Of a DNA stretch of 64,000 nt, positions 1-64,000 are shown in pieces. Every line of letters starts with the position of its first letter. Within the stretch, counting starts at the first letter, position 1. The translations under genes and the position numbers were made by a program. Source of the DNA: Sphingorhabdus sp. Alg231-15 (lineage in GTDB: Bacteria; Pseudomonadota; Alphaproteobacteria; Sphingomonadales; Sphingomonadaceae); contig NZ_LT703001.1 in assembly GCF_900149705.1 (NCBI RefSeq), forward strand, positions 2,294,001 through 2,358,000, read 5' to 3'. The notes below the pieces were generated by a model. The model saw only the letters and a list, made by a program, of their open reading frames with translations, was not told where the DNA came from and made no database searches.

Positions 1-749
1 AAATCGCGATTGAAATGGGCCTGGTCATAATAGTTCAGATCCACGCACTCGCTCCAGCTTTGGGTGGGATTCATCAAGGCCTGACCCAATGTGCGCACAA
101 ACCTTTGTCGCCTCAGCAGCAGTTTGGGAAGAAAGCCGAAAACCCGATTCGAAAAACGACTGAGTTGTTTTGTGTCCATGTCCAGACGCTCACTCAGCGC
201 TGCCACACTATCAATAGCAGGGTCGGTTAACGCCAAATGCGCTGCTTCAATCCGTTCTTCTTCCGGATCTACTGGTTGCAGGGCTTCGAGCAGTATATGA
301 TTGGAGGCATCAACCATTTCCGCTTCGCTATCCAAATTTCGGATAGCATCCCAGATTTGCTCAAAAAGTTCGAATTTGTGAGCGGTTTTGACATCTACCA
401 CTTTATTGGCCCAACGCGATGCGGGCTGGCTGACAAATTTATACCAACCCAGCGGCAATAGGCCGAATGCCGCTATATTGGCCTTTTTTGCTGAGATGGG
501 TGCTGCCAAGCTAGTCGGGCCGGTCATTGCCGCCAGAGGCGAATCCTGTGGCTTCTGATCTGGAATCGTCATTTTCACACTGCCGCGATAGATATAACGA
601 ATGCTCGCCCATTGCGGCAGCATCAAATCAGATATCTCCGAACCATCCGGGCTCTCTATATCCGTAAAATAATAGGTGGTCAGATAGCGCTGTAGCGGCG
701 GCGGCGGCAGAACGAACCGCGTCTTGCTGACCGGTTCTAATGGTTGCAT
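1..749 (-). CDS. AraC-family transcriptional regulator, 3' end cut by window
   Basis: The reverse strand is open from an ATG at 747-749 to the window edge, giving about 249 residues with no stop, so the gene is incomplete. The visible C-terminal part contains 'YYDQAHFNRDF', the signature of the second helix-turn-helix of AraC/XylS proteins, and 'DMDTKQLSRFSNRVFG' fits the first. The N-terminal 150 residues would be the sensory part ('QRYLTTYYFTDI'); its ligand cannot be told. The start overlaps the hisN stop by 13 bases, so the two genes are probably co-transcribed and translationally coupled. Confidence 0.85.
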   Translation of the reverse strand, partial: MQPLEPVSKTRFVLPPPPLQRYLTTYYFTDIESPDGSEISDLMLPQWASIRYIYRGSVKMTIPDQKPQDSPLAAMTGPTSLAAPISAKKANIAAFGLLPLGWYKFVSQPASRWANKVVDVKTAHKFELFEQIWDAIRNLDSEAEMVDASNHILLEALQPVDPEEERIEAAHLALTDPAIDSVAALSERLDMDTKQLSRFSNRVFGFLPKLLLRRQRFVRTLGQALMNPTQSWSECVDLNYYDQAHFNRD

Positions 750-1516
750 GCAATGGCCTCCAGAACATCATCGACCCGAGCCTGGTCGCCAATTGCCAGA
801 ACACGACCGTCTGTCTCTGCATGCAGCGGTTCGCCGCTCCAGTCGCACATCATCCCGCCAGCACCATCAATGATTGGGGCCAGTGCGGCAAAATCGTGCA
901 ACATTAGACCTGCTTCACAAACAACATCAACATGCCCGCTCGCCACTAGTCCGTAATTATAACAATCGCCGCCATAGATAATCTTACGCGGCGCGACTTT
1001 ACTGGCGAGGCTCATGAAATGCTCCGAATCATGCTCGTCAAATTGATGCGGCGTCGTGGTGGCGAGCACTGCGTCTTTCAATTCACGACAACGGGCCGAT
1101 TTGGCGACAGCTCCATTGAAGGTGGTCGGTCGGCCCACTACACCAACCCAGCGCTCCCGCGCGATTGGTTGATCAATGATGCCGATAACCGGCCAGCCAT
1201 CCTGCATCAGCGCGATCAGCGTTCCGAAAATTGGCCGTCCCGCGATGAAACTGGTGGTGCCGTCAATCGGATCGAGAACCCATTGGCGAGACGCGCCTTC
1301 ATTGATCGTGCCATATTCTTCACCGATAATACCATCTTCCGGGCATTCGGTTTCAATAATCTTGCGCATCGCAGCTTCAGCAGCGCGGTCTGCTTCGGTT
1401 ACCGGTGTGGAATCGCTTTTCGATTCTTGATCAAATTTGGCCCTAAATAGCGGGCGAATGGCTTCCCCGGCGGCATTGGCAAGTTTTTCGGCGAGTGTGA
1501 TATCTTTCGGCGTCAT
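737..1516 (-). CDS. hisN: Histidinol-phosphatase, inositol monophosphatase superfamily
   Basis: 259 residues with the Mg-dependent inositol-monophosphatase fold: 'GEEYG' near residue 65 and 'DPIDGTTSF' at 82-90 supply the metal-binding acidic residues, and 'GAGGMMCDWSG' forms the C-terminal site. Proteins of this length and type in alphaproteobacteria are usually HisN, which dephosphorylates L-histidinol phosphate in the cytoplasm. No other his gene is adjacent, so a broader inositol or sugar phosphatase role cannot be excluded. The gene is followed by the overlapping AraC regulator. Confidence 0.85.
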   Translation of the reverse strand: MTPKDITLAEKLANAAGEAIRPLFRAKFDQESKSDSTPVTEADRAAEAAMRKIIETECPEDGIIGEEYGTINEGASRQWVLDPIDGTTSFIAGRPIFGTLIALMQDGWPVIGIIDQPIARERWVGVVGRPTTFNGAVAKSARCRELKDAVLATTTPHQFDEHDSEHFMSLASKVAPRKIIYGGDCYNYGLVASGHVDVVCEAGLMLHDFAALAPIIDGAGGMMCDWSGEPLHAETDGRVLAIGDQARVDDVLEAIACNH

Positions 1517-1580
1517 ATTCCTTAATTGACAGCAAAAAGGCCCTTTGGCCAGCGCCGCTCCTTGAAATATATAAGGCGGA

Positions 1581-1982
1581 TCACGATGAATCCGGCTCAG
1601 CAGGTCGCCACGCCCACAGGAAAAGGATCAAACCGGTGATGATAAACAGGGCGCAGCCGGACAGTACCCAGGAATTTGCATACCAATATTCGCCCCAGGA
1701 AAACTCACCCGCCATGATCTTTTTCCAGCCATTGAAATGCTGCATGGCTGCAACGACCAGCCCCAAGACAGCAAGTACCGACGATATCCAGCGATTTAGC
1801 CAATGTTGTGGGTTAGCCAAAAGAAGGAGCCCCAATAGTCCGATTACGGTTCTTTGCGCCCGGCAATATGGGCAGATATAAACCCAGCCTGCCAACTCGG
1901 TGATCCAGGCGACGACCGAAATCACGATCGCGAGAATCGCAATATGGACGCGATACTTCATCAATGTTTCTAGACTTGGCAC
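1581..1982 (-). CDS. DsbB-like membrane protein with CPYC motif
   Basis: 133 residues with four hydrophobic segments (about 10-28, 38-56, 65-83 and 108-128). 'CPYC' follows the first segment, the arrangement of the N-terminal redox pair of DsbB/VKOR-type quinone-linked thiol oxidases. The second periplasmic cysteine pair of classical DsbB is absent: the only later cysteine is single, in 'LSGCAL'. It is therefore a reduced DsbB-like protein of uncertain activity. The GTG at 1982 has a GGAGGGAG sequence at good spacing; an internal ATG at 1961 is the alternative start. Confidence 0.65.
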   Translation of the reverse strand: MPSLETLMKYRVHIAILAIVISVVAWITELAGWVYICPYCRAQRTVIGLLGLLLLANPQHWLNRWISSVLAVLGLVVAAMQHFNGWKKIMAGEFSWGEYWYANSWVLSGCALFIITGLILFLWAWRPAEPDSS

Positions 1983-2027
1983 ACCGACTCTCCCTCCTCC
2001 AGAAGATTCTTGAAACCGGAATTCAGA

Positions 2028-2963
2028 TCAGTCCCACAGGCTGGAAACTGAGCTTTCATCGGCAATACGCTTGATTGCTTCACCTAACAGAGGTGCAATC
2101 GTCAGGTGGCGTACACGATCTGATTCTTTGACCGCTTCGGTTGCGCCAATGGAATCGGTGATCACCAACTCCTTTAGCGCACTGTCATTGACCCGTGCCA
2201 CAGCTCCACCGGAAAGAACCCCGTGCGTACAATAAGCCACAACCTCGGTGGCCCCTTTGTCTTTCAGCGCTTGGGCGGCATTGCAAAGGGTTCCGCCTGA
2301 ATCGACAATATCATCGATCAATATACAAAAACGCCCGGACACATCGCCGATGATGTTCATGACTTCCGATTCACCAGCCCGTTCGCGGCGTTTATCGACA
2401 ATCGCCAGCGGCGCGTTGTCCAGCCGTTTGGCAAGCGCGCGGGCGCGAACCACGCCGCCAACATCGGGTGACACAACCATTAGCTCGTGACCGGCAAAAC
2501 GCGCCTGAATATCGGCGGACATTACCGGTGCACCGTAAAGATTATCGGTTGGAATATCGAAAAAGCCCTGAATTTGGCCGGCGTGCAGATCAACCGAAAG
2601 CACGCGGTCAGCGCCAGCCTCGGTGATCAGGTTGGCAACCAGCTTGGCCGATATTGGCGTCCTTGGGCCCGGCTTTCGGTCTTGGCGGGCATAGCCGAAA
2701 TAGGGGATGACTGCGGTGATGCGCTTGGCAGAGGCCCGACGCAGCGCATCTATGCCAATCAGCAACTCCATCAGATTATCGTTGGCCGGGAAGCTGGTCG
2801 ATTGCATGATAAACACGTCTTCACCGCGCACGTTTTCATGGATTTCGACAAAAATCTCGTCATCAGCAAAGCGCTTCACACTGGCATCTGTCAGCTTGAT
2901 ATCCAGATAGTCAGCTACGGATTGGGCGAGCGACAAATTGCTGTTGCCGGACATGAGTTTCAT
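2028..2963 (-). CDS. prs: Ribose-phosphate pyrophosphokinase (PRPP synthetase)
   Basis: Makes 5-phosphoribosyl-1-pyrophosphate from ribose 5-phosphate and ATP for purine, pyrimidine, histidine, tryptophan and NAD synthesis. The 311-residue length is typical of class I enzymes. Visible motifs are '[10 protein letters not shown]' (ATP and flexible region), '[11 protein letters not shown]' and the PRPP-binding loop '[17 protein letters not shown]'. The start is the ATG at 2963 (MKLMSGN), preceded by GGGGAAG at seven bases; an in-frame extension to 2999 is upstream leader. Monocistronic by appearance. Confidence 0.97.
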
Positions 2964-3074
2964 TGATTGGCTTCCCCTCGAGCAGGCCAGCCATTGCATC
3001 GGAATCGCGGACCCTATGTGAATGTTTCGAGGCCCCGTTTAACAGGTGCGTCGCAAATCGAAAGTGCCTTTCGG

Positions 3075-3881
3075 TTAAATCCAGCCAGAATGTTTCAGTT
3101 TGGTGACATAGGCACGCGAAACAGGAACTTCCAGGCCGCCGAATAGCGTTAATCGGAGATTCCGTCCTTCGCGCTTTGTCCCTGTAATCGCATCACGTGC
3201 CACCCACCAACTCCGATGGATTTGCATGCCTTCCAGCGGCTCCATTTCACCAATAGCATCGCTCAGACGCATCAACAGCATTTCCGCGCGTTCGGCGCTG
3301 TGGACGCGGACATAATGATCTTCCACTCCCAGAGCGATAATTGCTTCAGAGAAGCCTGGGGGCAAGCGGTCATGCAATTTGGTCTGTACCGGTTCAATCT
3401 TGACAGATTCAGGCTTAATTGTGGATGGCTTCCTATCCGGAAGCGGCTCGCTTTCCTTTTCCGTTCCGTCTGGCCCAAAGAGCAATCGCATGAACAAGAA
3501 GATGCCGAAACCGATCACCGCGCATTGCAGGTAGAGGATCAGAAAGCGATCGCCCAAAAATGACGGATCATAACGCATGCCTGAGATGGCAAATCCAATC
3601 AGGAAGGTAAGAGGTAGGGCGGCAATTGCGGTGGCCATTAATTCCGCCGCCCAAAACGGCATGACAATTCTTTCCCTTAGCCATCCAGCACTGATCGAAA
3701 TCGGCCGGAAAATAGCGTAGCCGATGACGATAAAGCCAACCCAATAAGCAAGGCGCAGCGCCGCCGGCATGGCATATGTGCCAAAAGGACCAAGGAAACC
3801 GAAGACCAGACCGATGAGCGCTATGACCAGCAATTCAACGGCAATCCATTTCATCGAGATTTTTCTGATATTGCCGCTCAT
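3075..3881 (-). CDS. LytTR-domain DNA-binding regulator with membrane-spanning N-terminus
   Basis: About 268 residues. Residues 1-150 hold four hydrophobic segments, followed by a charged linker and a C-terminal LytTR domain ('GVEDHYVRVHSAER', 'IHRSWWVARDAI', 'VPVSRAYVTKLK'). LytTR domains bind direct-repeat promoter sites. There is no receiver domain, so this is the membrane-anchored one-component type in which the membrane part may sense a signal directly. Target genes are unknown; the divergent DUF2306 gene is one candidate. The ATG at 3881 is preferred, but an ATG at 3914 would add 11 residues. Confidence 0.8.
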   Translation of the reverse strand: MSGNIRKISMKWIAVELLVIALIGLVFGFLGPFGTYAMPAALRLAYWVGFIVIGYAIFRPISISAGWLRERIVMPFWAAELMATAIAALPLTFLIGFAISGMRYDPSFLGDRFLILYLQCAVIGFGIFLFMRLLFGPDGTEKESEPLPDRKPSTIKPESVKIEPVQTKLHDRLPPGFSEAIIALGVEDHYVRVHSAERAEMLLMRLSDAIGEMEPLEGMQIHRSWWVARDAITGTKREGRNLRLTLFGGLEVPVSRAYVTKLKHSGWI

Positions 3882-4054
3882 ATTAGTTCCCAAACCACCA
3901 TTCCACCGGCCCATTGACGCTTCGTGAATGGGCAGATCGCACGTTTTTAGAGCCTTTCACGAATAAGGGACAACCACCGGCGTAAGCAAGCTGGAAATAA
4001 AAACAAGCTTCGCCAGTTTCGCTCGCAACAAAGCGAACGAGCAAGGACGAGATC

Positions 4055-4627
4055 ATGACAAATCCCAAGACAACAGAAAAATCAAAGAAAACTACGGCCC
4101 AAACTGTGAAGCAGCAGGGCCTTACACCGCAGAATATCATTCTGATGGTTGGTGCGACTATATTGGCGACCTTGGTGGCAATGGCTTTGTCATCCTTGTC
4201 CGGCGGCTTTGTTTCTGGATCCTCACAGCCGGCACAAAGCGGCCGTTCAATAAGCTTGCCGGTCATCATCCATTTGTCGACGGTGATTCCGGCCCTTCCT
4301 CTGGGCGCTTATGTTCTGTGGCGCCAAAAGGGCGATCAGCTTCACAAACACCTTGGTCGCATCTGGGGTTTGCTCATGGTTACTACTGCCATTGCGAGCT
4401 TTTGGATTGGCCGGCCCGGCCATGGGATCGGGGGAAGTGGATTTAGCTTCATCCATATTTTTTCGGTCGTGACCCTGTTTTCCATTCCCTATGGTATCTG
4501 GCAGATCCGGCGTGGCAATGTTCAAGAGCATTACCGCGCGATGCAGGGACCATATATCGGTCTGCTGATCGCGGGTCTGTTTGCATTCATTCCGGGGCGT
4601 GTCATGGGATCGCTTGTTTTCGGATAA
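4055..4627 (+). CDS. DUF2306-family membrane protein
   Basis: 190 residues: a lysine- and threonine-rich N-terminal tail of about 27 residues, a hydrophobic segment near 30-50, then about four more. The second part carries 'QLHKHLGRIWGL' and 'EHYRAMQGPY', conserved histidine-containing features of the DUF2306 membrane family. Function is unknown; the histidines suggest heme or metal binding but nothing proves it. It is divergent from the LytTR gene with a 173-bp gap that would hold both promoters. Confidence 0.65.
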   Translation: MTNPKTTEKSKKTTAQTVKQQGLTPQNIILMVGATILATLVAMALSSLSGGFVSGSSQPAQSGRSISLPVIIHLSTVIPALPLGAYVLWRQKGDQLHKHLGRIWGLLMVTTAIASFWIGRPGHGIGGSGFSFIHIFSVVTLFSIPYGIWQIRRGNVQEHYRAMQGPYIGLLIAGLFAFIPGRVMGSLVFG

Positions 4628-4681
4628 ATCATTTGTAACAATTCATTTGCTCCATGCAGCGCGGGTTTCTATCAGAGCGGC

Positions 4682-6337
4682 ATGACAGTGAAGCTTACTA
4701 TTACCCTAGCCCAGATGAACCAGGCGGTTGGCGATTTGCGTGGCAATGCCGACGCGATGATATCCGTCTATCAGTCGAAGCCGGATAGCGATCTGATTGT
4801 CTTTCCGGAGCTGCAACTCATTGGTTATCCACCTGAAGATCTGGTATTGAAGCCCGCCGTGGTGGAGCGTGCGGAAACCGAATTACAGCGCTTGGCAGAG
4901 GCAACGAACGACAGCACGGCAGCAATGCTGGTGGGTTCAATTTTTCGAAAAAATGGCAATCTCTATAACGGTATCGCTCTGCTTGAAGGTGGCCAGATAA
5001 AAGACGTGCGCTATAAGGTAGAGCTTCCCAACTACGGGACATTTGACGAGAAGCGTCTATTCACATCTGGGCCACTGCCCGAACCGATAGACTTTCGCGG
5101 TTGTAAAATTGGCCTGCCTATTTGTGAGGATGTCTGGTTTCCGACAGTCTGTGAACATCTGAAATCACAGGGCACGGAAATGCTGATTTCCGTTCATGGC
5201 AGCCCCTATGAAATTGAGAAAGACGACCGGCGGCTAGGCCAAGTAGCGACGCAGCGAGTGCGCGAGACACGGCTACCGTTGCTATTCTTGAACCGGATTG
5301 GCGGCCAGGATGAAGTTGTCTTTGACGGAGCGAGCTTTGTCCTCAATGGTGACGCCAGTGTGATGCATCAGCTTCCCGATTGGGATGAGGCGATCGTTGA
5401 TACCCACTGGTCAAACGACGGGGAAAGCTGGACTTGTGCACCAGGCGAAGTTCACCAGCTCGATGATCATCCGGCCGATATCTACAACGCAATGATAGTT
5501 GGCTTACGCGACTATGTTAATGCCAACCACTTTCCTGGCGTCATTTTGGGTCTGTCTGGAGGCATTGACAGTGCGCTGTCGGCAGCGGTGGCGGTTGACG
5601 CCTTGGGCGCGGACCGGGTGTGGTGCGTAATGATGCCGTCGCGCTTCACTGGTCAGGAAAGTCTCGACGATGCGGCTGGTTGTGCAGAAATGCTGGGTAC
5701 GAAACTCGACACCATTTCCATTGTACCAGCGGTTGAAGGCTTTGACGCGATGCTCGAAGGCAGTTTCGCCGATGAAGAGGTCGATATTACCGAGGAGAAT
5801 ATCCAGTCGCGTATCCGGGGTGTGACTCTGATGGCGATGAGCAATAAATTTGGCCATATGCTGCTGACTACTGGCAACAAAAGTGAGATGAGTGTTGGTT
5901 ATGCAACGATCTATGGCGACATGGCGGGCGGCTATTCGGTGCTTAAAGATGCCTATAAGCTGACCTGTTTCAAGCTGTCGGAATGGCGCAACCGTAATAA
6001 GCCGTCGCTCGGCATGGGGCCCGATGGGCCAGTCATGCCCGAAAACATCATCACTAAACCGCCAAGCGCAGAACTGCGAGAAGATCAGAAGGACAGTGAT
6101 AGCCTGCCCGACTATGAAGTTCTCGATCCACTCCTCCACGGCCTGGTCGAGGAAGAGTTATCGGTTTCTGATCTCGTCGAACGTGGGTTTGATCGCGAAA
6201 CGGTGATACGGATCGAGAAATTGCTCTACATTGCCGAGTATAAACGGCGTCAAGCTCCGCCCGGCGTAAAACTGGGCACCCGAAATTTTGGCCGTGACCG
6301 GCGTTACCCCATTACCAATGCATTTAGGACGATATGA
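4682..6337 (+). CDS. nadE: Glutamine-dependent NAD+ synthetase
   Basis: 551 residues in two domains. The N-terminal nitrilase-type glutaminase domain shows the catalytic triad Glu43 ('FPELQLIGYPPEDL'), Lys112 ('YKVELPNYG') and Cys148 ('GLPICEDVW'). The C-terminal synthetase domain carries the pyrophosphate loop 'LSGGIDSAL' at 291-299. It amidates nicotinic acid adenine dinucleotide to NAD+, using ammonia channelled from glutamine. The stop overlaps the gltX start by four bases (ATGA), so nadE-gltX is a coupled pair. Confidence 0.97.
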   Translation: MTVKLTITLAQMNQAVGDLRGNADAMISVYQSKPDSDLIVFPELQLIGYPPEDLVLKPAVVERAETELQRLAEATNDSTAAMLVGSIFRKNGNLYNGIALLEGGQIKDVRYKVELPNYGTFDEKRLFTSGPLPEPIDFRGCKIGLPICEDVWFPTVCEHLKSQGTEMLISVHGSPYEIEKDDRRLGQVATQRVRETRLPLLFLNRIGGQDEVVFDGASFVLNGDASVMHQLPDWDEAIVDTHWSNDGESWTCAPGEVHQLDDHPADIYNAMIVGLRDYVNANHFPGVILGLSGGIDSALSAAVAVDALGADRVWCVMMPSRFTGQESLDDAAGCAEMLGTKLDTISIVPAVEGFDAMLEGSFADEEVDITEENIQSRIRGVTLMAMSNKFGHMLLTTGNKSEMSVGYATIYGDMAGGYSVLKDAYKLTCFKLSEWRNRNKPSLGMGPDGPVMPENIITKPPSAELREDQKDSDSLPDYEVLDPLLHGLVEEELSVSDLVERGFDRETVIRIEKLLYIAEYKRRQAPPGVKLGTRNFGRDRRYPITNAFRTI

Positions 6338-7671
6338 CCATTAAAACCCGCTTTGCACCCTCGCCCACTGGGCATCTTCATGTCGGCAATATTCGCACGG
6401 CGCTGCACAACTGGATGTTCGCCAAGAAAAATGGCGGTGAGTTTCTGCTGCGGCTGGATGATACCGATAAAGAGCGCTCCAAAGAGGAATATGTCACCGC
6501 CATTCGTGCCGACTTGGCCTGGCTGGGCATACATCCCGATAGCGAGGAACGGCAGTCTGCGCGTTTCAACCGTTATGAAGAGCAGTTCGAGAAATTGAAG
6601 GCAGCTGGCCGCGTATACCCGGCCTATGAAACCGCACAGGAACTGGATCTGAAACGGAAAGTTCAGCTCGGTCGCGGTAAACCGCCGACTTATGATCGGG
6701 GTGCGCTCGATTTGACGGACGCAGATATTGCGGATTTTGAAGCAGAGGGTCGCAAGGCGCATTGGCGATTCAAGCTGGATCACGGCACACCGATTGAGTG
6801 GACCGATCTGATCCGCGGTGATCAGCATTTTGACCCGGCCTTGCTGTCCGATCCGGTCATCCGCCGCGAAGACGGCAGTTGGCTCTACATGCTACCGTCG
6901 ACCATCGACGATATGGATATGGGTATCACCCATGTCGTGCGTGGTGAGGATCACGTTGCCAATACCGCTGTTCAGATCCAGATGTTTCATGCCTTTGGCG
7001 CTGACACGCCAGAATTTGCGCATGAAGCCTTGCTGGTCGGAACCGAGGGCAAGCTTTCCAAGCGCTTGGGCTCGCTGGGCGTTAGCGGTTTTCGCGAACG
7101 CAGCATCGAACCGCAATCCATTGTTGCGCTGCTCGCGCGCATCGGAACAAGCGATCCGGTCGAGCCGATTGCCGACGTTATGACGTTGGTGCAAACTTTT
7201 GATTTTTCTCGCTTTGGACGCGCGCCAGCCCGCTTTGACGACGAAGAATTGGCCCAGCTGAATCAGAAAATCGTGCACCTGCTGGACTATGAACATGTAC
7301 AAGACCGGCTGCCTGATACTATGTCGGCGGCCGCCTGGAAGGTCATCCGACCCAACCTGCATGACATGGGTGAAGTGGAACGCTGGTGGCAGGTGGTAAC
7401 GGGTCCGGTGATCGCTGTCGACTTGTCAGCCGAAGACCAGGATTTCCTGAATCAGGCCCTCGAGACTCTCGAAGGCTTGTCCTGGTCAGAGATGATCTGG
7501 AAAGATTGGACTAGTGCGCTGAAAGAAAGCACGGGCCGTAAAGGCAAGCCGCTGTTCATGCCGTTGCGACAGGCTTTGACCGGGCTGGATCACGGCCCGG
7601 ATATGGGCGCGCTGCTGCCGCTAATTGGCCGGGAATCCGCCCTAGCAAGGCTGCAAAACAGCACTTCGTAA
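6334..7671 (+). CDS. gltX: Glutamate--tRNA ligase
   Basis: 445 residues, class I aminoacyl-tRNA synthetase. The N-terminus 'APSPTGHLHVGN' contains the HIGH-equivalent motif (HVGN, 16-19), and 'KLSKRLGS' near residue 240 is the KMSKS loop. It charges tRNA-Glu and, in bacteria lacking GlnRS, may also mischarge tRNA-Gln for later amidation. Many alphaproteobacteria carry two gltX paralogs; which this is cannot be decided from one copy. The ATG overlaps the nadE stop. Confidence 0.95.
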   Translation: MTIKTRFAPSPTGHLHVGNIRTALHNWMFAKKNGGEFLLRLDDTDKERSKEEYVTAIRADLAWLGIHPDSEERQSARFNRYEEQFEKLKAAGRVYPAYETAQELDLKRKVQLGRGKPPTYDRGALDLTDADIADFEAEGRKAHWRFKLDHGTPIEWTDLIRGDQHFDPALLSDPVIRREDGSWLYMLPSTIDDMDMGITHVVRGEDHVANTAVQIQMFHAFGADTPEFAHEALLVGTEGKLSKRLGSLGVSGFRERSIEPQSIVALLARIGTSDPVEPIADVMTLVQTFDFSRFGRAPARFDDEELAQLNQKIVHLLDYEHVQDRLPDTMSAAAWKVIRPNLHDMGEVERWWQVVTGPVIAVDLSAEDQDFLNQALETLEGLSWSEMIWKDWTSALKESTGRKGKPLFMPLRQALTGLDHGPDMGALLPLIGRESALARLQNSTS

Positions 7672-7795
7672 ACGCGCATTTTTTTCACACGATAGAGCTT
7701 CGTTTAGCCATGTACTTGATTTCAACCATGTAATAATATAACATTACACAGGGCGGTGCAGATATATAGCGCCAACAAATGGGGTAGCTGCACTG

Positions 7796-7815
7796 TCATC
7801 CGAGGAGACGGATGA
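7796..7815 (+). promoter_or_regulatory. Leader hairpin just upstream of the TonB-gene ribosome-binding site
   Basis: A perfect 7-bp inverted repeat (TCATCCG / CGGATGA) with the purine-rich loop AGGAGA sits 12 bases before the ATG of the TonB-family gene, immediately followed by the likely Shine-Dalgarno AAAGGAC. The loop itself resembles a Shine-Dalgarno, so the hairpin may present or hide it. The base pairing is visible; the regulatory role is inference. Confidence 0.4.
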
Positions 7816-7827
7816 AAGGACAGACTT

Positions 7828-8499
7828 ATGAGCTTCACATCAACTTATGCGCATAAACCCCCTAATTACAGGGGCATTGGCCTGACGATCGGCTTTCATG
7901 CTTTGCTTTTTGCCGGCGCGATGGCGCTGCCAGCGATAACGGCGGAAATTCCGTTTGAAGGAGTGATCACGGCCTATCCGATTGAGATTGAGAAAGAGCC
8001 AGATCCACCGGTTACCAAAATCGAAGAGCCGATTGTCGCTACCAACCCACCGCCAAAACCTGTCACTCAGGTTACACCGATCGTCAAGCCGCCAGTGTTT
8101 AACGATCCTCCTGCAACCGGCTTGACCAGCGGTGATGATGGCATTGACTTTAGCGGTGTCGGCGATCGTATTGAGATACCGATTACGCCTGTCGAGACCA
8201 TTGCTGACCCGATTATTGCCGATGCCAAGCTAAACACGCGCTATAGCAACCAGTTCCAGCCGCCTTATCCCTCTGGTTTGCTGAGAATGGGCGAGGAAGG
8301 CATGATTACCGTGCGCGTCCTGGTTGGAACCAATGGTCGGGCCAAGCAGATCGAGCTGATTGACACGCCGCATGAAGGCTTCTGGACAGCGACGCAGCGG
8401 CACGCATTGCGCAAATGGCGGTTTCAACCGGCGACCAAAGATGGCGCGCCTTTTGAAAGCTGGATCATCCTGAAAGTCCGTTTCGAAATTAACGGCTGA
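7828..8499 (+). CDS. Energy transducer TonB family protein
   Basis: 223 residues with the TonB layout: a short cytoplasmic N-terminus, one membrane anchor (about 18-38), a proline-rich periplasmic spacer ('PPPKPVTQVTPIVKPP') and a C-terminal TonB domain ('YPSGLLRMGEEGMITVRV', 'ALRKWRFQPA'). It would carry proton-motive energy from ExbB/ExbD to outer membrane receptors such as the siderophore receptor at 18.7-20.9 kb. No exbB or exbD is adjacent, so the partner complex is encoded elsewhere. The ATG is preceded by AAAGGAC. Confidence 0.88.
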   Translation: MSFTSTYAHKPPNYRGIGLTIGFHALLFAGAMALPAITAEIPFEGVITAYPIEIEKEPDPPVTKIEEPIVATNPPPKPVTQVTPIVKPPVFNDPPATGLTSGDDGIDFSGVGDRIEIPITPVETIADPIIADAKLNTRYSNQFQPPYPSGLLRMGEEGMITVRVLVGTNGRAKQIELIDTPHEGFWTATQRHALRKWRFQPATKDGAPFESWIILKVRFEING

Positions 8500-8514
8500 G
8501 CTCCAGAACAGCCG

Positions 8515-8558
8515 GGCCAGCCTCGTGAAGCCGTTTTTCTGACGCTTCAGGGCTGGCC
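8515..8558 (+). terminator. Long hairpin downstream of the TonB gene
   Basis: GGCCAGCC (8515-8522) pairs with GGCTGGCC (8551-8558), and an inner TGAAGC/GCTTCA pair extends the stem. A short T-run follows (CGGCTTTT). This fits a rho-independent-like terminator or an RNA-stabilising structure after the TonB gene. Because the next gene lies only 30 bp further on, some read-through is likely. Confidence 0.5.
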
Positions 8559-8588
8559 ATCACGGCTTTTGCTCCCTATTTAGCAATA

Positions 8589-8999
8589 ATGAAAATGCTC
8601 AAAGATGTTTCCGTAGGCGGTGGTCTAAAGGATTTGATCACCCTTTTGCGGCGGAGTCCGAAGGAGCAGGCCATGCCGGCATTTCTGGCCTTTGCCTGTT
8701 CCGGGTTCATCTTCTTTCTGTTTATCATCGACCCGAAGGTCAATACGGACGTCTATGTTCCGCAAGAAGTTGTCTATGTTGAAAACTGGTCTCTCGATCG
8801 CACCGACGATGAGATCATGGAAGATCGATGGGCGGTTCAGTGCCTGAAAGATAAGCGCGACACCAAGCGGCGTGAAGCGATGAAATCTCTCGGCCGGATG
8901 TCGGGAATGGATGTCGAATCGATCGAACGCGAAGCCGAAGCAGATCGGCTGGCAAGGGGTGAGGTAGAAGTGGATCGACCCTCCGGTCTCTCATGCTGA
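8589..8999 (+). CDS. Hypothetical single-pass membrane protein
   Basis: 136 residues, family not recognised. One transmembrane segment at about 31-48 ('FLAFACSGFIFFLFII') separates a basic N-terminus from a charged C-terminal part containing 'DRWAVQCLKDKRDTKRREA', which may form a helix. It could anchor or tether something at the inner membrane, but no function is claimed. Its 3' end overlaps the ribD start by seven bases, so it is translated just before ribD, possibly as a conserved partner in this lineage. Confidence 0.6.
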   Translation: MKMLKDVSVGGGLKDLITLLRRSPKEQAMPAFLAFACSGFIFFLFIIDPKVNTDVYVPQEVVYVENWSLDRTDDEIMEDRWAVQCLKDKRDTKRREAMKSLGRMSGMDVESIEREAEADRLARGEVEVDRPSGLSC

Positions 9000-9970
9000 A
9001 GACCAATCATGATGCGCGCTTTATGGCGATAGCCATAGCGTTGTCCGAACGTGGCCGCGGACGAACCGGTGGCAATCCCAATGTTGGTTGCATCATCGTC
9101 AAGAACAATGTGATTATTGGTCGCGGTTGGACACAGCCCGGCGGACGTCCGCACGCAGAAGCTATGGCTTTGGCACAAGCGGGGAAGGCCGCCAAAGGCG
9201 CCGATATATATGTCACAATGGAACCTTGCGCGCATCAAAGCAAACGCGGGCCCACTTGTGCCGATCTTGTAAGGGAAGCAGCGCCTGCGCGCGTGATTGT
9301 TGCAACGCTGGATATTGACGAGCGAACCCGGCGTCAGGGCATTGATCGCTTGGGCGATGCCGGTATTTCGGTGTCTGTCGGTCTATTAGAACAGCAGGCG
9401 CACTGGGCAATGGCAGGATTTTTCACGCGTATGGAAAAAAGCCGCCCGCATGTCATACTGAAACTTGCCCTGTCATTGGATGGCTGTATCGCGATGGCAG
9501 ATGGTACCAGTAAATGGATCACTGGCGACCGTGCACGCGCGCATGCCCATCTCGAACGGGCACGCTGTGACGCTATATTGGTTGGAGCTGGAACAGTTGC
9601 GGCGGATACACCTAGCCTGGATGTCAGATTAACCAATCTGGAAGACCGTTCGCCGCAACCCGTGGTGCTAGGGAAGGCGGATGTTGGCGATCACTGGATC
9701 CAGATTATGGAGCCAGGGGCAATTGCGGGGCTGGATCAAATGAACTGGCTGCTGGTTGAAGGCGGTGCTGCGACCGCTGCGTCTTTCCTCAAAGCTGATT
9801 TGGTTGATCGGCTACTATTGTATCGCGCGCCAATCATCATCGGCGGCGGCTTGCCGGGTATTGGAGACATTGGCCTTGGCAGTCTTGACGCCGCACATGG
9901 GCAATGGAACCGGATGGATCGCCGCGATCTCGGACAGGATGTGCTTGAGATATATGAACGTGCCGCCTAA
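8993..9970 (+). CDS. ribD: Bifunctional riboflavin biosynthesis deaminase/reductase
   Basis: 325 residues. The N-terminal deaminase domain has the zinc signature 'PHAEAMAL' and 'PCAHQSKRGPTCADLV'. The C-terminal reductase domain begins with 'LALSLDGCIAMADGTSKWI' and retains 'VGAGTVAADTPSLDVR' and 'LLVEGGAATAASF'. It converts the GTP cyclohydrolase II product in two steps toward 5-amino-6-ribitylaminouracil. The protein is roughly 40 residues shorter than many RibD proteins, the missing part lying in the middle of the reductase domain. Riboflavin synthase follows 31 bp downstream. Confidence 0.93.
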   Translation: MLKTNHDARFMAIAIALSERGRGRTGGNPNVGCIIVKNNVIIGRGWTQPGGRPHAEAMALAQAGKAAKGADIYVTMEPCAHQSKRGPTCADLVREAAPARVIVATLDIDERTRRQGIDRLGDAGISVSVGLLEQQAHWAMAGFFTRMEKSRPHVILKLALSLDGCIAMADGTSKWITGDRARAHAHLERARCDAILVGAGTVAADTPSLDVRLTNLEDRSPQPVVLGKADVGDHWIQIMEPGAIAGLDQMNWLLVEGGAATAASFLKADLVDRLLLYRAPIIIGGGLPGIGDIGLGSLDAAHGQWNRMDRRDLGQDVLEIYERAA

Positions 9971-10001
9971 GTTCTTCGCTCAACCATCATAAAGGTCTTC
10001 C

Positions 10002-10616
10002 ATGTTTACAGGCATTGTTTCGGATATCGGCACAATAACGACAGTCGAAGAGCGGGGTGACCTGCGATTGGTGATATCCTGCCATTATGACATGAGCGGC
10101 GTCGATATTGGTGCGTCTATCGCCTGCTCCGGTGCCTGTCTGACGGTTGTTGACAAGGGTACCGACTGGTTCGCCGTCGATATATCGGCCGAAAGCATAT
10201 CCAAAACGGCCCAATCTATGTGGTCCGAAGGGCGCAAGCTTAACCTGGAACGCGCGCTAAAAGTCGGCGACGAGCTGGGCGGTCATATCGTTACTGGTCA
10301 TGTCGATGCGGTCGGCGATGTTGTTTCTATCGAAACAGAGGGCGATTCGCATCCGGTTCGCATCCATGCGCCCAAGGACATAGCACCCTATCTGGCTCCA
10401 AAGGGTTCCATCACGGTTGATGGCATATCCCTGACCGTTAACAGCATCGAAGATCAGCCGGACGGCAGTACGATTTTTGGTCTGAATATCATTCCGCATA
10501 CTGCTAGCGTCACGACTTTCGCCGATCTCAAGTCTGGAAATCAGGTCAATCTGGAGATTGATATTTTGGCGCGCTATCTCTCGCGGATGGAGAAATTGCG
10601 TGCCGTTTCGACTTAG
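10002..10616 (+). CDS. ribE: Riboflavin synthase, alpha subunit
   Basis: 204 residues starting with the family-defining 'MFTGIVSDIGTI'. The two repeated lumazine-binding barrels can be seen in the paired segments 'IACSGACLTVVD' and 'ITVDGISLTVNS'. It dismutates two 6,7-dimethyl-8-ribityllumazines to riboflavin. It lies in a short operon with ribD and the small membrane protein; the remaining rib genes are outside the window. No FMN riboswitch-like leader was recognised upstream of the cluster. Confidence 0.95.
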   Translation: MFTGIVSDIGTITTVEERGDLRLVISCHYDMSGVDIGASIACSGACLTVVDKGTDWFAVDISAESISKTAQSMWSEGRKLNLERALKVGDELGGHIVTGHVDAVGDVVSIETEGDSHPVRIHAPKDIAPYLAPKGSITVDGISLTVNSIEDQPDGSTIFGLNIIPHTASVTTFADLKSGNQVNLEIDILARYLSRMEKLRAVST

Positions 10617-10623
10617 TCCTTGC

Positions 10624-11493
10624 CTAAAAGGGCAGCCATTTCTGCTTCTTGCTGAACTTCATATAGCCAACATTCGCGCCTAGCCGGAGGCCTGCGCCCA
10701 ACCGAACCGGGATCAGCACCTTGTCACCACTGCGCAAATAGCTCACGTGAAAGCCACCAACGAAATAGGCCGCGCCTTCGCCAGCAGGAAAGCGCTGATA
10801 AAGGTCTTCGGTATCGTAGAGATTATAAACCAGCACAAAGCTGTTCGCTGCGTTGCCGCCTACGTCAAAGCCGATGGACGGGCCGGTCCAATATACCGGA
10901 CGTTCGCCTTCAATCTTGTGAAATAATTTGCCGGACCCATAACGTAAGCCCACCACAAATGCACCAGATGCTTCCCGCCCGGCAATATAGGCATTGGGAC
11001 GCCCCTGCTTCTTCAGAATATCTTCAATCACCCCGGCTAGACCCTTGGCACCCTTGCCAAATACGCCTTCTGCTGCGCCGATAAGATCATCGTCCTGAAA
11101 AGTTGTCGCATCATTCACATTTGCAACTGCTTCGCCATCCGAACCAACAGTATTTTGATCATAGCTATTTTCGTCGACGTTATCTTCATAAACGGTGCCG
11201 CCTTCGGTCTGACCAGGCTGGACCAGATCACCATCAAGATCGCCGTCAATCGGAGCATCCTCAGCGGTTTGCACCTCTTGTTCCACGGGATCAAAATTTC
11301 CGTCATAATCCGGTGTATCTAGATCCGCATCAATCGCGTCATTGGGGTCAATCGTCTGCACCTGCGCAAAAGCGGGAGACATGGTTGGCGCGCAGGCCAA
11401 GGCCGCGACAGTGAATAGGCCAAGCAGCTTTCTGCCGAGAGTCTCACGGGTATATTTTTTCACAGACATTTCCTTTGGGCACGACTTAGTCAT
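10624..11493 (-). CDS. eipA: EipA-like DUF1134 envelope protein
   Basis: 289 residues with a signal peptide near the N-terminus ('LLGLFTVAALACAPTMSPAF'), a long acidic low-complexity region (D/E/Q/N-rich, about residues 45-130) and a C-terminal DUF1134 domain of about 160 residues ('YIAGREASGAFVVGLRYGSG', 'GPSIGFDVGGNAANSFVLVY'). DUF1134 includes EipA of Brucella, a periplasmic protein needed for envelope integrity. The ATG at 11493 is chosen because AAGGAG lies seven bases upstream; the longer frame to 11553 lacks one. The acidic region is longer than needed for the fold and could be a spacer. Confidence 0.82.
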   Translation of the reverse strand: MTKSCPKEMSVKKYTRETLGRKLLGLFTVAALACAPTMSPAFAQVQTIDPNDAIDADLDTPDYDGNFDPVEQEVQTAEDAPIDGDLDGDLVQPGQTEGGTVYEDNVDENSYDQNTVGSDGEAVANVNDATTFQDDDLIGAAEGVFGKGAKGLAGVIEDILKKQGRPNAYIAGREASGAFVVGLRYGSGKLFHKIEGERPVYWTGPSIGFDVGGNAANSFVLVYNLYDTEDLYQRFPAGEGAAYFVGGFHVSYLRSGDKVLIPVRLGAGLRLGANVGYMKFSKKQKWLPF

Positions 11494-11707
11494 GGGTAAA
11501 CTCCTTCCCATACCAGCCGCGTTCGACCTTGGCGTTTCGCGATGACTACGCAATGAACGGACGACGACCCGAGTCGATTTTGCGATCTGTTGAGTGATTT
11601 GAGGGCCAATTGTACAAATTATGGTCCATTTGCTGCTGTCAGACCTGCTTCAGGCCGCATTTTGGTCTGGTGTCGATAATCCGCGACGATGCAACGCACT
11701 TTACCCA

Positions 11708-11736
11708 TTGCAGGGCGTGCGATGCGCCGTTATAGC
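11708..11736 (+). promoter_or_regulatory. Probable sigma-70 promoter of tRNA-Ser
   Basis: TTGCAG at 11708-11713 and TATAGC at 11731-11736 are separated by 17 bases and lie 27 bases upstream of the tRNA-Ser 5' end, suitable spacing for a housekeeping promoter. Assigned by eye only. Confidence 0.45.
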
Positions 11737-11763
11737 GCTTGTCCTTGGCCAAGCCAGTCATGC

Positions 11764-11855
11764 GGACACGTGGGTGAGCGGCTGAAACCACCTCCCTGCT
11801 AAGGAGGCAAGGGCCTCACGGTCCTTCGAGGGTTCGAATCCCTCCGTGTCCGCCA
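11764..11855 (+). tRNA. tRNA-Ser (anticodon GCT)
   Basis: The acceptor stem GGACACG/CGTGTCC, an anticodon arm CCTCC-CTGCTAA-GGAGG with anticodon GCT, a long variable arm typical of class II tRNAs, and a T arm GAGGG-TTCGAAT-CCCTC can all be paired. Discriminator G and an encoded CCA follow. It reads AGC/AGU serine codons. Confidence 0.97.
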
Positions 11856-11865
11856 CTTTTCCGAT

Positions 11866-12999
11866 CTAAATCTCGTCTATTAACTCTGACAATGTCGCCA
11901 GGCATTCGCGCGCAAGCAATTTGCAGCGCTCCGGTGACCAGCCCTGCTCTTCATCCGGTAAATCGCGATTGTCCTTGAACGGCATTTCTAGTGTCATCGC
12001 GACCGCACCAAATCGTTCTGCCACCTGATTGGTAGACATGGACAGGTTTGCCTTGCCTTTCGCAGCGGTTGGATAGCCAAGCTCTGTCTGGAAATCCGGC
12101 GTGCGCGCGGCCAGTCGGTCGCGATAGGCGTGATATTTGCGGCCCAGTTCTTCGGTCCAGCTCGGGATACCTTCAAATCCGGCAATGAACACGGCGGGAA
12201 TCGCTTCGTCTCCATGAACATCCATCGCAAAATCGACACCGCTTTCGTCCATCGCGCCCCGAACACACAAGACTTCCGGGCTTTTTTCCACACTGGGCTC
12301 GTGCCATTCGCGATTGAGATTCGTACCGGCATAATTGGTTCGCAAATGCCCTCTAAACGAACCATCTGGGTTCATATTGGGAACGATATGAAACTGGCAT
12401 TTTTGCAATAAGGCGCGGGCTTGCGGATCAGTGGGATCAGTAAGCATTTCCAGCGCGCCTTCCATCCACCATTCAGCCATGCTTTCCCCCGGATGCTGGC
12501 GGGCATAGAGCCAGACCTGTTTCTCGCCTTCGCCTATTGTGAGACAATCAATCGGCTGTCCTTCCAGACTATGGCCCAGAGTTCGGCATGTGACGCCCTC
12601 GACAGAAGCCACTTCGGCAACAAGATCATGGTGGCGGTCGATGCTATAGGGTGCGAAATACGCAAACCAGATGATGTTGCTGGTTGCGGTATAGCTTATC
12701 GAGAGCGTACCTTTATCTTCATCATATCGGCTTTCTGCCCGGCCCCAATATTCTCGGTCTTCGCTGACGCACGCATTATAACCGGGCCAACCTTGCGGAT
12801 AAGCGGATTCTTTCAGGCCGTTGATATTCAGTTGTAGAACATCACCAATTTCACAGGTTACCCGGAAATGGAACCACTGGAAAAAGTCGCTGTCCTTGTC
12901 CTTTTTGATCGATAGTTCCGCATTGGTGCCGGAAATATCGTGAATGTTGATGTTCCCGCTATCAAAAGCGGCGGTGATCTGGATATCTTTGGTGCTCAT
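11866..12999 (-). CDS. M14 zinc carboxypeptidase, cytosolic CCP/AGBL type
   Basis: 377 residues. The N-terminal 130 residues form the beta-rich domain seen before the catalytic domain in cytosolic carboxypeptidases. The catalytic domain has the zinc motif H-x-x-E in '[13 protein letters not shown]', then '[10 protein letters not shown]' and 'TNLNREW' (substrate-binding Asn-Arg), and late '[10 protein letters not shown]' with the catalytic Glu. Bacterial CCP substrates are mostly unknown; eukaryotic relatives trim polyglutamate tails. The start (ATG at 12999) overlaps the stop of the upstream lipoprotein gene as ATGA, indicating coupled translation. An in-frame extension to 13131 lies inside that lipoprotein gene and is rejected. 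Confidence 0.9.
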
Positions 13000-13598
13000 G
13001 GCACTTTGATAGTGGTTCCTGACTCTCCGGGGAAGTCCCTGAATAACGCTTCGGCCAATTTTGATGCGGCTAGCCCTGGTTGTGAAGCCGGGGATCCCTC
13101 TTTGGCTTCCACCGACGAGCGGCCTTCCCAAACCGTTTGATTGTCGGCACGACGTGTGATCCGAACGGCCAGTTCCGTTGCAATCTTATCCTTGGGCTTG
13201 CCGCTCAGGTTGATGCCTATGCCGAGTCCCACACCGGATCCATAGCTGCCCGTGCTGCCACCAACGCCCACTGACACCGGGGAGCGACGACCTCCGGCGG
13301 ACAAACGGCTTTGCTCTACCGAGACTCGGGCAACATATTCGCCATTGGCTGCATCCGTGCCGGGGTCTGAAAACCCAACTCGCTGCAATTCTCTGCGGAC
13401 GGCGGCTTCATACGTACCCTGCTCCAGCACTCTTCCTTCGCTAACGTCAGAGGTTGAAACAATAGCGATGGTTCCGGGCGCTATTTGCATGTCCTGCGCA
13501 TTATGAAAACGCGTAACATTTACAGGTGGTGTCGTTGCGACACAGGCTGTCATTGCGAGGGACAATGCAGCGGCCCCAAAAAGCTTTTGTAGTGACAT
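12996..13598 (-). CDS. DUF4136-like lipoprotein
   Basis: 200 residues beginning with a lipoprotein signal ('[10 protein letters not shown]', lipid-modified Cys near residue 19). The rest resembles the DUF4136 fold of outer-membrane lipoproteins, with a glycine/serine-rich hydrophobic stretch ('[19 protein letters not shown]') before a final '[15 protein letters not shown]'. Function is unknown. It shares an ATGA junction with the downstream carboxypeptidase. A secreted lipoprotein coupled to a cytosolic peptidase is an unusual pair. Confidence 0.7.
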
Positions 13599-13749
13599 GA
13601 TTCTCTAACTCCCGACCAACTGTGCGCCATAATAGCTGAAATTCTGAACTTCAGGCGTAAATAATTGCATCAATATGGCTCTGTGGTTAACCGGATAACG
13701 AGCTTTCCCTGATATACCCCTGAATTATCAGCTTCCTGAAGGAGACATT

Positions 13750-14754
13750 ATGCCGGAGCGGTTCACAATATTGGTCACAGGCGGTGCCGGTTATATTGGC
13801 AGCCACGCTGTGCTGGCGCTGAAAGATGCGGGCTGGCCTGTTGCGGTAATCGATAACCTGGTGACCGGTTTTCGCTGGGCGGTTCCGGATGATGTACCTT
13901 TTTACGAAGGCGACGTGGCGGATAGCTCGCTGATCGCGAGGATTGTCAACGAACAGAATGTCGGAGCGATAATGCACTTTGCTGGTTCGGTTGTAGTACC
14001 GGAATCGGTTGAGAATCCGCTCAAATATTATGATAATAACAGCGCCAAAAGCCGGAGTTTAATTGAATCAGCTATCGCTAATGATGTGAAGCACTTCATC
14101 TTTTCCTCGACAGCCGCGACATACGGTATTCCAGAGGAAAGCCCGGTGAAAGAAGATACACCGCAGGTTCCGATAAACCCCTATGGCATGTCAAAGCTGA
14201 TGACTGAGCACATGCTGCGTGACGTGTCGGCGGCACATGATATGAATTTTTGTGCTTTGCGCTATTTCAACGTGGCTGGCGCCGATCCTGGTGCACGGAC
14301 GGGACAATCTACAGCGGGCGCCACCCATCTGATCAAGGTTGCAGTTGAGGCTGCCTTGGGTAAGCGCGACAGCGTGGCGGTCTTCGGTACGGACTATGAC
14401 ACACCCGATGGTACGGGTGTGCGCGACTATATTCATGTTTCCGATCTGGCAGCGGCCCATGTTCTGGCTCTGGAAGCGCTGATCGCTGATCCTGGTCAGA
14501 ATCACCTGCTCAATTGCGGTTATGGTCGGGGATTCTCAGTATTGGAGGTGCTGGATGCTGTGGACCGAGTCACCAATCGCAAGACTTCACGCGACATGTC
14601 CGCGCGCCGAGCTGGCGATCCCGATTCGTTGATTTCTGACAATCGTGCGATCATGGAACACTTCCCTTGGGAGCCGCAATATGCCGATCTGGACCAGATT
14701 GTGACCCATGCGCTGGCCTGGGAGCGCAAATTGGGTGAGATTCAAAGAGATTAA
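13750..14754 (+). CDS. galE: UDP-glucose 4-epimerase
   Basis: 334 residues of the short-chain dehydrogenase/reductase superfamily. NAD binding is shown by 'TGGAGYIGSHAV' at residues 8-19, and the catalytic Tyr and Lys lie in 'NPYGMSKLMTEHML' with the Ser/Thr in 'FIFSSTAATYG'. 'NCGYGRGFSVLEV' is the C-terminal substrate region. It interconverts UDP-glucose and UDP-galactose for surface polysaccharide. The ATG is preceded by AAGGAG. No other sugar-nucleotide gene is adjacent. Confidence 0.95.
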   Translation: MPERFTILVTGGAGYIGSHAVLALKDAGWPVAVIDNLVTGFRWAVPDDVPFYEGDVADSSLIARIVNEQNVGAIMHFAGSVVVPESVENPLKYYDNNSAKSRSLIESAIANDVKHFIFSSTAATYGIPEESPVKEDTPQVPINPYGMSKLMTEHMLRDVSAAHDMNFCALRYFNVAGADPGARTGQSTAGATHLIKVAVEAALGKRDSVAVFGTDYDTPDGTGVRDYIHVSDLAAAHVLALEALIADPGQNHLLNCGYGRGFSVLEVLDAVDRVTNRKTSRDMSARRAGDPDSLISDNRAIMEHFPWEPQYADLDQIVTHALAWERKLGEIQRD

Positions 14755-14766
14755 GCCCCTCAATGC

Positions 14767-14795
14767 TTGACTTTGGCCGACCACGACCCTAATCG
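14767..14795 (+). promoter_or_regulatory. Possible promoter of rpmJ
   Basis: TTGACT (14767-14772) and TAATCG (14790-14795), 17 bases apart, lie about 60 bases before the rpmJ start codon in the galE-rpmJ gap. The -35 is good and the -10 imperfect. Confidence 0.35.
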
Positions 14796-14857
14796 CACCG
14801 TCTGCATACGGCATTAGCCGTTTTCAAGAAATTCAGAAATTAAGGCGTGGTACCAAA

Positions 14858-14983
14858 ATGAAGATCCGCAACTCTTTGAAGTCGCTCAAAAACCGTCATC
14901 GGGACTGCCGCGTGATCCGTCGTCGTGGCCGCACCTATGTGATCAACAAAACGAATCGCCGGTTCAAAGCGCGCCAGGGCTAA
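14858..14983 (+). CDS. rpmJ: 50S ribosomal protein L36, zinc-free form
   Basis: 41 codons, starting [11 protein letters not shown] and ending [11 protein letters not shown]. This is the slightly longer L36 form: it has a single Cys and lacks the four-ligand zinc ribbon of the 37-38-residue form. Such zinc-independent L36 proteins are the usual or alternative L36 in alphaproteobacteria. It is a structural component of the large ribosomal subunit. It stands outside the main ribosomal operon, between galE and a HAD hydrolase ten bases downstream. Confidence 0.95.
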
Positions 14984-14992
14984 ATCCCTCTC

Positions 14993-15619
14993 ATGGCAGG
15001 CGTGACTGCCATCCCAAAAATCGACACCGTTATTTTTGATGTAGGCAATGTTCTCTATCAATGGGACTTGCGCTGCCTGTTCGAAAAGCTGATTGACGAC
15101 CCGATGGAACTGCAATGGTTTCTGGAAAATGTCGTTACACCTGAATGGCATTTCCAGCACGATGCAGGCAGATCGCTTGCCGATATGTTACCCGAACGGA
15201 TCAAGCAGTTTCCGCAATATGAATCGCACATACGGGCCTATGCCGAGCGATTTAATGAAAGCATTCCCGGACCAGTGCCGGGATCATTGTCATTGGTGAA
15301 GCAGCTTGCGGCGAAAGATGTTCCCCTTTTCGGGATCACCAATTTCGGCTCGGAGCTATGGCAGAGCTTTCGTCCGACGGCAGCAGTTTTTGATCTTTTC
15401 GCTGATATAGTTGTCTCCGGCGACGAGAAATTGATGAAGCCGGATGCTGCCATCTACAAACTTGCACTCAGCCGCTTTGACGTCGTTGCCGAGCAATGCC
15501 TGTTCATTGATGATCGGTTGGAGAATGTTGAGGCCAGTGAAACGCTTGGGATCAAAGGGCATCATTTCCAGGATGCAGAAACCTTGAAGCAAGAATTGAT
15601 AGCGCTGGCGCTTTTATAG
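14993..15619 (+). CDS. HAD-superfamily hydrolase (HAD-IA)
   Basis: 208 residues. HAD motif I is 'FDVGNVLY', an Asp nucleophile with the second Asp replaced by Asn as in several HAD-IA subgroups. 'GITNFGSELW' gives motif II, the Lys of 'KPDAAIYKLAL' motif III, and 'CLFIDDRLENVEA' motif IV. Relatives include 2-haloacid dehalogenase-like and YihX-type sugar phosphatases; the substrate is unknown. It lies ten bases after rpmJ and is probably co-transcribed. Confidence 0.85.
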   Translation: MAGVTAIPKIDTVIFDVGNVLYQWDLRCLFEKLIDDPMELQWFLENVVTPEWHFQHDAGRSLADMLPERIKQFPQYESHIRAYAERFNESIPGPVPGSLSLVKQLAAKDVPLFGITNFGSELWQSFRPTAAVFDLFADIVVSGDEKLMKPDAAIYKLALSRFDVVAEQCLFIDDRLENVEASETLGIKGHHFQDAETLKQELIALALL

Positions 15620-15746
15620 AAATCCCGGCCTGCAGACGAAATGAACCGGGCCCATGCCCATCATTCAGGCCTTGGGACGGTTAGACTTTGTTTTACAGAT
15701 TGATGGGTCTCTGGACGAAGCGGCTGCCAGGTGCCGGTTCAGAGCA

Positions 15747-16325
15747 TTACTGTCCGGGAGGAGGGCCGCCTGGTAGTCCGCCTTGCTGCTGCATCTGCTG
15801 CTGCAAGGCCCGCATTTGTTCCTCGGAGATAAAGTCGAGCAAGGTGACGTCGAAAATCAGGACCGAGTTGGCAGGCAAATCGGGGCCAGGGGACTGTTCG
15901 CCATAACCGAGCTCCGAAGGTATCCAGATGCGATACTCGCCGCCTTTTTGCATAAGTTGCAGGGCCTCAGAAAAACCGGGAACAACCCCGCCAACGGGCA
16001 TCGGGGTCTGTTCGTTCTGGTCAAACACATTACCGTCGCGGGTGGTGCCCTCATATTTGACCAACGCCGTGTCGGTTAAGGTTGGCGAAGCGCCTTCGCC
16101 TGGCTTGAGGACTTTATATTGAAGACCAGATTCGGTCTGTATGATGCCGTCATTGTCTGCATTGCAGGCAAGAAACATCTCATTCGTTCCATTTTCACAA
16201 ATAGCCTTACCGGTTCCGACCCATGCCAATGCCCCTGCCACCAGCAGAACCAGCGCCAGTCCGATCCATAATTTGGTCAAAGACCCCTTTTTGATCGGCC
16301 GGATGGGAACAGTGGTTACGGACAT
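15747..16325 (-). CDS. FKBP-type peptidyl-prolyl isomerase, membrane-anchored
   Basis: 192 residues: a short basic cytoplasmic N-terminus, one transmembrane segment (about 19-38), then a periplasmic FKBP domain ('GLQYKVLKPGEGASP', 'FDQNEQTPMPVGGVVPGFSE', 'IPSELGYGEQSPGPDLPANS') and a Gln/Pro/Gly-rich tail. It would speed cis-trans proline isomerisation during periplasmic protein folding. It is followed on the same strand by nothing until the AraC end, and rpsU lies just upstream on the same strand. Confidence 0.92.
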   Translation of the reverse strand: MSVTTVPIRPIKKGSLTKLWIGLALVLLVAGALAWVGTGKAICENGTNEMFLACNADNDGIIQTESGLQYKVLKPGEGASPTLTDTALVKYEGTTRDGNVFDQNEQTPMPVGGVVPGFSEALQLMQKGGEYRIWIPSELGYGEQSPGPDLPANSVLIFDVTLLDFISEEQMRALQQQMQQQGGLPGGPPPGQ

Positions 16326-16384
16326 ATCGGACTACCTATTCGATGAAAACCTGTGTTGGAAAGCCTTGATAGTGGCGTGCAGGC

Positions 16385-16591
16385 TTAAATGGTACCGTCG
16401 CGTTCCATCCGCTTGCGCTCCATCTTGCGGGCACGGCGGACCGCAGCAGCTTTTTCACGAGCGCGTTTTTCAGAAGGCTTTTCGTAATGCCGGCGCAGTT
16501 TCATTTCGCGATAAACGCCTTCACGCTGCAATTTTTTCTTGAGCGCCCGAAGGGCTTGATCAACATTATTGTCGCGAACCATGATTTGCAT
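16385..16591 (-). CDS. rpsU: 30S ribosomal protein S21
   Basis: 68 residues of the basic S21 type ('[18 protein letters not shown]', '[19 protein letters not shown]'). S21 sits near the anti-Shine-Dalgarno end of 16S rRNA. The first ATG gives MQIMVRDN, the form usual in this order; a second ATG three codons later is possible. An inverted repeat lies in the leader 35 bases upstream (see 16625-16648). Confidence 0.96.
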
Positions 16592-16624
16592 AAGACTGAG
16601 TAACTCCGTTCAAAATCGTCATCA

Positions 16625-16648
16625 GGCCGGGTATATTCATAACCGGCC
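16625..16648 (-). promoter_or_regulatory. Inverted repeat in the rpsU leader
   Basis: GGCCGGGTAT and ATAACCGGCC pair over ten positions with one mismatch around a four-base ATTC loop, 34 bases upstream of rpsU. It could be an autoregulatory or terminator-like leader hairpin. No T-run follows on the minus strand within a few bases. The remaining 16592-16884 gap shows no gene. Confidence 0.4.
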
Positions 16649-16884
16649 GAAAATATCATTAAGCCATAAAAAAGGGTTTGCAGATGATTCGTTCAACTGC
16701 AGTTGGAGCGCGCCTAACAGGCTAATCCACCGATTTCAAGCATTTCCGACTCAATTCCGTTGCCGTTCTTGGCCGAATTTGCAGGTTTTCGTGCATTGGT
16801 TACCGTTCAGAGCATTTTGATTATGATCTGGACCTGTGCCATATCCGGCCCAAAGCGCAATTTAGGCGAATCAGGAGAGGCAAA

Positions 16885-17649
16885 ATGGCCACTGCAATCA
16901 ACATCCAATCAAGCTGTAGTGATGAAGAATGGAAGGCGCGCCAACGGCTTGCCGCTTGCTACCGGATATTCGCACATCTCGGCTGGGACGAGCTGATTTT
17001 CAATCATGTCACGCTAAAGGTGCCGGGAGAGGACGATGCATTTCTGATTAATCCCTACGGCCTGCATTTTAGCGAGGTGACCGCTTCAAATCTCGTGAAG
17101 ATCGATATTGATGGCAACACACTTGATGGATCCACTTTCCCGGTAAACAAGGCTGGATTTACACAGCACAGCCTTTTTCATCGCGAGCTGCCGGATGTCC
17201 ACGCGATCATTCACACCCATACGACAGCGACAATGGCGGTGGCATCGCTGGAAGGCGGTTTGCAGCCGCTGAACTTCTATGCAGCTGCGATCGTGCCGCG
17301 GCTTGCCTATCACAAGTTTGAAGGGGTTACGGTGCATGCAGACGAAGGCCCACGTTTCCTCGCCAGCCTTGGCAAGAAACGGATGATGCTGCTCGAAAAT
17401 CACGGGCCGGTGGTCATGGGCAAAACTCTGGAAGAAGCATTTCTCAACCATTGGGTGCTGCAGCGGGCCTGCGAGATCCAGATGCAGACGCTTGCGATGG
17501 GCAAACCTGTGATGATCGGAGAAGAAGTGATCAGGAAGCATCTGGCCAATCTTTCACAAGCATCGATTGATCCTGCAATTCAGGGGGTTCCGGAATTTGA
17601 TGCGATGGTCAGGCTGATCGATCGCGAAGATCAAAGCTGGCGCGAATAG
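16885..17649 (+). CDS. Class II aldolase/adducin family protein
   Basis: 254 residues. The zinc site is visible as 'HTHTTATMAV' (two His) and 'LLENHGPVVMG' (third His), with 'YGLHFSEVTASNLVKID' upstream for substrate binding. Family members cleave or rearrange phosphorylated or free sugars, but this subgroup (adducin-like, in place of fuculose-phosphate aldolase) is poorly characterised. An ATG follows AGGAGAGG at good spacing. No sugar pathway genes are adjacent; the orphan 2Fe-2S subunit lies 111 bp downstream. Confidence 0.85.
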   Translation: MATAINIQSSCSDEEWKARQRLAACYRIFAHLGWDELIFNHVTLKVPGEDDAFLINPYGLHFSEVTASNLVKIDIDGNTLDGSTFPVNKAGFTQHSLFHRELPDVHAIIHTHTTATMAVASLEGGLQPLNFYAAAIVPRLAYHKFEGVTVHADEGPRFLASLGKKRMMLLENHGPVVMGKTLEEAFLNHWVLQRACEIQMQTLAMGKPVMIGEEVIRKHLANLSQASIDPAIQGVPEFDAMVRLIDREDQSWRE

Positions 17650-17760
17650 GGCTTGCGTCATATCTGCATTAACGGATCAGTGAGGGATTACCATTTGCAA
17701 TAGAGTGGCGTCTGGAAGCTGCATTGTCGGACCGGTTGTTCTGCTGTAACGATTGATTTC

Positions 17761-18300
17761 ATGACCAAATTCACCGTCAACGACCGACCCGTAGAGTATC
17801 GCATGGATGAGCAAACGCCGCTATTATGGGCTTTGCGTGATGCGTCTAATCTTACCGGCACCAAATATGGTTGCGGGACCGGAGACTGCGGGGCGTGCAT
17901 GGTAGAGGTGGATGGGGAGGCCATCCGAAGCTGTCTGGTCACAATAGGCGAACTGGAAGGCCGTTTCATTACCACCATAGAGGCGTTGTCCCGCGATCGT
18001 AGCCATCCCGTGCAACAAGCATGGGCCGCGGAAAATGTTCCTCAATGCGGTTTTTGCCAGTCCGGCATGATCATGGCGGCAGCGGTATTACTGAAGAAAA
18101 ACACCAATCCATCAAATGATGAAATTGACGAAGCAATGACTAACATCTGCCGCTGCGGCACTTATCCAAGGATCCGAGAAGCCATTCAGCGCGCTGCTCG
18201 GGTTGCTCGCGGAGATGATGTTTTAAGTGCAGCACCGCCGCCGGGTATCGATCCGGAAGATGCCGCGAAGGCAGTCCCCGCGCTAACCCCAAAAAAATAG
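17761..18300 (+). CDS. 2Fe-2S small subunit of a molybdenum hydroxylase, orphan
   Basis: 179 residues. The N-terminal plant-type ferredoxin domain binds one cluster ('GCGTGDCGACMVEVDG', with Cys in 'IRSC'), and the C-terminal four-helix domain binds a second ('CGFCQSGMIM' and 'NICRCGTYPRIREAI'). This is the IorA/XdhA-like small subunit of xanthine oxidase-family enzymes. Its large molybdopterin subunit normally follows, but here the next 427 bp hold no such gene. It must pair with a subunit encoded elsewhere or be a remnant. The frame itself is intact, which argues for function. Confidence 0.88.
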   Translation: MTKFTVNDRPVEYRMDEQTPLLWALRDASNLTGTKYGCGTGDCGACMVEVDGEAIRSCLVTIGELEGRFITTIEALSRDRSHPVQQAWAAENVPQCGFCQSGMIMAAAVLLKKNTNPSNDEIDEAMTNICRCGTYPRIREAIQRAARVARGDDVLSAAPPPGIDPEDAAKAVPALTPKK

Positions 18301-18312
18301 TAGATAGGCAGA

Positions 18313-18328
18313 TTGGTCGATCGACCAA
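18313..18328. repeat. Perfect 16-bp palindrome after the 2Fe-2S gene
   Basis: TTGGTCGATCGACCAA reads identically on both strands and begins 13 bases after the stop codon. It could form a short hairpin between the plus-strand 2Fe-2S gene and the minus-strand receptor region. No T-run follows. Confidence 0.4.
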
Positions 18329-18354
18329 GGCTGAATTTCACCCACATCACTGGT

Positions 18355-18410
18355 TCATGCTGAACCCGCTGAGCGGGGGTGGGGTGGGGGTGTCAGCGGG
18401 CCCAGCATGA
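18355..18410. repeat. REP-like hairpin with a guanine-rich loop
   Basis: Arms of 18 bases (18355-18372 and 18393-18410) pair with 16 matches. The arm contains TCATGCTG/CAGCATGA, which resembles the intergenic REP sequences common in sphingomonads. The 20-base loop is almost all G and T and includes three runs of four or five G. It lies between convergent transcription units. Other copies cannot be checked from this window. Confidence 0.55.
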
Positions 18411-18418
18411 TCGGTTGT

Positions 18419-18658
18419 TCAAAAACTGAATGTCGCGGTTAGACGGCGGATAATTGGTTTTCTAGATGTAACGATATCACTATTATAGCCCGACGGAAAG
18501 TAGATTTCATAGGACAGATTTCCCATATTTGACCGACTATCGAGAGTCCATTCGCTGCGCATGAGTTCCGTCTTTGCTGCTGTAAAAGCTGCTATCTGTT
18601 CGGTCTGTTTGGTTCCTTTGCGGTTTATTCCGGTTGCGAAAAGAGGGGATAATGCCAT
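18419..18658 (-). pseudogene. Possible remnant or small protein with a barrel-like C-terminus
   Basis: An open frame of 79 codons lies 69 bases past the receptor stop. It ends 'IIRRLTATFSF', with 'YFPSGYNSDIV' before it, resembling the last strand region of TonB-dependent receptors (alternating residues, terminal Phe). Its N-terminal part has no such look. It could be a broken receptor fragment or an unrelated short gene. No clear ribosome-binding site was seen. The rest of 18301-18727 holds only the repeats listed. Confidence 0.25.
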
Positions 18659-18727
18659 TTTTCCAGCGACATATCTGGGCAGGCAATCTGAACCGTCAAT
18701 CAGTCCCCGCCCGAAGACATCGCTAGG

Positions 18728-20851
18728 TCAGAACCGCCCCGTGATCGAGAAACGGGCATTTAGCGGCGCGCCTACCGTTGCCTGATGGGTACTGTGCGAG
18801 CTTGGGAAATAAACAGTATCAGTCAGATTTTCGATGTTGACCTGCAGACGCAGATTTTCGGTGACGTCGAAATGTGCTGCCGCATCGATGCGGGTATAGG
18901 CCGGCAGAACGGCGGTATTTCCGTTATTGATAAAACTCTCATCCTGATGAGTCAGTCCAAGCCCGAAACCAATGCGATCAGATACCTGAATGGAATTCCA
19001 GATTGAAAACATATTTTCAGGAAGCTCTCGTAGGCGAAGGCCGGTTGGCCCGTCGCGATCAACCTGTTCACCATCAAGATAGCTATAGCCCGCCGAAACA
19101 AACCAATTGTCTGTTATCTGGCCTTTAAGCTGCAATTCGAAGCCTCGAATTTGCGAATCAATAATATCCAGAGTTGATGGGTCAGCATCATTGGGTTGTG
19201 GAGAGCTTTGCTCAATTTCGAAAAAGGCGGCCGTAAAGCTGAAACCCTGTTCGAAGTCCCATTTAATCCCTGCTTCAAGGTTCGTGAAAGTATTGGGGTC
19301 GAGGGCATTATTGGTGCCATTGATATTCGCAAACTGTTCCCCGCTGCGTGGCAGGAAGCTCTCGCTATAGCTTGCATAGAAAGATATATTTTCCTGTGGT
19401 TTGATAATTAGACCGGCGCGTGGTGAAAATTCCTCATCCTTGCGGGTCCGGATATCTCCGGCAGGCACATTATTTACGGTGATGTCAAAACTGTCAAAAC
19501 GACCGCCAAGCACAACATTGAGCCAGTCTGTCAGCTTGATTTCGTCCTGAATGTAAAATGAGAACACATCAATATCGACCTGAGTGAAGTCATTCAGATC
19601 GACGGTGAAGTCGTTGGTTGTGGCGATGCCAGCGGCGTTTACGCCTAAACCACCGCGCAAGTTCAGAGGGCGCTGGATCGCGAAGACTTCATTGTCGTCC
19701 ATTGTTGTATCCCAAAACGCGTTGAAGCGATCCTGGTCGGATGACGTATTGATATATTCGCCACCAAAAATAAGCGTGTGACCGAGGCTGCCTGTTTCAA
19801 ATTCTCCAACCAGATTGCCCGACAAGATCAGATTCTGACGCTCGGTGGTGTCGATATAACCATCCAGGGTGACAACGTTAGGCGTACTGGCTTGATCATA
19901 GGATGAAGCGTAAAAGTTTGAGTAGACCTTGTCATAGTCGCCATAAAATGCGCTGAAATTGGCTTTGAAATTCTCCGAGAATGCATGTTGCAAATTGGCA
20001 CGCAACAAGTGCGCTTCCAGCTCGGTGAAGTTAAGCTCGGGATCACCGAAAATAACGTTTCTAAGGGCAGAAACCGGACGACCATCGGCCCCTGTTGGAA
20101 TGCCGCGGTCGATGAAGCGTTCGTGGTCGGCATATTCATATGAAAGATCAAGCGTCGTATCAGGTCCCATCTGGAACCGTACGGTTGGATTGAAACCGAT
20201 TCGATCGCCATCATAAAAATCGCGATGATTGTTCAAGCTCTCGTAGGCTGCATTGACACGAACCCCAACATTTTCACCAGCTGCGATGTTGATATCACCC
20301 TGGATGCTGAATTCGCCAAAAGTGTCGATAGCAATCTGACCGCCGCCAAAGGTTTCGCCAATCGTACCTTTCTTGGTAACCCGATTTAATATGCCGCCGG
20401 TGCCGCCGCGACCAAATAGAAGCGCATTCGGACCACGTAGGATTTCGACCTGCTCCAGATTATACAGGCCGCGATAATATTGCACATCGTCACGAACACC
20501 ATCGATATAGAAATCAGCAGTCGAACGAACGCCACGAAAAACGACTGCGTCACGATGGCCTTCGCCCTGCGTATTGTTGACGCCCGGTGTATAGTCGACG
20601 ATCTGGCCAATGTTGGTATAGCCCCGCTGCTTAATCTGGTCGGCAGTCACGATAGAAAGGCTCTGCGGAACATCGATAATCGGCGTTGGCGTTTTAACAG
20701 CGTTGACCTGATTCGAATAAAGGACGTCACCCGTCACCACGATATCATCTCTGCCATCCATTGATTCGGATTCGCTTGTTTCCGCGTGCGCAGCGGCAGG
20801 AATCATCATGGTGGTGCCTAAAAAGGCGGAAATGACTTTATTCTTCAGCAT
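18728..20851 (-). CDS. TonB-dependent siderophore receptor
   Basis: 707 residues: a signal peptide ('FLGTTMMIPAAAHA'), a plug domain ('DVPQSLSIVTADQIKQRG', 'VVFRGVRSTADFYIDGVRDD', 'EILRGPNALLFGRGGTGGI') and a 22-strand barrel ending in Phe. The plug motifs are those of hydroxamate/catecholate siderophore receptors (FhuE/Fiu class); the exact ligand is unknown. Two Fur-like boxes lie 35-75 bases upstream, so iron repression is expected. No permease or hydroxylase gene is adjacent, so uptake across the inner membrane is encoded elsewhere. Confidence 0.95.
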   Translation of the reverse strand: MLKNKVISAFLGTTMMIPAAAHAETSESESMDGRDDIVVTGDVLYSNQVNAVKTPTPIIDVPQSLSIVTADQIKQRGYTNIGQIVDYTPGVNNTQGEGHRDAVVFRGVRSTADFYIDGVRDDVQYYRGLYNLEQVEILRGPNALLFGRGGTGGILNRVTKKGTIGETFGGGQIAIDTFGEFSIQGDINIAAGENVGVRVNAAYESLNNHRDFYDGDRIGFNPTVRFQMGPDTTLDLSYEYADHERFIDRGIPTGADGRPVSALRNVIFGDPELNFTELEAHLLRANLQHAFSENFKANFSAFYGDYDKVYSNFYASSYDQASTPNVVTLDGYIDTTERQNLILSGNLVGEFETGSLGHTLIFGGEYINTSSDQDRFNAFWDTTMDDNEVFAIQRPLNLRGGLGVNAAGIATTNDFTVDLNDFTQVDIDVFSFYIQDEIKLTDWLNVVLGGRFDSFDITVNNVPAGDIRTRKDEEFSPRAGLIIKPQENISFYASYSESFLPRSGEQFANINGTNNALDPNTFTNLEAGIKWDFEQGFSFTAAFFEIEQSSPQPNDADPSTLDIIDSQIRGFELQLKGQITDNWFVSAGYSYLDGEQVDRDGPTGLRLRELPENMFSIWNSIQVSDRIGFGLGLTHQDESFINNGNTAVLPAYTRIDAAAHFDVTENLRLQVNIENLTDTVYFPSSHSTHQATVGAPLNARFSITGRF

Positions 20852-20883
20852 TGATGATTTTCCTATAGCCAGTTTTTGAGATA

Positions 20884-20925
20884 GATTCTCATTATCGCGG
20901 TTTGGTAATGATAATGATTATCACA
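20884..20925. promoter_or_regulatory. Two Fur boxes between the siderophore receptor and arsC
   Basis: GATAATGATTATC at 20910-20922 is a near-perfect core of the Fur consensus and a true inverted repeat. GATTCTCATTATC at 20884-20896 matches the same core with two changes. They lie upstream of the minus-strand receptor and about 90-130 bases upstream of arsC. Iron-dependent repression of the receptor is the natural reading; an effect on arsC is only possible. Confidence 0.8.
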
Positions 20926-21015
20926 AGCAATGAAAAATATGGCATGAAACGATTTTCCTTGAAGATCAGGAATGATGATGTTTTGTGGCAACAGTAATTA
21001 CTCACGGAGAGATCA

Positions 21016-21366
21016 ATGAAAGCGACCATCTGGCACAATCCCAAATGTGGTACGTCCCGCAAGACCCTGGCTTTGCTTGAAGAAGCGCCTGGCGTGGAGG
21101 TGACGGTTGTCGAATATCTAAAAAACCCGCCCAGCCGTGCCAAGCTGGAACAGCTTTACCGCGATGCTGGTATCGCCCCGCGAGAGGGCCTAAGAACGCG
21201 CGGTTCGCCCGCTGAAGAAATGGGGCTGACAGATGACAAGGCGACTGCGGACCAGATATTGGATGCCATGGCCGCCGAGCCGATCCTGATCGAGCGGCCT
21301 TTGGTAGAGACGGATAAAGGGGTTCGGCTATGCCGGCCGCAGGATCGGGTTCAAGAGATCATCTGA
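21016..21366 (+). CDS. arsC: Arsenate reductase, glutaredoxin-dependent (ArsC) family
   Basis: 116 residues with the active-site Cys in 'NPKCGTSRKTL' and the following 'YLKNPPSRAKLEQL' and 'RPLVETDKGVRLCRP' (Arg residues for oxyanion binding). ArsC reduces arsenate to arsenite with glutathione and glutaredoxin. No ars efflux or regulator gene is present, so a related role (YffB/Spx-like) is possible. An ATG follows GGAGAG. Confidence 0.85.
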   Translation: MKATIWHNPKCGTSRKTLALLEEAPGVEVTVVEYLKNPPSRAKLEQLYRDAGIAPREGLRTRGSPAEEMGLTDDKATADQILDAMAAEPILIERPLVETDKGVRLCRPQDRVQEII

Positions 21367-21416
21367 CGGCCCGATACTCAGCTTGAAAGAAGTTCAGACC
21401 CCGTCGGATCACGCCT

Positions 21417-22148
21417 ATGTGTGTTATTGCAGTTTACAGTATGAAGGGCGGGGTTGGCAAAAGCTGCACCGCCGTCAATCTGGCGTGGAATAGCGCTACC
21501 AAATCGGCCCGGCGCACCTTGGTCTGGGATATTGATCCTCAAGGGGCAGCATCGTTCATCCTCAATGGTGATCGGCACAAAAAAGACCGGGCACGCGCCA
21601 TGATATCGGGTGATATCAAGCCGACCAAGCTGATCAAGGCAACAGATATGGAGAATATCGACCTGCTTGCAGCCGATGTTTCGCTGCGCGGCCTTGATCG
21701 GTTCTTTTTTGAATTGAACAAGAAAAAGCATCTCGGCAAAATTCTTGGCCAGCTGAAGAAAGACTATGATCGCATAATATTGGACTGCCCACCGGGCCTT
21801 ACAGAAACGAGCGAGCAGATTTTGCGCAATGCCGATCTGGTGATCGTGCCGGTTATCCCCTCACCGCTTTCGGAGCGTGCGCTGACCGACGTGCAGGCGT
21901 TTCTCGATTCACGTCGGCGGAAACATGCGCCATTGCTACCTGTTTACACGATGGTTGATCGCCGTCGGAATATCCATAATCAGGGCCTTGCCAAACATCC
22001 GAGATGGCCAACTATTCCGATGTCTAGCGATATTGAGCGGATGACTCGTTTGAAAAAACCAGTAGGTGCATTCGCGCCACGTAGTCCGGCAGCCGCTTCC
22101 TATGCGAAAATATGGCGTGGAATAGAGAAGAAGCTGTCTAAACTCTAG
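21417..22148 (+). CDS. Orphan ParA-family ATPase
   Basis: 243 residues. The deviant Walker A 'KGGVGKSCTAVNLAW' near residue 10, 'DIDPQGAAS' and 'IILDCPPGLTETSEQILR' define the ParA/MinD/McdA family. The fit is closer to chromosomal positioning ATPases than to plasmid Soj, because no ParB or parS site is nearby. It probably positions a protein complex or works with a partner encoded elsewhere. It lies 50 bp after arsC on the same strand. Confidence 0.85.
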   Translation: MCVIAVYSMKGGVGKSCTAVNLAWNSATKSARRTLVWDIDPQGAASFILNGDRHKKDRARAMISGDIKPTKLIKATDMENIDLLAADVSLRGLDRFFFELNKKKHLGKILGQLKKDYDRIILDCPPGLTETSEQILRNADLVIVPVIPSPLSERALTDVQAFLDSRRRKHAPLLPVYTMVDRRRNIHNQGLAKHPRWPTIPMSSDIERMTRLKKPVGAFAPRSPAAASYAKIWRGIEKKLSKL

Positions 22149-22196
22149 ACCGCATTGCTTGCGGTCTCGAACCTGTTCATGCGATCCCGCTGTCAA

Positions 22197-24569
22197 CTAT
22201 GCAGCGCGTTCACCGATTGAACTGGTGTCTGGATTATAGTCCTTGAACAGATCCAGCGCGTCATGCGGTGCCATGGGCCGACCAAAATAATAGCCCTGAA
22301 TCTTGCTGCAGCCGAGCTTCTGGATCATCTTGACCTCTTCTTCGGTCTCCGCACCTTCTGCGGTAGTCGACATTCCCAGACTATCTGCCATGGCAACCAC
22401 AGCGCGGATAATCGCAAGGCTTTCGGGTACTTTCTTGGCGGCACCCTGCACGAAGCTGCGGTCTACTTTAATGGTTGAGAAACGGGTTTTGCGCAGATAG
22501 CCGAGCGATGAATAGCCAGTGCCGAAATCGTCTAGCGACAGGTTGATACCCAGTCCGATAATCTGATCGAGCACCTGAGTTGCGCCGGTGCCCTCGCGCA
22601 TAAAGATGCTCTCAGTCACCTCAATTTCCAGGCGGTTGGCTGGCAATTGGCTTTCTTGTAGCGCAGATACAACCATATCGAGGAAGTTGGGATCAGTCAG
22701 TTGATCAGCGGACACGTTGACCGCCACCTTGATGGCTGACGGCCAGTTCATTGCCTCTTTACAGGCTGTACGCATCACCCATTCGCCAATCGGTACAATC
22801 AGCCGCGCATCCTCGGCAAGGGGAACGAACTTTGCAGGAGAAACAACGCCAAATTCCGGATTGGTCCAGCGTAGTAGAGCCTCGAAGCCCAAAACGCCGC
22901 CGGTATCTGCGCTCACGACCGGCTGGTAGTTGAGCGAAAATTCATCATTATCAAGCGCCTTGCGCAGGGCGATTTCCATGACCCGACGTTCTTCGGCGTG
23001 GACGTGGAGTTTTGGCTCATATTGGTTATGCGCGCCGCCGCCCTGGTCCTTTGACCGGTAGAGCGCTAAATCGGCACTGCGCATCAGCATTTCAACCGTG
23101 CGACCATCACGCGGCCCGATTGCTGTCCCAACACTGGCACCGATATATAGAGTGTGCTGATCAACCTCATAGGGGCGCGACAAGGTATCGATGATCTTTC
23201 TGCCAAGCATGTCCATATATTGGGAATCGCTTGCGTCCTTAATCACAATCGCAAATTCGTCTCCGCCCAGGCGTCCGCAAAGCTCGTTGTCTGTCATAAT
23301 CGAACGCAGCCGTTCGGAGACGCGCGCTAGCAGGCGGTCGCCTACCGGATGGCCCAATGTATCATTGACCGCCTTAAAGCGATCAAGATCGATCATCATG
23401 AAGCCGCAGCGTCCGTTCCACTTGTCGGAATTCTGCTGGGCTTTCCCCAAAGTCTCGGTCAGTTGCAATCGGTTGGGTAAGCCTGTCAGCGTATCAAAGC
23501 GTGCCATATGCGAGATTTTATCTGCGGATTCTCGTTGTTCGGTAACATCGGATCCCACACCGCGAAAGCCGTGAAAAATTCCATTCTCATCGAGCTTGGG
23601 CGATGCTGAAATTTCCCACCAGCGGGTGACATCATTTATCATGACCGGAACCAGCATGTTGCTGAAACTGTCGCGCCGTTTCAGCTTTTCCGCCAGTTCA
23701 TGCAGGGCAGGGGGGAATTTGCCCGAGTCCCAGGCCTGTCCGGCAACTAATTGCAGGAAAGGTCGCCCTTCAATATCATCTGCGGTCCGACCGACAGCGT
23801 GCGCAAAGCGCGGCGAAACATGCGTAAGGCGGCGCGATGTATCTGTCTGCCAGAGCCAGTCAGCACCCGTATCTTCAAATTCGCGCAGCAGAAGGCTGAC
23901 CACCTCTTTCTTCTCGTTCAAATTGGCCTCGGCAATCTTGCGATTGACGAACGACCGTCCGTTCATCAGGCAGGATGCAATCAGCAGCATCGCGATGGCA
24001 GCAGAGGCCATCGCCATCTGATAGCCGTTGATCAAATACCAGCCCAAAGCCGACGATAGGCCGCACATACTGATGAAGATAATACTGGCAAGCGGTACAG
24101 CCGACATCAACATGGCCGACCCAACCATCAGGCATAAGAGCAGCGCCCATATGCCGACCATAGTATTGAGATCGCCCGATGGACCAAACAGGATGATGGC
24201 CACCGACCATAACAGCCCGCCGGCTGCAGAAGTGAGTACGACGTTAATATTCTCCCGCCGGGAAATACTCTTGCGTTCCCATACGGCATCCTTGCGGGAT
24301 TTGACGTAGGTATAAATGTACAGACCTAATAGCGCGAGTGTCCAAGCGGTAAGCAGCATCCAATTTACCTGGCCAATGCAAAACTGAATGGCCAATATGC
24401 CGCAGGTTATGGATCCGATCATCTTGATGAAGTCGTTCTGGTGCATGCCTTCAAATTGCAGCACACGGATACGGCCCCAATCCATGCCTTCTGGGTCGGC
24501 AATTCCCAGCAGAACACTTACGGGTATTTCTTGCGGCAAGCCCGATGATGATGACAGTTTTTCTTCCAC
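22197..24569 (-). CDS. Membrane PAS-GGDEF-EAL c-di-GMP enzyme
   Basis: 790 residues. Residues about 40-210 hold several hydrophobic segments; a PAS domain follows near 225-345 ('DWLWQTDTSRRLTHVSPRFA'), then GGDEF near 350-510 with intact 'LGGDEFAIV', then EAL near 525-780 with 'GFEALLRWTNPEFG' and 'DDFGTGYSSLGYLRK'. Both catalytic motifs look complete, so it may make and hydrolyse cyclic di-GMP; net direction cannot be told. It is monocistronic with its own gap upstream. The PilZ protein at 35.2 kb is a possible downstream receptor. Confidence 0.93.
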   Translation of the reverse strand: MEEKLSSSSGLPQEIPVSVLLGIADPEGMDWGRIRVLQFEGMHQNDFIKMIGSITCGILAIQFCIGQVNWMLLTAWTLALLGLYIYTYVKSRKDAVWERKSISRRENINVVLTSAAGGLLWSVAIILFGPSGDLNTMVGIWALLLCLMVGSAMLMSAVPLASIIFISMCGLSSALGWYLINGYQMAMASAAIAMLLIASCLMNGRSFVNRKIAEANLNEKKEVVSLLLREFEDTGADWLWQTDTSRRLTHVSPRFAHAVGRTADDIEGRPFLQLVAGQAWDSGKFPPALHELAEKLKRRDSFSNMLVPVMINDVTRWWEISASPKLDENGIFHGFRGVGSDVTEQRESADKISHMARFDTLTGLPNRLQLTETLGKAQQNSDKWNGRCGFMMIDLDRFKAVNDTLGHPVGDRLLARVSERLRSIMTDNELCGRLGGDEFAIVIKDASDSQYMDMLGRKIIDTLSRPYEVDQHTLYIGASVGTAIGPRDGRTVEMLMRSADLALYRSKDQGGGAHNQYEPKLHVHAEERRVMEIALRKALDNDEFSLNYQPVVSADTGGVLGFEALLRWTNPEFGVVSPAKFVPLAEDARLIVPIGEWVMRTACKEAMNWPSAIKVAVNVSADQLTDPNFLDMVVSALQESQLPANRLEIEVTESIFMREGTGATQVLDQIIGLGINLSLDDFGTGYSSLGYLRKTRFSTIKVDRSFVQGAAKKVPESLAIIRAVVAMADSLGMSTTAEGAETEEEVKMIQKLGCSKIQGYYFGRPMAPHDALDLFKDYNPDTSSIGERAA

Positions 24570-24665
24570 GCTTTGCCCTTACGCGGAAAATCTTATCGAA
24601 AAGTAAGCATGCACCTATTTTTTCGATTTGTGGTTAATCGGTATTAACGCCTTTAGTAGCTGATT

Positions 24666-26396
24666 TTATGCCGCAACATCGTAAGGCTGGATATCACCGG
24701 AAAGATAAAGGTTGCGTGCCTTGGCTCGGCTGAGCTTGCCAGAGCTGGTACGCGGCAATGTCCGTGGTGGCACCAGTTCGATGACGCAATTCATCCCGGT
24801 AATTGCACGAACCTTTTCGCGTATCTCGTCACGCAGACGCAATCGCTCAATCTCGTCGGACGTACGGCACTGCACCAGCACGGCCGGCGTCTCGTCGCCA
24901 CCCGGCGTGGTGATTGCAAAAGCGGCAATGTCGCCGGCCTTGAATCCAGGCAATTGTTCCACGGCCCATTCAATATCCTGCGGCCAGTGGTTTTTACCAT
25001 TGATGATGATCATATCTTTGGCGCGGCCCACAATGTAGAGATAGCCTTCTGACAGATAGCCCATATCTCCCGTGTCGAGCCAACCATCGACCAGACATGC
25101 ATCGGTGGCTTCCTGATCACGGTAATAGCATTCCATGACAGACGGACTTTTCATCCATACTTTACCCACGGCTTTTTCTGGCAAGACGCTGCCATCTTCC
25201 TCGCGAATTTCGAGCACCGTATCACGCACCGGTTTGCCGCAATTGACAATCGCGCGATAACGTTTGGGGCGACTACCATCGGCCTGCTTTTCACCCGCCA
25301 GTTCGGTTTCTTCAACCAGTTCGACTTCCATGCCTTCGCCTGGCGGCATTATGGTCACGGCCAATGTGGCCTCTGCCAAACCATAGCTGGGCAAAAAGGC
25401 TTTCGCGTCAAATTGGGCTGGCGCAAACGCATCGGTAAATCGCTGCATCACGTCGGGGCGGATCATGTCTGCGCCATTACCAGCTAGCCGCCAGCGTGAC
25501 AGGTCAAAACGTTCGGCGACATTGGACTGGCTACCGATCCGGCGAGCACAGATTTCATAGCCGAATGTTGGCGAGAAACTACAAGATGTCCCGGGATTGC
25601 GTGAAATCAGGTCCAACCATGACAAGGGCCGACGAGCGAAATCGGATGTTTTCAGATAATCGGTCGAAACCTGGTTACACACCATTGAGATGAAACAGCC
25701 TACGAGCCCCATATCGTGATAAAAAGGCAACCAGGATACACAGCGGTCCTCTTCACTGACATTCATACCATGCGAATGTGATCCGACATTATGCAGCAGC
25801 GCCTTGTGCGACACGGCTACGCCATGCGGGAAGCGGGTCGATCCACTGGAATATTGCAGATAGGCAATATCGCTACTCTTGGCTTGCGGCAGCTCGCACT
25901 CCGGTACATCTTGTTCCGCAAATTTGTCCCAACCAGATACGGGAATATCGCGCGATTGACCTGCGGCCGCGGCGAGTTCTTCAATTTCGTCAGGAAACAG
26001 CAACATGGCCGGATCGCAGCTATCAAGCTGGACACCAATCTGATCGATATAACTTTCCTTACCGCCAAAAGATGTTGGCAATGGTAGCGGTACCGGCCAC
26101 GCGCCCGCGTAAATTGCGCCGAAAAACAACGCACAAAATTGCGGTTCTGTGTCTGCAATGAGAGCGATTCGATCGCCCGGCTTAACGCCGAATTCGATCA
26201 GGCGGCGTGCGGCGGCCATGGCATCGCTTTGCAGCTCTTTAAAAGGATAAACCCGCACAAGCGAAGCACGGGCGTCATGAAAGTTAAAGCCTCTTTGCCC
26301 CTGTGCCGCGTAATCAAGCGCTTCGCCCACGGTTTCAAAGTCGGCAAACCGGCGCGGAAGACTATCGGCGGTCGGGGTTGGTGTCAGCTCAGTCAT
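24666..26396 (-). CDS. Fatty acyl-AMP ligase (FAAL)
   Basis: 576 residues of the ANL adenylate-forming superfamily. The ATP loop 'YLQYSSGSTRFPHG' spans residues 179-192, 'GLAEATLAVT' and 'DGWLDTGDMGYLSEG' follow, and the terminal region carries 'RTSSGKLSRAKARNLY' with the catalytic Lys. The bulky insert typical of FAALs seems present ('AIVNCGKPVRDT'). FAALs activate fatty acids and pass them to acyl carrier proteins. No ACP or ketosynthase is adjacent, so the product (lipid tail, sphingolipid or natural product) is unknown. Two direct repeats lie upstream. Confidence 0.88.
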   Translation of the reverse strand: MTELTPTPTADSLPRRFADFETVGEALDYAAQGQRGFNFHDARASLVRVYPFKELQSDAMAAARRLIEFGVKPGDRIALIADTEPQFCALFFGAIYAGAWPVPLPLPTSFGGKESYIDQIGVQLDSCDPAMLLFPDEIEELAAAAGQSRDIPVSGWDKFAEQDVPECELPQAKSSDIAYLQYSSGSTRFPHGVAVSHKALLHNVGSHSHGMNVSEEDRCVSWLPFYHDMGLVGCFISMVCNQVSTDYLKTSDFARRPLSWLDLISRNPGTSCSFSPTFGYEICARRIGSQSNVAERFDLSRWRLAGNGADMIRPDVMQRFTDAFAPAQFDAKAFLPSYGLAEATLAVTIMPPGEGMEVELVEETELAGEKQADGSRPKRYRAIVNCGKPVRDTVLEIREEDGSVLPEKAVGKVWMKSPSVMECYYRDQEATDACLVDGWLDTGDMGYLSEGYLYIVGRAKDMIIINGKNHWPQDIEWAVEQLPGFKAGDIAAFAITTPGGDETPAVLVQCRTSDEIERLRLRDEIREKVRAITGMNCVIELVPPRTLPRTSSGKLSRAKARNLYLSGDIQPYDVAA

Positions 26397-26449
26397 ACAA
26401 AATCCATTTTCCAGAAGGTCCAGCCTTCTTACAAATCGTCATTTTTCTA

Positions 26450-26487
26450 GATATTCAGCCAAAATTTGAATGATATTCAGCCGAAAT
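26450..26487. promoter_or_regulatory. Direct repeat upstream of the acyl-AMP ligase and recX
   Basis: GATATTCAGCCAAAAT (26450-26465) and GATATTCAGCCGAAAT (26472-26487) match at 15 of 16 positions with a 22-base period, about two helical turns. They lie 54-91 bases upstream of the acyl-AMP ligase start in the divergent gap with recX. This arrangement suggests cooperative binding of a regulator, but none is identified. Confidence 0.45.
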
Positions 26488-26567
26488 AACCCTAATCAAG
26501 TCCTATTGCTGTCCAGTGGCGTTTAAATTTCGGCTCTACTGTGGCACAAAAAGGGCAGCGGTTCTTT

Positions 26568-27101
26568 ATGAGAGGTGAAGCGTTGAAAAATAGCGGTAAA
26601 GCGTTGGATCAAAATAGCTTGCAAGAGCTGGGCCTGCGCTATGTCAGCCGATATGCAACTACGCGGCACAAGTTAAAATCCTATCTTTTCCGTAAATTAC
26701 GTGAACGTGACTGGTCCGGTGACCAGCCGGCCGACGTCGAAACCTTGGTCGAGCGCTTTGCTGAGCTTGGTTATATTGATGATGTGCTTTTCGCCAAAAA
26801 CCGGGCGGCCGGTCTGATCAGCCGGGGCTACGGCAAACGCCGTGTCTCACAAGCGCTATATCAGGCGGGAATTGCAGAAGGTGATGATCGGCAGGCGCTT
26901 GACCTTAGTGAAGATAGAAAATGGGATGCAGCTCTCACCTATGCGCGCAAGAAATCCATTGGCCCGTTTGCGCATCAGCAAGCGGATCAGGATAAATGCC
27001 GCAAGCAGCTGCAGGCATTCCTGAGAGCCGGGCACGACTTTGATATCGCTTCGCGATTTGTTTTTGCCAAGCCGGGAGAAGAGGTCGAAATAGAGTCTTA
27101 G
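26568..27101 (+). CDS. recX: RecX-family recombination regulator
   Basis: About 177 residues of the RecX helical-repeat family ('LGLRYVSRYATTRHKLKSYL', 'FAELGYIDDVLFAKNRA', 'YGKRRVSQALYQAGI'). RecX binds RecA filaments and limits their activity. recA is not adjacent, as is common in alphaproteobacteria. The start is uncertain: a GTG at 26541, the ATG at 26568 or a TTG at 26583 (which follows AGAGGTGA) are all possible; the conserved part begins after all of them. Confidence 0.82.
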   Translation: MRGEALKNSGKALDQNSLQELGLRYVSRYATTRHKLKSYLFRKLRERDWSGDQPADVETLVERFAELGYIDDVLFAKNRAAGLISRGYGKRRVSQALYQAGIAEGDDRQALDLSEDRKWDAALTYARKKSIGPFAHQQADQDKCRKQLQAFLRAGHDFDIASRFVFAKPGEEVEIES

Positions 27102-27237
27102 CCAATCGATTACTTGTGCTAAATCATTTTGATAACAACAGGAATCGCCAGTTTACAATTATTATGCTATAAAATTCGCGTTCGAGTCTTTTGGCTTACG
27201 GGATTTATGATTCGAATAGTGGCTTCGGAGATGTGTT

Positions 27238-27903
27238 GTGGCAAGTTTATATGCGGACCCCGCCAGGGCTGAAGATGGTTCGGCCGGCGATGATTTGACC
27301 AGTGATCGCGTAGTTGGCGAACGTTCGGGCGATGATAGAACCGACGGGGAATTGGCAGCAGCCTCCATTTTGAAAACCACTGGACATGTGAAATGGTTCG
27401 ACTCCCATCGCGGTTTTGGGTTCATTATCCCCGATCTAGAACAAGATGATAAGGGAGCTCTGAAGCCGGGTCAGGACATATTGGTGCACTGGACGGTTTT
27501 GGAACCGCTTGGCCGCCGGGATCTTCCCGAGATGGCGCTGGTAACTTGCGAATATGTTGATGCTGCCAAAGGGCTGCAAGCGACAAAAATTCTTGATATT
27601 GATGAATCCAATTGCGAGCAGCTGGTCCATCGGCCGGCACCTGAAGCGCAGCGCAAGGCCATTCATGTTGTGGATGACGAGACAGCCTTTGTTGAAGCCG
27701 AAGTAAAATGGTTTAATCGCGCCAAAGGTTACGGTTTTCTGATCGTCGATGGCGTAGATGGCGATATTTTTGTCCATATGGAAACGCTGCGTAATGCCGG
27801 GATTGGCGAAATCATGCCCGGTCAGCACTTGCTGGCGCGTATTGATGCCGGTGACCGTGGCCACATGGCGGTGCAGATCAGCAGTCCGCAAGCTTTCGAG
27901 TAG
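27238..27903 (+). CDS. Protein with two cold-shock domains
   Basis: 221 residues. Two CSDs are visible: one at about 46-118 ('[15 protein letters not shown]', 'DILVHWTVL') and one at about 155-215 ('[17 protein letters not shown]', '[14 protein letters not shown]'). RNP-like aromatic motifs are retained in both. These domains bind single-stranded RNA or DNA. The acidic first 40 residues are disordered-looking. The GTG start is supported by GGAG seven bases upstream. DUF192 follows 13 bp downstream. Confidence 0.9.
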
Positions 27904-27916
27904 CGGCTATTTGCCC

Positions 27917-28435
27917 ATGATCGGATATTTCAAACAGGCGATTGTGCCGGTCCTGCTTTTGGTTTTAGCCGGAGCGACAGGATGTTCTGTGCAGGCTGGC
28001 GATAGGGACAACAAATCACCACAGGCCGAGCAGCAGAAAGACGGTACGCTTTCGAAAGCTGGTCTCCGGCTGGTTGCGCTGACCATATCATCTGGCGGGC
28101 AGTCACATGTCTTTACAGTTGAACTCGCCGGTACCGCTCAAGAACAGGCCCGCGGTCTGATGTTTCGCAAGGAATTGGCGCCTGACAAAGGTATGATTTT
28201 TCCTTTCACCGAGACACGTATGGCGAATTTCTGGATGAAAAATACCGTGATTCCCCTTGATATCATCTTCATCCGGAGCGACCGCACAATTGAGTCTATC
28301 GCGGCGAACACCACGCCATATTCTCTTGACCCAGTTGAGTCCGGCGAACCGGTTGCTGCGGTTCTGGAACTGGCTGGCGGACGGGCCGCCGAGTTGGGTA
28401 TCGTCCCGGGCGATAAAGTGGAATGGCCAGATTGA
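27917..28435 (+). CDS. DUF192-family lipoprotein
   Basis: 172 residues with a lipoprotein signal ('LLLVLAGATGCSVQAG', Cys near 23), a charged linker and a DUF192 domain ('RGLMFRKELAPDKGMIF', 'FWMKNTVIPLDIIFI', 'VLELAGGRAAELGI'). The domain is common in small secreted bacterial proteins; its function is not known. It starts 13 bases after the cold-shock gene, and the longer frame that begins inside that gene is rejected. Possibly co-transcribed with the cold-shock gene. Confidence 0.88.
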   Translation: MIGYFKQAIVPVLLLVLAGATGCSVQAGDRDNKSPQAEQQKDGTLSKAGLRLVALTISSGGQSHVFTVELAGTAQEQARGLMFRKELAPDKGMIFPFTETRMANFWMKNTVIPLDIIFIRSDRTIESIAANTTPYSLDPVESGEPVAAVLELAGGRAAELGIVPGDKVEWPD

Positions 28436-28516
28436 ACCGAGGCATGGTGTTGTCGCTATGATCTCAGCGCATTTTTTAATTGCGAACCCCCCACTCGTGC
28501 CGCTAAGCGGTCTCCC

Positions 28517-28918
28517 ATGGGAATATTAGGCAAAATCTTTACATGGTGGAGCGGTGCAACCATCGGCACTGCATTGTTCAGCGCGCGCAAGGGCAAGTCA
28601 GTTGGCGAAGATGTTTTCGGCAATAAATATTATCAGACCAAGAATATTGCCAAGGATGGCGACAAGCGCTGGGTAATCTACTCGGGCGCCAACGATGCTA
28701 GCCTGGTGCCTCCCGAATGGCATGGTTGGCTGCACAAAAGCTATGACGAGATTCCGCAAAGCCATTTGCCGCAGCCGCGCATCTGGGAAAAAGAGCCAAC
28801 CGGTAATCTAACCGGTACCGTAGAAGCCTATCGTCCTGCTGGTGCTTTGGAAGCGGGCGGTGTGCGGGCGGCAGCCACCGGGGACTATGAGCCATGGAAC
28901 CCGGCCGAGGCCGAATGA
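28517..28918 (+). CDS. NDUFA12-type accessory subunit of NADH dehydrogenase
   Basis: 133 residues with the NDUFA12/B17.2 signatures 'GEDVFGNKYYQ', 'RWVIYSGANDASLVPPEWHG' and 'WLHKSYDEIP'. This supernumerary subunit of complex I is typical of alphaproteobacteria and mitochondria and sits on the matrix/cytoplasmic side near the quinone module. The nuo operon itself is not in the window. The stop overlaps the next gene as ATGA. Confidence 0.93.
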   Translation: MGILGKIFTWWSGATIGTALFSARKGKSVGEDVFGNKYYQTKNIAKDGDKRWVIYSGANDASLVPPEWHGWLHKSYDEIPQSHLPQPRIWEKEPTGNLTGTVEAYRPAGALEAGGVRAAATGDYEPWNPAEAE

Positions 28919-29706
28919 TCGCGCTACGCAGATCTCTCCTCTCCTCTAAGATCCGGTTGTTACCGGCTATCGCAGGCGCTTTGTTGTTGTCGGGTTGCGG
29001 ACTGTTTAGCAGTGATGGCACAGATGATGAAAATACCGGACAGCCTGCTGAAAAAGCAGAACTGGCTGCCACGGACGATGACGAACTTGTTCAGCCTGTG
29101 ACTGAGCAGATCGGGACGCCTATGGCAGAACGGGTGGCGACTCTCGGTTTTTTGAACAAACGCAATGGTTTAACCCGCGACCTTGAATTGAAACCGGGTC
29201 AGTCGGTTCGTATTGGCCGTGCTATTGTTCGCCTGCGCGCTTGCGAACGTACTGCCCCTTGGGAGTTGACCCCGGAGCAAGGGGCGTTTGTTCAGCTTCT
29301 GGTCAACGACCGTCCGGCGACCAGAGGGGGCGATGACAATTGGCGTAGGGTTTTTTCCGGCTGGTTATTTCGCGAATCACCCTCGCTCAACGTGGTCGAA
29401 CATCCGATCTATGATGTCTGGGTCAAAAGTTGTGCGATGAGCTTTCCGGGTGAAGAAAGCCCGCCTTCAGATGCGGCCAATCCGACCGCTCCGCGTGCGT
29501 CGTCGTCCAATGATGCTAACAGCATATCCAGCGTAGCAAATGACGGCGCAGAGAGCGAGGCTGATGCAGAAGCAAGTCCCGTTGCACCGGTTCCGGCACC
29601 TGTTGTTCCCGTTCCGGAGGCTGCTCCACTGCCGGTGCCCGAATCGGCTCCGGAACCGTCCGACCTCATTGGAGATTTGATCGCAGAAAATGCGGACGAA
29701 GGATAA
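28915..29706 (+). CDS. DUF2155-family lipoprotein, tail overlaps aat on the other strand
   Basis: 263 residues. A lipoprotein signal ('GALLLSGCGLFSS') is followed by an acidic linker and a DUF2155 domain ending about residue 177 ('LELKPGQSVRIGRAIVRLRA', 'FSGWLFRESPSLNVVEHPIY', 'DVWVKSC'). The last 85 residues are proline-, valine- and alanine-rich low complexity. DUF2155 often follows the NDUFA12 gene, as here (ATGA overlap). About 298 bases of its 3' end are antisense to the aat C-terminus, which is odd because both readings look real. Confidence 0.85.
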   Translation: MIALRRSLLSSKIRLLPAIAGALLLSGCGLFSSDGTDDENTGQPAEKAELAATDDDELVQPVTEQIGTPMAERVATLGFLNKRNGLTRDLELKPGQSVRIGRAIVRLRACERTAPWELTPEQGAFVQLLVNDRPATRGGDDNWRRVFSGWLFRESPSLNVVEHPIYDVWVKSCAMSFPGEESPPSDAANPTAPRASSSNDANSISSVANDGAESEADAEASPVAPVPAPVVPVPEAAPLPVPESAPEPSDLIGDLIAENADEG

Positions 29707-30290
29707 TTCTGTGCAAGCCGGAGTTGCTCAAGATATTCGGCTTGGCTAATTTCGACGGCGCCGAGCGATGCCAAATGATCGGTCATGAATTGACAATCCA
29801 GCAACATGAACCGGCCCACAATCAGCCGCGCCACTAACCATGCCAGCGCAACTTTGGAAGCGTCACGGGCTCTGGAAAACATGCTCTCGCCACAAAAAGC
29901 ACCGCCGATAACCAGACCATAAAGTCCGCCGACAAGCTTTGTTGTGCCATTGTCCGTGACAGACCAGCATTCCACGCTATGGGCCCGGCCCTGTTCGTGG
30001 AGGGCACAAAAGGCATTTTCAATGTCCGCATTGATCCATGTTTCCTGACGATCACTTGCGGATTCGGCGCAAATGGCAATAACTTCGGCAAAGGCGGCAT
30101 CAGCGGTGACGTGAAAGCGGTCTGACCGGATAGTTTTGCGCAAGGATCGCGACATCCGAAAACCGTCAAGCGGCATAACCGCCCTTGTTTTCGGTTCCAC
30201 CCAGAATGTCTCCGGATCGTCCCGCGCGTCAGCCATCGGGAAAATGCCGGAAGCATAGGCTTTCAACAACAGTTCAATGTCTATCGCCAT
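29409..30290 (-). CDS. aat: Leucyl/phenylalanyl-tRNA--protein transferase with extended tail
   Basis: 293 residues. The enzyme core (residues about 1-195) carries 'GIFPMADARDDPETFWVEP', 'WINADIENAFCALHEQGRAH', 'GGLYGLVIGGAFCGESMF' and 'LLDCQFMTDHLASLGAVEIS'. It transfers Leu or Phe from tRNA to N-terminal Arg/Lys of proteins, marking them for ClpS/ClpAP. The remaining 98 residues are a Gly/Ser/Thr/Ala tail followed by 'SSPGKLIAQLLTQTS', which lies antisense to the DUF2155 gene. The gene ends 11 bases after where a shorter family member would. It abuts the oxyR-like gene (TAA/ATG within one base). Confidence 0.9.
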   Translation of the reverse strand: MAIDIELLLKAYASGIFPMADARDDPETFWVEPKTRAVMPLDGFRMSRSLRKTIRSDRFHVTADAAFAEVIAICAESASDRQETWINADIENAFCALHEQGRAHSVECWSVTDNGTTKLVGGLYGLVIGGAFCGESMFSRARDASKVALAWLVARLIVGRFMLLDCQFMTDHLASLGAVEISQAEYLEQLRLAQNYPSSAFSAIKSPMRSDGSGADSGTGSGAASGTGTTGAGTGATGLASASASLSAPSFATLDMLLASLDDDARGAVGLAASEGGLSSPGKLIAQLLTQTS

Positions 30291-31213
30291 TAACCCGCCT
30301 GGTTCACCACATTGCTAAGCAGAATCTTGGCTTCATCAGCAACTTTTTGGGCAACGGACATATATTCGTCGGCAAAACCCGCGCCGCTGCGCCAGGCGAT
30401 ACCGATACTGCGCGATGCTGCCCATCCATCCACTGCAAGCAAGGCGATATCACCGCCATGAGCCAGTTCGGAACGCACATAAAGTGCCGGCAAAATACCC
30501 AGACCAAGGCCGGATGCCACCATCTGACGAACGCTGTCCAGACTGGTGCCTTCATAATCCTGCAGTAGGTGCATGCCATGTAAGCGGCATTGTTCAGCGA
30601 CGTCGCGATGCAGATGATGACGGCGATCGAGACTGAGAACCGGCGCGCCATAAAGATCATCTTTCGAAATCTTGTTCTGGGTAGCCAGCGGATGATCCGG
30701 AGGCGCAACCAACATTAAAGGCTCTCGGAATAAGGGTTCGATGGTCAGGTTTTCGCCTTCAATCGGCAACGGTCCCAGCAACATGTCGATAGACCCTTTG
30801 ACCAGTTCCATGGCCTGCAGGTCGGGAATACCCTCACGCATATAAAAGCGCAGATCCGGCTGCGCACGGTGCAATGCGGCGATCACTGGAGGCATCAGAT
30901 AGGGGCCGAGAGTGGGGGATACACCAAAGCGTAACGTACCGGCCAAACTCTCGCTGGCTCGCTCGGCAAGGTCCCGAATGTCCTTGACCTGCACCAGAAC
31001 CCGGCGCGCGCGCTCGGCTATCTCGCGGCCTATGGGAGACAATTCTGCTCCATGCGTGCGCCGCTCGACCAGCGTCACGCCCAGCCGTGCTTCCAGTGCA
31101 CGCAACTGATGGCTCAAGGTCGGCTGAGAAGCGCCAGCGGCCTGCGCTGCGCGGCCAAAATGCCGATGATCGGCAACGGCAACAAGATATTGGAACTGAC
31201 GTAAAGTAGGCAT
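30290..31213 (-). CDS. oxyR: OxyR-like LysR regulator with only one cysteine
   Basis: 307 residues: an N-terminal HTH ('FGRAAQAAGASQPTLSHQL') and a LysR substrate-binding domain whose best match is OxyR ('GVSPTLGPYLMPPVI', 'TSLDSVRQMVASGLGLGILP'). OxyR uses two cysteines (199 and 208 in E. coli). Here the first position is His200 and the only cysteine in the whole protein is Cys209. A canonical intramolecular disulfide is therefore impossible. An ATAG-n7-CTAT OxyR-type box lies just upstream. It may sense oxidants differently or bind a ligand. The neighbours are aat and, divergently, a DUF465 gene rather than katG or ahpC. Confidence 0.8.
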   Translation of the reverse strand: MPTLRQFQYLVAVADHRHFGRAAQAAGASQPTLSHQLRALEARLGVTLVERRTHGAELSPIGREIAERARRVLVQVKDIRDLAERASESLAGTLRFGVSPTLGPYLMPPVIAALHRAQPDLRFYMREGIPDLQAMELVKGSIDMLLGPLPIEGENLTIEPLFREPLMLVAPPDHPLATQNKISKDDLYGAPVLSLDRRHHLHRDVAEQCRLHGMHLLQDYEGTSLDSVRQMVASGLGLGILPALYVRSELAHGGDIALLAVDGWAASRSIGIAWRSGAGFADEYMSVAQKVADEAKILLSNVVNQAG

Positions 31214-31233
31214 AGGGGGGACCTCTTCATATG

Positions 31234-31248
31234 ATAGATGTTATCTAT
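31234..31248. promoter_or_regulatory. OxyR-type binding box
   Basis: ATAGATGTTATCTAT is a perfect inverted repeat with the ATAG-n7-CTAT spacing of OxyR/LysR boxes. It lies 21 bases upstream of the minus-strand oxyR-like gene, the usual autoregulatory position. The second box of a full OxyR site is not evident. Confidence 0.65.
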
Positions 31249-31342
31249 TGATTATTCAATTTTCATTCGATTGGAAATATCAGCAACTTTCCGTAATATC
31301 AAGCTCAACAGAAGCGAAGATGACAGAAAAAGAAAGGAAGAC

Positions 31343-31510
31343 ATGCAGAAATATCTGAACAGTCTGATCCGCAAACATCAAAAGCTCGACAAGCAAATTT
31401 CCGGCACCAATCAAGACACAGATGAACTCCGTGAAAAGAAAAGACTGAGGTTGGAGTTAAAGGATCATATTACCCGCCTTCAGCGTGGCCCCGAGCGCGA
31501 AACAACTTAG
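31343..31510 (+). CDS. YdcH/DUF465-family small protein
   Basis: 55 residues of the DUF465 coiled-coil type: 'LIRKHQKLDKQISG', a short turn and 'KKRLRLELKDHITRLQ'. Such proteins are widespread, single-domain and of unknown function. AAAGGA precedes the ATG closely. The reading frame could start as early as 31238, but the earlier part does not resemble the family. It is divergent from the oxyR-like gene, and nhaA lies 137 bp downstream. Confidence 0.82.
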   Translation: MQKYLNSLIRKHQKLDKQISGTNQDTDELREKKRLRLELKDHITRLQRGPERETT

Positions 31511-31647
31511 GCGAGAACCTTATTACCCCCCCCCGACCTGGGGCAGCAGCTTTCCCTCTTTCCGCTGCTGCCCCATTTTTTTCGGGTTCCATTTTCATGA
31601 ATAGACATGCCCAATCCCTGCATGACGCACGATAAGAAAGCTTAACT

Positions 31648-32826
31648 ATGGCCGGAAAAATGCGCACGGCGCTGGCGGAATTTGTTGCCCGTGAAACAAG
31701 TGCGGGTATTGTGTTGTTCGTTGCTGCCTTGCTTGCCATGATTGCGGTAAACAGCGCATTCAACCCCTATTATGTGGCATTCCTGAACATTCCCGTTGTG
31801 GCGCAGTTTGGAGCGCTGGAAATTGCCAAACCCCTATCCCTTTGGATTAATGATGGGCTCATGGCGATTTTCTTTTTCCTCGTTGGTCTAGAGGTAAAAA
31901 GAGAGATATTGGAAGGCGAACTGTCGAGCTTTGACAAAGCAGGCCTGCCTGCGATTGCGGCTGTTGGCGGTATGGCAATACCTGCTGCAGTCTTTCTTTA
32001 TTTCAACTGGGATATTGATGCCAATATCAATGGCTGGGCGATCCCGGCAGCAACCGATATTGCCTTTGCCCTGGGTGTGCTCGCCCTGCTTGGTAAACAT
32101 GCACCGCTGTCCTTGAAAATCCTGTTGCTCGCGATTGCGATCATCGATGATATCGGTGCGATCATCATCATTGCGCTCTTCTATACCGCCGAAGTGTCGA
32201 GCTTCTCGCTGATGTTGTCAGCGGTGGGAATCGTTTTTCTGGTCCTCATGAACCGGCTCGGTGTGGTCCGCGTCGCACCTTATATACTGGTCGGTACATT
32301 TCTTTGGATCTGTGTGTTGAAATCCGGAGTCCATGCGACGTTGGCTGGAGTTATCGCCGCGCTCTCGATTCCGCTTAACGCCAAGGACGGCACGTCTCCG
32401 CTGAAACATCTGGAGCATATATTGCACCCTTGGACGGCCTTCCTGGTTTTGCCGATTTTTGCCTTTGCCAATGCCGGTGTTTCGTTGGCCAGTCTGCAAT
32501 TGAGCGATCTTTTCGCGCCGCTTGCGCTCGGCATTGCCGCGGGTCTTGTGATCGGAAAACAGATTGGTGTTTTCGGTTTCATGTTCATCGCGGCCAAACT
32601 CGGCATTGTTCGGCGGCCAATGGGGGTTTCGTGGATGCAGCTTTATGGTCTTGCCTGCCTTACTGGTATCGGCTTCACGATGAGCCTGTTCATCGGGAAC
32701 CTTGCCTTTGTTGATCCGGCGCAAATTGAAACCGTAAAACTTGGCGTAATCAGCGGGTCTCTGGTTTCTGGTTTGCTCGGATATCTGCTCTTGCGCTTTG
32801 CCCGTCCTGCCGGAGCAGCGGCATAA
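31648..32826 (+). CDS. nhaA: Na+/H+ antiporter NhaA
   Basis: 392 residues with about twelve hydrophobic segments. The ion-binding aspartates are in 'IAIIDDIGAIIIIAL' (about residue 165), and the unwound helices are marked by 'IPAATDIAFALGVLALLG' and 'LYGLACLTGIGFTMSLFIG'. 'LWINDGLMAIFFFLVGLEVK' is also typical. It exchanges sodium for protons across the inner membrane, useful for marine or alkaline conditions. Immediately upstream is a C-rich/GGGCAGC hairpin region (31526-31577), and YbaN follows 71 bp downstream. Confidence 0.97.
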   Translation: MAGKMRTALAEFVARETSAGIVLFVAALLAMIAVNSAFNPYYVAFLNIPVVAQFGALEIAKPLSLWINDGLMAIFFFLVGLEVKREILEGELSSFDKAGLPAIAAVGGMAIPAAVFLYFNWDIDANINGWAIPAATDIAFALGVLALLGKHAPLSLKILLLAIAIIDDIGAIIIIALFYTAEVSSFSLMLSAVGIVFLVLMNRLGVVRVAPYILVGTFLWICVLKSGVHATLAGVIAALSIPLNAKDGTSPLKHLEHILHPWTAFLVLPIFAFANAGVSLASLQLSDLFAPLALGIAAGLVIGKQIGVFGFMFIAAKLGIVRRPMGVSWMQLYGLACLTGIGFTMSLFIGNLAFVDPAQIETVKLGVISGSLVSGLLGYLLLRFARPAGAAA

Positions 32827-32897
32827 TATATCGTCGGAATTCCCATCTTCCGGGAAATAGATTGCCGAGCGCCTCGCGATATACGATACCCGTTGCC

Positions 32898-33311
32898 ATG
32901 ACACGACATCTCTATCTGGCTGGCGGCTTTACCGCGTTGGCGCTGGGCAGTATTGGTATCATCCTGCCGCTGCTGCCGACCGTGCCTTTTGTAATTCTGG
33001 CTGCCTTTTGCTTTGCGCGAAGCAGTCCGCGGCTGGAGGCCTGGTTGCTCGATCATCATATCTTCGGAGCACATATTCGCAATTGGCGGGACCGGCGGGC
33101 TATTACCAAGCGGGGGAAGCGTGCGGCAATTGCTGCCTTTGCGGTGAGCATTGCGATCGCGTTGATATTCCTGAAACTCCCATGGAACCTGATTCCCGTG
33201 GCAGCCGCGGTAATATGCGGCACCTGGATATGGACGCGCAACGAGCCAGATCCGGCTCCACAAATTGCCCCGGACCCGGTGGTCGAAGAAGAGTCTCCGC
33301 ATAAAGAATAG
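32898..33311 (+). CDS. YbaN/DUF454-family membrane protein
   Basis: 137 residues with three hydrophobic segments and the family sequence 'GIILPLLPTVPFVILAAFCF' followed by 'FARSSPRLEAWLLDH' and 'WRDRRAITKRGKRAA'. Its function is unknown; in other bacteria it sits next to assorted membrane or iron genes. A 30-residue acidic, proline-containing tail is at the C-terminus. The longer frame starting at 32862 is rejected in favour of this ATG. Confidence 0.85.
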   Translation: MTRHLYLAGGFTALALGSIGIILPLLPTVPFVILAAFCFARSSPRLEAWLLDHHIFGAHIRNWRDRRAITKRGKRAAIAAFAVSIAIALIFLKLPWNLIPVAAAVICGTWIWTRNEPDPAPQIAPDPVVEEESPHKE

Positions 33312-33360
33312 TGGGAATGTGGCGGCATTTTGATATTCTCGGCAAAATTTGGAGAGAGAC

Positions 33361-34581
33361 ATGTCGCGGCAAAAATTACTGGAAATGACCCGTTCGCTGG
33401 TAAAGCATGGCGAGGCGGATACGATGGAATTGGTGGATGATGTCGTGGCGGTGCCCGCATCAGACTATACCGACGAAGGTCGTTTCGAACTTGAAAAGGA
33501 ACGCATCTTCAAGCGGCTCCCGCTAATGGTTGCGCCTTCCTGCGAGGTGCCGGAACCTGGTTCCTATAAAGCCATGGAAATTGCTGGCATCCCGGTTCTC
33601 GTCACCCGTCAGAAAGACGGCACAGCCCAAGCCTTTCTTAACAGCTGCACCCATCGCGGCAATCCAGTGGCGCAGGGCAGTGGCAAGGCGTCGCGCTTTA
33701 CCTGCGGATATCATGGCTGGACGTTTAAAAATAATGGTGATTTGCTGGCCGTGGCGTCGCCCAAGGATTTTGGGACGGTCGACAAGGCAGCATTCTGTCT
33801 GAAGAAATTTCCAACGCTGGAGCGAGCAGGTCTGATCTGGGCCACGCTAGACCCGAACAGCGCGCTCGATATTGCGTCTTATCTATGCGGTTATGACGAG
33901 CTGTTGGAGCATTTCGGATTCAAGACCTGGCATCTTTTTGAACAGCGTACGCTTCCTGGCCCCAACTGGAAAACCGCCTATGACGGCTATCTCGATTTCT
34001 ATCATTTGCCGGTTCTCCACAAAGACACATTCGGCGCTGATTTCTTCAACCGGGCCAATTATTTCGCCTGGGGCCCGCATCAACGCCTGTCCTCTCCATC
34101 AAAATTCATTCAGAAGACGGGCAGCGATGAACAAATTGATCTCACTGAGACAGATGAGAAAGATTGGCCGATCGACGCCTTGTTACAGGGCGTTTGGACA
34201 ATATTCCCGCACATCTCGATCGCGAGCTTTTATGGCGGCGGTGGTCGCGGGGCGATGATATCGCAGCTCTTTCCAGGCAAGACGGTCGGTGAAAGTTTCA
34301 CCACGCAGTTTTACGTGATGGAGCATGAACCAACAAACGATGAAGTCCGGCAGGGCGCACACGACCAGTTCGCGTTTTTGGAAACTGTCGTTGCAGAAGA
34401 GGATTACAAGACCGGAAAAAGGCAGCATGAAGCTTTGCAATCCGGGATGCTCGACAAGGTCTGGTTTGGCCGCAATGAAGGCGGCGGGCAGGCTTTTCAT
34501 CAATGGGTGGACAGGCTGATAAAAGCTGACGATGGCGAGCTGGATGCAATATTCGCGCCGCAGCTAGAGGCTGCTGAATAG
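33361..34581 (+). CDS. Rieske ring-hydroxylating oxygenase, large subunit
   Basis: 406 residues. The Rieske cluster site is 'CTHRGN' (about residue 96) and 'CGYHGW' (about 115). The mononuclear iron site is 'DGYLDFYHLPVLHKD' (two His near 215 and 220), with an acidic ligand expected in 'EEDYKTGKRQHE'. Such alpha subunits dihydroxylate or demethylate aromatic or choline-like substrates. No reductase, ferredoxin or beta subunit is adjacent, so electrons must come from elsewhere. The TTG at 33349 is rejected; GGAGAG precedes this ATG. Confidence 0.9.
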   Translation: MSRQKLLEMTRSLVKHGEADTMELVDDVVAVPASDYTDEGRFELEKERIFKRLPLMVAPSCEVPEPGSYKAMEIAGIPVLVTRQKDGTAQAFLNSCTHRGNPVAQGSGKASRFTCGYHGWTFKNNGDLLAVASPKDFGTVDKAAFCLKKFPTLERAGLIWATLDPNSALDIASYLCGYDELLEHFGFKTWHLFEQRTLPGPNWKTAYDGYLDFYHLPVLHKDTFGADFFNRANYFAWGPHQRLSSPSKFIQKTGSDEQIDLTETDEKDWPIDALLQGVWTIFPHISIASFYGGGGRGAMISQLFPGKTVGESFTTQFYVMEHEPTNDEVRQGAHDQFAFLETVVAEEDYKTGKRQHEALQSGMLDKVWFGRNEGGGQAFHQWVDRLIKADDGELDAIFAPQLEAAE

Positions 34582-35148
34582 CTAAGCGTTGCGAAAATCG
34601 CGACTTGGCGGCAGGGCTTCTTCCCAATTGGGGCGTTCGTTACGCAACCTTTCGAGCATTTTTTCCCAATAGGCTTCAGTCTTTCCCTTGAACTGGATAT
34701 TGAAATCCTCAGCAGTTCGAAATTCCAGAATTTCGACGCCTTTCTCACCAATGGTATAGGTGTACGGCGTTTCGGCCGGCAGGAAGAACCCGTCACCCGG
34801 GCCCATATGTTCTGTGCCCATGTGAATATCGCCGGCAATGATATAATAGAGACAATCGCTGTCATGGCTGTGAAGCGGCAGCGGATAACCGGGCTTGAAC
34901 CAGAAATGATGGAGCGAAAAGCCAAAGCCACTGAACAGGCAGGTGCCTTTATAGCCATCGGCCACACCGGCTTCACCCATTTTGGTTAGGCCATCCAGGA
35001 TGACCGGCGCATCATCGACATAGGACATATGCCCTGCATCGCCAAAGTCCTGCGCATCTTCTTTGCGGAAGATACGCAGGACTTTCAGCGGCTCGGGTTT
35101 ATCGCCTGCTTTTTCTGTGCCTGTTTTCGTGGGGGAGGCATCTGCCAT
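34582..35148 (-). CDS. Cupin-domain protein
   Basis: 188 residues. The cupin core is 'PLPLHSHDSDCLYYIIAGDI' then 'GPGDGFFLPAETPYTYTIG'; two metal-binding His are visible in HxH, while the usual Glu is not clear. The N-terminus is charged and C-terminal 40 residues are helical-looking ('AYWEKMLERLRNE'). The stop codon begins one base after the Rieske stop, so the two genes are convergent and tightly packed. A metabolic role with the Rieske enzyme is possible but unproven. Confidence 0.78.
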   Translation of the reverse strand: MADASPTKTGTEKAGDKPEPLKVLRIFRKEDAQDFGDAGHMSYVDDAPVILDGLTKMGEAGVADGYKGTCLFSGFGFSLHHFWFKPGYPLPLHSHDSDCLYYIIAGDIHMGTEHMGPGDGFFLPAETPYTYTIGEKGVEILEFRTAEDFNIQFKGKTEAYWEKMLERLRNERPNWEEALPPSRDFRNA

Positions 35149-35211
35149 ATCATTCTCCGGACCAGTTTGGGGAAGGATATAGCATCACAGGCGTGCCGGG
35201 GGAACCAGGGG

Positions 35212-35583
35212 TTAAGCTGGAACAGAATCGCGCGGTGGGTAGCTTGCGATATAACGGTCGAGCACGGCGGGATTCAGCATGTCGCGAAACGCGCAGCCGA
35301 GACCAGTGTTACTGCGATGAATGACTTCTGCTTCTAACGGAGCCAGGCCAGGAAGGGTCAGCCAACAACGGGTTCCGGGATGGGCTTGCAGCAAAGCATC
35401 ACAGGCAAAGCCAGCCAGCGAAATATTTGCAATTTCCGAAGCAAAGCTGCTCGAACCGGAGAACCGCATTTTCGCCGGTATTGCAACTTTGTGTCGCGGC
35501 GCACAGCGATCTTCCTCAGCCATGAAGGCATAGGGTGCTACAGCAGGCGGTTTGTTCGTTTTCTGGGTCAGTGAATATGTCAT
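35212..35583 (-). CDS. PilZ-domain protein
   Basis: 123 residues. The c-di-GMP-binding pattern RxxxR ('EDRCAPRHKVAIP') and (D/N)xSxxG ('NISLAGFACDA') is present, and 'GLGCAFRDM' ends the barrel. It would act as a small receptor for cyclic di-GMP, with the target unknown. The ATG at 35583 follows AAGGAG at seven bases; the longer frame to 35667 is discarded. The PAS-GGDEF-EAL protein at 22.2 kb is a possible source of the signal. Confidence 0.88.
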   Translation of the reverse strand: MTYSLTQKTNKPPAVAPYAFMAEEDRCAPRHKVAIPAKMRFSGSSSFASEIANISLAGFACDALLQAHPGTRCWLTLPGLAPLEAEVIHRSNTGLGCAFRDMLNPAVLDRYIASYPPRDSVPA

Positions 35584-35766
35584 AGGAAACTCCTTGGTAG
35601 TGACGACCGCGCATCGATACTTGGGTGTGCACCGACAAACCGGTTTTCTCATAGGCGGGTAAACCACCTCTTCTTTCGCTCGGTAAACAGGATTCTAAAA
35701 AAATTAACTATGTTTGGGACTTTTGAGAATGCAAATGGCGGTTTTGCAGTGCCATCACAATGGCGC

Positions 35767-35795
35767 TTGCTCTCGGCCGCACATAGCGCTAATGC
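35767..35795 (+). promoter_or_regulatory. Possible promoter of tRNA-Trp
   Basis: TTGCTC (35767-35772) and TAATGC (35790-35795) are spaced by 17 bases and lie 42 bases upstream of tRNA-Trp. Assigned by eye and weak. Confidence 0.3.
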
Positions 35796-35837
35796 GCGGC
35801 CATTGGTTGATTCAGACTAAAGCTGGTCAGCATGTGT

Positions 35838-35913
35838 AGGGGTGTAGCTCAGATGGTAGAGCGTCGGTCTCCAAAACCGAAGGCCCACGGTTCGATCCCG
35901 TGCGCCCCTGCCA
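35838..35913 (+). tRNA. tRNA-Trp (anticodon CCA)
   Basis: Acceptor AGGGGTG pairs with the 3' side CGCCCCT, with a G-U pair, and the anticodon loop CTCCAAA with CCA is flanked by CGGT/ACCG. The T loop TTCGATC and encoded 3' CCA are present. In many alphaproteobacteria this gene lies just upstream of secE-nusG; here secE is 3.9 kb away. Confidence 0.97.
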
Positions 35914-35944
35914 CTTTTTTCTAAATATATGGCAGTCTCGCAAT

Positions 35945-36334
35945 ATGACGCAGTTTATCTCCGCTATCTCATTGATTGTACCGGATTATGATCAGGCTAT
36001 TGGTTTTTATGTCGGGCTAATGGGCTTTGATCTTATTGAAGATACTCAGCTTTCGGAAGATAAACGCTGGGTTCTGGTGGCCCCTCCGGGCAGCACGGAA
36101 ACACGGCTGTTGCTCGCCAAAGCTAGCAATGAAGCACAGGAAGAAGTGATCGGCGAGCAAGCCGGCAACCGGGTATTCCTGTTTCTGGAAACCTATGATT
36201 TTGATACGGATTTTGCCCTGATGGAGCGTGCCGGCATCGATATCATCGAAGAGCCGCGAGTCGAAAGCTATGGCAAGGTAGTCGTCTTTCGTGACCCGTT
36301 CGGTAACAAATGGGACCTGATCGAGCGTCACTAA
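35945..36334 (+). CDS. VOC-superfamily (glyoxalase-like) protein
   Basis: 129 residues of the vicinal-oxygen-chelate fold: 'LIVPDYDQAIGFYVG', 'RWVLVAPPGSTETRLLLAK' and 'VVFRDPFGNKWDLIERH'. Family members bind a divalent metal and act as glyoxalases, dioxygenases or resistance proteins; the substrate is unknown. It is 31 bp downstream of tRNA-Trp and begins the accessory block. The frame before this ATG runs back into the tRNA and is rejected. Confidence 0.85.
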   Translation: MTQFISAISLIVPDYDQAIGFYVGLMGFDLIEDTQLSEDKRWVLVAPPGSTETRLLLAKASNEAQEEVIGEQAGNRVFLFLETYDFDTDFALMERAGIDIIEEPRVESYGKVVVFRDPFGNKWDLIERH

Positions 36335-36337
36335 GGG

Positions 36338-36976
36338 CTATCGCTCAATATCCAGAGCGCCTGCAATCATACCCCAAATCTGATGCGTTAATATTGCGGG
36401 ATCGGGCCGGGGCTTCATTCCCATGGCATGCATGATCCCGCCGCGCATGGCACCCGTGATTGCCGCTCCCGCAATAGCCGGATCGATATGCTGGCCGATA
36501 TCGCCGCGCTTGATGCCGGAACCGATATTCCGCGTGGCCATTTCGATCATCTCTTCATGGCGCGCGGACTCGACAGCTGCAACCTGGTTGGTATGGGCCA
36601 TCTTGCCAAGGATGACCGGGGCCATGGGATCATTGTAGAGGAATTCTACAGCTGCCATCAGCCGGTCTTTTTCCCGCACACCCCAGTTTATATCGGGATC
36701 AATATACTGGTTCACAACGGCATTATAGCGATCATAGAAAGCATCGATAATCGCCCCCAGCATGCCCGATTTAGAACCGAAATAATGATAGGCGAGACCG
36801 ACGGAGACATCAGCCTTCTCCGCCACCTGACCCATTTCCAGATCACCTTCGCCTTCGCGCAAGATGGCTTCGGCAGCTGCCAATATCTTTGCCGCGCGCA
36901 TCACTTTGCGATCCGGCTTTTCAATTGCTTTTGCTTGTCCTGACATCTGCTCTCGATCCTCTAGCGGCTTGCTCAT
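36338..36976 (-). CDS. TetR-family repressor of the divergent cassette
   Basis: 212 residues. The N-terminal HTH ('AAEAILREGEGDLEMGQVAE', 'KADVSVGLAYHYFGSKSGML') is followed by a helical ligand domain. It is divergent from the PhyH gene, and the gap between them contains a perfect 24-bp palindrome, so autoregulation and control of the PhyH-SnoaL-isomerase operon is the expected model. It is convergent with the VOC gene (stops three bases apart). The ligand is unknown. Confidence 0.9.
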   Translation of the reverse strand: MSKPLEDREQMSGQAKAIEKPDRKVMRAAKILAAAEAILREGEGDLEMGQVAEKADVSVGLAYHYFGSKSGMLGAIIDAFYDRYNAVVNQYIDPDINWGVREKDRLMAAVEFLYNDPMAPVILGKMAHTNQVAAVESARHEEMIEMATRNIGSGIKRGDIGQHIDPAIAGAAITGAMRGGIMHAMGMKPRPDPAILTHQIWGMIAGALDIER

Positions 36977-37004
36977 TCAACAAGTGCCATCTGCTCTATG
37001 GCAA

Positions 37005-37028
37005 TTTTGAATTGAATTCAATTCAAAA
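37005..37028. promoter_or_regulatory. Perfect 24-bp palindrome, probable TetR operator
   Basis: The sequence is TTTTGAATTGAA followed by its exact complement in reverse, centred on GAATTC. It lies 28 bases upstream of the TetR start and 42 bases upstream of the PhyH start, overlapping where both promoters should be. The symmetry is seen directly; repressor binding is inferred from the context. Confidence 0.8.
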
Positions 37029-37073
37029 CCTGATTATCTGCTACAGTGAGATTGATTCGCTGAGGAGGCCATG

Positions 37074-37967
37074 ATGAATGTCGCGAGCACCATTGAAACG
37101 AACGATGCCGACCTGACGCCCTATCTGAACGGGCGCAGCTTCGAGGACATGTGGCAGCAGTTTCAGGACGAAGGCTATGTGATCTTTGAAAACGTGCTGA
37201 CGCCTGAAGAGTTGGAGACACAGCGGGCTGCACTCAAACCATGGATTGATGCCGATATTCGTGGCCGCAATAACTTCGAGGGATCACAGTCCAACCGCAT
37301 CTATGCCATGCTCGACAAGGATCCTGTTTTTGGCGACTTGATATCACACCCCTTGCAACTGGCTTTTGCCGAACGAGAATTGGGCGCAAGTGTGTTGCTT
37401 TACGCCAGCCTCGCGATCAATCTGCATCCCGGTGAAACCCCGCAACCCTGGCATTTTGATGACAGTCATTGCGGCCTTGCCCGTCCACGCGAGCCGCTCT
37501 CCATGTCAACATTCTGGTCGATCACCGACATGACGGACGACAATGGAGCCACCGAGATCATTCCGGGCAGTCACAAATGGGGTGACGAACAGCCTGACGG
37601 CGCGAATAGCGCTAATGATTTTGTAACCGGGCGGATTGATGGGGATGCCAAAAGCACGGGCAATCATATGCAAGCGATCAAAGCGACCATGCCAGCCGGA
37701 TCATTGATGATCGCCAAGGGCACTCTCTGGCATCGGGGCGGCGGCAATGATTCCGATGCGCCTCGCCTGATCGTCACGCCGCAATTTTGCAGAGGTTGGT
37801 GCCGGCCGCTGGAACAGCAAACCCTGGCAGTGTCGCCGGAGAAAGTGGCCAAAATGCCAAAGCGCGTGCAGGAACTGCTCGGCTATAATATCCATTTGCC
37901 GTTCATGGGTTATGTCGATGGCATGCATCCATCGAAGCTGTTACAGTCCGGCCGACATGCCAAGTGA
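37074..37967 (+). CDS. Phytanoyl-CoA dioxygenase (PhyH) family protein
   Basis: 297 residues. The iron-binding facial triad is visible: HxD in 'PWHFDDSHCGLAR' (about residue 126) and the second His in 'LWHRGGGNDSDAPRL' (about 219) with the Arg for 2-oxoglutarate just after. PhyH proteins hydroxylate, demethylate or halogenate diverse substrates using Fe(II) and 2-oxoglutarate. It is the first gene of the cassette under the divergent TetR palindrome. The ATG at 37074 is preferred to that at 37071 because GAGGAGG then lies five bases upstream. It overlaps the next gene by 11 bases. Confidence 0.87.
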   Translation: MNVASTIETNDADLTPYLNGRSFEDMWQQFQDEGYVIFENVLTPEELETQRAALKPWIDADIRGRNNFEGSQSNRIYAMLDKDPVFGDLISHPLQLAFAERELGASVLLYASLAINLHPGETPQPWHFDDSHCGLARPREPLSMSTFWSITDMTDDNGATEIIPGSHKWGDEQPDGANSANDFVTGRIDGDAKSTGNHMQAIKATMPAGSLMIAKGTLWHRGGGNDSDAPRLIVTPQFCRGWCRPLEQQTLAVSPEKVAKMPKRVQELLGYNIHLPFMGYVDGMHPSKLLQSGRHAK

Positions 37968-38412
37968 CCATGAACTGATCCAGAATCTCTACGCAGCCTA
38001 TTGTTTTACCGTTGATCGCGGATCAGCGGAAGATATAGCCGCCTGTTTTTGGGACGATTGCTATCTGAACTTTGGTGGCAACATCCATGAAGGCGCGGAT
38101 GCAGCACGTATTGGATTTGCCAAATGGATCACCAAGATGCGCGATCCGGTCAAGGGATTGCGCCACTGTCTCTACTCGCCGCTTATCACCGTTGATGGCA
38201 ACCGCGCCAATGCTGAAGCCTATTATGATGCCGATGGACATGCCGGTCGAAAAGGCAAACCGATACAGCTTCGCGGTCTTTATCGCAGCACACTCGAGAA
38301 GCGCGCCAATGCAACAGGAACATATGAATGGCGCTTCCTGAAACATGAAGTGCAAATTTGGCCTTCCATCCGCGATCATTCCGCGCCCACCGGGCAGGAG
38401 GCGCAGGTTTGA
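37957..38412 (+). CDS. SnoaL-like/NTF2-fold protein
   Basis: 151 residues. The cone-shaped NTF2 fold is suggested by 'LIQNLYAAYCFTVDRGSAED', 'FWDDCYLNFGGNIHEG', 'GLRHCLYSPLITVDGNRANA' and the C-terminal 'YEWRFLKHEVQIWP'. Related proteins are isomerases, dehydratases, cyclases or small dioxygenase partners in aromatic and steroid catabolism. The ATG at 37957 overlaps the PhyH end by 11 bases, and its own stop overlaps the next start (TTGA), so the operon is tightly coupled. Confidence 0.82.
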   Translation: MPSDHELIQNLYAAYCFTVDRGSAEDIAACFWDDCYLNFGGNIHEGADAARIGFAKWITKMRDPVKGLRHCLYSPLITVDGNRANAEAYYDADGHAGRKGKPIQLRGLYRSTLEKRANATGTYEWRFLKHEVQIWPSIRDHSAPTGQEAQV

Positions 38413-39116
38413 ACGCGCTTGAGAGTGACGCGCCGCTAATTGTCTTTGTCGACATCAAGAGCCCCTATGCCTTTGCTGCGATCGGGCCAACTCTGGCTTT
38501 AGAGGCGGAACTGGAGTTGCGGTTTGATTGGCGGCCGCTGACGCTCGATATTCCGAGTTATCTGGGATCAGCACGCAAAAGCAAAGGCAAGGTGGTCGAA
38601 AGCACCCGTAGTTCCAATCAATGGAGTTGGGTAAAATATGCCTATCGCGATGCCCGCCGATATGTAGAACGCCAGGGATATATGCTTAAGGGCACGGAGA
38701 AGATCTGGGATTCCTCAATTCCCAATATCGCGATATTGTGGGTGATGCAGACAGACCGTGAACGGCTCGGGGAGTATTTTGCGGCCGTCTATCCGTCCTT
38801 TTGGCGGCGGGAATTGGATATCGAAGATATGGCTGTGGTCGAGACTTGTCTGGAACAGGCCGGAATCGATTCGCGCGGTTTTGCCGAGTTTGCGCGAGGG
38901 GAGGGCCGCAGACAGCATGACAAGCTTCAGCCCCAGCTTCATCCCGGCGGTATATATGGCGTGCCCACTTATGTGATCGACAATGTCATCCTGTTTGGCC
39001 GCGAACATTTGCCCTATATTCGTTGGCATTTGAAGGGACGGAAAGGACCAGCACCTGACATTGCTTATGAGATTGACGATCTTCAAGCTGGTATTGTGGG
39101 AGCAGCACCATGTTGA
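38409..39116 (+). CDS. HCCA isomerase/DsbA-like (GST kappa fold) protein 1
   Basis: 235 residues. The thioredoxin-fold start 'VFVDIKSPYAFAAIGP' carries the Ser of 2-hydroxychromene-2-carboxylate isomerases and kappa GSTs; 'YGVPTYVIDNVILFGREHLP' is the conserved end with cis-Pro. Known relatives isomerise naphthalene-pathway intermediates using glutathione. The start is a TTG at 38409: no ATG lies nearby, AGGAGG is nine bases upstream, and TTG overlaps the preceding stop. It overlaps the next gene by seven bases. Confidence 0.87.
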   Translation: MNALESDAPLIVFVDIKSPYAFAAIGPTLALEAELELRFDWRPLTLDIPSYLGSARKSKGKVVESTRSSNQWSWVKYAYRDARRYVERQGYMLKGTEKIWDSSIPNIAILWVMQTDRERLGEYFAAVYPSFWRRELDIEDMAVVETCLEQAGIDSRGFAEFARGEGRRQHDKLQPQLHPGGIYGVPTYVIDNVILFGREHLPYIRWHLKGRKGPAPDIAYEIDDLQAGIVGAAPC

Positions 39117-39685
39117 CCCTCTATATCGATTTCAAATCCGCCGCTTCTTACCTAGCGCTTGAGCCGACATTGGAGCTGGCACGCGAAACCGGCATTGTTA
39201 TCGACTGGCGTCCGTTCTCAGCCCGGCCTTTTTTTGTGCCAGAGGAACAAAGCGATGAGACGGTTGGCGAACGTCATCGCCGCGTCCGTGCCGCGGCGCA
39301 GCGGGACATTCATTTGCATTATGCAGCTTTGCAAGGCAGGGACATGCGCTTTGCTGAAGCACCTGCCGGGTCCGATGCCGCATTGGCCGCATTGACTTTG
39401 ATGGATGGCGATCCATTGCCGTTCCTGCGTGCGGCCTTCGCTGCCTATTGGACCGAACAAATGGATTTAGCCGATGAAACGGTTGTCGAATCGCTGCTGC
39501 ACTCTGTCGGCATCGACCGACTGGATTGGGGGCCGGCCCGCGCAAAACTGGCGGTAATCCGTGCCCAAGCGGAGGAATCGGGAATTTTTGAAGCCCCCTC
39601 CTATCTGATTGCTGATCAGCTTTTTCTGGGCCGCGAACATTTGCCCTGGATACGGTCCTTGATCGCCGCCGAGCAGCGCGACTAA
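39110..39685 (+). CDS. HCCA isomerase/DsbA-like (GST kappa fold) protein 2
   Basis: 191 residues, the same fold as the preceding gene but shorter and divergent: 'LYIDFKSAASYLALEPTLEL' at the start and 'FEAPSYLIADQLFLGREHLP' near the end. The shared closing motif 'LFGREHLP/LFLGREHLP' suggests tandem duplication followed by change. The Ser of the first motif is kept, but the following Pro is Ala. Two such isomerases acting together, or as a heterodimer, is an inference. This ends the cassette; secE begins 145 bp later. Confidence 0.85.
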   Translation: MLTLYIDFKSAASYLALEPTLELARETGIVIDWRPFSARPFFVPEEQSDETVGERHRRVRAAAQRDIHLHYAALQGRDMRFAEAPAGSDAALAALTLMDGDPLPFLRAAFAAYWTEQMDLADETVVESLLHSVGIDRLDWGPARAKLAVIRAQAEESGIFEAPSYLIADQLFLGREHLPWIRSLIAAEQRD

Positions 39686-39830
39686 ATCCCACTCTTTTCT
39701 TGCGGAATCGGGAATCACCGGCTAAAGGGCTGGTTCTTTCCGAAATCATGCATATATCCGATCCCAGTCGACAGACTGACACCCGGAGTTTATGCCGGGT
39801 TTGGGGAAAAGTAATTTTAGGAATCGAACC

Positions 39831-40034
39831 ATGGCGAAAGTCAATCCCGGCGAATTTATGCGGCAAGTCCGCGCCGAAAACAGCAAGGTTGTCTGGCCGA
39901 CATGGCCCGATACGGTCCGTACCGCGATCATGGTGCTGATCATGACGACGATCTTGGGACTGTTTTTCCTGGCCATCGATTCGGTTTTCAACGGGGTGGT
40001 CGGTTGGCTGCTTGGGATGGCAAAGGGCGGATAA
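39831..40034 (+). CDS. secE: Preprotein translocase subunit SecE
   Basis: 67 residues with a charged N-terminus ('FMRQVRAENSKVVWPTWPDT') and one C-terminal membrane helix ('TAIMVLIMTTILGLFFLAI'), the short SecE of alphaproteobacteria. It is an essential part of the SecYEG channel. The ATG at 39831 is used; the in-frame extension to 39792 lies in the leader and is rejected. A small hairpin (ACCCGG/CCGGGT, near 39781-39800) sits in the leader. nusG follows. Confidence 0.95.
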   Translation: MAKVNPGEFMRQVRAENSKVVWPTWPDTVRTAIMVLIMTTILGLFFLAIDSVFNGVVGWLLGMAKGG

Positions 40035-40070
40035 GCGCTCCGAAACGCAATTTAGAACAGGTTATTATAG

Positions 40071-40604
40071 ATGGCACGCTGGTATATTATTCACGCTTAT
40101 TCAGGCTTTGAGCATAAGGTCAAAGAAGCCATTGAGGCGGATGCCAAGCGCCTAGGTCTGGAAGGGCTGGTCGAAGAGATCGAGGTCCCGACCGAAACCG
40201 TCACTGAAGTGCGTCGCGGCAAGAAAGTCCAGTCGGAGCGGAAATTCTTCCCCGGCTATGTGCTTGCCAAATTGCAGATGACTGATGACGTTTATCACTT
40301 GGTCAAGGATCAGCCGAAAGTTACCGGTTTCCTGGGTACGACCAAGCCGCAAGCGATTAGCGAAGCCGAAGCAGCGCGCATCCTCAACACCAAAGAGGAA
40401 GCGGCCAACGCGCCGAAACAGCGGATCACCGTCAACTACGAAATTGGCGATCAGATCAAGGTGCTGGACGGTCCGTTTGCCAGCTTTAACGGCATTGTCG
40501 AAGAACTGGATTTCGAGAAAAACCGGGTCAAGGTATCGGTATCGATATTTGGCCGCGCAACTCCTGTCGAGCTTGACTTTGAACAGGTAGAAGTCGCGAA
40601 ATAA
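40071..40604 (+). CDS. nusG: Transcription termination/antitermination protein NusG
   Basis: 177 residues: an NGN domain starting 'ARWYIIHAYSGFEHKVKEAI' with 'FFPGYVLAKLQMTDDVYHLV', and a C-terminal KOW domain ('IGDQIKVLDGPFASFNGIVE'). NusG binds RNA polymerase and links it to Rho or ribosomes. It follows secE by 36 bases. The intergenic stretch before rplK (153 bp) is rich in hairpins. Confidence 0.97.
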   Translation: MARWYIIHAYSGFEHKVKEAIEADAKRLGLEGLVEEIEVPTETVTEVRRGKKVQSERKFFPGYVLAKLQMTDDVYHLVKDQPKVTGFLGTTKPQAISEAEAARILNTKEEAANAPKQRITVNYEIGDQIKVLDGPFASFNGIVEELDFEKNRVKVSVSIFGRATPVELDFEQVEVAK

Positions 40605-40757
40605 GAGATTTGGTGGCTTGCCACCGGATAGACCCCAGCGGCTTTGAGCCGCTGGATCACCAATGCGGGAGGATGATTTTCGGATCATCTGTTTGACCGC
40701 TTAATTTGCGGAACAAGGCAATTTCGTCTCGTTCCAATAGAATGAAAGGACAGCCAA
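40605..40757 (+). promoter_or_regulatory. Structured nusG-rplK intergenic leader
   Basis: At least three hairpins: GGTGGC-TT-GCCACC near 40611, the 9-bp CCAGCGGCT-TTG-AGCCGCTGG at 40635-40655, and GATGAT/GATCATC near 40670. The stretch is too long for a simple spacer and lies before the L11/L1 genes, where in E. coli ribosomal protein L1 represses its own mRNA. Whether it holds a promoter, terminator or L1 site needs an experiment. Confidence 0.5.
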
Positions 40758-41189
40758 ATGGCTAAAAAAATTGATGGCTATATCAATTTGCAAGTACCTG
40801 CCGGTATTGCAAATCCATCCCCGCCAATCGGCCCTGCACTGGGTCAGCGCGGCGTTAACATCATGGAATTCTGTAAGGCGTTTAACGCGGCTACAGACAA
40901 GATGGAAAAAGGCGCACCGATCCCGACCAAGATTACGGTCTATGCGGATCGCAGCTTCACCTTTGAAACCAAGACCCCACCTGCCAGCTATATGATCAAG
41001 AAATTGACCAAGCTGAAAAAAGGTTCTCAGGAGCCTGGCAAGGAAGTCGCTGGTACGATCAAAACGTCACAGCTGAAAGAAATTGCCGAAGCAAAAATGG
41101 CTGATCTCAATGCTAATGACATTGACCAAGCTATGAAAATCATCGCCGGCAGCGCCCGTTCGATGGGCATCGAAGTGGTGGAGGGATAA
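40758..41189 (+). CDS. rplK: 50S ribosomal protein L11
   Basis: 143 residues with '[20 protein letters not shown]' and '[18 protein letters not shown]'. L11 forms the stalk base and GTPase-associated centre. It is followed after four bases by rplA. The ATG is preceded by AAAGGAC. Confidence 0.98.
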
Positions 41190-41193
41190 GAAC

Positions 41194-41895
41194 ATGACAA
41201 AACTCTCCAAAAAAGCAAAAGTGATCAACGAGAAAGTCGACCGCGAGAAACTGTACAGCATTGATGAAGCCATCAAGACGCTGAAAGAACTCGCTTCTTC
41301 CTCCAAATTTGATGAAACGTTCGACATCGCTATCAACCTCGGCGTTGATCCACGTCATGCTGACCAGATGGTCCGCGGCGTAATTTCTCTTCCTGCCGGC
41401 ACCGGCAAAGACAGCCGCGTTGCTGTGTTCGCCAAGGACGCGAAAGCGGACGAAGCGAAAGAAGCAGGCGCGGATGTAGTTGGCGCAGAAGATTTGATGG
41501 AAGCCATGCAAGGCGGCGACCTCAACTTCGACCGTGTCATCGCAACCCCGGACATGATGGGTGTTGTTGGCCGTCTCGGTAAGGTTCTCGGCCCCAAAGG
41601 CCTAATGCCGAACCCGAAACTCGGCACGGTGACCCCCAATGTCGCGCAAGCGGTCAAGGACGCCAAGGGCGGCCAGATCGAGTATCGCGTTGAGAAAGCG
41701 GGTATCATCCACAACGGCATCGGCAAAGCGAGCTTCAAGGAAGCAGACCTGCGCAAGAATTTTGATGCCTTGGTCGGCGCGGTTGTCAAGGCCAAGCCAA
41801 CCGGTGCGAAGGGCAGATATGTCAAGAAAATCGGCTTGAGCTCAACCATGGGCCCTGGTTTGAAAATTGATCTGAGCGAGATTGAAGGCGCGTAA
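41194..41895 (+). CDS. rplA: 50S ribosomal protein L1
   Basis: 233 residues, with '[20 protein letters not shown]', '[20 protein letters not shown]' and '[20 protein letters not shown]'. L1 is the mobile stalk protein and often a translational repressor of its operon. In most bacteria rplJ-rplL-rpoB-rpoC follow; here a strong terminator and a convergent outer-membrane gene do. The rplJL-rpoBC genes must be elsewhere. Confidence 0.98.
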
Positions 41896-41921
41896 GCCGG
41901 TTGATCACGTCAGAGTGAAGT

Positions 41922-41949
41922 AAAGGCCGGGAGTGATCTCCCGGCCTTT
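41922..41949. terminator. Strong bidirectional terminator after rplA
   Basis: AAAGGCCGGGAG (41922-41933) pairs perfectly with CTCCCGGCCTTT (41938-41949) around TGAT, giving a 12-bp GC-rich stem flanked by A and T runs on each side. It serves rplA on the plus strand and the outer-membrane gene on the minus strand. Confidence 0.9.
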
Positions 41950-41982
41950 CCTATTTGTCGATTGTCCTGCCGGTATCGGCGT

Positions 41983-42753
41983 TCAGAATTTGGCACGCAC
42001 ACCAATGCCAACACCGAAGGACTCAGTGTCATCCCGCAGGCGGGCGTTAAATCCGTCAGCACCACCAGCAATGAACCGCCGGTCAAAATTGCGGCGCCGG
42101 ACATTTGTATACCGGCCTTCCGCAAATATATCGAACGTCTCGCTCGCTTTTACGGTTGCGCCGATAGCGTTGAAGGTCACCAGTCCAGTAGGGTTGCCCC
42201 GCACACCGAATGTGGGAGCGGTCGCTACGCCATTATTGGGGAAATAGTTGATGTTCGCATCGACCACACCAATCCCAATGCCGCTTCCAAAATAGGGAAT
42301 GATTTTCTGATTGGGTGACCAGACAATGTCATTATAGGCGGCCGCCGTTACGGTGAGTTTGCTCAAATCGCCACTGAAATTCTGGTTACCACCATTAAAG
42401 TTGCCACCGCTGACATCTGATTCAGAGTAACCCACTTCCAGCTCAAACCGCGGTTTCAGGAAACTGATCAGTCCTTTTTTGAGTCTATAGCCCACGGCGC
42501 CCCTGATCGCGAAGCCGGTATCATAGCCGACATTGACATTGGCCGGTGCGCCAGCAGCACCTGGTACGCCGACATCCGGATTTTGTGTGCCGACAAAATC
42601 ACTGTCGTTCAGGAAGTCGGCCCCGGCTGTAGCGGAAAGATAAAAGCCTTCCTCCCGTTCATTTTCCGCTTGGGCCTGTGCGGGTGCTGCCAGTGCAAAG
42701 CCGGCCGCGATGGCGGTAATACCGATAGAGGTCAGGATATTTCTTCTGTGCAT
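41983..42753 (-). CDS. Outer membrane beta-barrel protein
   Basis: 256 residues: a signal peptide ('ILTSIGITAIAAGFALA' ending AQA) and a barrel rich in alternating residues with 'GFAIRGAVGYRLKKGLISFL', 'RFELEVGYSESDVSGG' and the final 'GVGIGVRAKF' (terminal Phe). It resembles small OmpA/OmpW-like barrels used as porins or structural proteins; a specific function is not clear. The start is the ATG at 42753, because the longer frame has no signal peptide at its end. It converges on rplA at the terminator. Confidence 0.85.
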   Translation of the reverse strand: MHRRNILTSIGITAIAAGFALAAPAQAQAENEREEGFYLSATAGADFLNDSDFVGTQNPDVGVPGAAGAPANVNVGYDTGFAIRGAVGYRLKKGLISFLKPRFELEVGYSESDVSGGNFNGGNQNFSGDLSKLTVTAAAYNDIVWSPNQKIIPYFGSGIGIGVVDANINYFPNNGVATAPTFGVRGNPTGLVTFNAIGATVKASETFDIFAEGRYTNVRRRNFDRRFIAGGADGFNARLRDDTESFGVGIGVRAKF

Positions 42754-42865
42754 TTTTTTGATTTCTTTCTTTGGCGCGAGAGATGCACCATTAAAGTTGG
42801 GGGACGTCAGCAATTCGGCGACAATCGGTATCTGGTTACACAGGCATCAAGAAAAAGGATGAAAC

Positions 42866-43258
42866 ATGCAGGATAAGATTTATCGTGGCTCTTGTTTGTG
42901 CGGCGCGGTTAGAGTTTCGGTGACCGGTAAACTGGCAAGACCCGACGCCTGTCATTGCTCACAATGCCGCAAGCAAACGGGCCATTACCTGGCCAGCACA
43001 GATGTACTGGAGAGCGCAGTCACGGTTACCGGCGAAGAAAATGTGCGCTGGTATCGATCATCGGAAAAGGCTCGCAGAGGATTCTGTGCCACTTGCGGTT
43101 CAACCCTGTTCTGGGACGCCCGTACACAAGACACAATCGCGGTTGCAATGGGTCTGTTTGACAGACCAACGGATACCACGCTCTGGGGTCATATTTTTAC
43201 CGAAGACAAAGGCGATTATTACGAGATTGCCGACGGCCTTCTGCAAAGAGATCAGTAA
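42866..43258 (+). CDS. GFA (CENP-V) family protein
   Basis: 130 residues with the two zinc sites of the family: 'CLCGAVRVSV' and 'CHCSQCRKQTGHYLAS', then 'FCATCGSTLFWD'. The family was named for glutathione-dependent formaldehyde activation, but many members have no proven activity. No formaldehyde dehydrogenase is adjacent. It is divergent from the outer-membrane gene and converges with pyk. Confidence 0.9.
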   Translation: MQDKIYRGSCLCGAVRVSVTGKLARPDACHCSQCRKQTGHYLASTDVLESAVTVTGEENVRWYRSSEKARRGFCATCGSTLFWDARTQDTIAVAMGLFDRPTDTTLWGHIFTEDKGDYYEIADGLLQRDQ

Positions 43259-43276
43259 ACGGAACGTGTGGAACGG

Positions 43277-44728
43277 TTAGCTTCGCTTCAGCTCGTCCCC
43301 GCTCAAGCGGACAACATGCAGCAAGTTGGTCGATCCCGGAGTCCCGAAAGGAACACCGGCGCAGACGATTAATCGCGATCCTGTTTCGCCAAGCTTGTGC
43401 CGGAGCGCCATCCGTTTGGCCTTGGCGATCATTTCTTCAAAATCGCTGACATCGCGGGTGACAACCGCATGTGCACCCCAAAGCAGGCCGACACGTCTTG
43501 CTGTGTGGCGATCTGGTGTAAGGACTAGGAGCGGCACTGATGGCCGCTCACGGGCCATGCGCCGGGCCGTCGACCCCGATTTGGTAAAACAGACAATCGC
43601 CGATGTCTTGATGGTTCGCGCGATATTATAGCTGGCAGCGGCCAGCGCATCGGCGGTCGTCTCATCCGGAACAGTTTCGGTGAAATGGACCCGTTCAGCA
43701 TAGGATGGATCGCTTTCCACCTGCATTGCAATCCGGTCCATCATGGTTGCTGATTCTATTGGCCAGTCACCGACGGCTGATTCCGCCGATAACATGATCG
43801 CATCGGCGCCGTCATAAATCGCGGTGGCGACGTCTGATACCTCTGCACGCGTGGGCGTGGGCGATTTGATCATCGATTCGAGCATCTGTGTAGCGACAAC
43901 AACCGGACGACCCAGTGCACGCGCTGCCGCGACGATCTTTTTCTGCAAGGGCGGCACCTGCTCAGGTAGCAATTCCACGCCGAGATCGCCGCGCGCCACC
44001 ATCACCGCATCTGACAGCTCCAGTATTTCGTCGAGCCGGTCTATGGCGGCCGGTTTTTCAATCTTTGCCAGCAAGGCTGCCTTGCCGCCAATCAGTCGCC
44101 GCGCTTCGGCAACATCTTCGGGGCGCTGGACAAAGCTCAGCGCGATCCAGTCAACATCCTGTTCGAGCGCAAAGGTCAGATCCTTGCGATCCTTGTCGGT
44201 CAACGAACTGACCGGCAGTACCACTTCAGGCACATTGACGCCCTTGCGATCGGATATTGGTCCGCCGACAATCACCTCGGTTTCGACGCTTTTGCCATCA
44301 GCCTTGGTCACTTCAAGTCGGATTTTACCGTCATCCAGGAGCAAGGTGTGACCGGGTTCCAGAGTCTCGATAATTTCCCTGTGTGGTAAATTGACCCGTT
44401 TGGCATCACCCTTTGTCTTTTTCAGGTCGAGGGTGAATTTTGCACCAGTTTTGAGCTCGACCGGCGCCTTGTCGAACGTGCCAATACGCAATTTGGGTCC
44501 CTGCAGGTCGGCCAAAATCGTTATCGGCCGGCCGGCTTTCTTCTCCAGCGCGCGGATTGATGCCACATTCTTGGCATGGGCCTTGTGTTCGCCGTGGCTC
44601 ATATTCATGCGAAACGCATCCACGCCGGCCTTGTACATTTTTTCGATCATTGCCGGACTGCCGCTGGCCGGACCGAGGGTGGCAAGCACCTTTACTTTGC
44701 GGTCGCGGGAGAACATATGCGCTGCCAT
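43277..44728 (-). CDS. pyk: Pyruvate kinase
   Basis: 483 residues. Landmarks in order: 'ATLGPASGSPAMIEKMYKAG', 'FRMNMSHGEHKAH', the K/Mg-binding 'MVARGDLGVELLPEQVPPLQ' and 'PTPTRAEVSDVATAIYDGAD'. It makes ATP and pyruvate from phosphoenolpyruvate and ADP. The frame starts with MAAHMFSRDRK; the second Met may be the true start. It is divergent from DUF1244 with a 89-bp gap. Confidence 0.97.
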   Translation of the reverse strand: MAAHMFSRDRKVKVLATLGPASGSPAMIEKMYKAGVDAFRMNMSHGEHKAHAKNVASIRALEKKAGRPITILADLQGPKLRIGTFDKAPVELKTGAKFTLDLKKTKGDAKRVNLPHREIIETLEPGHTLLLDDGKIRLEVTKADGKSVETEVIVGGPISDRKGVNVPEVVLPVSSLTDKDRKDLTFALEQDVDWIALSFVQRPEDVAEARRLIGGKAALLAKIEKPAAIDRLDEILELSDAVMVARGDLGVELLPEQVPPLQKKIVAAARALGRPVVVATQMLESMIKSPTPTRAEVSDVATAIYDGADAIMLSAESAVGDWPIESATMMDRIAMQVESDPSYAERVHFTETVPDETTADALAAASYNIARTIKTSAIVCFTKSGSTARRMARERPSVPLLVLTPDRHTARRVGLLWGAHAVVTRDVSDFEEMIAKAKRMALRHKLGETGSRLIVCAGVPFGTPGSTNLLHVVRLSGDELKRS

Positions 44729-44817
44729 CGAAATTTCCTGTTCTGGTGCTTTAAATTCACGCCTGTTAGCCCCAAATCATGACAGGATAAAAACAAAAAG
44801 CAACGGAAGCATTTCAC

Positions 44818-45126
44818 ATGACAGAACAAATTTCTGATGCAGCGGCAGCGACAGCCTTTCGCCGCCTGGTCAAGCATTTGCAGCACCGCCATGATGCGGA
44901 AAATATCGATCTGATGGGTCTTGCCGGTTTCTGCCGCAATTGCCTCGCCGACTGGGTGCTTGAAGCTACCAACGATGCAGGTGGCAATATGACCAAGGAA
45001 GAAGCGCGTCAGGCAATCCACGGCATGCCGTCTTCGGAATGGAAGAGAAGTTACCAGACCGAAGCGACGCCAGAAAAATTGCAACGGATGAAGGAAAGCG
45101 TAGCCAAGAATGCGGCAGCCGATTAA
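44818..45126 (+). CDS. DUF1244-family protein
   Basis: 102 residues: 'AATAFRRLVKHLQHRHDAEN', 'DLMGLAGFCRNCLADWVLEA' and 'EARQAIHGMPSSEWKRSY'. The family is a small helical protein conserved in proteobacteria and of unknown function; the conserved Cys-x-x-Cys could bind metal. It lies 45 bp before the GapR-like gene and may be co-transcribed with it. Confidence 0.9.
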   Translation: MTEQISDAAAATAFRRLVKHLQHRHDAENIDLMGLAGFCRNCLADWVLEATNDAGGNMTKEEARQAIHGMPSSEWKRSYQTEATPEKLQRMKESVAKNAAAD

Positions 45127-45171
45127 AGCGGCTGCACGAATCCAAAAACATATTTTCTGGGGAATTTGAGA

Positions 45172-45414
45172 ATGAGCGAAGGCAATGTTGCCGCAGACCA
45201 GCTGCGTCTGTTTATTGAGCGTATCGAGCGGCTGGAAGAAGAGAAAAAAGGCATCGCTGACGATATTCGTGATGTCTATTCCGAAGCCAAATCACAAGGC
45301 TATGACGCTAAAATCATGCGCCAAATTGTCCGTCTGCGCAAAATGGAAACCCATGACCGTCAGGAAATGGAAGCGATACTCGACACCTATAAGTCGGCCC
45401 TTGGTCTCGCCTGA
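45172..45414 (+). CDS. gapR: GapR/DUF2312 nucleoid-associated protein
   Basis: 80 residues: '[20 protein letters not shown]', '[20 protein letters not shown]' and '[20 protein letters not shown]'. In Caulobacter the DUF2312 protein GapR binds overtwisted DNA ahead of replication and transcription and assists topoisomerases. The same role is inferred from family. The ATG at 45172 is used in preference to a TTG at 45166. Confidence 0.93.
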
Positions 45415-45456
45415 ACCATAGGCTAACATCCTGCCTCTAACAGCGGGAGAACAAGC

Positions 45457-45777
45457 ATGATCGTCACGACAACCCCCAGCATCGAAGGCCGGGCAATACG
45501 CGACTATCGCGGCATCGTGATTGGTGAAGTAATCGTCGGCGCGAACCTGTTTCGCGACCTCTTTGCCAGCATCACCGATATTGTCGGCGGCCGTTCCGGC
45601 AAATATGAAAATGTCCTGAAGCGCGCGCGCGATGAGGCATTGCTGGAAATGCAGGCGGAAGCGGCCAAGCTTGGCGCCAATGCGGTGGTCGGTGTGGATC
45701 TCGATTACGAGGTTGTCGGCGATAAGGGGTCTATGTTGATGGTCTCCGCCTCAGGCACTGCAGTCGTTACCGACTAA
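45457..45777 (+). CDS. YbjQ-family (UPF0145) heavy-metal-binding-like protein
   Basis: 106 residues: '[20 protein letters not shown]', '[20 protein letters not shown]' and '[18 protein letters not shown]'. Members form homopentamers and are annotated as possible metal-binding or organising proteins, with no proven function. It overlaps the convergent CPBP gene by four bases. Confidence 0.88.
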
Positions 45778-46553
45778 AGCATGTCCGGTCGGGTCAGCAG
45801 GACATAGACCAGCCCGCTGGTTGCCAGCAAATTATAAGCCATGTGCATCGCAATATTGGCCCACCAGCCATAGCGGATTCTGGCATAGCCCCAGATCAGG
45901 CCGCCGACGGTCTGTGGCAAAACAAAGGGCAATAGCGCGGCGGGATTGTCACCAGCATAGTTAAACACATGCACGGAGCCAAAGAGCAGGGCCTGGATCC
46001 AGAAGACTGCCGGGAAAATTCGAACATACCAGCCAGGTACGGGCCGTTTCCATAGTGCGATCACACATATTAAAACGGCACCGGCAATAACGGCCAACAA
46101 AACCGTTGTGCCTATGGAAGCGGGGCCAGGCCATCCCAATTGCTCGTAGCTATATGTCAGTGCCATCCAAAGAATAAGGCCGGAAACAGGAACCAAGAGC
46201 CGCGGCGTTCCACTAAGCCACGACCTAAACATAAGTTCTTCGACAATCGGCCCGGCGATCACCACGATCAGCAAAATCTGCCAGATCGGTCGCTGGAACA
46301 AATCGGACATGCTGTTTGACATGGAGACATCGAAGGCCAGCATGACCGGGAACAGGACAATCGCGATTGCCGCTACGATTATGCAGTTGAGCGCGAAAAG
46401 CCAGATCAGGTCACTTGGCTTTCCCGTCATTTTCCTTTCTATTTGCAAGCCGTCATTCGTGAGTTTCGGCGCGCGCAAAAATGTTAAAAGATCGCGGGTT
46501 GTCGCCGTTAGACGGCCGGTGGCCCATCCAATGGTTGAGTTGGGTTCGAACAT
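45774..46553 (-). CDS. CPBP-family intramembrane metalloprotease
   Basis: 259 residues with about eight hydrophobic segments and the family motifs EExxxR ('[12 protein letters not shown]'), FxxxH ('[11 protein letters not shown]') and HxxxN ('[12 protein letters not shown]'). These are glutamate/histidine intramembrane proteases that, in other systems, mature prenylated or bacteriocin peptides; no partner peptide is seen here. The '[10 protein letters not shown]' N-terminus is a recurrent leader in this family. It is divergent from yebC with a 46-bp gap. Confidence 0.88.
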
Positions 46554-46599
46554 GCGGCAAAGAGCCTCAATAACAACAATTCAGGTACGGACGAATCAT

Positions 46600-47349
46600 A
46601 TGGCAGGCCATAGTAAATTTAACAACATCAAGCACCGCAAGGGCGCGCAGGACAAAAAACGCTCGGCACAGTTTTCGAAACTAAGCCGCGAGATAACCGT
46701 GGCGGCGAAATCGGGTATGCCTGATCCCGACATGAACCCGCGTCTGCGGCTGGCCGTGAACAACGCCAAAGCAGTGTCCATGCCAAAGGATGGCATTCAG
46801 CGCGCAATCGACAAAGCCTCGGCCAATGAAGGCGATGATTATAACGAAGTGCGCTATGAGGGTTTTGGTCCGGGCGGCGTATCGCTGATTATCGAAACAC
46901 TGACCGACAACACCAACCGTACCTTTACCAATGTCCGCACGATCATGTCCCGTAATGGCGGTAATGTTGGCGAAACCGGTTCTGTCAGTCATGGTTTTGA
47001 ACGGGTTGGTTATATTGCCTATCCGGCGAGTGCCGGCGACGAAGACACGGTCATGGAAGCGGTGATGGACGCTGGCGGTGATGATATTCAATCCACCGAA
47101 GATGGCCATGAAATCTGGACTGCGATGGAAGATTTGCATGAAGTTTCCGGTGCGCTGGAAAAATCTCTCGGTGAGGCGGAAAGCGTCAAGCTCGCATGGA
47201 GGCCTTCTGTCGAGGTTGAAGTAGATGAAGCACAGGCGGAGACCTTGTTGAACCTGATCGATGCGCTGGAAGAAGATGATGATGTCCAGACGGTTCACGG
47301 CAACTACAGCGTGTCCGATGAGATCATGGAAAAACTGAACGCCGAGTGA
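46600..47349 (+). CDS. YebC/PmpR-family transcriptional/translational regulator
   Basis: 249 residues starting '[20 protein letters not shown]' with '[16 protein letters not shown]', '[20 protein letters not shown]' and '[20 protein letters not shown]'. The family includes repressors and ribosome-associated factors that ease proline-rich stalling. It heads the ruv cluster (11 bp before ruvC), as in many proteobacteria. The apparent upstream frame extension of 97 codons lies in the CPBP promoter and is rejected. Confidence 0.95.
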
Positions 47350-47359
47350 TCATGAAGCC

Positions 47360-47830
47360 ATGATTATCTTAGGCCTCGACCCCGGCCTTGGTACAACCGG
47401 CTGGGGCGTGATCAGCGCCGACGGCAACCGGCTGTCGCATATCGCCAATGGTCAGATAAAGACGGATCCGAAAATGCAACTGGCGAGCCGGTTGCTGAAA
47501 CTCGACCTTGAGCTGACTGACCTGATGCTGGAATATAAGCCGGAGGCGGCGGCGGTTGAGGAAGTGTTCGTCAATAGCAATCCGCAGAGCACATTGAAGC
47601 TGGGGCAGGCGCGCGGTGTCGTGCTGCTCGGCGCGTCGCGCACGGGCATCGAAGTCGGCGAATATGCGGCACGGGCGGTCAAGAAATCGGTGGTCGGCGT
47701 GGGCAAGGCGGACAAGGATCAGGTGCAGGCGATGATCAAAATCCTGCTGCCAGGCGTGAAGCTGGCTGGCGAAGATGCCGCCGATGCGCTGGCGGTGGCG
47801 ATCACTCATGCCCATCATCGCGGGCGTTGA
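47360..47830 (+). CDS. ruvC: Holliday junction resolvase RuvC
   Basis: 156 residues. The catalytic acidic residues are in '[13 protein letters not shown]' (Asp7), '[15 protein letters not shown]' (Glu) and '[17 protein letters not shown]' (two Asp). It resolves Holliday junctions after RuvAB branch migration. It follows yebC by 10 bases and precedes ruvA by 58. Confidence 0.97.
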
Positions 47831-47888
47831 GACGGAAAAGAACAAAACAAAAACTCGACAGATTCGCCTGCCACGCTAAAACACTCTC

Positions 47889-48494
47889 ATGATTGCAAAA
47901 CTCACCGGCATTATCGACGAAATCGGCACGGATAATATCGTGCTCGACGTAAACGGCGTCGGCTATCTGGTCTTTGCCTCCTCGCGTACGATCACCGCCA
48001 TTGGCGGGGTTGGCGACGGTGCGACCATCTACACCGAAATGCAGGTCAGCGAGACCGACATGCGCCTGATGGGCTTTGCCAGCGGATCGGAGCGCGACTG
48101 GTTCCGACTGCTGATTTCGGTGCAGGGTGTGGGCGGCAAGGTCGCCTTGGCAATCCTTTCCGCGCTGGAAACAGCAGAGATATCGCGCGCCGTAGCAACC
48201 GGAGATAAGGCGATGGTTGCGCGGGCCAATGGCGTGGGGCCGAAATTGGCACTGCGGATTGTAAACGAGCTGAAAGACAAGGTCGGCGGCATTGCGACCG
48301 ACCCGATTAGCGGGGCCGGCGGTGCGGTCCATGCGCCCTCAAGCAACAGTGCTGATGCGGTGAGCGCGCTGCAAAATCTGGGCTTCAAGCCGGCTGAAGC
48401 GAGCGCGGCTGTGGCGGCGGCTGATGCGGAAGCCGGGGATGGCGTGACACTGGATGCGCTGGTGCGGCTGGCGTTGAAGAAGGCGGCGAAGTGA
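47889..48494 (+). CDS. ruvA: Holliday junction helicase subunit RuvA
   Basis: 201 residues: '[20 protein letters not shown]' OB-fold, the two HhH motifs ('[18 protein letters not shown]', '[19 protein letters not shown]') and the C-terminal UBA-like domain ('[19 protein letters not shown]'). RuvA binds the junction and recruits RuvB. The stop TGA overlaps a GTG start of the next gene. Confidence 0.97.
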
Positions 48495-48937
48495 GGCTAG
48501 TCACTTTCATTCTAGCTGCGTGTTTGACCCCAACTCCTGCACAAGCCTGCGCTGCCAACCCTTCGCCGCAAGCAATGATCTACAAAACAAAACCTTCAGA
48601 TATTCTGGCGGGCTCAACGGTAATCAAAGTGACAGTGATAGAAAAGCCAGCCAAGTCGTATCGAGTGCGCGTCCGCGTGCTGGAGGGCCCAACCGAGTTG
48701 AAGCAAAAGAAAATTTGGATAAGCCCCGATAATTTTTCATCCTGCACCGCGATAGGTCGCGACGTTGGATATTTGGCGATCAAGAAAAGTGTTAGTTTGC
48801 AAACTCAAGAGACCTATTGGGGCGAGGTGTTTGAAAGAAGTTGGATTGACTGGATTTTCGATTTGCTAGGAGCAGACCCTTATTACCTGTCGAGCAGTAG
48901 AGCTGTTCCTTTTGATGAAATGATTCCTGCCGAATGA
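48491..48937 (+). CDS. Hypothetical secreted protein between ruvA and ruvB
   Basis: 148 residues, family not recognised. A signal peptide is visible ('[19 protein letters not shown]', cleavage near residue 20), and three cysteines remain in the mature part. The frame overlaps both neighbours: a GTG within the ruvA stop (GTGA) and an ATGA junction into ruvB. Codons use A/T third positions more than ruvA or ruvB appear to, suggesting insertion. An exported protein in an obligate recombination operon is unusual. Confidence 0.6.
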
Positions 48938-49962
48938 CCGATCCTGATCGCCTCTCATCCCCCGAACGCAAGGTCGAAGATATCGACGCTGCGCTGCGCC
49001 CGAAATCGCTTGATGAATTTATCGGGCAGGAGGCGGCGCGATCCAACTTGCGTGTCTTTATCGAGGCGGCAAAAAGCCGCAGTGAGGCGCTGGATCATAC
49101 GCTATTCTTTGGCCCGCCGGGTCTTGGCAAGACGACATTGGCGCAGATTATCGCGCGTGAGCTTGGCGTGGGCTTTCGCGCCACATCCGGTCCGGTCATT
49201 GCCAAGTCTGGCGACCTCGCGGCACTGCTGACCAATCTCGAAGAAGGCGATGTCCTGTTTATCGATGAGATTCACCGGCTGAATCCAGTGGTCGAGGAAG
49301 TGCTCTACCCGGCGATGGAAGATCGTGCGCTCGACCTGATCATTGGCGAAGGCCCGTCGGCACGCAGCGTGCGGATTGACCTGCCGCAATTCACCCTGAT
49401 TGGTGCAACCACGCGGCAAGGCTTGCTCACCACGCCGCTACGCGACCGGTTTGGTATTCCGGTACGGCTGAACTTTTATACCACCGAGGAACTGGAAAAA
49501 GTCGTCCACCGCGCCGCCAAATTGCTCGACCTCGATATCGCTCCTGATGGCGCTACCGAGGTTGCACGCCGCGCGCGGGGAACGCCGCGTATCGCTGGCC
49601 GCCTGCTCCGCCGGGTGCGGGATTTTGCCAATGTATCTGGTACTGCCAAGGTGGATCAGAAAACCGCCGACGCCTCACTCACTCGGCTGGAGGTCGACAG
49701 CATCGGCCTTGACGCCATGGATCGCCGTTATCTCCACATGATTGCCGATATCTACAAGGGTGGTCCGGTCGGTGTCGAAACGCTTGCGGCGGGTTTGAGC
49801 GAACCACGCGATACGATTGAGGAAGTGATCGAGCCCTATCTGATCCAACTGGGTCTGGTGGCGCGCACTGCCAGAGGCCGCGCTCTCAATGATCGCGGCT
49901 GGCAACATCTCGGGTTGAAGCCGCCTGCTGGCAAGGAAGTGGACGGCGATCTGTTTGAGTGA
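48934..49962 (+). CDS. ruvB: Holliday junction branch migration helicase RuvB
   Basis: 342 residues with Walker A '[16 protein letters not shown]', Walker B '[17 protein letters not shown]', '[18 protein letters not shown]' and the C-terminal winged helix ('[20 protein letters not shown]'). RuvB hexamers drive branch migration on RuvA. It is separated from ruvA by the secreted-protein gene but stays coupled through the ATGA junction. Confidence 0.97.
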
Positions 49963-49965
49963 AAC

Positions 49966-50610
49966 TCAGTTAGTCACGCTTAGCTCGCGCTCCCAACGTG
50001 TGTCAGGCGTGGAATACCAACAATATTTTTTGGGTTCACTAGCGGCCATTTGCACCCATTTTTTCAGATTGTTCTGATCGGCCCGAATGCTTTGCCAGGA
50101 TACAGTTTTTCTTTCGAACTCGGCGATAACCGTTCCATCCTGCAAGATAGCCTTTACGAGCCAATTTTCGCTTTCTTCCAGATGCAGTACCTGGTTGCCA
50201 CGGATGCCATCGACATAGGCATCGGCTCGGGTTTGCTTACGCTTCACATGATCTTTGTTATAGTTGAGCTCCTGTTTGATCAGTTTCTCGTCGGCATAGT
50301 GAAACAGCCAAAGCGGTTGATTTGGCGCAAACGGGAGTTTGATATTGCCGCCGTAAATGTAGTTCAGTTGATAATTGCCTGCCGGCAGACCCTTCACCGG
50401 TTTGAAATGGAACTGAGTGGGGCGGTCAATAAAACGGAAGTTGGTTGATCGGATTTTACCATCCAATTCAACAATAGCAAAAATGGCCCCACGGAAATGG
50501 CCTACATTGGCATCTGACAGCGAATGATTACATTCCCAGTAGACCTCTTGTTGGCGATTGATGGAGCTATCATCAGGGGCCACAAGAAATAAGGCGAATA
50601 GGCTGATCAC
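49966..50610 (-). CDS. Hypothetical secreted protein coupled to the carotenoid oxygenase
   Basis: 214 residues, family not recognised. A hydrophobic N-terminus ('VISLFALFLVAPDDSSINRQ') could be a signal peptide; the mature part is beta-rich with aromatic residues and ends 'DTRWERELSVTN'. The start is a GTG at 50610 overlapping the carotenoid oxygenase stop (GTGA); a longer ATG frame from 50640 lies inside that gene and is rejected. It converges with ruvB, three bases between stops. Confidence 0.55.
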   Translation of the reverse strand: MISLFALFLVAPDDSSINRQQEVYWECNHSLSDANVGHFRGAIFAIVELDGKIRSTNFRFIDRPTQFHFKPVKGLPAGNYQLNYIYGGNIKLPFAPNQPLWLFHYADEKLIKQELNYNKDHVKRKQTRADAYVDGIRGNQVLHLEESENWLVKAILQDGTVIAEFERKTVSWQSIRADQNNLKKWVQMAASEPKKYCWYSTPDTRWERELSVTN

Positions 50611-52070
50611 TTTTTCGCGATCTGTTCCGCCTCTGCCCATGTTGCATGGGTGCCGCTACTGATGCGGTGTGGCAAGATGATCGTACAGACCGGGCCAGCC
50701 GCGATGTCTTTGGCATCGACGATGATGCACTCGCTGCGATCCTGCGCCATGTCGGTGATGAAGCTGATAAGATAGCCATCATCTTCAGACTGCGCATTCT
50801 TGCGCGGAATAAACGGCGCTTCCGAACCAAAGCGGTCATCGCCGAAATAGTAGCGTTCCGCCGTACCGGTTTCCAGATCATGTTTGACCACACCGTTGAA
50901 CAGGAACCAGCCAGGATGACCGGTGACGCTATAGACATAGCGATAGGGCTGCCCTACCACTTGCTGATTGAACATGCCGAACTCGACTGGATAGTCGTCA
51001 AACAGCGTCTCTTCCCGTGTCTCCCCGGTTTTCAGATTGAACCGCCAGCGGTGCAGCTCGGGCTGAAAACTATGCAGGTCAATACTCGCACCCATGCTTT
51101 CATAGCCGGACGGAAAATCAGTTAACGGCTTGGGCACCGGCTGGTTCTGGAAATAGCCGTCGAGCACCAGCTCGTCGCCGTCTTCAAAGGCATTGGCCCA
51201 GTGCAGCACATAAGTTGGCTTGGCCTCGAACCATTTTATATCTTCCGGTTGTCCCATGCGCGGGATCACCCCGAACCGGGTCGGCTCGTCGGGATGATAA
51301 GAAGGGACATAGAGATTTTGCTCGATCAACTCCGGTTTCCAATAGAGCGGACAGTCGTTGAAAATCGCATAATTTTCACTGAATGCCATATCATGCGGCA
51401 GCCGCGCGCCCGGCAACTCGACAGGAATGAAATGCTTCAGCTGATCGTCCGGCCCGACCACGCCATAATGGAGATAGGGCGCTTTGGTACTATAGTTGAA
51501 GAATAGCAGCTCGCCGGTATTCTCATCCACTTTGGGGTGAGCAGAGACGCCATCTTCCGGAACCCAGTCTGCCGTGCCCAGCGTTTCGAGTGTTTCCGGG
51601 TCGAGCTGATAGCCATCGCCGCACTGATAGAAGGTGGAGAGAATCTTTCCAGCATGAACAACGACGTCGGTCGAGCTGCTATCTTTCACGCTACCATGCG
51701 CCCCCCAGCCCGGTCGTTTGGAATCGCTTGGTCTGCCCATGATTCCAACCCATAGCGGCCCGCCTTCGGCTTGCTCCGCCTCAAAACCTTCGGTGCGGAC
51801 AAAGCGGTTGCGATAGCTGGCCTTGCCATCCCTGATCCGCAGGGTGTGGATCATGCCATCGCCGTCAAAGGGATGATAGCGGCCAATGCTGTCATGCACC
51901 GGATTTTCGGTGTTGCGGACATATATGCCGTCTATATCTGCCGGGATTGTCCCGATGATTTCAAGCTGGTCGGTTTCCAGCTCTTCAAATACCGGTGTCC
52001 AAGCGCCATTGCGATAGGGATGGTCATTTGCCCGCAATGTGGTTTTGATCTGGCTCACCGCTTTGTTCAT
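50607..52070 (-). CDS. Carotenoid oxygenase (RPE65/CCD) family protein
   Basis: 487 residues. The four iron-binding histidines are in 'GVSAHPKVDENTGELLFF', 'RLPHDMAFSENYAIFND', 'YVLHWANAFEDGDELVLDGY' and 'SGTHATWAEAEQ'. The family cleaves double bonds of carotenoids or of phenylpropenoids such as isoeugenol and resveratrol. Sphingomonads make carotenoids but also degrade lignin stilbenes, so the substrate is open. It starts at the base where dapD ends (ATG overlapping its stop by one base), an odd placement for a cleavage enzyme. Confidence 0.92.
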   Translation of the reverse strand: MNKAVSQIKTTLRANDHPYRNGAWTPVFEELETDQLEIIGTIPADIDGIYVRNTENPVHDSIGRYHPFDGDGMIHTLRIRDGKASYRNRFVRTEGFEAEQAEGGPLWVGIMGRPSDSKRPGWGAHGSVKDSSSTDVVVHAGKILSTFYQCGDGYQLDPETLETLGTADWVPEDGVSAHPKVDENTGELLFFNYSTKAPYLHYGVVGPDDQLKHFIPVELPGARLPHDMAFSENYAIFNDCPLYWKPELIEQNLYVPSYHPDEPTRFGVIPRMGQPEDIKWFEAKPTYVLHWANAFEDGDELVLDGYFQNQPVPKPLTDFPSGYESMGASIDLHSFQPELHRWRFNLKTGETREETLFDDYPVEFGMFNQQVVGQPYRYVYSVTGHPGWFLFNGVVKHDLETGTAERYYFGDDRFGSEAPFIPRKNAQSEDDGYLISFITDMAQDRSECIIVDAKDIAAGPVCTIILPHRISSGTHATWAEAEQIAKK

Positions 52071-52906
52071 CAGTCCCTCAAGAGTTCATTGATCCCGGTC
52101 TTGGAACGCGTCTTGGCATCGACCGTCTTGACGATGACCGCGCAATAGAGCGATGGGCCGGGGACGCCATCAATATTAGCCTTGGGCGGTGTCGCGCCAG
52201 GTACAACCACAGCATAAGGCGGCACCTTACCAATGTGAACCTTGCCTGTTACCCGGTCAATTATCTTGGTCGATGCACCGAGATAAACACCCATGGAGAG
52301 CACCGCGCCCTCACCCACATGCACGCCTTCGGCCACTTCGCTGCGCGCACCGATAAAGGCGCCATCCTCGATGATCACCGGGCCAGCTTGCAAAGGTTCC
52401 AGCACGCCGCCAATGCCAGCTCCGCCGGAGATATGGACATTCTTGCCAATTTGCGCGCAGCTGCCCACCGTTGCCCATGTGTCGATCATCGTGCCCTCAT
52501 CGACAAAGGCACCAATGTTGACGAAGCTCGGCATCAGCACAGTGTTTCGGCCGATATGTGAACCGTGGCGGACTACCGCTCCTGGCACGGCGCGAAATCC
52601 GGCTTCGCGGAAGCGATTCTCGCCCCAATCGGCAAATTTGCTGGGCACCTTGTCCCAGTGGTTTGCGCCGCCGGGGCCTTCGATGATCTGATTGTCATTG
52701 AGGCGAAAGGACAGCAACACCGCTTTTTTCAGCCATTGGTTGACGACCCATGCATCGCCCTGTTTCTCGGCTACACGGGCGGTACCATTGTCGAGGCTGG
52801 CGAGCGCGGCATCGACCGCATCGCGCTCGGGGCCCTGGCTGGTAATGCTCAGCGATTCACGCTTTTCCCAGGCATTTTCGATGGCGTTCATCAGTTCAGT
52901 CGTCAT
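52070..52906 (-). CDS. dapD: Tetrahydrodipicolinate N-succinyltransferase
   Basis: 278 residues with a left-handed beta helix of hexapeptide repeats ('[20 protein letters not shown]', '[20 protein letters not shown]', '[20 protein letters not shown]' region). It succinylates tetrahydrodipicolinate in the lysine and diaminopimelate pathway for peptidoglycan. It is followed by the carotenoid oxygenase and preceded by a HAD nucleotidase 20 bp upstream. dapE is not adjacent. Confidence 0.95.
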
Positions 52907-52926
52907 AGCAATGCTTTATCCTTGTC

Positions 52927-53586
52927 CTAGTGCAGGCCGGTGACCCAGCTTTCCAAGTCTGTAATTTCATGGTCGATATAGTCCGGAGCATGATCGCGCG
53001 CGCCCCATTCCGAACCGGTATTGACCCAGATGGTGGTCATGCCCAAATCTTTCGCCGGACGCAAATTGCGCGCCATATCTTCGACAAATAAAGAGCGTTT
53101 CGGATCAACGCCGGTGCTGTTGATCAGGCTGTCATAAGCGGCTCTTTCCGGTTTCGGTACCAGGTCGGTAGCCAGAACGTCGTGAATCTGGTCAAACAGG
53201 CCACCAAGACCACGATTGTCCAACACCCGCTCAGCATAAGGCCGGTCGCCATTGGTGAAGACCAGTTTCTCGCCGGGCAGGGCGGCAATGGCGCGGTGCA
53301 ATTTTGGAGCGTGGGACAGGCGGCTCATGTCGATATCATGAACATAGTCGAGGAAGTCCTGTGGGTCGGTGCCATGATGATGCATCAGTCCGGCCAGCGT
53401 CGTGCCATGATCATGGAAATAATTTTTCTGCACTTTGCGCGCCTCGACAGGATCGCAGTCGAGAGCTCGGGCAATATATTCACCCATCTTGATGTCGATG
53501 AGGGAGAAGAGGTCGCATTCGGCCGGATAAAGCACATTATCCAGATCGAATATCCAGTGATCGACATGAGAAAATTCCGGTGGCAT
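52927..53586 (-). CDS. Pyrimidine 5'-nucleotidase-like HAD hydrolase
   Basis: 219 residues. HAD motif I is 'WIFDLDNVLYPAECDLFSLI', followed by 'KLVFTNGDRPYAERVL' (motif II), 'PKPERAAYDSLINS' (motif III) and 'SLFVEDMARNLRPAKDLGM' (motif IV). The SDT1/Phm8-type subgroup dephosphorylates pyrimidine nucleoside monophosphates. It is the first gene of the minus-strand operon with dapD, as often found in alphaproteobacteria. Confidence 0.9.
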   Translation of the reverse strand: MPPEFSHVDHWIFDLDNVLYPAECDLFSLIDIKMGEYIARALDCDPVEARKVQKNYFHDHGTTLAGLMHHHGTDPQDFLDYVHDIDMSRLSHAPKLHRAIAALPGEKLVFTNGDRPYAERVLDNRGLGGLFDQIHDVLATDLVPKPERAAYDSLINSTGVDPKRSLFVEDMARNLRPAKDLGMTTIWVNTGSEWGARDHAPDYIDHEITDLESWVTGLH

Positions 53587-53697
53587 GATCGAAGCGCCTA
53601 ATCACTCCGCCGCGTTCGGGCAAGCACTGATCGATGTTAAGCTGTCGGTAAGGGCAGAGTGCTTATACATTGGCGTGTAATCGGGGAAGTGCGTAAC

Positions 53698-56019
53698 ATG
53701 GCGAAATATCGGTTGGGTCGCGGCTATTTTTTGGGAACAGCATTATTGCCGCTGGTTCTGCTCTCAGCTTGTGGTGGCGGCGGCTCACGTACGACCTCAA
53801 CACCGACGCCGCCCGCCGCTCCGACCCCTACTCCGACACCCACACCTGCACCAACGCCAACTCCAACTCCGACATCCTTTGATACGGCGGAATTTCGTCG
53901 CTCCGATGGTCCTTCGCAGCATGGCGCGATTGACGCCTATGATGCTGGCGCGACGGGAGACGGGATCATCATTGGTGTGATCGACAGCGGGATTAATCCC
54001 AACAGCGCGGAATTTACCGGTCGTATCCATCCCGATAGCCAGGATTTTGCTGGCAGCCGCGGAATTGGCGATGAAGGCGGTCATGGTTCTGCTGTCGCAT
54101 CGGTAGCGGCGGCGGGCAAAAACGATGTCGATGTCCATGGAATTGCGTTTGACAGCGATATTCTGGTCCTGCGCACGGATAGTCCCGGCACCTGTGCCAT
54201 GGATGACCCCGATGATCCTGATGATGACGGGTGCAGCCATGCCGGTGGTGCTATTGCCGCGGCGCTCAATCAGGCAAGGGCCAGTGGTGCGCGGGTGGTG
54301 AATATCTCGCTCGGCGGTCCGGATATATCCAACACTGTACGCAACGCCATTTCCAATGCGGCTGCCGCTGGTGTGGTGGTAGTTGTCTCCGCTGGCAATG
54401 ACGGCGCGGCGACGCCAGACGGATTTGCTGCTGGCATAGCCGATAGTGGCAGCGGCCATGTGATCATTGCAGGGTCGGTTGGCGCGAGTGAGAATATCTC
54501 GTCGTTCAGCAACCGTGCCGGTGCGCAGTCCGCCAATTTCCTAACCGCGTTGGGCGAACGTGTGCAGGCGGACGACAATGCCGGAACCGCGTTTCTGTGG
54601 AGCGGTACATCCTTCTCTGCCCCGCAAGTTTCCGGAGCCGTTGCCTTGCTCGCGCAAGCTTTCCCCAATCTAACCGGCGCGCAGATTGTCGATCTGTTGC
54701 TGACCAGCGCGCGCGATGCCGGCGCTGCCGGGACTGATGCAATTTATGGCCGCGGCGTCCTCGATATTGCGGCTGCCTTTCAACCCCAGGGTCAGACCGC
54801 ATTGGCGGGCAGCAAGATTGCCGTTGATCTCACCGATTCCAGTGGTCAGACATCAACCGCCATGGGCGACGCGGCGCTACAGGGACAGAATGTCGGCGCG
54901 GTGATATTGGACGGTTTTGACCGGGCGTTTGCGTTGAACCTGGCGCATGATTTGAAAGTTGCTGTACCGGAATATAAGCTCACTGGCGCTTTGCGCGGTG
55001 ATCGCCGCAATATGACCGCATCCAGCGCTGGTGTTCAGATTGCCGTGAATATTGCAAGCACGCCTGTCGGAATTGTCGGTCGCGATAATCTCACGCTATC
55101 GGACAGTAACGCCCGTAAAGCGCGGATGCTGGCAGCGTCCGTGATGACGCAGGTGTCGCCAAACACAAAAGTAGCGTTCGGATTCCGGCGCAGTTCCAGC
55201 GGTCTGGTTGCACAGATGCAGGGCGCCCATGCGCCTGCCTTTCTCGTGGCACCAACACCGACCAGCGAGCGCGGCTTTACCGGGCAGGCAAAAAGCGCTC
55301 TCGTGTTGCGCCGAGAAATTGCTGGATTCGGGCTGACCGCAAGCGCGGAAAGTGGAAGCGCTCGGCTGGATTCGGATGAAAACCGATTGGATGAGCTGAC
55401 CGGAACGGATCGCGAGCGTTATCGGTTTAGCGGCTTCGGTTTGGCGATTGATCGCAAAATCGGTGCCGCATCGCTCAGCATTGCGACCAATTGGCTCGGC
55501 GAAGACAGAACAATTTTAGGCTCGCGATTTGTTGATACAATCGGCGCGCGAGGTGCGCAAAGCTGGTTTGTTGATGGCCGCGCGGCTTATGACATCGGCA
55601 ATGGCTGGCGCGCTGGTGCAAGCTGGCGTCAGGGCTGGACCCAAATTGACAGCGCCAGCCTGGTCACCGGTGGAACGCTCAAGACTTCGAGCTTTGCAGC
55701 TGATGTGAGCAAGGCCGGTCTGTTCACCACGTCCGACCAGATTGCCTTCCGCTTTGCCCAACCTCTCCGCGTTTCATCAGGTGGATTGAACCTCAATCTT
55801 CCGGTGGGTTACAGCTATGAAACCCTGCAGACCGAATTTGGCCAGAGGACTCTCAATCTCGCCCCGCAAGGCAGAGAACTGGTGAGCGAGCTCGCCTATG
55901 CCACACCGCTTTGGGGCGGCTATTTAAATACGAACCTGTTCTGGCGGCAAGAGCCAGGGCATTTTGAAGCGCTCAACGATGACTTCGGCGCTGCGGTGCG
56001 GTTTCAATTGAAGTTTTGA
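53698..56019 (+). CDS. Lipidated S8 serine protease autotransporter
   Basis: 773 residues. A lipobox 'LLSAC' places a lipidated Cys at 25, followed by a Thr-Pro repeat linker (about 33-60). The subtilisin domain carries Asp96 ('GVIDSGIN'), His129 ('GGHGSAVASV') and Ser305 ('GTSFSAPQVSGAVALLAQAF'). A passenger stem leads to a C-terminal autotransporter barrel of about 250 residues ending 'AAVRFQLKF'. Lipidated S8 autotransporters (NalP, SphB1) process other surface proteins; that role is inferred. The longer frame to 53659 is rejected. Confidence 0.9.
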   Translation: MAKYRLGRGYFLGTALLPLVLLSACGGGGSRTTSTPTPPAAPTPTPTPTPAPTPTPTPTSFDTAEFRRSDGPSQHGAIDAYDAGATGDGIIIGVIDSGINPNSAEFTGRIHPDSQDFAGSRGIGDEGGHGSAVASVAAAGKNDVDVHGIAFDSDILVLRTDSPGTCAMDDPDDPDDDGCSHAGGAIAAALNQARASGARVVNISLGGPDISNTVRNAISNAAAAGVVVVVSAGNDGAATPDGFAAGIADSGSGHVIIAGSVGASENISSFSNRAGAQSANFLTALGERVQADDNAGTAFLWSGTSFSAPQVSGAVALLAQAFPNLTGAQIVDLLLTSARDAGAAGTDAIYGRGVLDIAAAFQPQGQTALAGSKIAVDLTDSSGQTSTAMGDAALQGQNVGAVILDGFDRAFALNLAHDLKVAVPEYKLTGALRGDRRNMTASSAGVQIAVNIASTPVGIVGRDNLTLSDSNARKARMLAASVMTQVSPNTKVAFGFRRSSSGLVAQMQGAHAPAFLVAPTPTSERGFTGQAKSALVLRREIAGFGLTASAESGSARLDSDENRLDELTGTDRERYRFSGFGLAIDRKIGAASLSIATNWLGEDRTILGSRFVDTIGARGAQSWFVDGRAAYDIGNGWRAGASWRQGWTQIDSASLVTGGTLKTSSFAADVSKAGLFTTSDQIAFRFAQPLRVSSGGLNLNLPVGYSYETLQTEFGQRTLNLAPQGRELVSELAYATPLWGGYLNTNLFWRQEPGHFEALNDDFGAAVRFQLKF

Positions 56020-56035
56020 GGGGATTCTTTTTCTA

Positions 56036-56263
56036 CCTCAGACGCCGGGCGCGGGCATCCGCCCGCTTGGCTTTCCTCGCATAAGCTCGGGCGCGCGGTC
56101 GCGCTTGCCGCCGCTTCGCGTCGGATCAGCGCAACCTTGCTAGTTTCATCTTACGACGCACTTTAGTGAGCATCGTCCGAGCGCAGCGAGGAAAGGGCGA
56201 CTGGCCGCGGCGCCTTATGGCGCGATAGCCAAGCGGGCGGATGCCCGCGCCCGGCGCTTGAGG
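56036..56263. repeat. Fold-back repeat element, copy A
   Basis: Terminal arms of 37 bases (56036-56072 and 56227-56263) are inverted with 35 matches; a further inner pair CTTTCCTCGC/GCGAGGAAAG follows. The whole 228 bp is GC-rich, has no open frame and could fold into a long branched hairpin. It fills the gap between the convergent protease and dxs genes. Copy B at 58892-59118 shares both ends and much of the arms but not the central 45 bases, so it is a family, not a gene. Confidence 0.8.
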
Positions 56264-56272
56264 TTGAATAAA

Positions 56273-58204
56273 TTACGCCCGCGCGCCGGTTTCCTGTTCC
56301 ACGCTGGCGCTATTGTGGCGCAGTGCTTTTAGCACTGTATCGACAATACCATCGGCATCCAGTCCGGCATCGGCATATTGAACGTCGGGCTTGTCCTGAT
56401 CCTGAAACACATCCGGCAAGCGCATGGTGCGGATTTTGAGACCCGCGTCGGTCAGGCCCGTGTCGGATGCCAGGGTCAAGACATGCGCGCCGAGGCCGCC
56501 AACAGCGGCTTCTTCAACAGTTACCGCAACTTCATGGGTGGTCAGCAATTTGCGGATCAAGTCTTCATCCAACGGTTTGGCAAAGCGCAGATCGGCCACG
56601 GTCGTGCTGAGCCCCTTGGCGTCAAGACGATCGGCAGCTTTCAGAGCCTCGCCAAGGCGCGCGCCTAAGGACAGGATGGCAACCTTGCTGCCTTCGCGTA
56701 CGATACGGCCCTTGCCGATTTCAAGCTTTTCGAGCTTTTCCGGGATCTCGACGCCAGTGCCATTACCGCGCGGATAACGGAATGCAATCGGACCCTCGTC
56801 ATATTCTACAGCGGTATAAGTCATGTGGGCGAGCTCGGCTTCATCCGATGCCGCCATCACCACCATATTGGGCAAGGTCGCGAGATAGGTAATGTCAAAG
56901 CTGCCTGCGTGGGTGCTGCCATCCGCACCAACTAGGCCGGCGCGGTCAATCGCAAAGCGAACCGGCAGATTCTGGATTGCGACGTCATGCACGACCTGAT
57001 CATAGGCGCGCTGTAGGAAGGTCGAATAGATAGCTGCAAAAGGCCGCATACCTTGCGCGGCTAAACCGGCTGCGAAAGTCACACCATGCTGTTCGGCAAT
57101 GCCAACGTCAAAAGCGCGGTCGGGATGAGCCTGTGCAAACTTGTCCACGCCAGTGCCCGATGGCATCGCCGCAGTAATGGCGCAGATGCGTGGGTCTTTA
57201 TCTGCGAGCTTGGCCAGGGTTTCGCCAAAGACATTCTGATAGGCTGGCGGTCCGCCACCAGGGCCCTTGTCCTGCTTGCCGGAGACCACATCAAATTTCG
57301 CAACACCGTGATATTTGTCTGCCGCTTCTTCGGCAGGACCATAGCCTTTGCCTTTTTGCGTAACGCAATGGATCAGGACCGGTCCTTCTGCGTTGTCGCG
57401 CACATTTTCCAGCACGGGGATTAGCTGGTCCATATCATGACCATCAATTGGGCCGACATAATAGAAGCCCAATTCTTCAAATAACGTGCCGCCCATCGCC
57501 ATCCCGCGCGCATATTCTTCGGCTTTTTCTGTTGCGCCATGCAGGCGGCGGGACAGTTTCGCGGTTAGCTTGCTGGCAAATTTGCGGATGCCGAGATATT
57601 CGCTGGAGGAAACCAGCCGCGCGAGATAACCGGAGAGCCCCCCAACAGGCGGCGCAATCGACATGTCATTATCGTTGAGAATGACCACCAGTCGGTTGCC
57701 AGCCGCTTGCGCATTATTCATCGCTTCATAGGCCATGCCAGCGCTCATCGCGCCGTCGCCAATCACGGCAATGCCGCGGCCCGGTTTGCCCGTCATTTTA
57801 TTGGCAACTGCAAAACCCAGAGCAGCGCTGATCGAGGTCGAACTATGCGCAGCGCCAAACGGATCATATTCACTTTCGCTGCGCTTGGTGAAGCCGGACA
57901 ATCCGCCACCTTGACGCAAGGTGCGGATGCGGTCGCGGCGCCCGGTGATGATTTTATGTGGATAGCATTGATGTCCGACATCCCAGATCAGGCGATCTTC
58001 GGGTGTGTTGAATACATAATGGATGGCAGCGGTTAGCTCGACCACACCCAGTCCGGCCCCCAGATGACCGCCAGTGACCGAGACTGTGTCAATGACTTCA
58101 GCACGCAGTTCATCGGCGAATTGCCGTAGCTGCTCGGGTTTCAATTTCCTCAGATCCGCTGGTAATGATATCATATCCAGAAGCGGTGTTTTTGGACCTG
58201 GCAT
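56273..58204 (-). CDS. dxs: 1-deoxy-D-xylulose-5-phosphate synthase
   Basis: 643 residues. Thiamine diphosphate binding is seen in '[20 protein letters not shown]' and '[20 protein letters not shown]' plus '[20 protein letters not shown]'; the transketolase-type C-terminal domains follow ('[20 protein letters not shown]'). It condenses pyruvate and glyceraldehyde 3-phosphate, the first step of the MEP isoprenoid pathway, feeding carotenoids and quinones. It ends ten bases from repeat copy A, which may act as its terminator. Confidence 0.97.
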
Positions 58205-58334
58205 ATTTACTCCCTGTTTCGACCCAATGTTAGCGAGTTTGGCCGATAATGTCGAACTTTCAGCAGAAAGCCCCTGAACATTTGCTGACGATAAATTTGT
58301 GGATGGCTCTATTTGCGGTCGTCAAAGACCGCCT

Positions 58335-58793
58335 TTAGCTACATTTCTGGCAAATGCCACGCACTTCGATCACCGGACGGATCGAGCTAAATCCCTGCTC
58401 CTGTGCGACACCGCGTACTTTTGCCGACAGGGCGTCATCGTCAATATGAGTAGCTTCTCCGCAAGTGTCGCAGACGAGAAACATGCAGTCATGCTCGCAT
58501 CCCGGATGACTGTTGGCGAGATAGGCATTGGCGCTTTCCACTCGCATGGCGAGGTTTTTGGCCACGAAAAGGTCAAGAATCCGATAGACGCTATTGGGAG
58601 CGACGCGTTTTCCGCGGGCAGCCGATACCAGCTCGGCTATGTCATAGGCTGAGGCTGGGCGCGAAAAACCAGCAAGCGCTTCAAATATCGCTGCCCGTGT
58701 CTCGGTCCATTTTTCGCCAGCCGCCTCCAGATTATGGCGCGCGGCGTCGGCGAGAGACTCGCCATGATGCTCGTGATGATCATGTTTTCCCAT
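58335..58793 (-). CDS. Fur-family regulator, Zur-like
   Basis: 152 residues with a winged helix ('WTETRAAIFEALAGFSRPAS', 'YDIAELVSAARGKRVAPNSV') and two zinc-binding CxxC pairs ('LVCDTCGEATH' and the terminal 'GICQKCS'). The N-terminal His-rich tail (HDHHEHH) and lack of the Fur iron-site pattern favour a zinc regulator (Zur). Targets are unknown; ZnuABC is not in the window. The start is an ATG in a 14-base His-rich leader; it follows the repeat-bearing gap. Confidence 0.85.
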   Translation of the reverse strand: MGKHDHHEHHGESLADAARHNLEAAGEKWTETRAAIFEALAGFSRPASAYDIAELVSAARGKRVAPNSVYRILDLFVAKNLAMRVESANAYLANSHPGCEHDCMFLVCDTCGEATHIDDDALSAKVRGVAQEQGFSSIRPVIEVRGICQKCS

Positions 58794-58891
58794 AGCTGTG
58801 ATTTAGGGATTTTTGGGTTCGGGGGCAAGAGCGGGTGTGAGCTGCACTTGATTTGGAACTTAGATTGTGCGCGGGGATTTCTTTTTTTCAA

Positions 58892-59118
58892 CCTCAAGCG
58901 CCGGGCGCGGGCGTCCGCCCGCTTGGCTTTCCTCGCATAAGCTCGGGCGCGCAGTCGCGCTTGCCTCCGCTTCGCGTCGGTTCAGCGCGACTTCAAAAGC
59001 ATAGTCTTACAAAACACCCTAGAGACCATCGTCCGAGCGCAGCAAGGCAAGGCCGACCGGCCGCCGCGCCTTATGGCGCGTAGCCAAGGCGACGGATGTC
59101 GCCGCCCGGCGCCTGAGG
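58892..59118. repeat. Fold-back repeat element, copy B
   Basis: Left arm 58892-58928 and right arm 59082-59118 are the same 37-base ends as in copy A, here inverted with more mismatches. The left end extends outward by TTCAA, which is the complement of the right end of copy A, so the true terminal repeat is at least 42 bases. No open frame. It lies between the Zur gene and the MerC-domain gene. The rest of 58794-58891 shows no gene. Confidence 0.8.
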
Positions 59119-59131
59119 TCCAATAAAAACT

Positions 59132-59182
59132 CCCCGCGCCCGGCGCTTGAGGTTTAATGAATCGCCTGAGGTTTAATGAATC
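59132..59182. repeat. Partial repeat ends and 16-bp direct repeat
   Basis: Bases 59132-59153 repeat the right terminus of the fold-back element (CGCCCGGCGCTTGAGG). TGAGGTTTAATGAATC then occurs at 59148-59163 and again at 59167-59182, a 19-base period. The stop codon of the MerC-domain gene lies in the second unit (its TGA is 59181-59183 on the minus strand). This looks like remains of repeated insertion or slippage at the element's edge. Confidence 0.65.
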
Positions 59183-59588
59183 AATGCGTTGCGCGGTAGT
59201 TCAGGTCGTGGCCTAGCGCCAAAACTCCGACACCTACCATGGTGAACAGGATTTCTCCGCCGCCATGATCGCCTTGATGCCCAATGGTGATAGCGCCAGC
59301 CATGATACCGAGACCCAGGCCGCCAATTGCAGCTGGCATGATATAGCCATGGTCCAAAACGCCGCGGCCGAGGGTAAATAGGCCTAGTGCGATCGCTACG
59401 CCAATGCCGATTTCATGGACAATAGGGTCAAGCAGGGCACCTGCCGCAGACGATAACAAAGCGACAAACACCATCGTTGAAATGCAATGGACCAGGCACA
59501 AGCCAGAGACGAGCACCGCAATACGGTCCCACAATCCATCCTTGCCCATAAGGCCGTCTTTGTTCCAAAGGTTCGACGTCGTAAACAC
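59181..59588 (-). CDS. MerC-domain membrane protein
   Basis: 135 residues with four hydrophobic segments and the metal-binding pair CLVHC ('SGLCLVHCISTMVFVAL'). MerC proteins import mercury(II), but family members without mer genes are common and may carry other metals. Zinc or copper is possible given the neighbouring Zur-type gene and the His-rich loop 'GHQGDHGGGE'. Function is not assigned beyond the family. The initial ATG at 59588 may be preceded by a second Met at residue 14. Confidence 0.8.
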   Translation of the reverse strand: MFTTSNLWNKDGLMGKDGLWDRIAVLVSGLCLVHCISTMVFVALLSSAAGALLDPIVHEIGIGVAIALGLFTLGRGVLDHGYIMPAAIGGLGLGIMAGAITIGHQGDHGGGEILFTMVGVGVLALGHDLNYRATH

Positions 59589-59729
59589 GACTCAGTTATC
59601 CATTACGTTGTTTGTTTGTTCAGATATAGGCGGCTAAGTGTTAAGATACAACATATCATTCTACAATATGTGTCAGTTTTTAACGTGCAATACTTGTCAG
59701 GCACAGGTTTTGGCATCACATAGCCAATC

Positions 59730-60800
59730 ATGAGCAGTATTGCCCAGCCACTTCCGCCCCTAAACGGGGCAACGCGCAGCCGGCCAGTGGCCATTGCCAA
59801 TTGGTTGCTGTCGGTCGCTTTTCTGGTCTTCATCATGGTTATTGTCGGCGGTATCACCCGGCTGACCGAATCGGGCCTGTCGATTACCGAGTGGAAGCCG
59901 ATCATGGGCGCGATCCCGCCGCTGAATGAGGCCGACTGGCTGTCCGAATTTGAAAAATACAAACAGATACCCGAATATATCGAAATTAACGGGCCGGCTG
60001 GCATGACACTGGCGGATTTCAAATTCATCTATTTCTGGGAATGGGTGCACCGGTTGCTCGGCCGTGTCATTGGCCTCGCCTTTGCTTTGCCGTTCCTCTA
60101 TTTTGCTATAAAACGCGCCATTCCGGCTGGCTATGGCTGGCGCTTGACCGGCTTGCTGTTGCTGGGTGGATTGCAGGGTTTTATCGGCTGGTGGATGGTC
60201 AGTTCGGGGCTTTCAGAGCGGACCGATGTCAGCCATTTCCGGCTTGCAACGCATTTGCTGATGGCATTGTTCATTCTCGCCTGTCTGGTCTGGACCGCGC
60301 TGGATCTTCGGGGTCTGGCCAACAGGAGCACAAAACCGGCGCGTATGACCGGCTTCGGACTGTTGGTTGCGATTGTGCTGTTCTTGCAGCTGCTCTTCGG
60401 TGCTTATGTGGCGGGCCTCAATGCAGGCTATGTTTCCAACACATGGCCGTTGATGAATGACTATTTTGTGCCAGAAGGCATCGACTTTACCTTTGGCGCA
60501 TGGGCGGCGATCAACAATGATCCTTATCTCACCCACTTCATCCATCGTTGGTGGGCGTGGGTCACGGTCGGCGTTCTGATGGTGCTGGCGCGCAAGGTTC
60601 GGGGCCAATCCCGCATGGCATCCATCGCTATTCACAGCGCATTCGGCACGCAGATATTGCTCGGTATCGCAACCGTGATGACCGGCATGGACATCAGCTT
60701 GGCGGTCTTGCATCAGGCTGTCGGCGCTCTGGTTGTCGCCGCCACTGCCTGGGGTGTCCATATATTGGGGCGTGAAAAGCCCGTTGCTGTGAAGGCATGA
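59730..60800 (+). CDS. ctaA: Heme A synthase, COX15/CtaA type
   Basis: 356 residues with eight hydrophobic segments and the paired histidines of the COX15 family ('GITRLTESGLSITEWKPIMG', 'WEWVHRLLGRVIGLAFALP', 'THFIHRWWAWVTVGVLMVLA', 'VLHQAVGALVVAATAWGVH'). It oxidises heme O to heme A for aa3-type cytochrome oxidase. This alphaproteobacterial form is the mitochondrial type. The stop overlaps the cutA start by four bases (ATGA). Confidence 0.95.
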   Translation: MSSIAQPLPPLNGATRSRPVAIANWLLSVAFLVFIMVIVGGITRLTESGLSITEWKPIMGAIPPLNEADWLSEFEKYKQIPEYIEINGPAGMTLADFKFIYFWEWVHRLLGRVIGLAFALPFLYFAIKRAIPAGYGWRLTGLLLLGGLQGFIGWWMVSSGLSERTDVSHFRLATHLLMALFILACLVWTALDLRGLANRSTKPARMTGFGLLVAIVLFLQLLFGAYVAGLNAGYVSNTWPLMNDYFVPEGIDFTFGAWAAINNDPYLTHFIHRWWAWVTVGVLMVLARKVRGQSRMASIAIHSAFGTQILLGIATVMTGMDISLAVLHQAVGALVVAATAWGVHILGREKPVAVKA

Positions 60801-61120
60801 GTGACAAACCGGCCCTCATTTACACCACATTCGGATCAAGTGCAGAAGCCAAACGGCTTGCCAGAACATTGATCGAAGAAAAACTGATAGCCTGCGCCAA
60901 TCATCTGGCACCGGCAGTTTCGCAATATGTCTGGGAGGACGAGCTTTGCGAAGATGAGGAATATCCGGTGTTGTTGAAGACCATGGGATCGCAGGCCGCA
61001 GCAGCGATGGCGCGGCTCAAAACCCTCCATAGCTATGATACGCCAGCGATATTATGCTGGTTCGTTAATGAAAGCGATCCGGACTATGCAAAATGGCTTT
61101 CGAACGAGGTCGCCGAATAG
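60797..61120 (+). CDS. cutA: CutA-family divalent cation tolerance protein
   Basis: 107 residues: 'YTTFGSSAEAKRLARTLIEE', 'KLIACANHLAPAVSQYVWED' and 'LKTLHSYDTPAILCWFVNES'. CutA proteins are stable trimers linked to copper tolerance and signal sensing, function unsettled. It overlaps the ctaA stop (ATGA), which is a coupled pair with the heme gene. Downstream sits a hairpin with a T-run (61201-61231). Confidence 0.95.
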   Translation: MSDKPALIYTTFGSSAEAKRLARTLIEEKLIACANHLAPAVSQYVWEDELCEDEEYPVLLKTMGSQAAAAMARLKTLHSYDTPAILCWFVNESDPDYAKWLSNEVAE

Positions 61121-61200
61121 CCACGGTATTATTATACCCGTCAGCAAAGCCGCAGTTTTGCTTGACTTGACGCGGAAACATGGTCATTAGCGCCGCATCG

Positions 61201-61231
61201 GCCGGGCTTTGCGCTCGGCTTTTATCATTTT
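61201..61231 (+). terminator. Hairpin-T-run in the cutA-rplM gap
   Basis: GCCGGGC and GCTCGGC (one G-U pair) close over the loop TTTGC and are followed by TTTTATCATTTT. It lies 80 bases after cutA and 47 bases before rplM, so it is either the cutA terminator or an attenuator in the rplM-rpsI leader. Confidence 0.55.
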
Positions 61232-61277
61232 GATTCGTCGCTCTCCTGAAAAGAGGGCTCCCAAAGGAGTAAAACCC

Positions 61278-61757
61278 ATGAAGGGTATCACCAAACAGAC
61301 GCAGTCGGTCAAACCCGCAGACGTCGAGAAGAAATGGCATATAATTGATGCCGAAAATCTGGTTGTCGGCCGCGTTGCCACGATCATTGCCAACATCCTG
61401 CGCGGCAAGCACAAACCAAGCTACACCCCGCATGTGGATTGCGGCGATCATGTCATCGTGATCAATGCTGGCAAGGTGAAGTTCACCGGCAACAAGACCA
61501 AGAACAAGATCTATTACAAGCACACCGGCTATCCCGGCGGCTTGAAAGAGCGCACAGCGGAAAAGGTCCTCGAAGGCCAGTTCCCCGAGCGCGTCCTGGA
61601 AAAAGCGGTTGAGCGCATGATTCCAAAAGGTCCACTTGGCTTTGCGCAGATGCGTAACCTGCACCTCTTCAATGGCACCGAGCATCCTTATGCTGGCCAA
61701 GACCCACAGCCGCTCGACGTGGCTTCCATGAACCGCAAGAACAAGGTGAGCGCATAA
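61278..61757 (+). CDS. rplM: 50S ribosomal protein L13
   Basis: 159 residues: '[20 protein letters not shown]', '[20 protein letters not shown]' and '[20 protein letters not shown]'. It is an early-assembling large-subunit protein. The ATG at 61278 follows AAAGGAG at good spacing; the in-frame extension to 61209 lies over the hairpin and is rejected. It shares one base with rpsI (TAATG). Confidence 0.98.
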
Positions 61758-62290
61758 TGTCTGACGTAAAAACCGATCTCGCTGATCTTAAAGAAATTGC
61801 CGGCGACGCCGTAACCGAAGCGCCTGCTGCTGAAGGCGGCGCAACCGAAACCGCTGAGCCCCCCGTATCAACCATGCCACTGCGCGAGCAAGAGCTGGAT
61901 CAATATGGTCGTGCCTATGCTACCGGTCGCCGTAAAGATGCGGTTGCCCGCGTCTGGCTCAAGCCCGGCAAAGGTAAGATCACGGTCAACGGCCGCGATC
62001 AGGAAACCTATTTCGCGCGTCCAACCCTGCGCTTGGTTCTCAACCAGGTATTCGCGATTACCGAGCGTGAAGGTCAGTATGACGTTGACGTCACGGTCAA
62101 GGGCGGCGGACTTTCCGGTCAGGCCGGCGCTGTGAAACATGGTATTTCACAGGCCCTGACGAAATATGAGCCAGCCTTGCGTTCCACGGTCAAAGCGGCA
62201 GGCTTCCTGACCCGCGACAGCCGTAAGGTTGAGCGTAAGAAATATGGTAAAGCGAAAGCGCGTAAGAGCTTCCAGTTCTCCAAACGCTAA
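61757..62290 (+). CDS. rpsI: 30S ribosomal protein S9 with N-terminal extension
   Basis: 177 residues. The S9 core begins at about residue 48 ('[20 protein letters not shown]', '[20 protein letters not shown]') and ends '[17 protein letters not shown]'. The first 45 residues are an acidic extension (Asp, Glu, Ala-rich), longer than in E. coli S9 and typical of sphingomonads. The start overlaps the rplM stop by one base. A terminator follows at 62319-62343. Confidence 0.97.
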
Positions 62291-62318
62291 ACCGCGATAC
62301 CTATTCAAGTTTCGAAAG

Positions 62319-62343
62319 AGGCGGCCTGCGGGTCGCCTTTTTT
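62319..62343 (+). terminator. Rho-independent terminator after rpsI
   Basis: AGGCG and CGCCT close a stem with inner GCC/GGG pairing, followed by TTTTTT. It begins 28 bases after the rpsI stop and should end the rplM-rpsI transcript. Confidence 0.8.
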
Positions 62344-62378
62344 ATTGGGTGGAGCATGCGGGCCATATGGCGGACGCT

Positions 62379-62422
62379 GACAGGCCAGTCTTCGATAGGC
62401 CAGTCTTCGACAGGCTAGTCTT
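62379..62422. repeat. Three 15-bp tandem repeats at the end of the XRE gene
   Basis: Units of the form CGAyAGGCyAGTCTT repeat three times (the first unit starts TGACAGGCCAGTCTT). They cover the last two or three codons and stop of the XRE gene (stop at 62415-62417) and the gap to rpsI. Copy number may vary between strains and change the XRE C-terminus. Confidence 0.7.
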
Positions 62423-62630
62423 CTGTCCTGACGGGCTTCGCTTCGCGGATGAAAATCTGTTCGATTGTCAAACCAAAGGCATCAGCAATATCGAAAGCCA
62501 GCGGCAGCGACGGGTCGAACCGGCCATTTTCTATCGAATTGATGGAGTTGCGCGAGACACCAACGCGCGTGGCCAACTCTGCCTGGCTCCAGCCCTGTTC
62601 GGCGCGCAACACTCTGATCTTGTTGTTCAT
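62415..62630 (-). CDS. XRE-family small regulator
   Basis: 71 residues, a single HTH ('WSQAELATRVGVSRNSINSI', 'ENGRFDPSLPLAFDIADAFG') and a short tail 'IFIREAKPVRTED'. Such proteins pair with a small membrane protein and autoregulate. It follows the membrane protein by six bases on the same strand. Its upstream region (beyond the membrane gene) carries a set of repeated operator-like sequences. Confidence 0.88.
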   Translation of the reverse strand: MNNKIRVLRAEQGWSQAELATRVGVSRNSINSIENGRFDPSLPLAFDIADAFGLTIEQIFIREAKPVRTED

Positions 62631-62636
62631 GATGCG

Positions 62637-63107
62637 TTACGAACTCGGCCGCGACATCCGCGATCGCCACACGGCATTGAGCAACATCGTGCATGCGGAC
62701 TGTGCGAGTACCGTGATCATGAAGCCAAAAGTAAAGATCATCAACACGAGCGTCCGGTCCGGCTCTTGACCTTCCGAAAAGGCCATGGACAGATTGAACA
62801 GCAAGTCATGTACCGGAGGCAAAGCCAGGAGCAGAGCGACCAATCCGGCGCCGGTCAGCCAGCCCCATTGATTCGAAAATCGCACTGCTGTGCGGTGCCA
62901 TTCATCAAGCTCGCGATCCTTGAAAATCGCTACGACCATGCTGCCAACCACCGTGATTGTCGCGGCAATTCCAGCGCAGAGATAAACCACGGCATCTGGC
63001 TGTTGCCGCAGCCATGGTATCGCCAGAAGAAATGAAATGGGCGCGACCAGAACGAGTATGCCTACCCATGTATAAGGGCTTCGGATCTTGGAGAGGGAGA
63101 ATGACAT
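62637..63107 (-). CDS. Small membrane protein coupled to the XRE regulator
   Basis: 156 residues with four hydrophobic segments ('WVGILVLVAPISFLLAI', 'VYLCAGIAATITVVGSMVVA', 'GWLTGAGLVALLLALPPVHD', 'VLMIFTFGFMITVLAQSACT'). Family not recognised; it resembles the DUF2178-like membrane partners of small XRE regulators. The ATG at 63107 has AAGGA six bases upstream; the longer frame to 63128 is rejected. It is the first gene of the two-gene operon. Confidence 0.7.
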   Translation of the reverse strand: MSFSLSKIRSPYTWVGILVLVAPISFLLAIPWLRQQPDAVVYLCAGIAATITVVGSMVVAIFKDRELDEWHRTAVRFSNQWGWLTGAGLVALLLALPPVHDLLFNLSMAFSEGQEPDRTLVLMIFTFGFMITVLAQSACTMLLNAVWRSRMSRPSS

Positions 63108-63161
63108 ATTGTTTCCTTCGGAACGCAACGAGCAGTTTCATGAAGAAGCACTCGGTGGCTG

Positions 63162-63238
63162 ATTTGCAAAGTGTATTTGTTTTTATGACAAGTGTATTTG
63201 TCATAATTATTCTCAAATGACAAGTGTGCTTTGCAAAT
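63162..63238. promoter_or_regulatory. Operator-like repeat array upstream of the XRE operon
   Basis: The motif RCAARTGTATTTGT occurs as GCAAAGTGTATTTGT (63166-63180), TGACAAGTGTATTTGTCA (63186-63203, perfect 8-base arms TATGACAA/TTGTCATA when extended to 63184-63205) and ACAAGTGTGCTTTGC (63220-63234). The ends ATTTGCAAAG (63162-63171) and CTTTGCAAAT (63229-63238) are exact inverted copies. The block lies 55-131 bases upstream of the membrane gene start and is AT-rich, fitting promoter and XRE operators. The rest of the gap to 63400 shows no gene. Confidence 0.7.
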
Positions 63239-63400
63239 AATATGTCAACAACACACGAAAAACGGGTTTTATGCGTTTGATGAGACTGATGCTGAACGAC
63301 GCGATAGCAGCAAAAGGGGCAGCAAAGGGCCCTTATTTGTGGCAGACTGTTCCTTGTATTGGTTGGCGTCCGCTTTGGGCGCAAAAGCGGTCATCTAGTT

Positions 63401-64000
63401 CTACAATACACTGCTCAGTAACGGCTTTTCGTTCAGAAAATTTTCTATGTTATCTTGCACCAGTTGGGCCTGAGCAAACAGTGTTTCATATGTGGACCCA
63501 CCTTGGTGGGGAGACAGAATCACATTGGGAACGTCTTTCCATCGTGAGCTGTTTGTTGGTTCGGGATCGAACACATCAAGACCTGCCCCGCCTATCGATC
63601 CCGATTTCAAAGCGGCGATCAATGCTGGTTCGTCGACCACACTGCCCCTTGAGACGTTGACGAGCATGCCATCGGAACCAAGCTGATTCAAAATTTCCTG
63701 ATCGATCAAATGGTAGGTTGATTGATCCGGCCTGCAGCAGACAATCAGGCTGCGGCATTGTTCAGCGAGCTCGCCAAGAGAATCAACGTAAGGAAATGTG
63801 ATTTCAGGTTTCGGCCTTGGTCCCCACCATTTTATGTCGACACCAAAGGGTTCAAGACGTTTGACAACCTCCATACCTATTGAACCTAACCCAACTATGC
63901 CGACTGGCATGCCGCGCAGCGAGTGACGAAGTGGACCCGCTTTGGTTACCCAACTGTCCGACATAATATAGTCATGGTTCAGAGGAATTTTCAAAAGCAG
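63401..64000 (-). CDS. D-2-hydroxyacid dehydrogenase, 5' end cut by window
   Basis: About 200 residues visible, no stop upstream, so the N-terminus lies past 64000. The Rossmann motif 'GIVGLGSIGMEVVKRLEP' and the catalytic Arg ('NVSRGSVVDEPALIAAL'), Glu ('DVFDPEPTN') and His ('ILSPHQGGSTYET') mark the D-isomer-specific 2-hydroxyacid dehydrogenases (NAD(P)-dependent reduction of 2-oxo acids). Substrate unknown. The first 100 residues of a usual family member are missing from view. It converges with nothing in the window; the operator array lies 160 bp away. Confidence 0.85.
   Translation of the reverse strand: MLLKIPLNHDYIMSDSWVTKAGPLRHSLRGMPVGIVGLGSIGMEVVKRLEPFGVDIKWWGPRPKPEITFPYVDSLGELAEQCRSLIVCCRPDQSTYHLIDQEILNQLGSDGMLVNVSRGSVVDEPALIAALKSGSIGGAGLDVFDPEPTNSSRWKDVPNVILSPHQGGSTYETLFAQAQLVQDNIENFLNEKPLLSSVL

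Follow-up and report, generated by a model that had tools for sequence, protein, structure and literature searches.

A PhyH oxygenase slot between tRNA-Trp and secE in Sphingorhabdus, its changing partner genes and a palindromic core with mirrored arms in relatives

Why do 3.9 kb of DNA with six protein genes stand between tRNA-Trp and secE in Sphingorhabdus sp. Alg231-15, and do these genes belong together as one pathway? Our best explanation, to which we assign a probability of about 0.62, is that this gap serves as a slot, taken up by different genes in several lineages of the family, and that it would carry here a TetR-repressed, overlapping oxygenase operon with alternative PhyH alleles. 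No paper on the six-gene set or on mirrored TetR operators is found among the matches listed from the open-licence literature.

The slot and its gene content

The window, by which the whole analysed stretch of 64,000 nucleotides is meant (contig NZ_LT703001.1; coordinates count from its first letter), carries tRNA-Trp(CCA) at 35838..35913 (+ strand; ARAGORN, Rfam) as the left border of the slot and secE at 39831..40034 (+; ATG at 39831; Pfam PF00584) as the right border. Between them lie genes for a VOC/glyoxalase-family protein (35945..36334, +; Pfam PF00903), a TetR-type regulator (36338..36976, −; Pfam PF00440), a PhyH-family Fe(II)/2-oxoglutarate (2OG) oxygenase of type A (37071..37967, +; Pfam PF05721, alignment, fold), a SnoaL_4-domain protein (37957..38412, +; Pfam PF13577), and two HCCA-isomerase/kappa-GST-like proteins with a DSBA domain (PF01323), Dsb1 (38409..39116, +; TTG start) and Dsb2 (39110..39685, +). 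The phyH-SnoaL-Dsb1-Dsb2 run overlaps by 11, 4 and 7 bases and would be read as one operon. A perfect 24-bp palindrome, the likely operator (37005..37028, assigned to no strand; core TTGAATTGAATTCAATTCAA at 37007-37026), stands between tetR and phyH. The spacing, the six genes, the overlaps and the palindrome are all as an earlier note on this DNA had described them.

The premise of the same note, secE as the usual next gene after tRNA-Trp, holds in the family. Among 53 loci from 53 other genera, tRNA-Trp precedes secE in the same orientation in 45, and is either not found there or oppositely oriented in the other eight. The spacing is 105-218 bp in 28 of the 45, 506 bp in one and 2.0-6.9 kb in 16, and one related transporter occupies 13 of these 16 wide gaps. 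The slot of the window holds extra DNA relative to the usual family order, but an insertion in the narrow sense, such as a tRNA-borne genomic island, is not supported. No integrase is found among the slot genes by ORF calls and Pfam, no repeat of the tRNA-Trp 3′ end elsewhere in the window (24-mer searched at up to 3 mismatches) and no shift in G+C for the slot. A recent island insertion was rejected on the single tRNA 3′ end, the even G+C and the presence of PhyH in every complete gap of the genus.

Changing partners and alternative alleles in the genus

In the genus, the slot holds a PhyH-type oxygenase, usually together with VOC, and a changing set of partners. The 27 complete gaps contain PhyH in all 27, VOC in 24, the isomerase-like pair in 19, TetR in 15 and SnoaL in 6; all six genes are found together in four, the window included. 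Held against the earlier note's own condition for refuting an insertion, the same genes in all relatives at this site, PhyH is in every complete gap of the genus and the full set is not.

The content of the slot is a mosaic, which close relatives have swapped piece by piece, and one pair of loci (L038 and L057) displays an allele difference with sharp borders. Their flanks are 93% identical in DNA over 9.3 kb up to the VOC stop and 92% over 6.6 kb from the Dsb1 start, and their SecE, NusG, RplK and RplA proteins show no difference in any aligned column. From the VOC stop to the Dsb1 start, PhyH alone aligns, at 69%: one allele is TetR-PhyH(A)-SnoaL, and the other is a different PhyH, PhyH(B). 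The PhyH data reject a clade of L038, L057 and a third locus, L039 (AU p 2.6e-39), and also reject monophyly of the genus (AU p 0.0057; this group was chosen once the tree had been inspected). PhyH(B) and the TetR-PhyH(A)(-SnoaL) block would be alternative alleles, which homologous recombination in the conserved flanks probably exchanged in situ. The slot is a place where a probably regulated oxygenase allele is replaced between close relatives, next to an essential operon and with borders at gene ends.

Enzymes of the slot and their possible function

The PhyH protein scores 98.4 bits against PF05721 (curated cut-off 22). In an alignment of 31 rows, D130, H221 and R232 are invariant and H128 is kept in at least 90%; we take H128, D130 and H221 to be the iron ligands and R232 the 2OG-binding residue from knowledge of the family, so that the HxD...H triad and the 2OG arginine are both present. 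The 50 best fold matches shown have query TM values of 0.63-0.71. Among the best of them are SptF, PrhA and FtmOx1, which we group as fungal meroterpenoid/alkaloid 2OG oxygenases; identity to the fungal enzymes is 18-25%, and the fold matches do not point to a substrate. The parallel with metaldehyde oxygenase is one of family and gene neighbourhood: MahX is a PhyH-family oxygenase whose gene adjoins mahY of the Glyoxalase_4 family, as phyH in the slot is accompanied by a VOC gene, but the slot genes, unlike those of MahX/MahS, include neither aldH nor an insertion sequence (PMC9676059).

For Dsb1 and Dsb2, kinship with structures of 2-hydroxychromene-2-carboxylate isomerase is indicated by profile, both proteins matching 3fz5 and 2imd (best E 5.9e-5 and 5.5e-7), in addition to their thioredoxin-type DSBA domain. 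Searched with the bare Dsb1 sequence, PDB gives no match at E 0.01, and NCBIfam gives no match for the isomerase-like proteins. The Dsb1 model, a poor one with a mean pLDDT of 65, resembles 3fz5, 2imd and kappa GSTs in fold at a TM of about 0.5. Serine in place of the CxxC redox pair, the mark of HCCA isomerases and kappa GSTs, is found in both: Ser18 of a KSP motif is invariant in 11 Dsb1 rows, and the equivalent residue of Dsb2 is Ser in 10 of 11 rows and Ala in one. The two are predicted to be glutathione-dependent isomerase-like proteins, but they differ from known 2-hydroxychromene-2-carboxylate isomerase systems in being distant, in standing side by side as two different copies and in having no naphthalene pathway in the slot. 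A plasmid search with Dsb1 gave three distant matches. The oxygenase and kappa/HCCA-isomerase-like assignments of the earlier note are thus borne out by Pfam, profile and fold matches.

Judged from sequence, the function of the slot is likely a TetR-repressed, inducible oxidation by the Fe/2OG enzyme. The substrate of PhyH would be a small hydrophobic or cyclic compound, whose oxidation product SnoaL and the glutathione-dependent pair would process. It is doubtful that PhyH, SnoaL and the isomerase-like proteins form a fixed pathway, since the isomerase-like pair and SnoaL are absent from many or most loci that share TetR-PhyH. If they did, the set could be a catabolic operon acquired as one block, its absence in relatives reflecting loss, as the tight overlap of four genes facing TetR and the existence of the full set in four genomes might suggest. 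This is an unlikely account, given how few of the complete gaps hold the set or SnoaL, the VOC-PhyH-Dsb1-Dsb2 arrangement without TetR or SnoaL in eight genomes of the genus, and the isomerase-like pair of P. marina, which sits elsewhere in the genome. Nor can the slot be called a self-contained unit, as the earlier note had it, because the pair also occurs without an adjoining PhyH in other genomes and TetR-PhyH also occurs elsewhere with other partners. A possible, though less favoured, role is detoxification or stress defence, in which PhyH and the glutathione-dependent pair would remove a toxic hydrophobic compound with no gain of carbon. The glutathione-type enzymes, the TetR gene adjoining phyH and the lack of CoA or ring-cleavage families among the slot genes (Pfam) agree with it, as does plasmid pDCA, where two TetR genes flank a distantly related PhyH (38%) that is one gene from a haloalkane dehalogenase. 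However, the slot contains no efflux gene, and sequence does not separate this role from catabolism.

Elsewhere, the slot partners are not found in the PhyH neighbourhoods of Halieaceae/Luminiphilus; the neighbours there, as named from their sequences, are acyl-CoA dehydrogenase, aldehyde dehydrogenase and kinase-like genes. In the gammaproteobacterial locus L111, SnoaL (27%) and Rieske (29%) are weakly matched close to PhyH; L072 shows a weak Rieske match (24%).

The TetR core and its mirrored arms

Repressors of the TetR family whose palindromic operator lies between two divergent genes are a well-known kind. The slot regulator resembles them in its TetR_N helix-turn-helix domain, its divergent gene order and the dyad core between the genes, which upholds the earlier note's pairing of TetR with its own dyad site, but it differs in that the core is nearly fixed across several families and is flanked in 14 relatives by mirrored arms. 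TetR adjoins PhyH in 18 of the 19 genomes of the genus that carry TetR, and in the remaining one (G212) the contig ends there. Searched for with up to 3 mismatches, the 20-bp core has a single occurrence in the 3.6-Mb genome. Of 28 core sites in PhyH loci (two of which, L042 and L266, are from the same genome), 27 are adjoined by this TetR subfamily, including those of Maricaulis (L070) and Amphiplicatus (L113), and the last (L044) is cut by a contig end. TetR type and core are thus associated wherever the neighbourhood is readable. The 24-bp palindrome is likely the operator of the slot TetR, which would bind it and shut the promoters of both tetR and phyH until released by a small ligand. 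A promoter scan found no consensus promoter at the operator; for the region it gave one promoter-like site, where shuffles gave 3.5.

In the 14 relatives, the core is extended to a perfect palindrome of 40-56 bp (44 bp in P. flavimaris), whose outer arms vary between species yet mirror each other. Arms are 20-28 bp long at 14 of the 28 core sites, 7-13 bp at 12 and cut by contig ends at two (L044, L205). In 157 loci (2,232,849 bases), many of them fetched for holding PhyH, 18 of the 21 gapless perfect palindromes with arms of at least 12 bp, and all of the 15 longest, belong to this site in the window's genome and its relatives. In an alignment of 25 core sites (A3; the 28 without L044, L205 and L113), 14 rows have every one of the seven spacer pairs mirrored; the remaining 11 have one to five mirrored pairs, the maximum of five being that of L039. 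A second alignment (A4) comprises the 14 sites picked for arms of at least 20 bp, and therefore has no mismatch in its inner 20 pairs by construction. The window's own clade keeps TetR and the core and lacks the mirrored arms.

Mirrored changes between close relatives, by which template switching would be recognised, are found: six close pairs differ at 10 position pairs, of which seven are mirrored, one is lost to an alignment gap, two are not complementary and none is one-sided. Both non-complementary changes affect the outermost position, which adjoins the end of L203's arm. Counts of double-change pairs are poorly separated from shuffles (A4, 8 vs. 5.5, reached by 11/500; A3, 8 vs. 7.5, reached by 261/500), as are further pair types (79/500 and 107/500, respectively).

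We hold it at even odds that template switching at the core, or selection for cruciform extrusion, preserves the perfect mirror symmetry of the divergent promoter-operator. The TetR core would stay fixed while the spacers and the likely -10 regions of the two sides vary together, leaving tetR and phyH under mirror-image promoters. Since the arms flank an operator-like core, they might instead be a broader TetR binding site whose covariation follows a changing protein specificity, but this is improbable: TetR hardly changes in its DNA-reading region among species that on average differ at 3.8 of the 7 spacer bases in their arms, and the clade without mirrored arms still has TetR and the core. 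An RNA hairpin as the cause of the mirrored arms was rejected by inference from the alignment because both transcripts would start near or beyond the arms, an argument that assumes a -35 TTGAAT in the core and a -10 at an invariant TA 17 bp on, neither called by the promoter scan. An Rfam search of the region matched the tRNA alone.

Maintenance by template switching would have precedents in quasipalindrome correction, in which inverted-repeat arms are made identical and close relatives differ by mirrored changes of several bases; the reports deal with reporters in Escherichia coli, with RNA genes and with coding genes of yeast (PMC7202029, PMC8794818, PMC8604942), unlike the bacterial operator/promoter region described here. 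If true, such upkeep of the mirror image, by copying or by selection, would be concerted evolution, arm against arm, of a site of transcription control. Long perfect palindromes that share a fixed core but differ in their mirrored arms form a natural series here, which makes it testable whether mutation (template switching) or selection (cruciform, promoter balance) keeps perfect palindromes at bacterial promoters. A class-wide draw searched by pattern alone yielded two further core sites (L269, L270), before TetRs of 34% and 44% identity; next in line is a PhyH at one site and a Rieske oxygenase at the other.

Gene content of the tRNA-Trp/secE gap

In the 3.62-Mb host genome (Sphingomonadaceae; nearest named relatives Parasphingorhabdus/Sphingorhabdus), tRNA-Trp (35838-35913) and secE (ATG at 39831) are separated by genes for a VOC protein, a TetR regulator encoded on the strand opposite to its neighbours, a PhyH oxygenase, a SnoaL_4-domain protein and a pair of HCCA-isomerase/kappa-GST-like proteins with DSBA domains (Dsb1 and Dsb2). 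This cassette is real and was accurately described in the earlier note as to genes and layout; the gene overlaps of 11, 4 and 7 bases were confirmed by ORF reading, and the perfect 24-bp palindrome between tetR and phyH was located at 37005-37028. Rather than an island that is fixed and self-contained, it represents one of several states of a mosaic slot; all six genes occur together in only 4 of 27 complete gaps of the genus (the window, L037, L038 and L039). Upstream of tRNA-Trp (33349-35148), genes for a Rieske oxygenase alpha subunit and a cupin-like protein (name read from sequence; without Pfam match) are convergent and abut at 34581/34582; they are matched in 26/27 and 25/27 genus loci with a complete gap, respectively.

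NusG was matched in 87 of 89 genomes searched, and from these the regions upstream of nusG were fetched for 53 other genera of the family. In 45 of these 53 loci, tRNA-Trp precedes secE and shares its orientation; in the other 8, it is absent from the fetched stretch or oppositely oriented. The distance is 105-218 bp in 28 of the 45, 506 bp in one and 2.0-6.9 kb in 16; therefore direct adjacency, which the earlier note took as normal, holds as the commonest state in the family. One related membrane transporter, presumably an alanine/sodium symporter, is present in 13 of the 16 long gaps (L227, L233, L234, L237, L242, L246, L247, L249, L250, L251, L253, L254 and L257). Across lineages, different genes have come to occupy the gap. 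Locus L247 also has a different glyoxalase-like gene (name read from sequence) 40 bp after tRNA-Trp.

The genus sample comprised 32 genomes, with the whole gap on a single contig in 27 and cut in G217, G209, G210, G218 and G212. The complete gaps contain PhyH in 27, VOC in 24, both isomerase-like genes in 19, TetR in 15 and SnoaL in 6. Over all 32 genomes, PhyH (E <= 1e-60) was found in 31, Dsb1 in 23 and TetR of the slot type (E <= 1e-30) in 19; this TetR adjoins PhyH in 18, the remaining case being G212, whose contig stops just past TetR. In P. marina, the isomerase-like pair lies at another chromosomal place. Close PhyH relatives (E <= 1e-60) occur in 7 of 199 family genomes, 3 of which belong to the same genus as the window. 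TetR and PhyH are also found at a site without tRNA-Trp or secE in another genus (L165 and L166; in one, a Rieske gene separates the two and a long gene, protease-like as read from sequence, follows) and, in Erythrobacter (L053 and L054), in the next gap along, which separates nusG from rplK. A Sphingorhabdus-like genome has an ORF upstream of PhyH that reads as integrase-like (L079:3473-4801), and a gammaproteobacterial PhyH locus (L111) has weak SnoaL and Rieske matches close by.

Exchange of PhyH types in place

The PhyH tree divides the genus into two groups, type A (26 rows, taking in Erythrobacter and the other genus, that of L165 and L166) and type B (11 rows). TetR accompanies none of the 11 type B rows; type A rows without it are L041 and L051, together with L044, which is cut by a contig end. 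Loci L038 and L039 carry type A with SnoaL and L057 carries type B, and their SecE-NusG-RplK-RplA proteins are identical across aligned columns. The DNA of L038 and L057 is 93% identical over 9.3 kb ending at the VOC stop and, for the 6.6 kb that begin at the Dsb1 start, 92% identical. Between these points, TetR-PhyH(A)-SnoaL in L038 stands against PhyH(B) in L057, with alignable sequence (69% identical) confined to PhyH. AU tests on the PhyH data reject the grouping of L038, L039 and L057 as a clade (p 2.6e-39) and also a clade of the genus, a group named after tree inspection (p 0.0057, 32 rows vs 14; p 0.0145 with one other-genus row in the group). On the four-protein tree of SecE, NusG, RplK and RplA, at least three switches of PhyH type are required. 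The simplest mechanism would be homologous recombination via the conserved flanks.

The predicted operator and its mirrored arms

The 20-bp core of the palindrome, TTGAATTGAATTCAATTCAA, occurs once in the host genome with 3 mismatches allowed, in 8 of 397 family genomes (one copy each) with at most 1 mismatch, and in 3 of 385 genomes of a class-wide draw, the window's genome among the 3. In G530 it is followed by TetR (34% identical) and PhyH (36%), and in G732, a distant alphaproteobacterium, a one-mismatch core is followed by TetR (44% identical) and a Rieske oxygenase (25%; L270:6354-8208). Slot-type TetR adjoins 27 of 28 core sites at PhyH loci, the other being L044 at its contig end, and the helix-turn-helix sequence vsvGlaYHyFgsK is shared by nearly every one of 28 aligned regulators. 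The core is taken to be the predicted operator of the slot TetR itself, which would act there as a repressor.

The mirrored operator of the relatives is a more surprising feature than the slot gene set. Perfect arms measure 7-13 bp at 12 of the 28 sites (the window's clade, L042/L266, Erythrobacter, Maricaulis and Amphiplicatus) and 20-28 bp at 14, with 2 cut by contig ends. Across 157 loci (2,232,849 bases), all 15 gapless palindromes with arms of at least 17 bp lie at the predicted operator site; the next longest have arms of 16 bp. In a gapless alignment of 25 sites, all seven spacer pairs beyond the core are mirrored in 14 and 1 to 5 of 7 in the other 11. The 14 long-arm sites, which were picked by arm length, have 12 different 7-base spacers, every one mirrored on the opposite side; 10,000 trials in which left and right arms were re-paired across genomes gave a mean of 1.4/14 mirrored and a maximum of 8. 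In these 14, both sides differ in 42 cells, where shuffles give 12.0 +- 2.6, and a covariation score of 0.372 compares with <=0.083 when one side is slid; pairs with any double change, and pair types, are little above shuffles. The 24 distinct rows of the 25-site alignment have 59 double-changed cells vs 24.0 +- 3.8, and there the latter two measures are not distinct from shuffles. Mirrored matches fall to 1.6/8 in the outermost 8 columns. The closely related loci L043 and L045 differ at four positions no more than 22 bp from the centre, all of them mirrored, and at 16 other positions among 360 aligned columns. No one-sided arm change was found in six close-relative pairs; at the outermost position, two changes are non-complementary and one lies inside an alignment gap.

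At the 14 long sites, each side has a TTGAAT in the core and, 17 bp from it, an invariant TA; these would be the -35 and -10 of two divergent candidate promoters; a promoter scan of the window did not call them at the operator. If they are promoters, binding gives the spacer no reason for mirroring. Template-switch correction, known for E. coli quasipalindromes (PMC7202029) and, as template switching, proposed as maker and keeper of RNA hairpins (PMC8794818), would account for both the perfect arms and the double changes. The arms might instead reflect selection for cruciform extrusion. The window's clade, lacking mirrored arms, speaks against a strict need for them. The single-strand fold reaches -26.2 kcal/mol for the longest palindrome and -6.8 in the window, whose arms show no mirroring past 24 bp.

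Enzymes and predicted function

Alignment shows that the residues for iron and 2-oxoglutarate are present in PhyH, and its fold is that of natural-product oxygenases (query TM 0.63-0.71 among 50 matches listed). Both Dsb proteins are remote relatives of HCCA isomerases; the single Dsb1 sequence, whose structure model is poor, gave no PDB match at E 0.01. Other alphaproteobacteria (L152, L153, L155 and L156) carry the pair without any PhyH match within the stretch fetched, which speaks for the two probably working jointly. In L155, it adjoins a Rieske gene and, by names read from sequence, enoyl-CoA hydratase-like, GST-like and thiolase-like genes. The predicted role to which we commit is an inducible oxidation, putatively by PhyH, of a small compound that is hydrophobic or contains a ring; the product would then undergo glutathione-dependent rearrangement. 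On plasmid pDCA of Xanthobacter flavus (L117:7327-10492), a distant PhyH (38%) is flanked by a TetR gene on either side, with a haloalkane dehalogenase one gene away.
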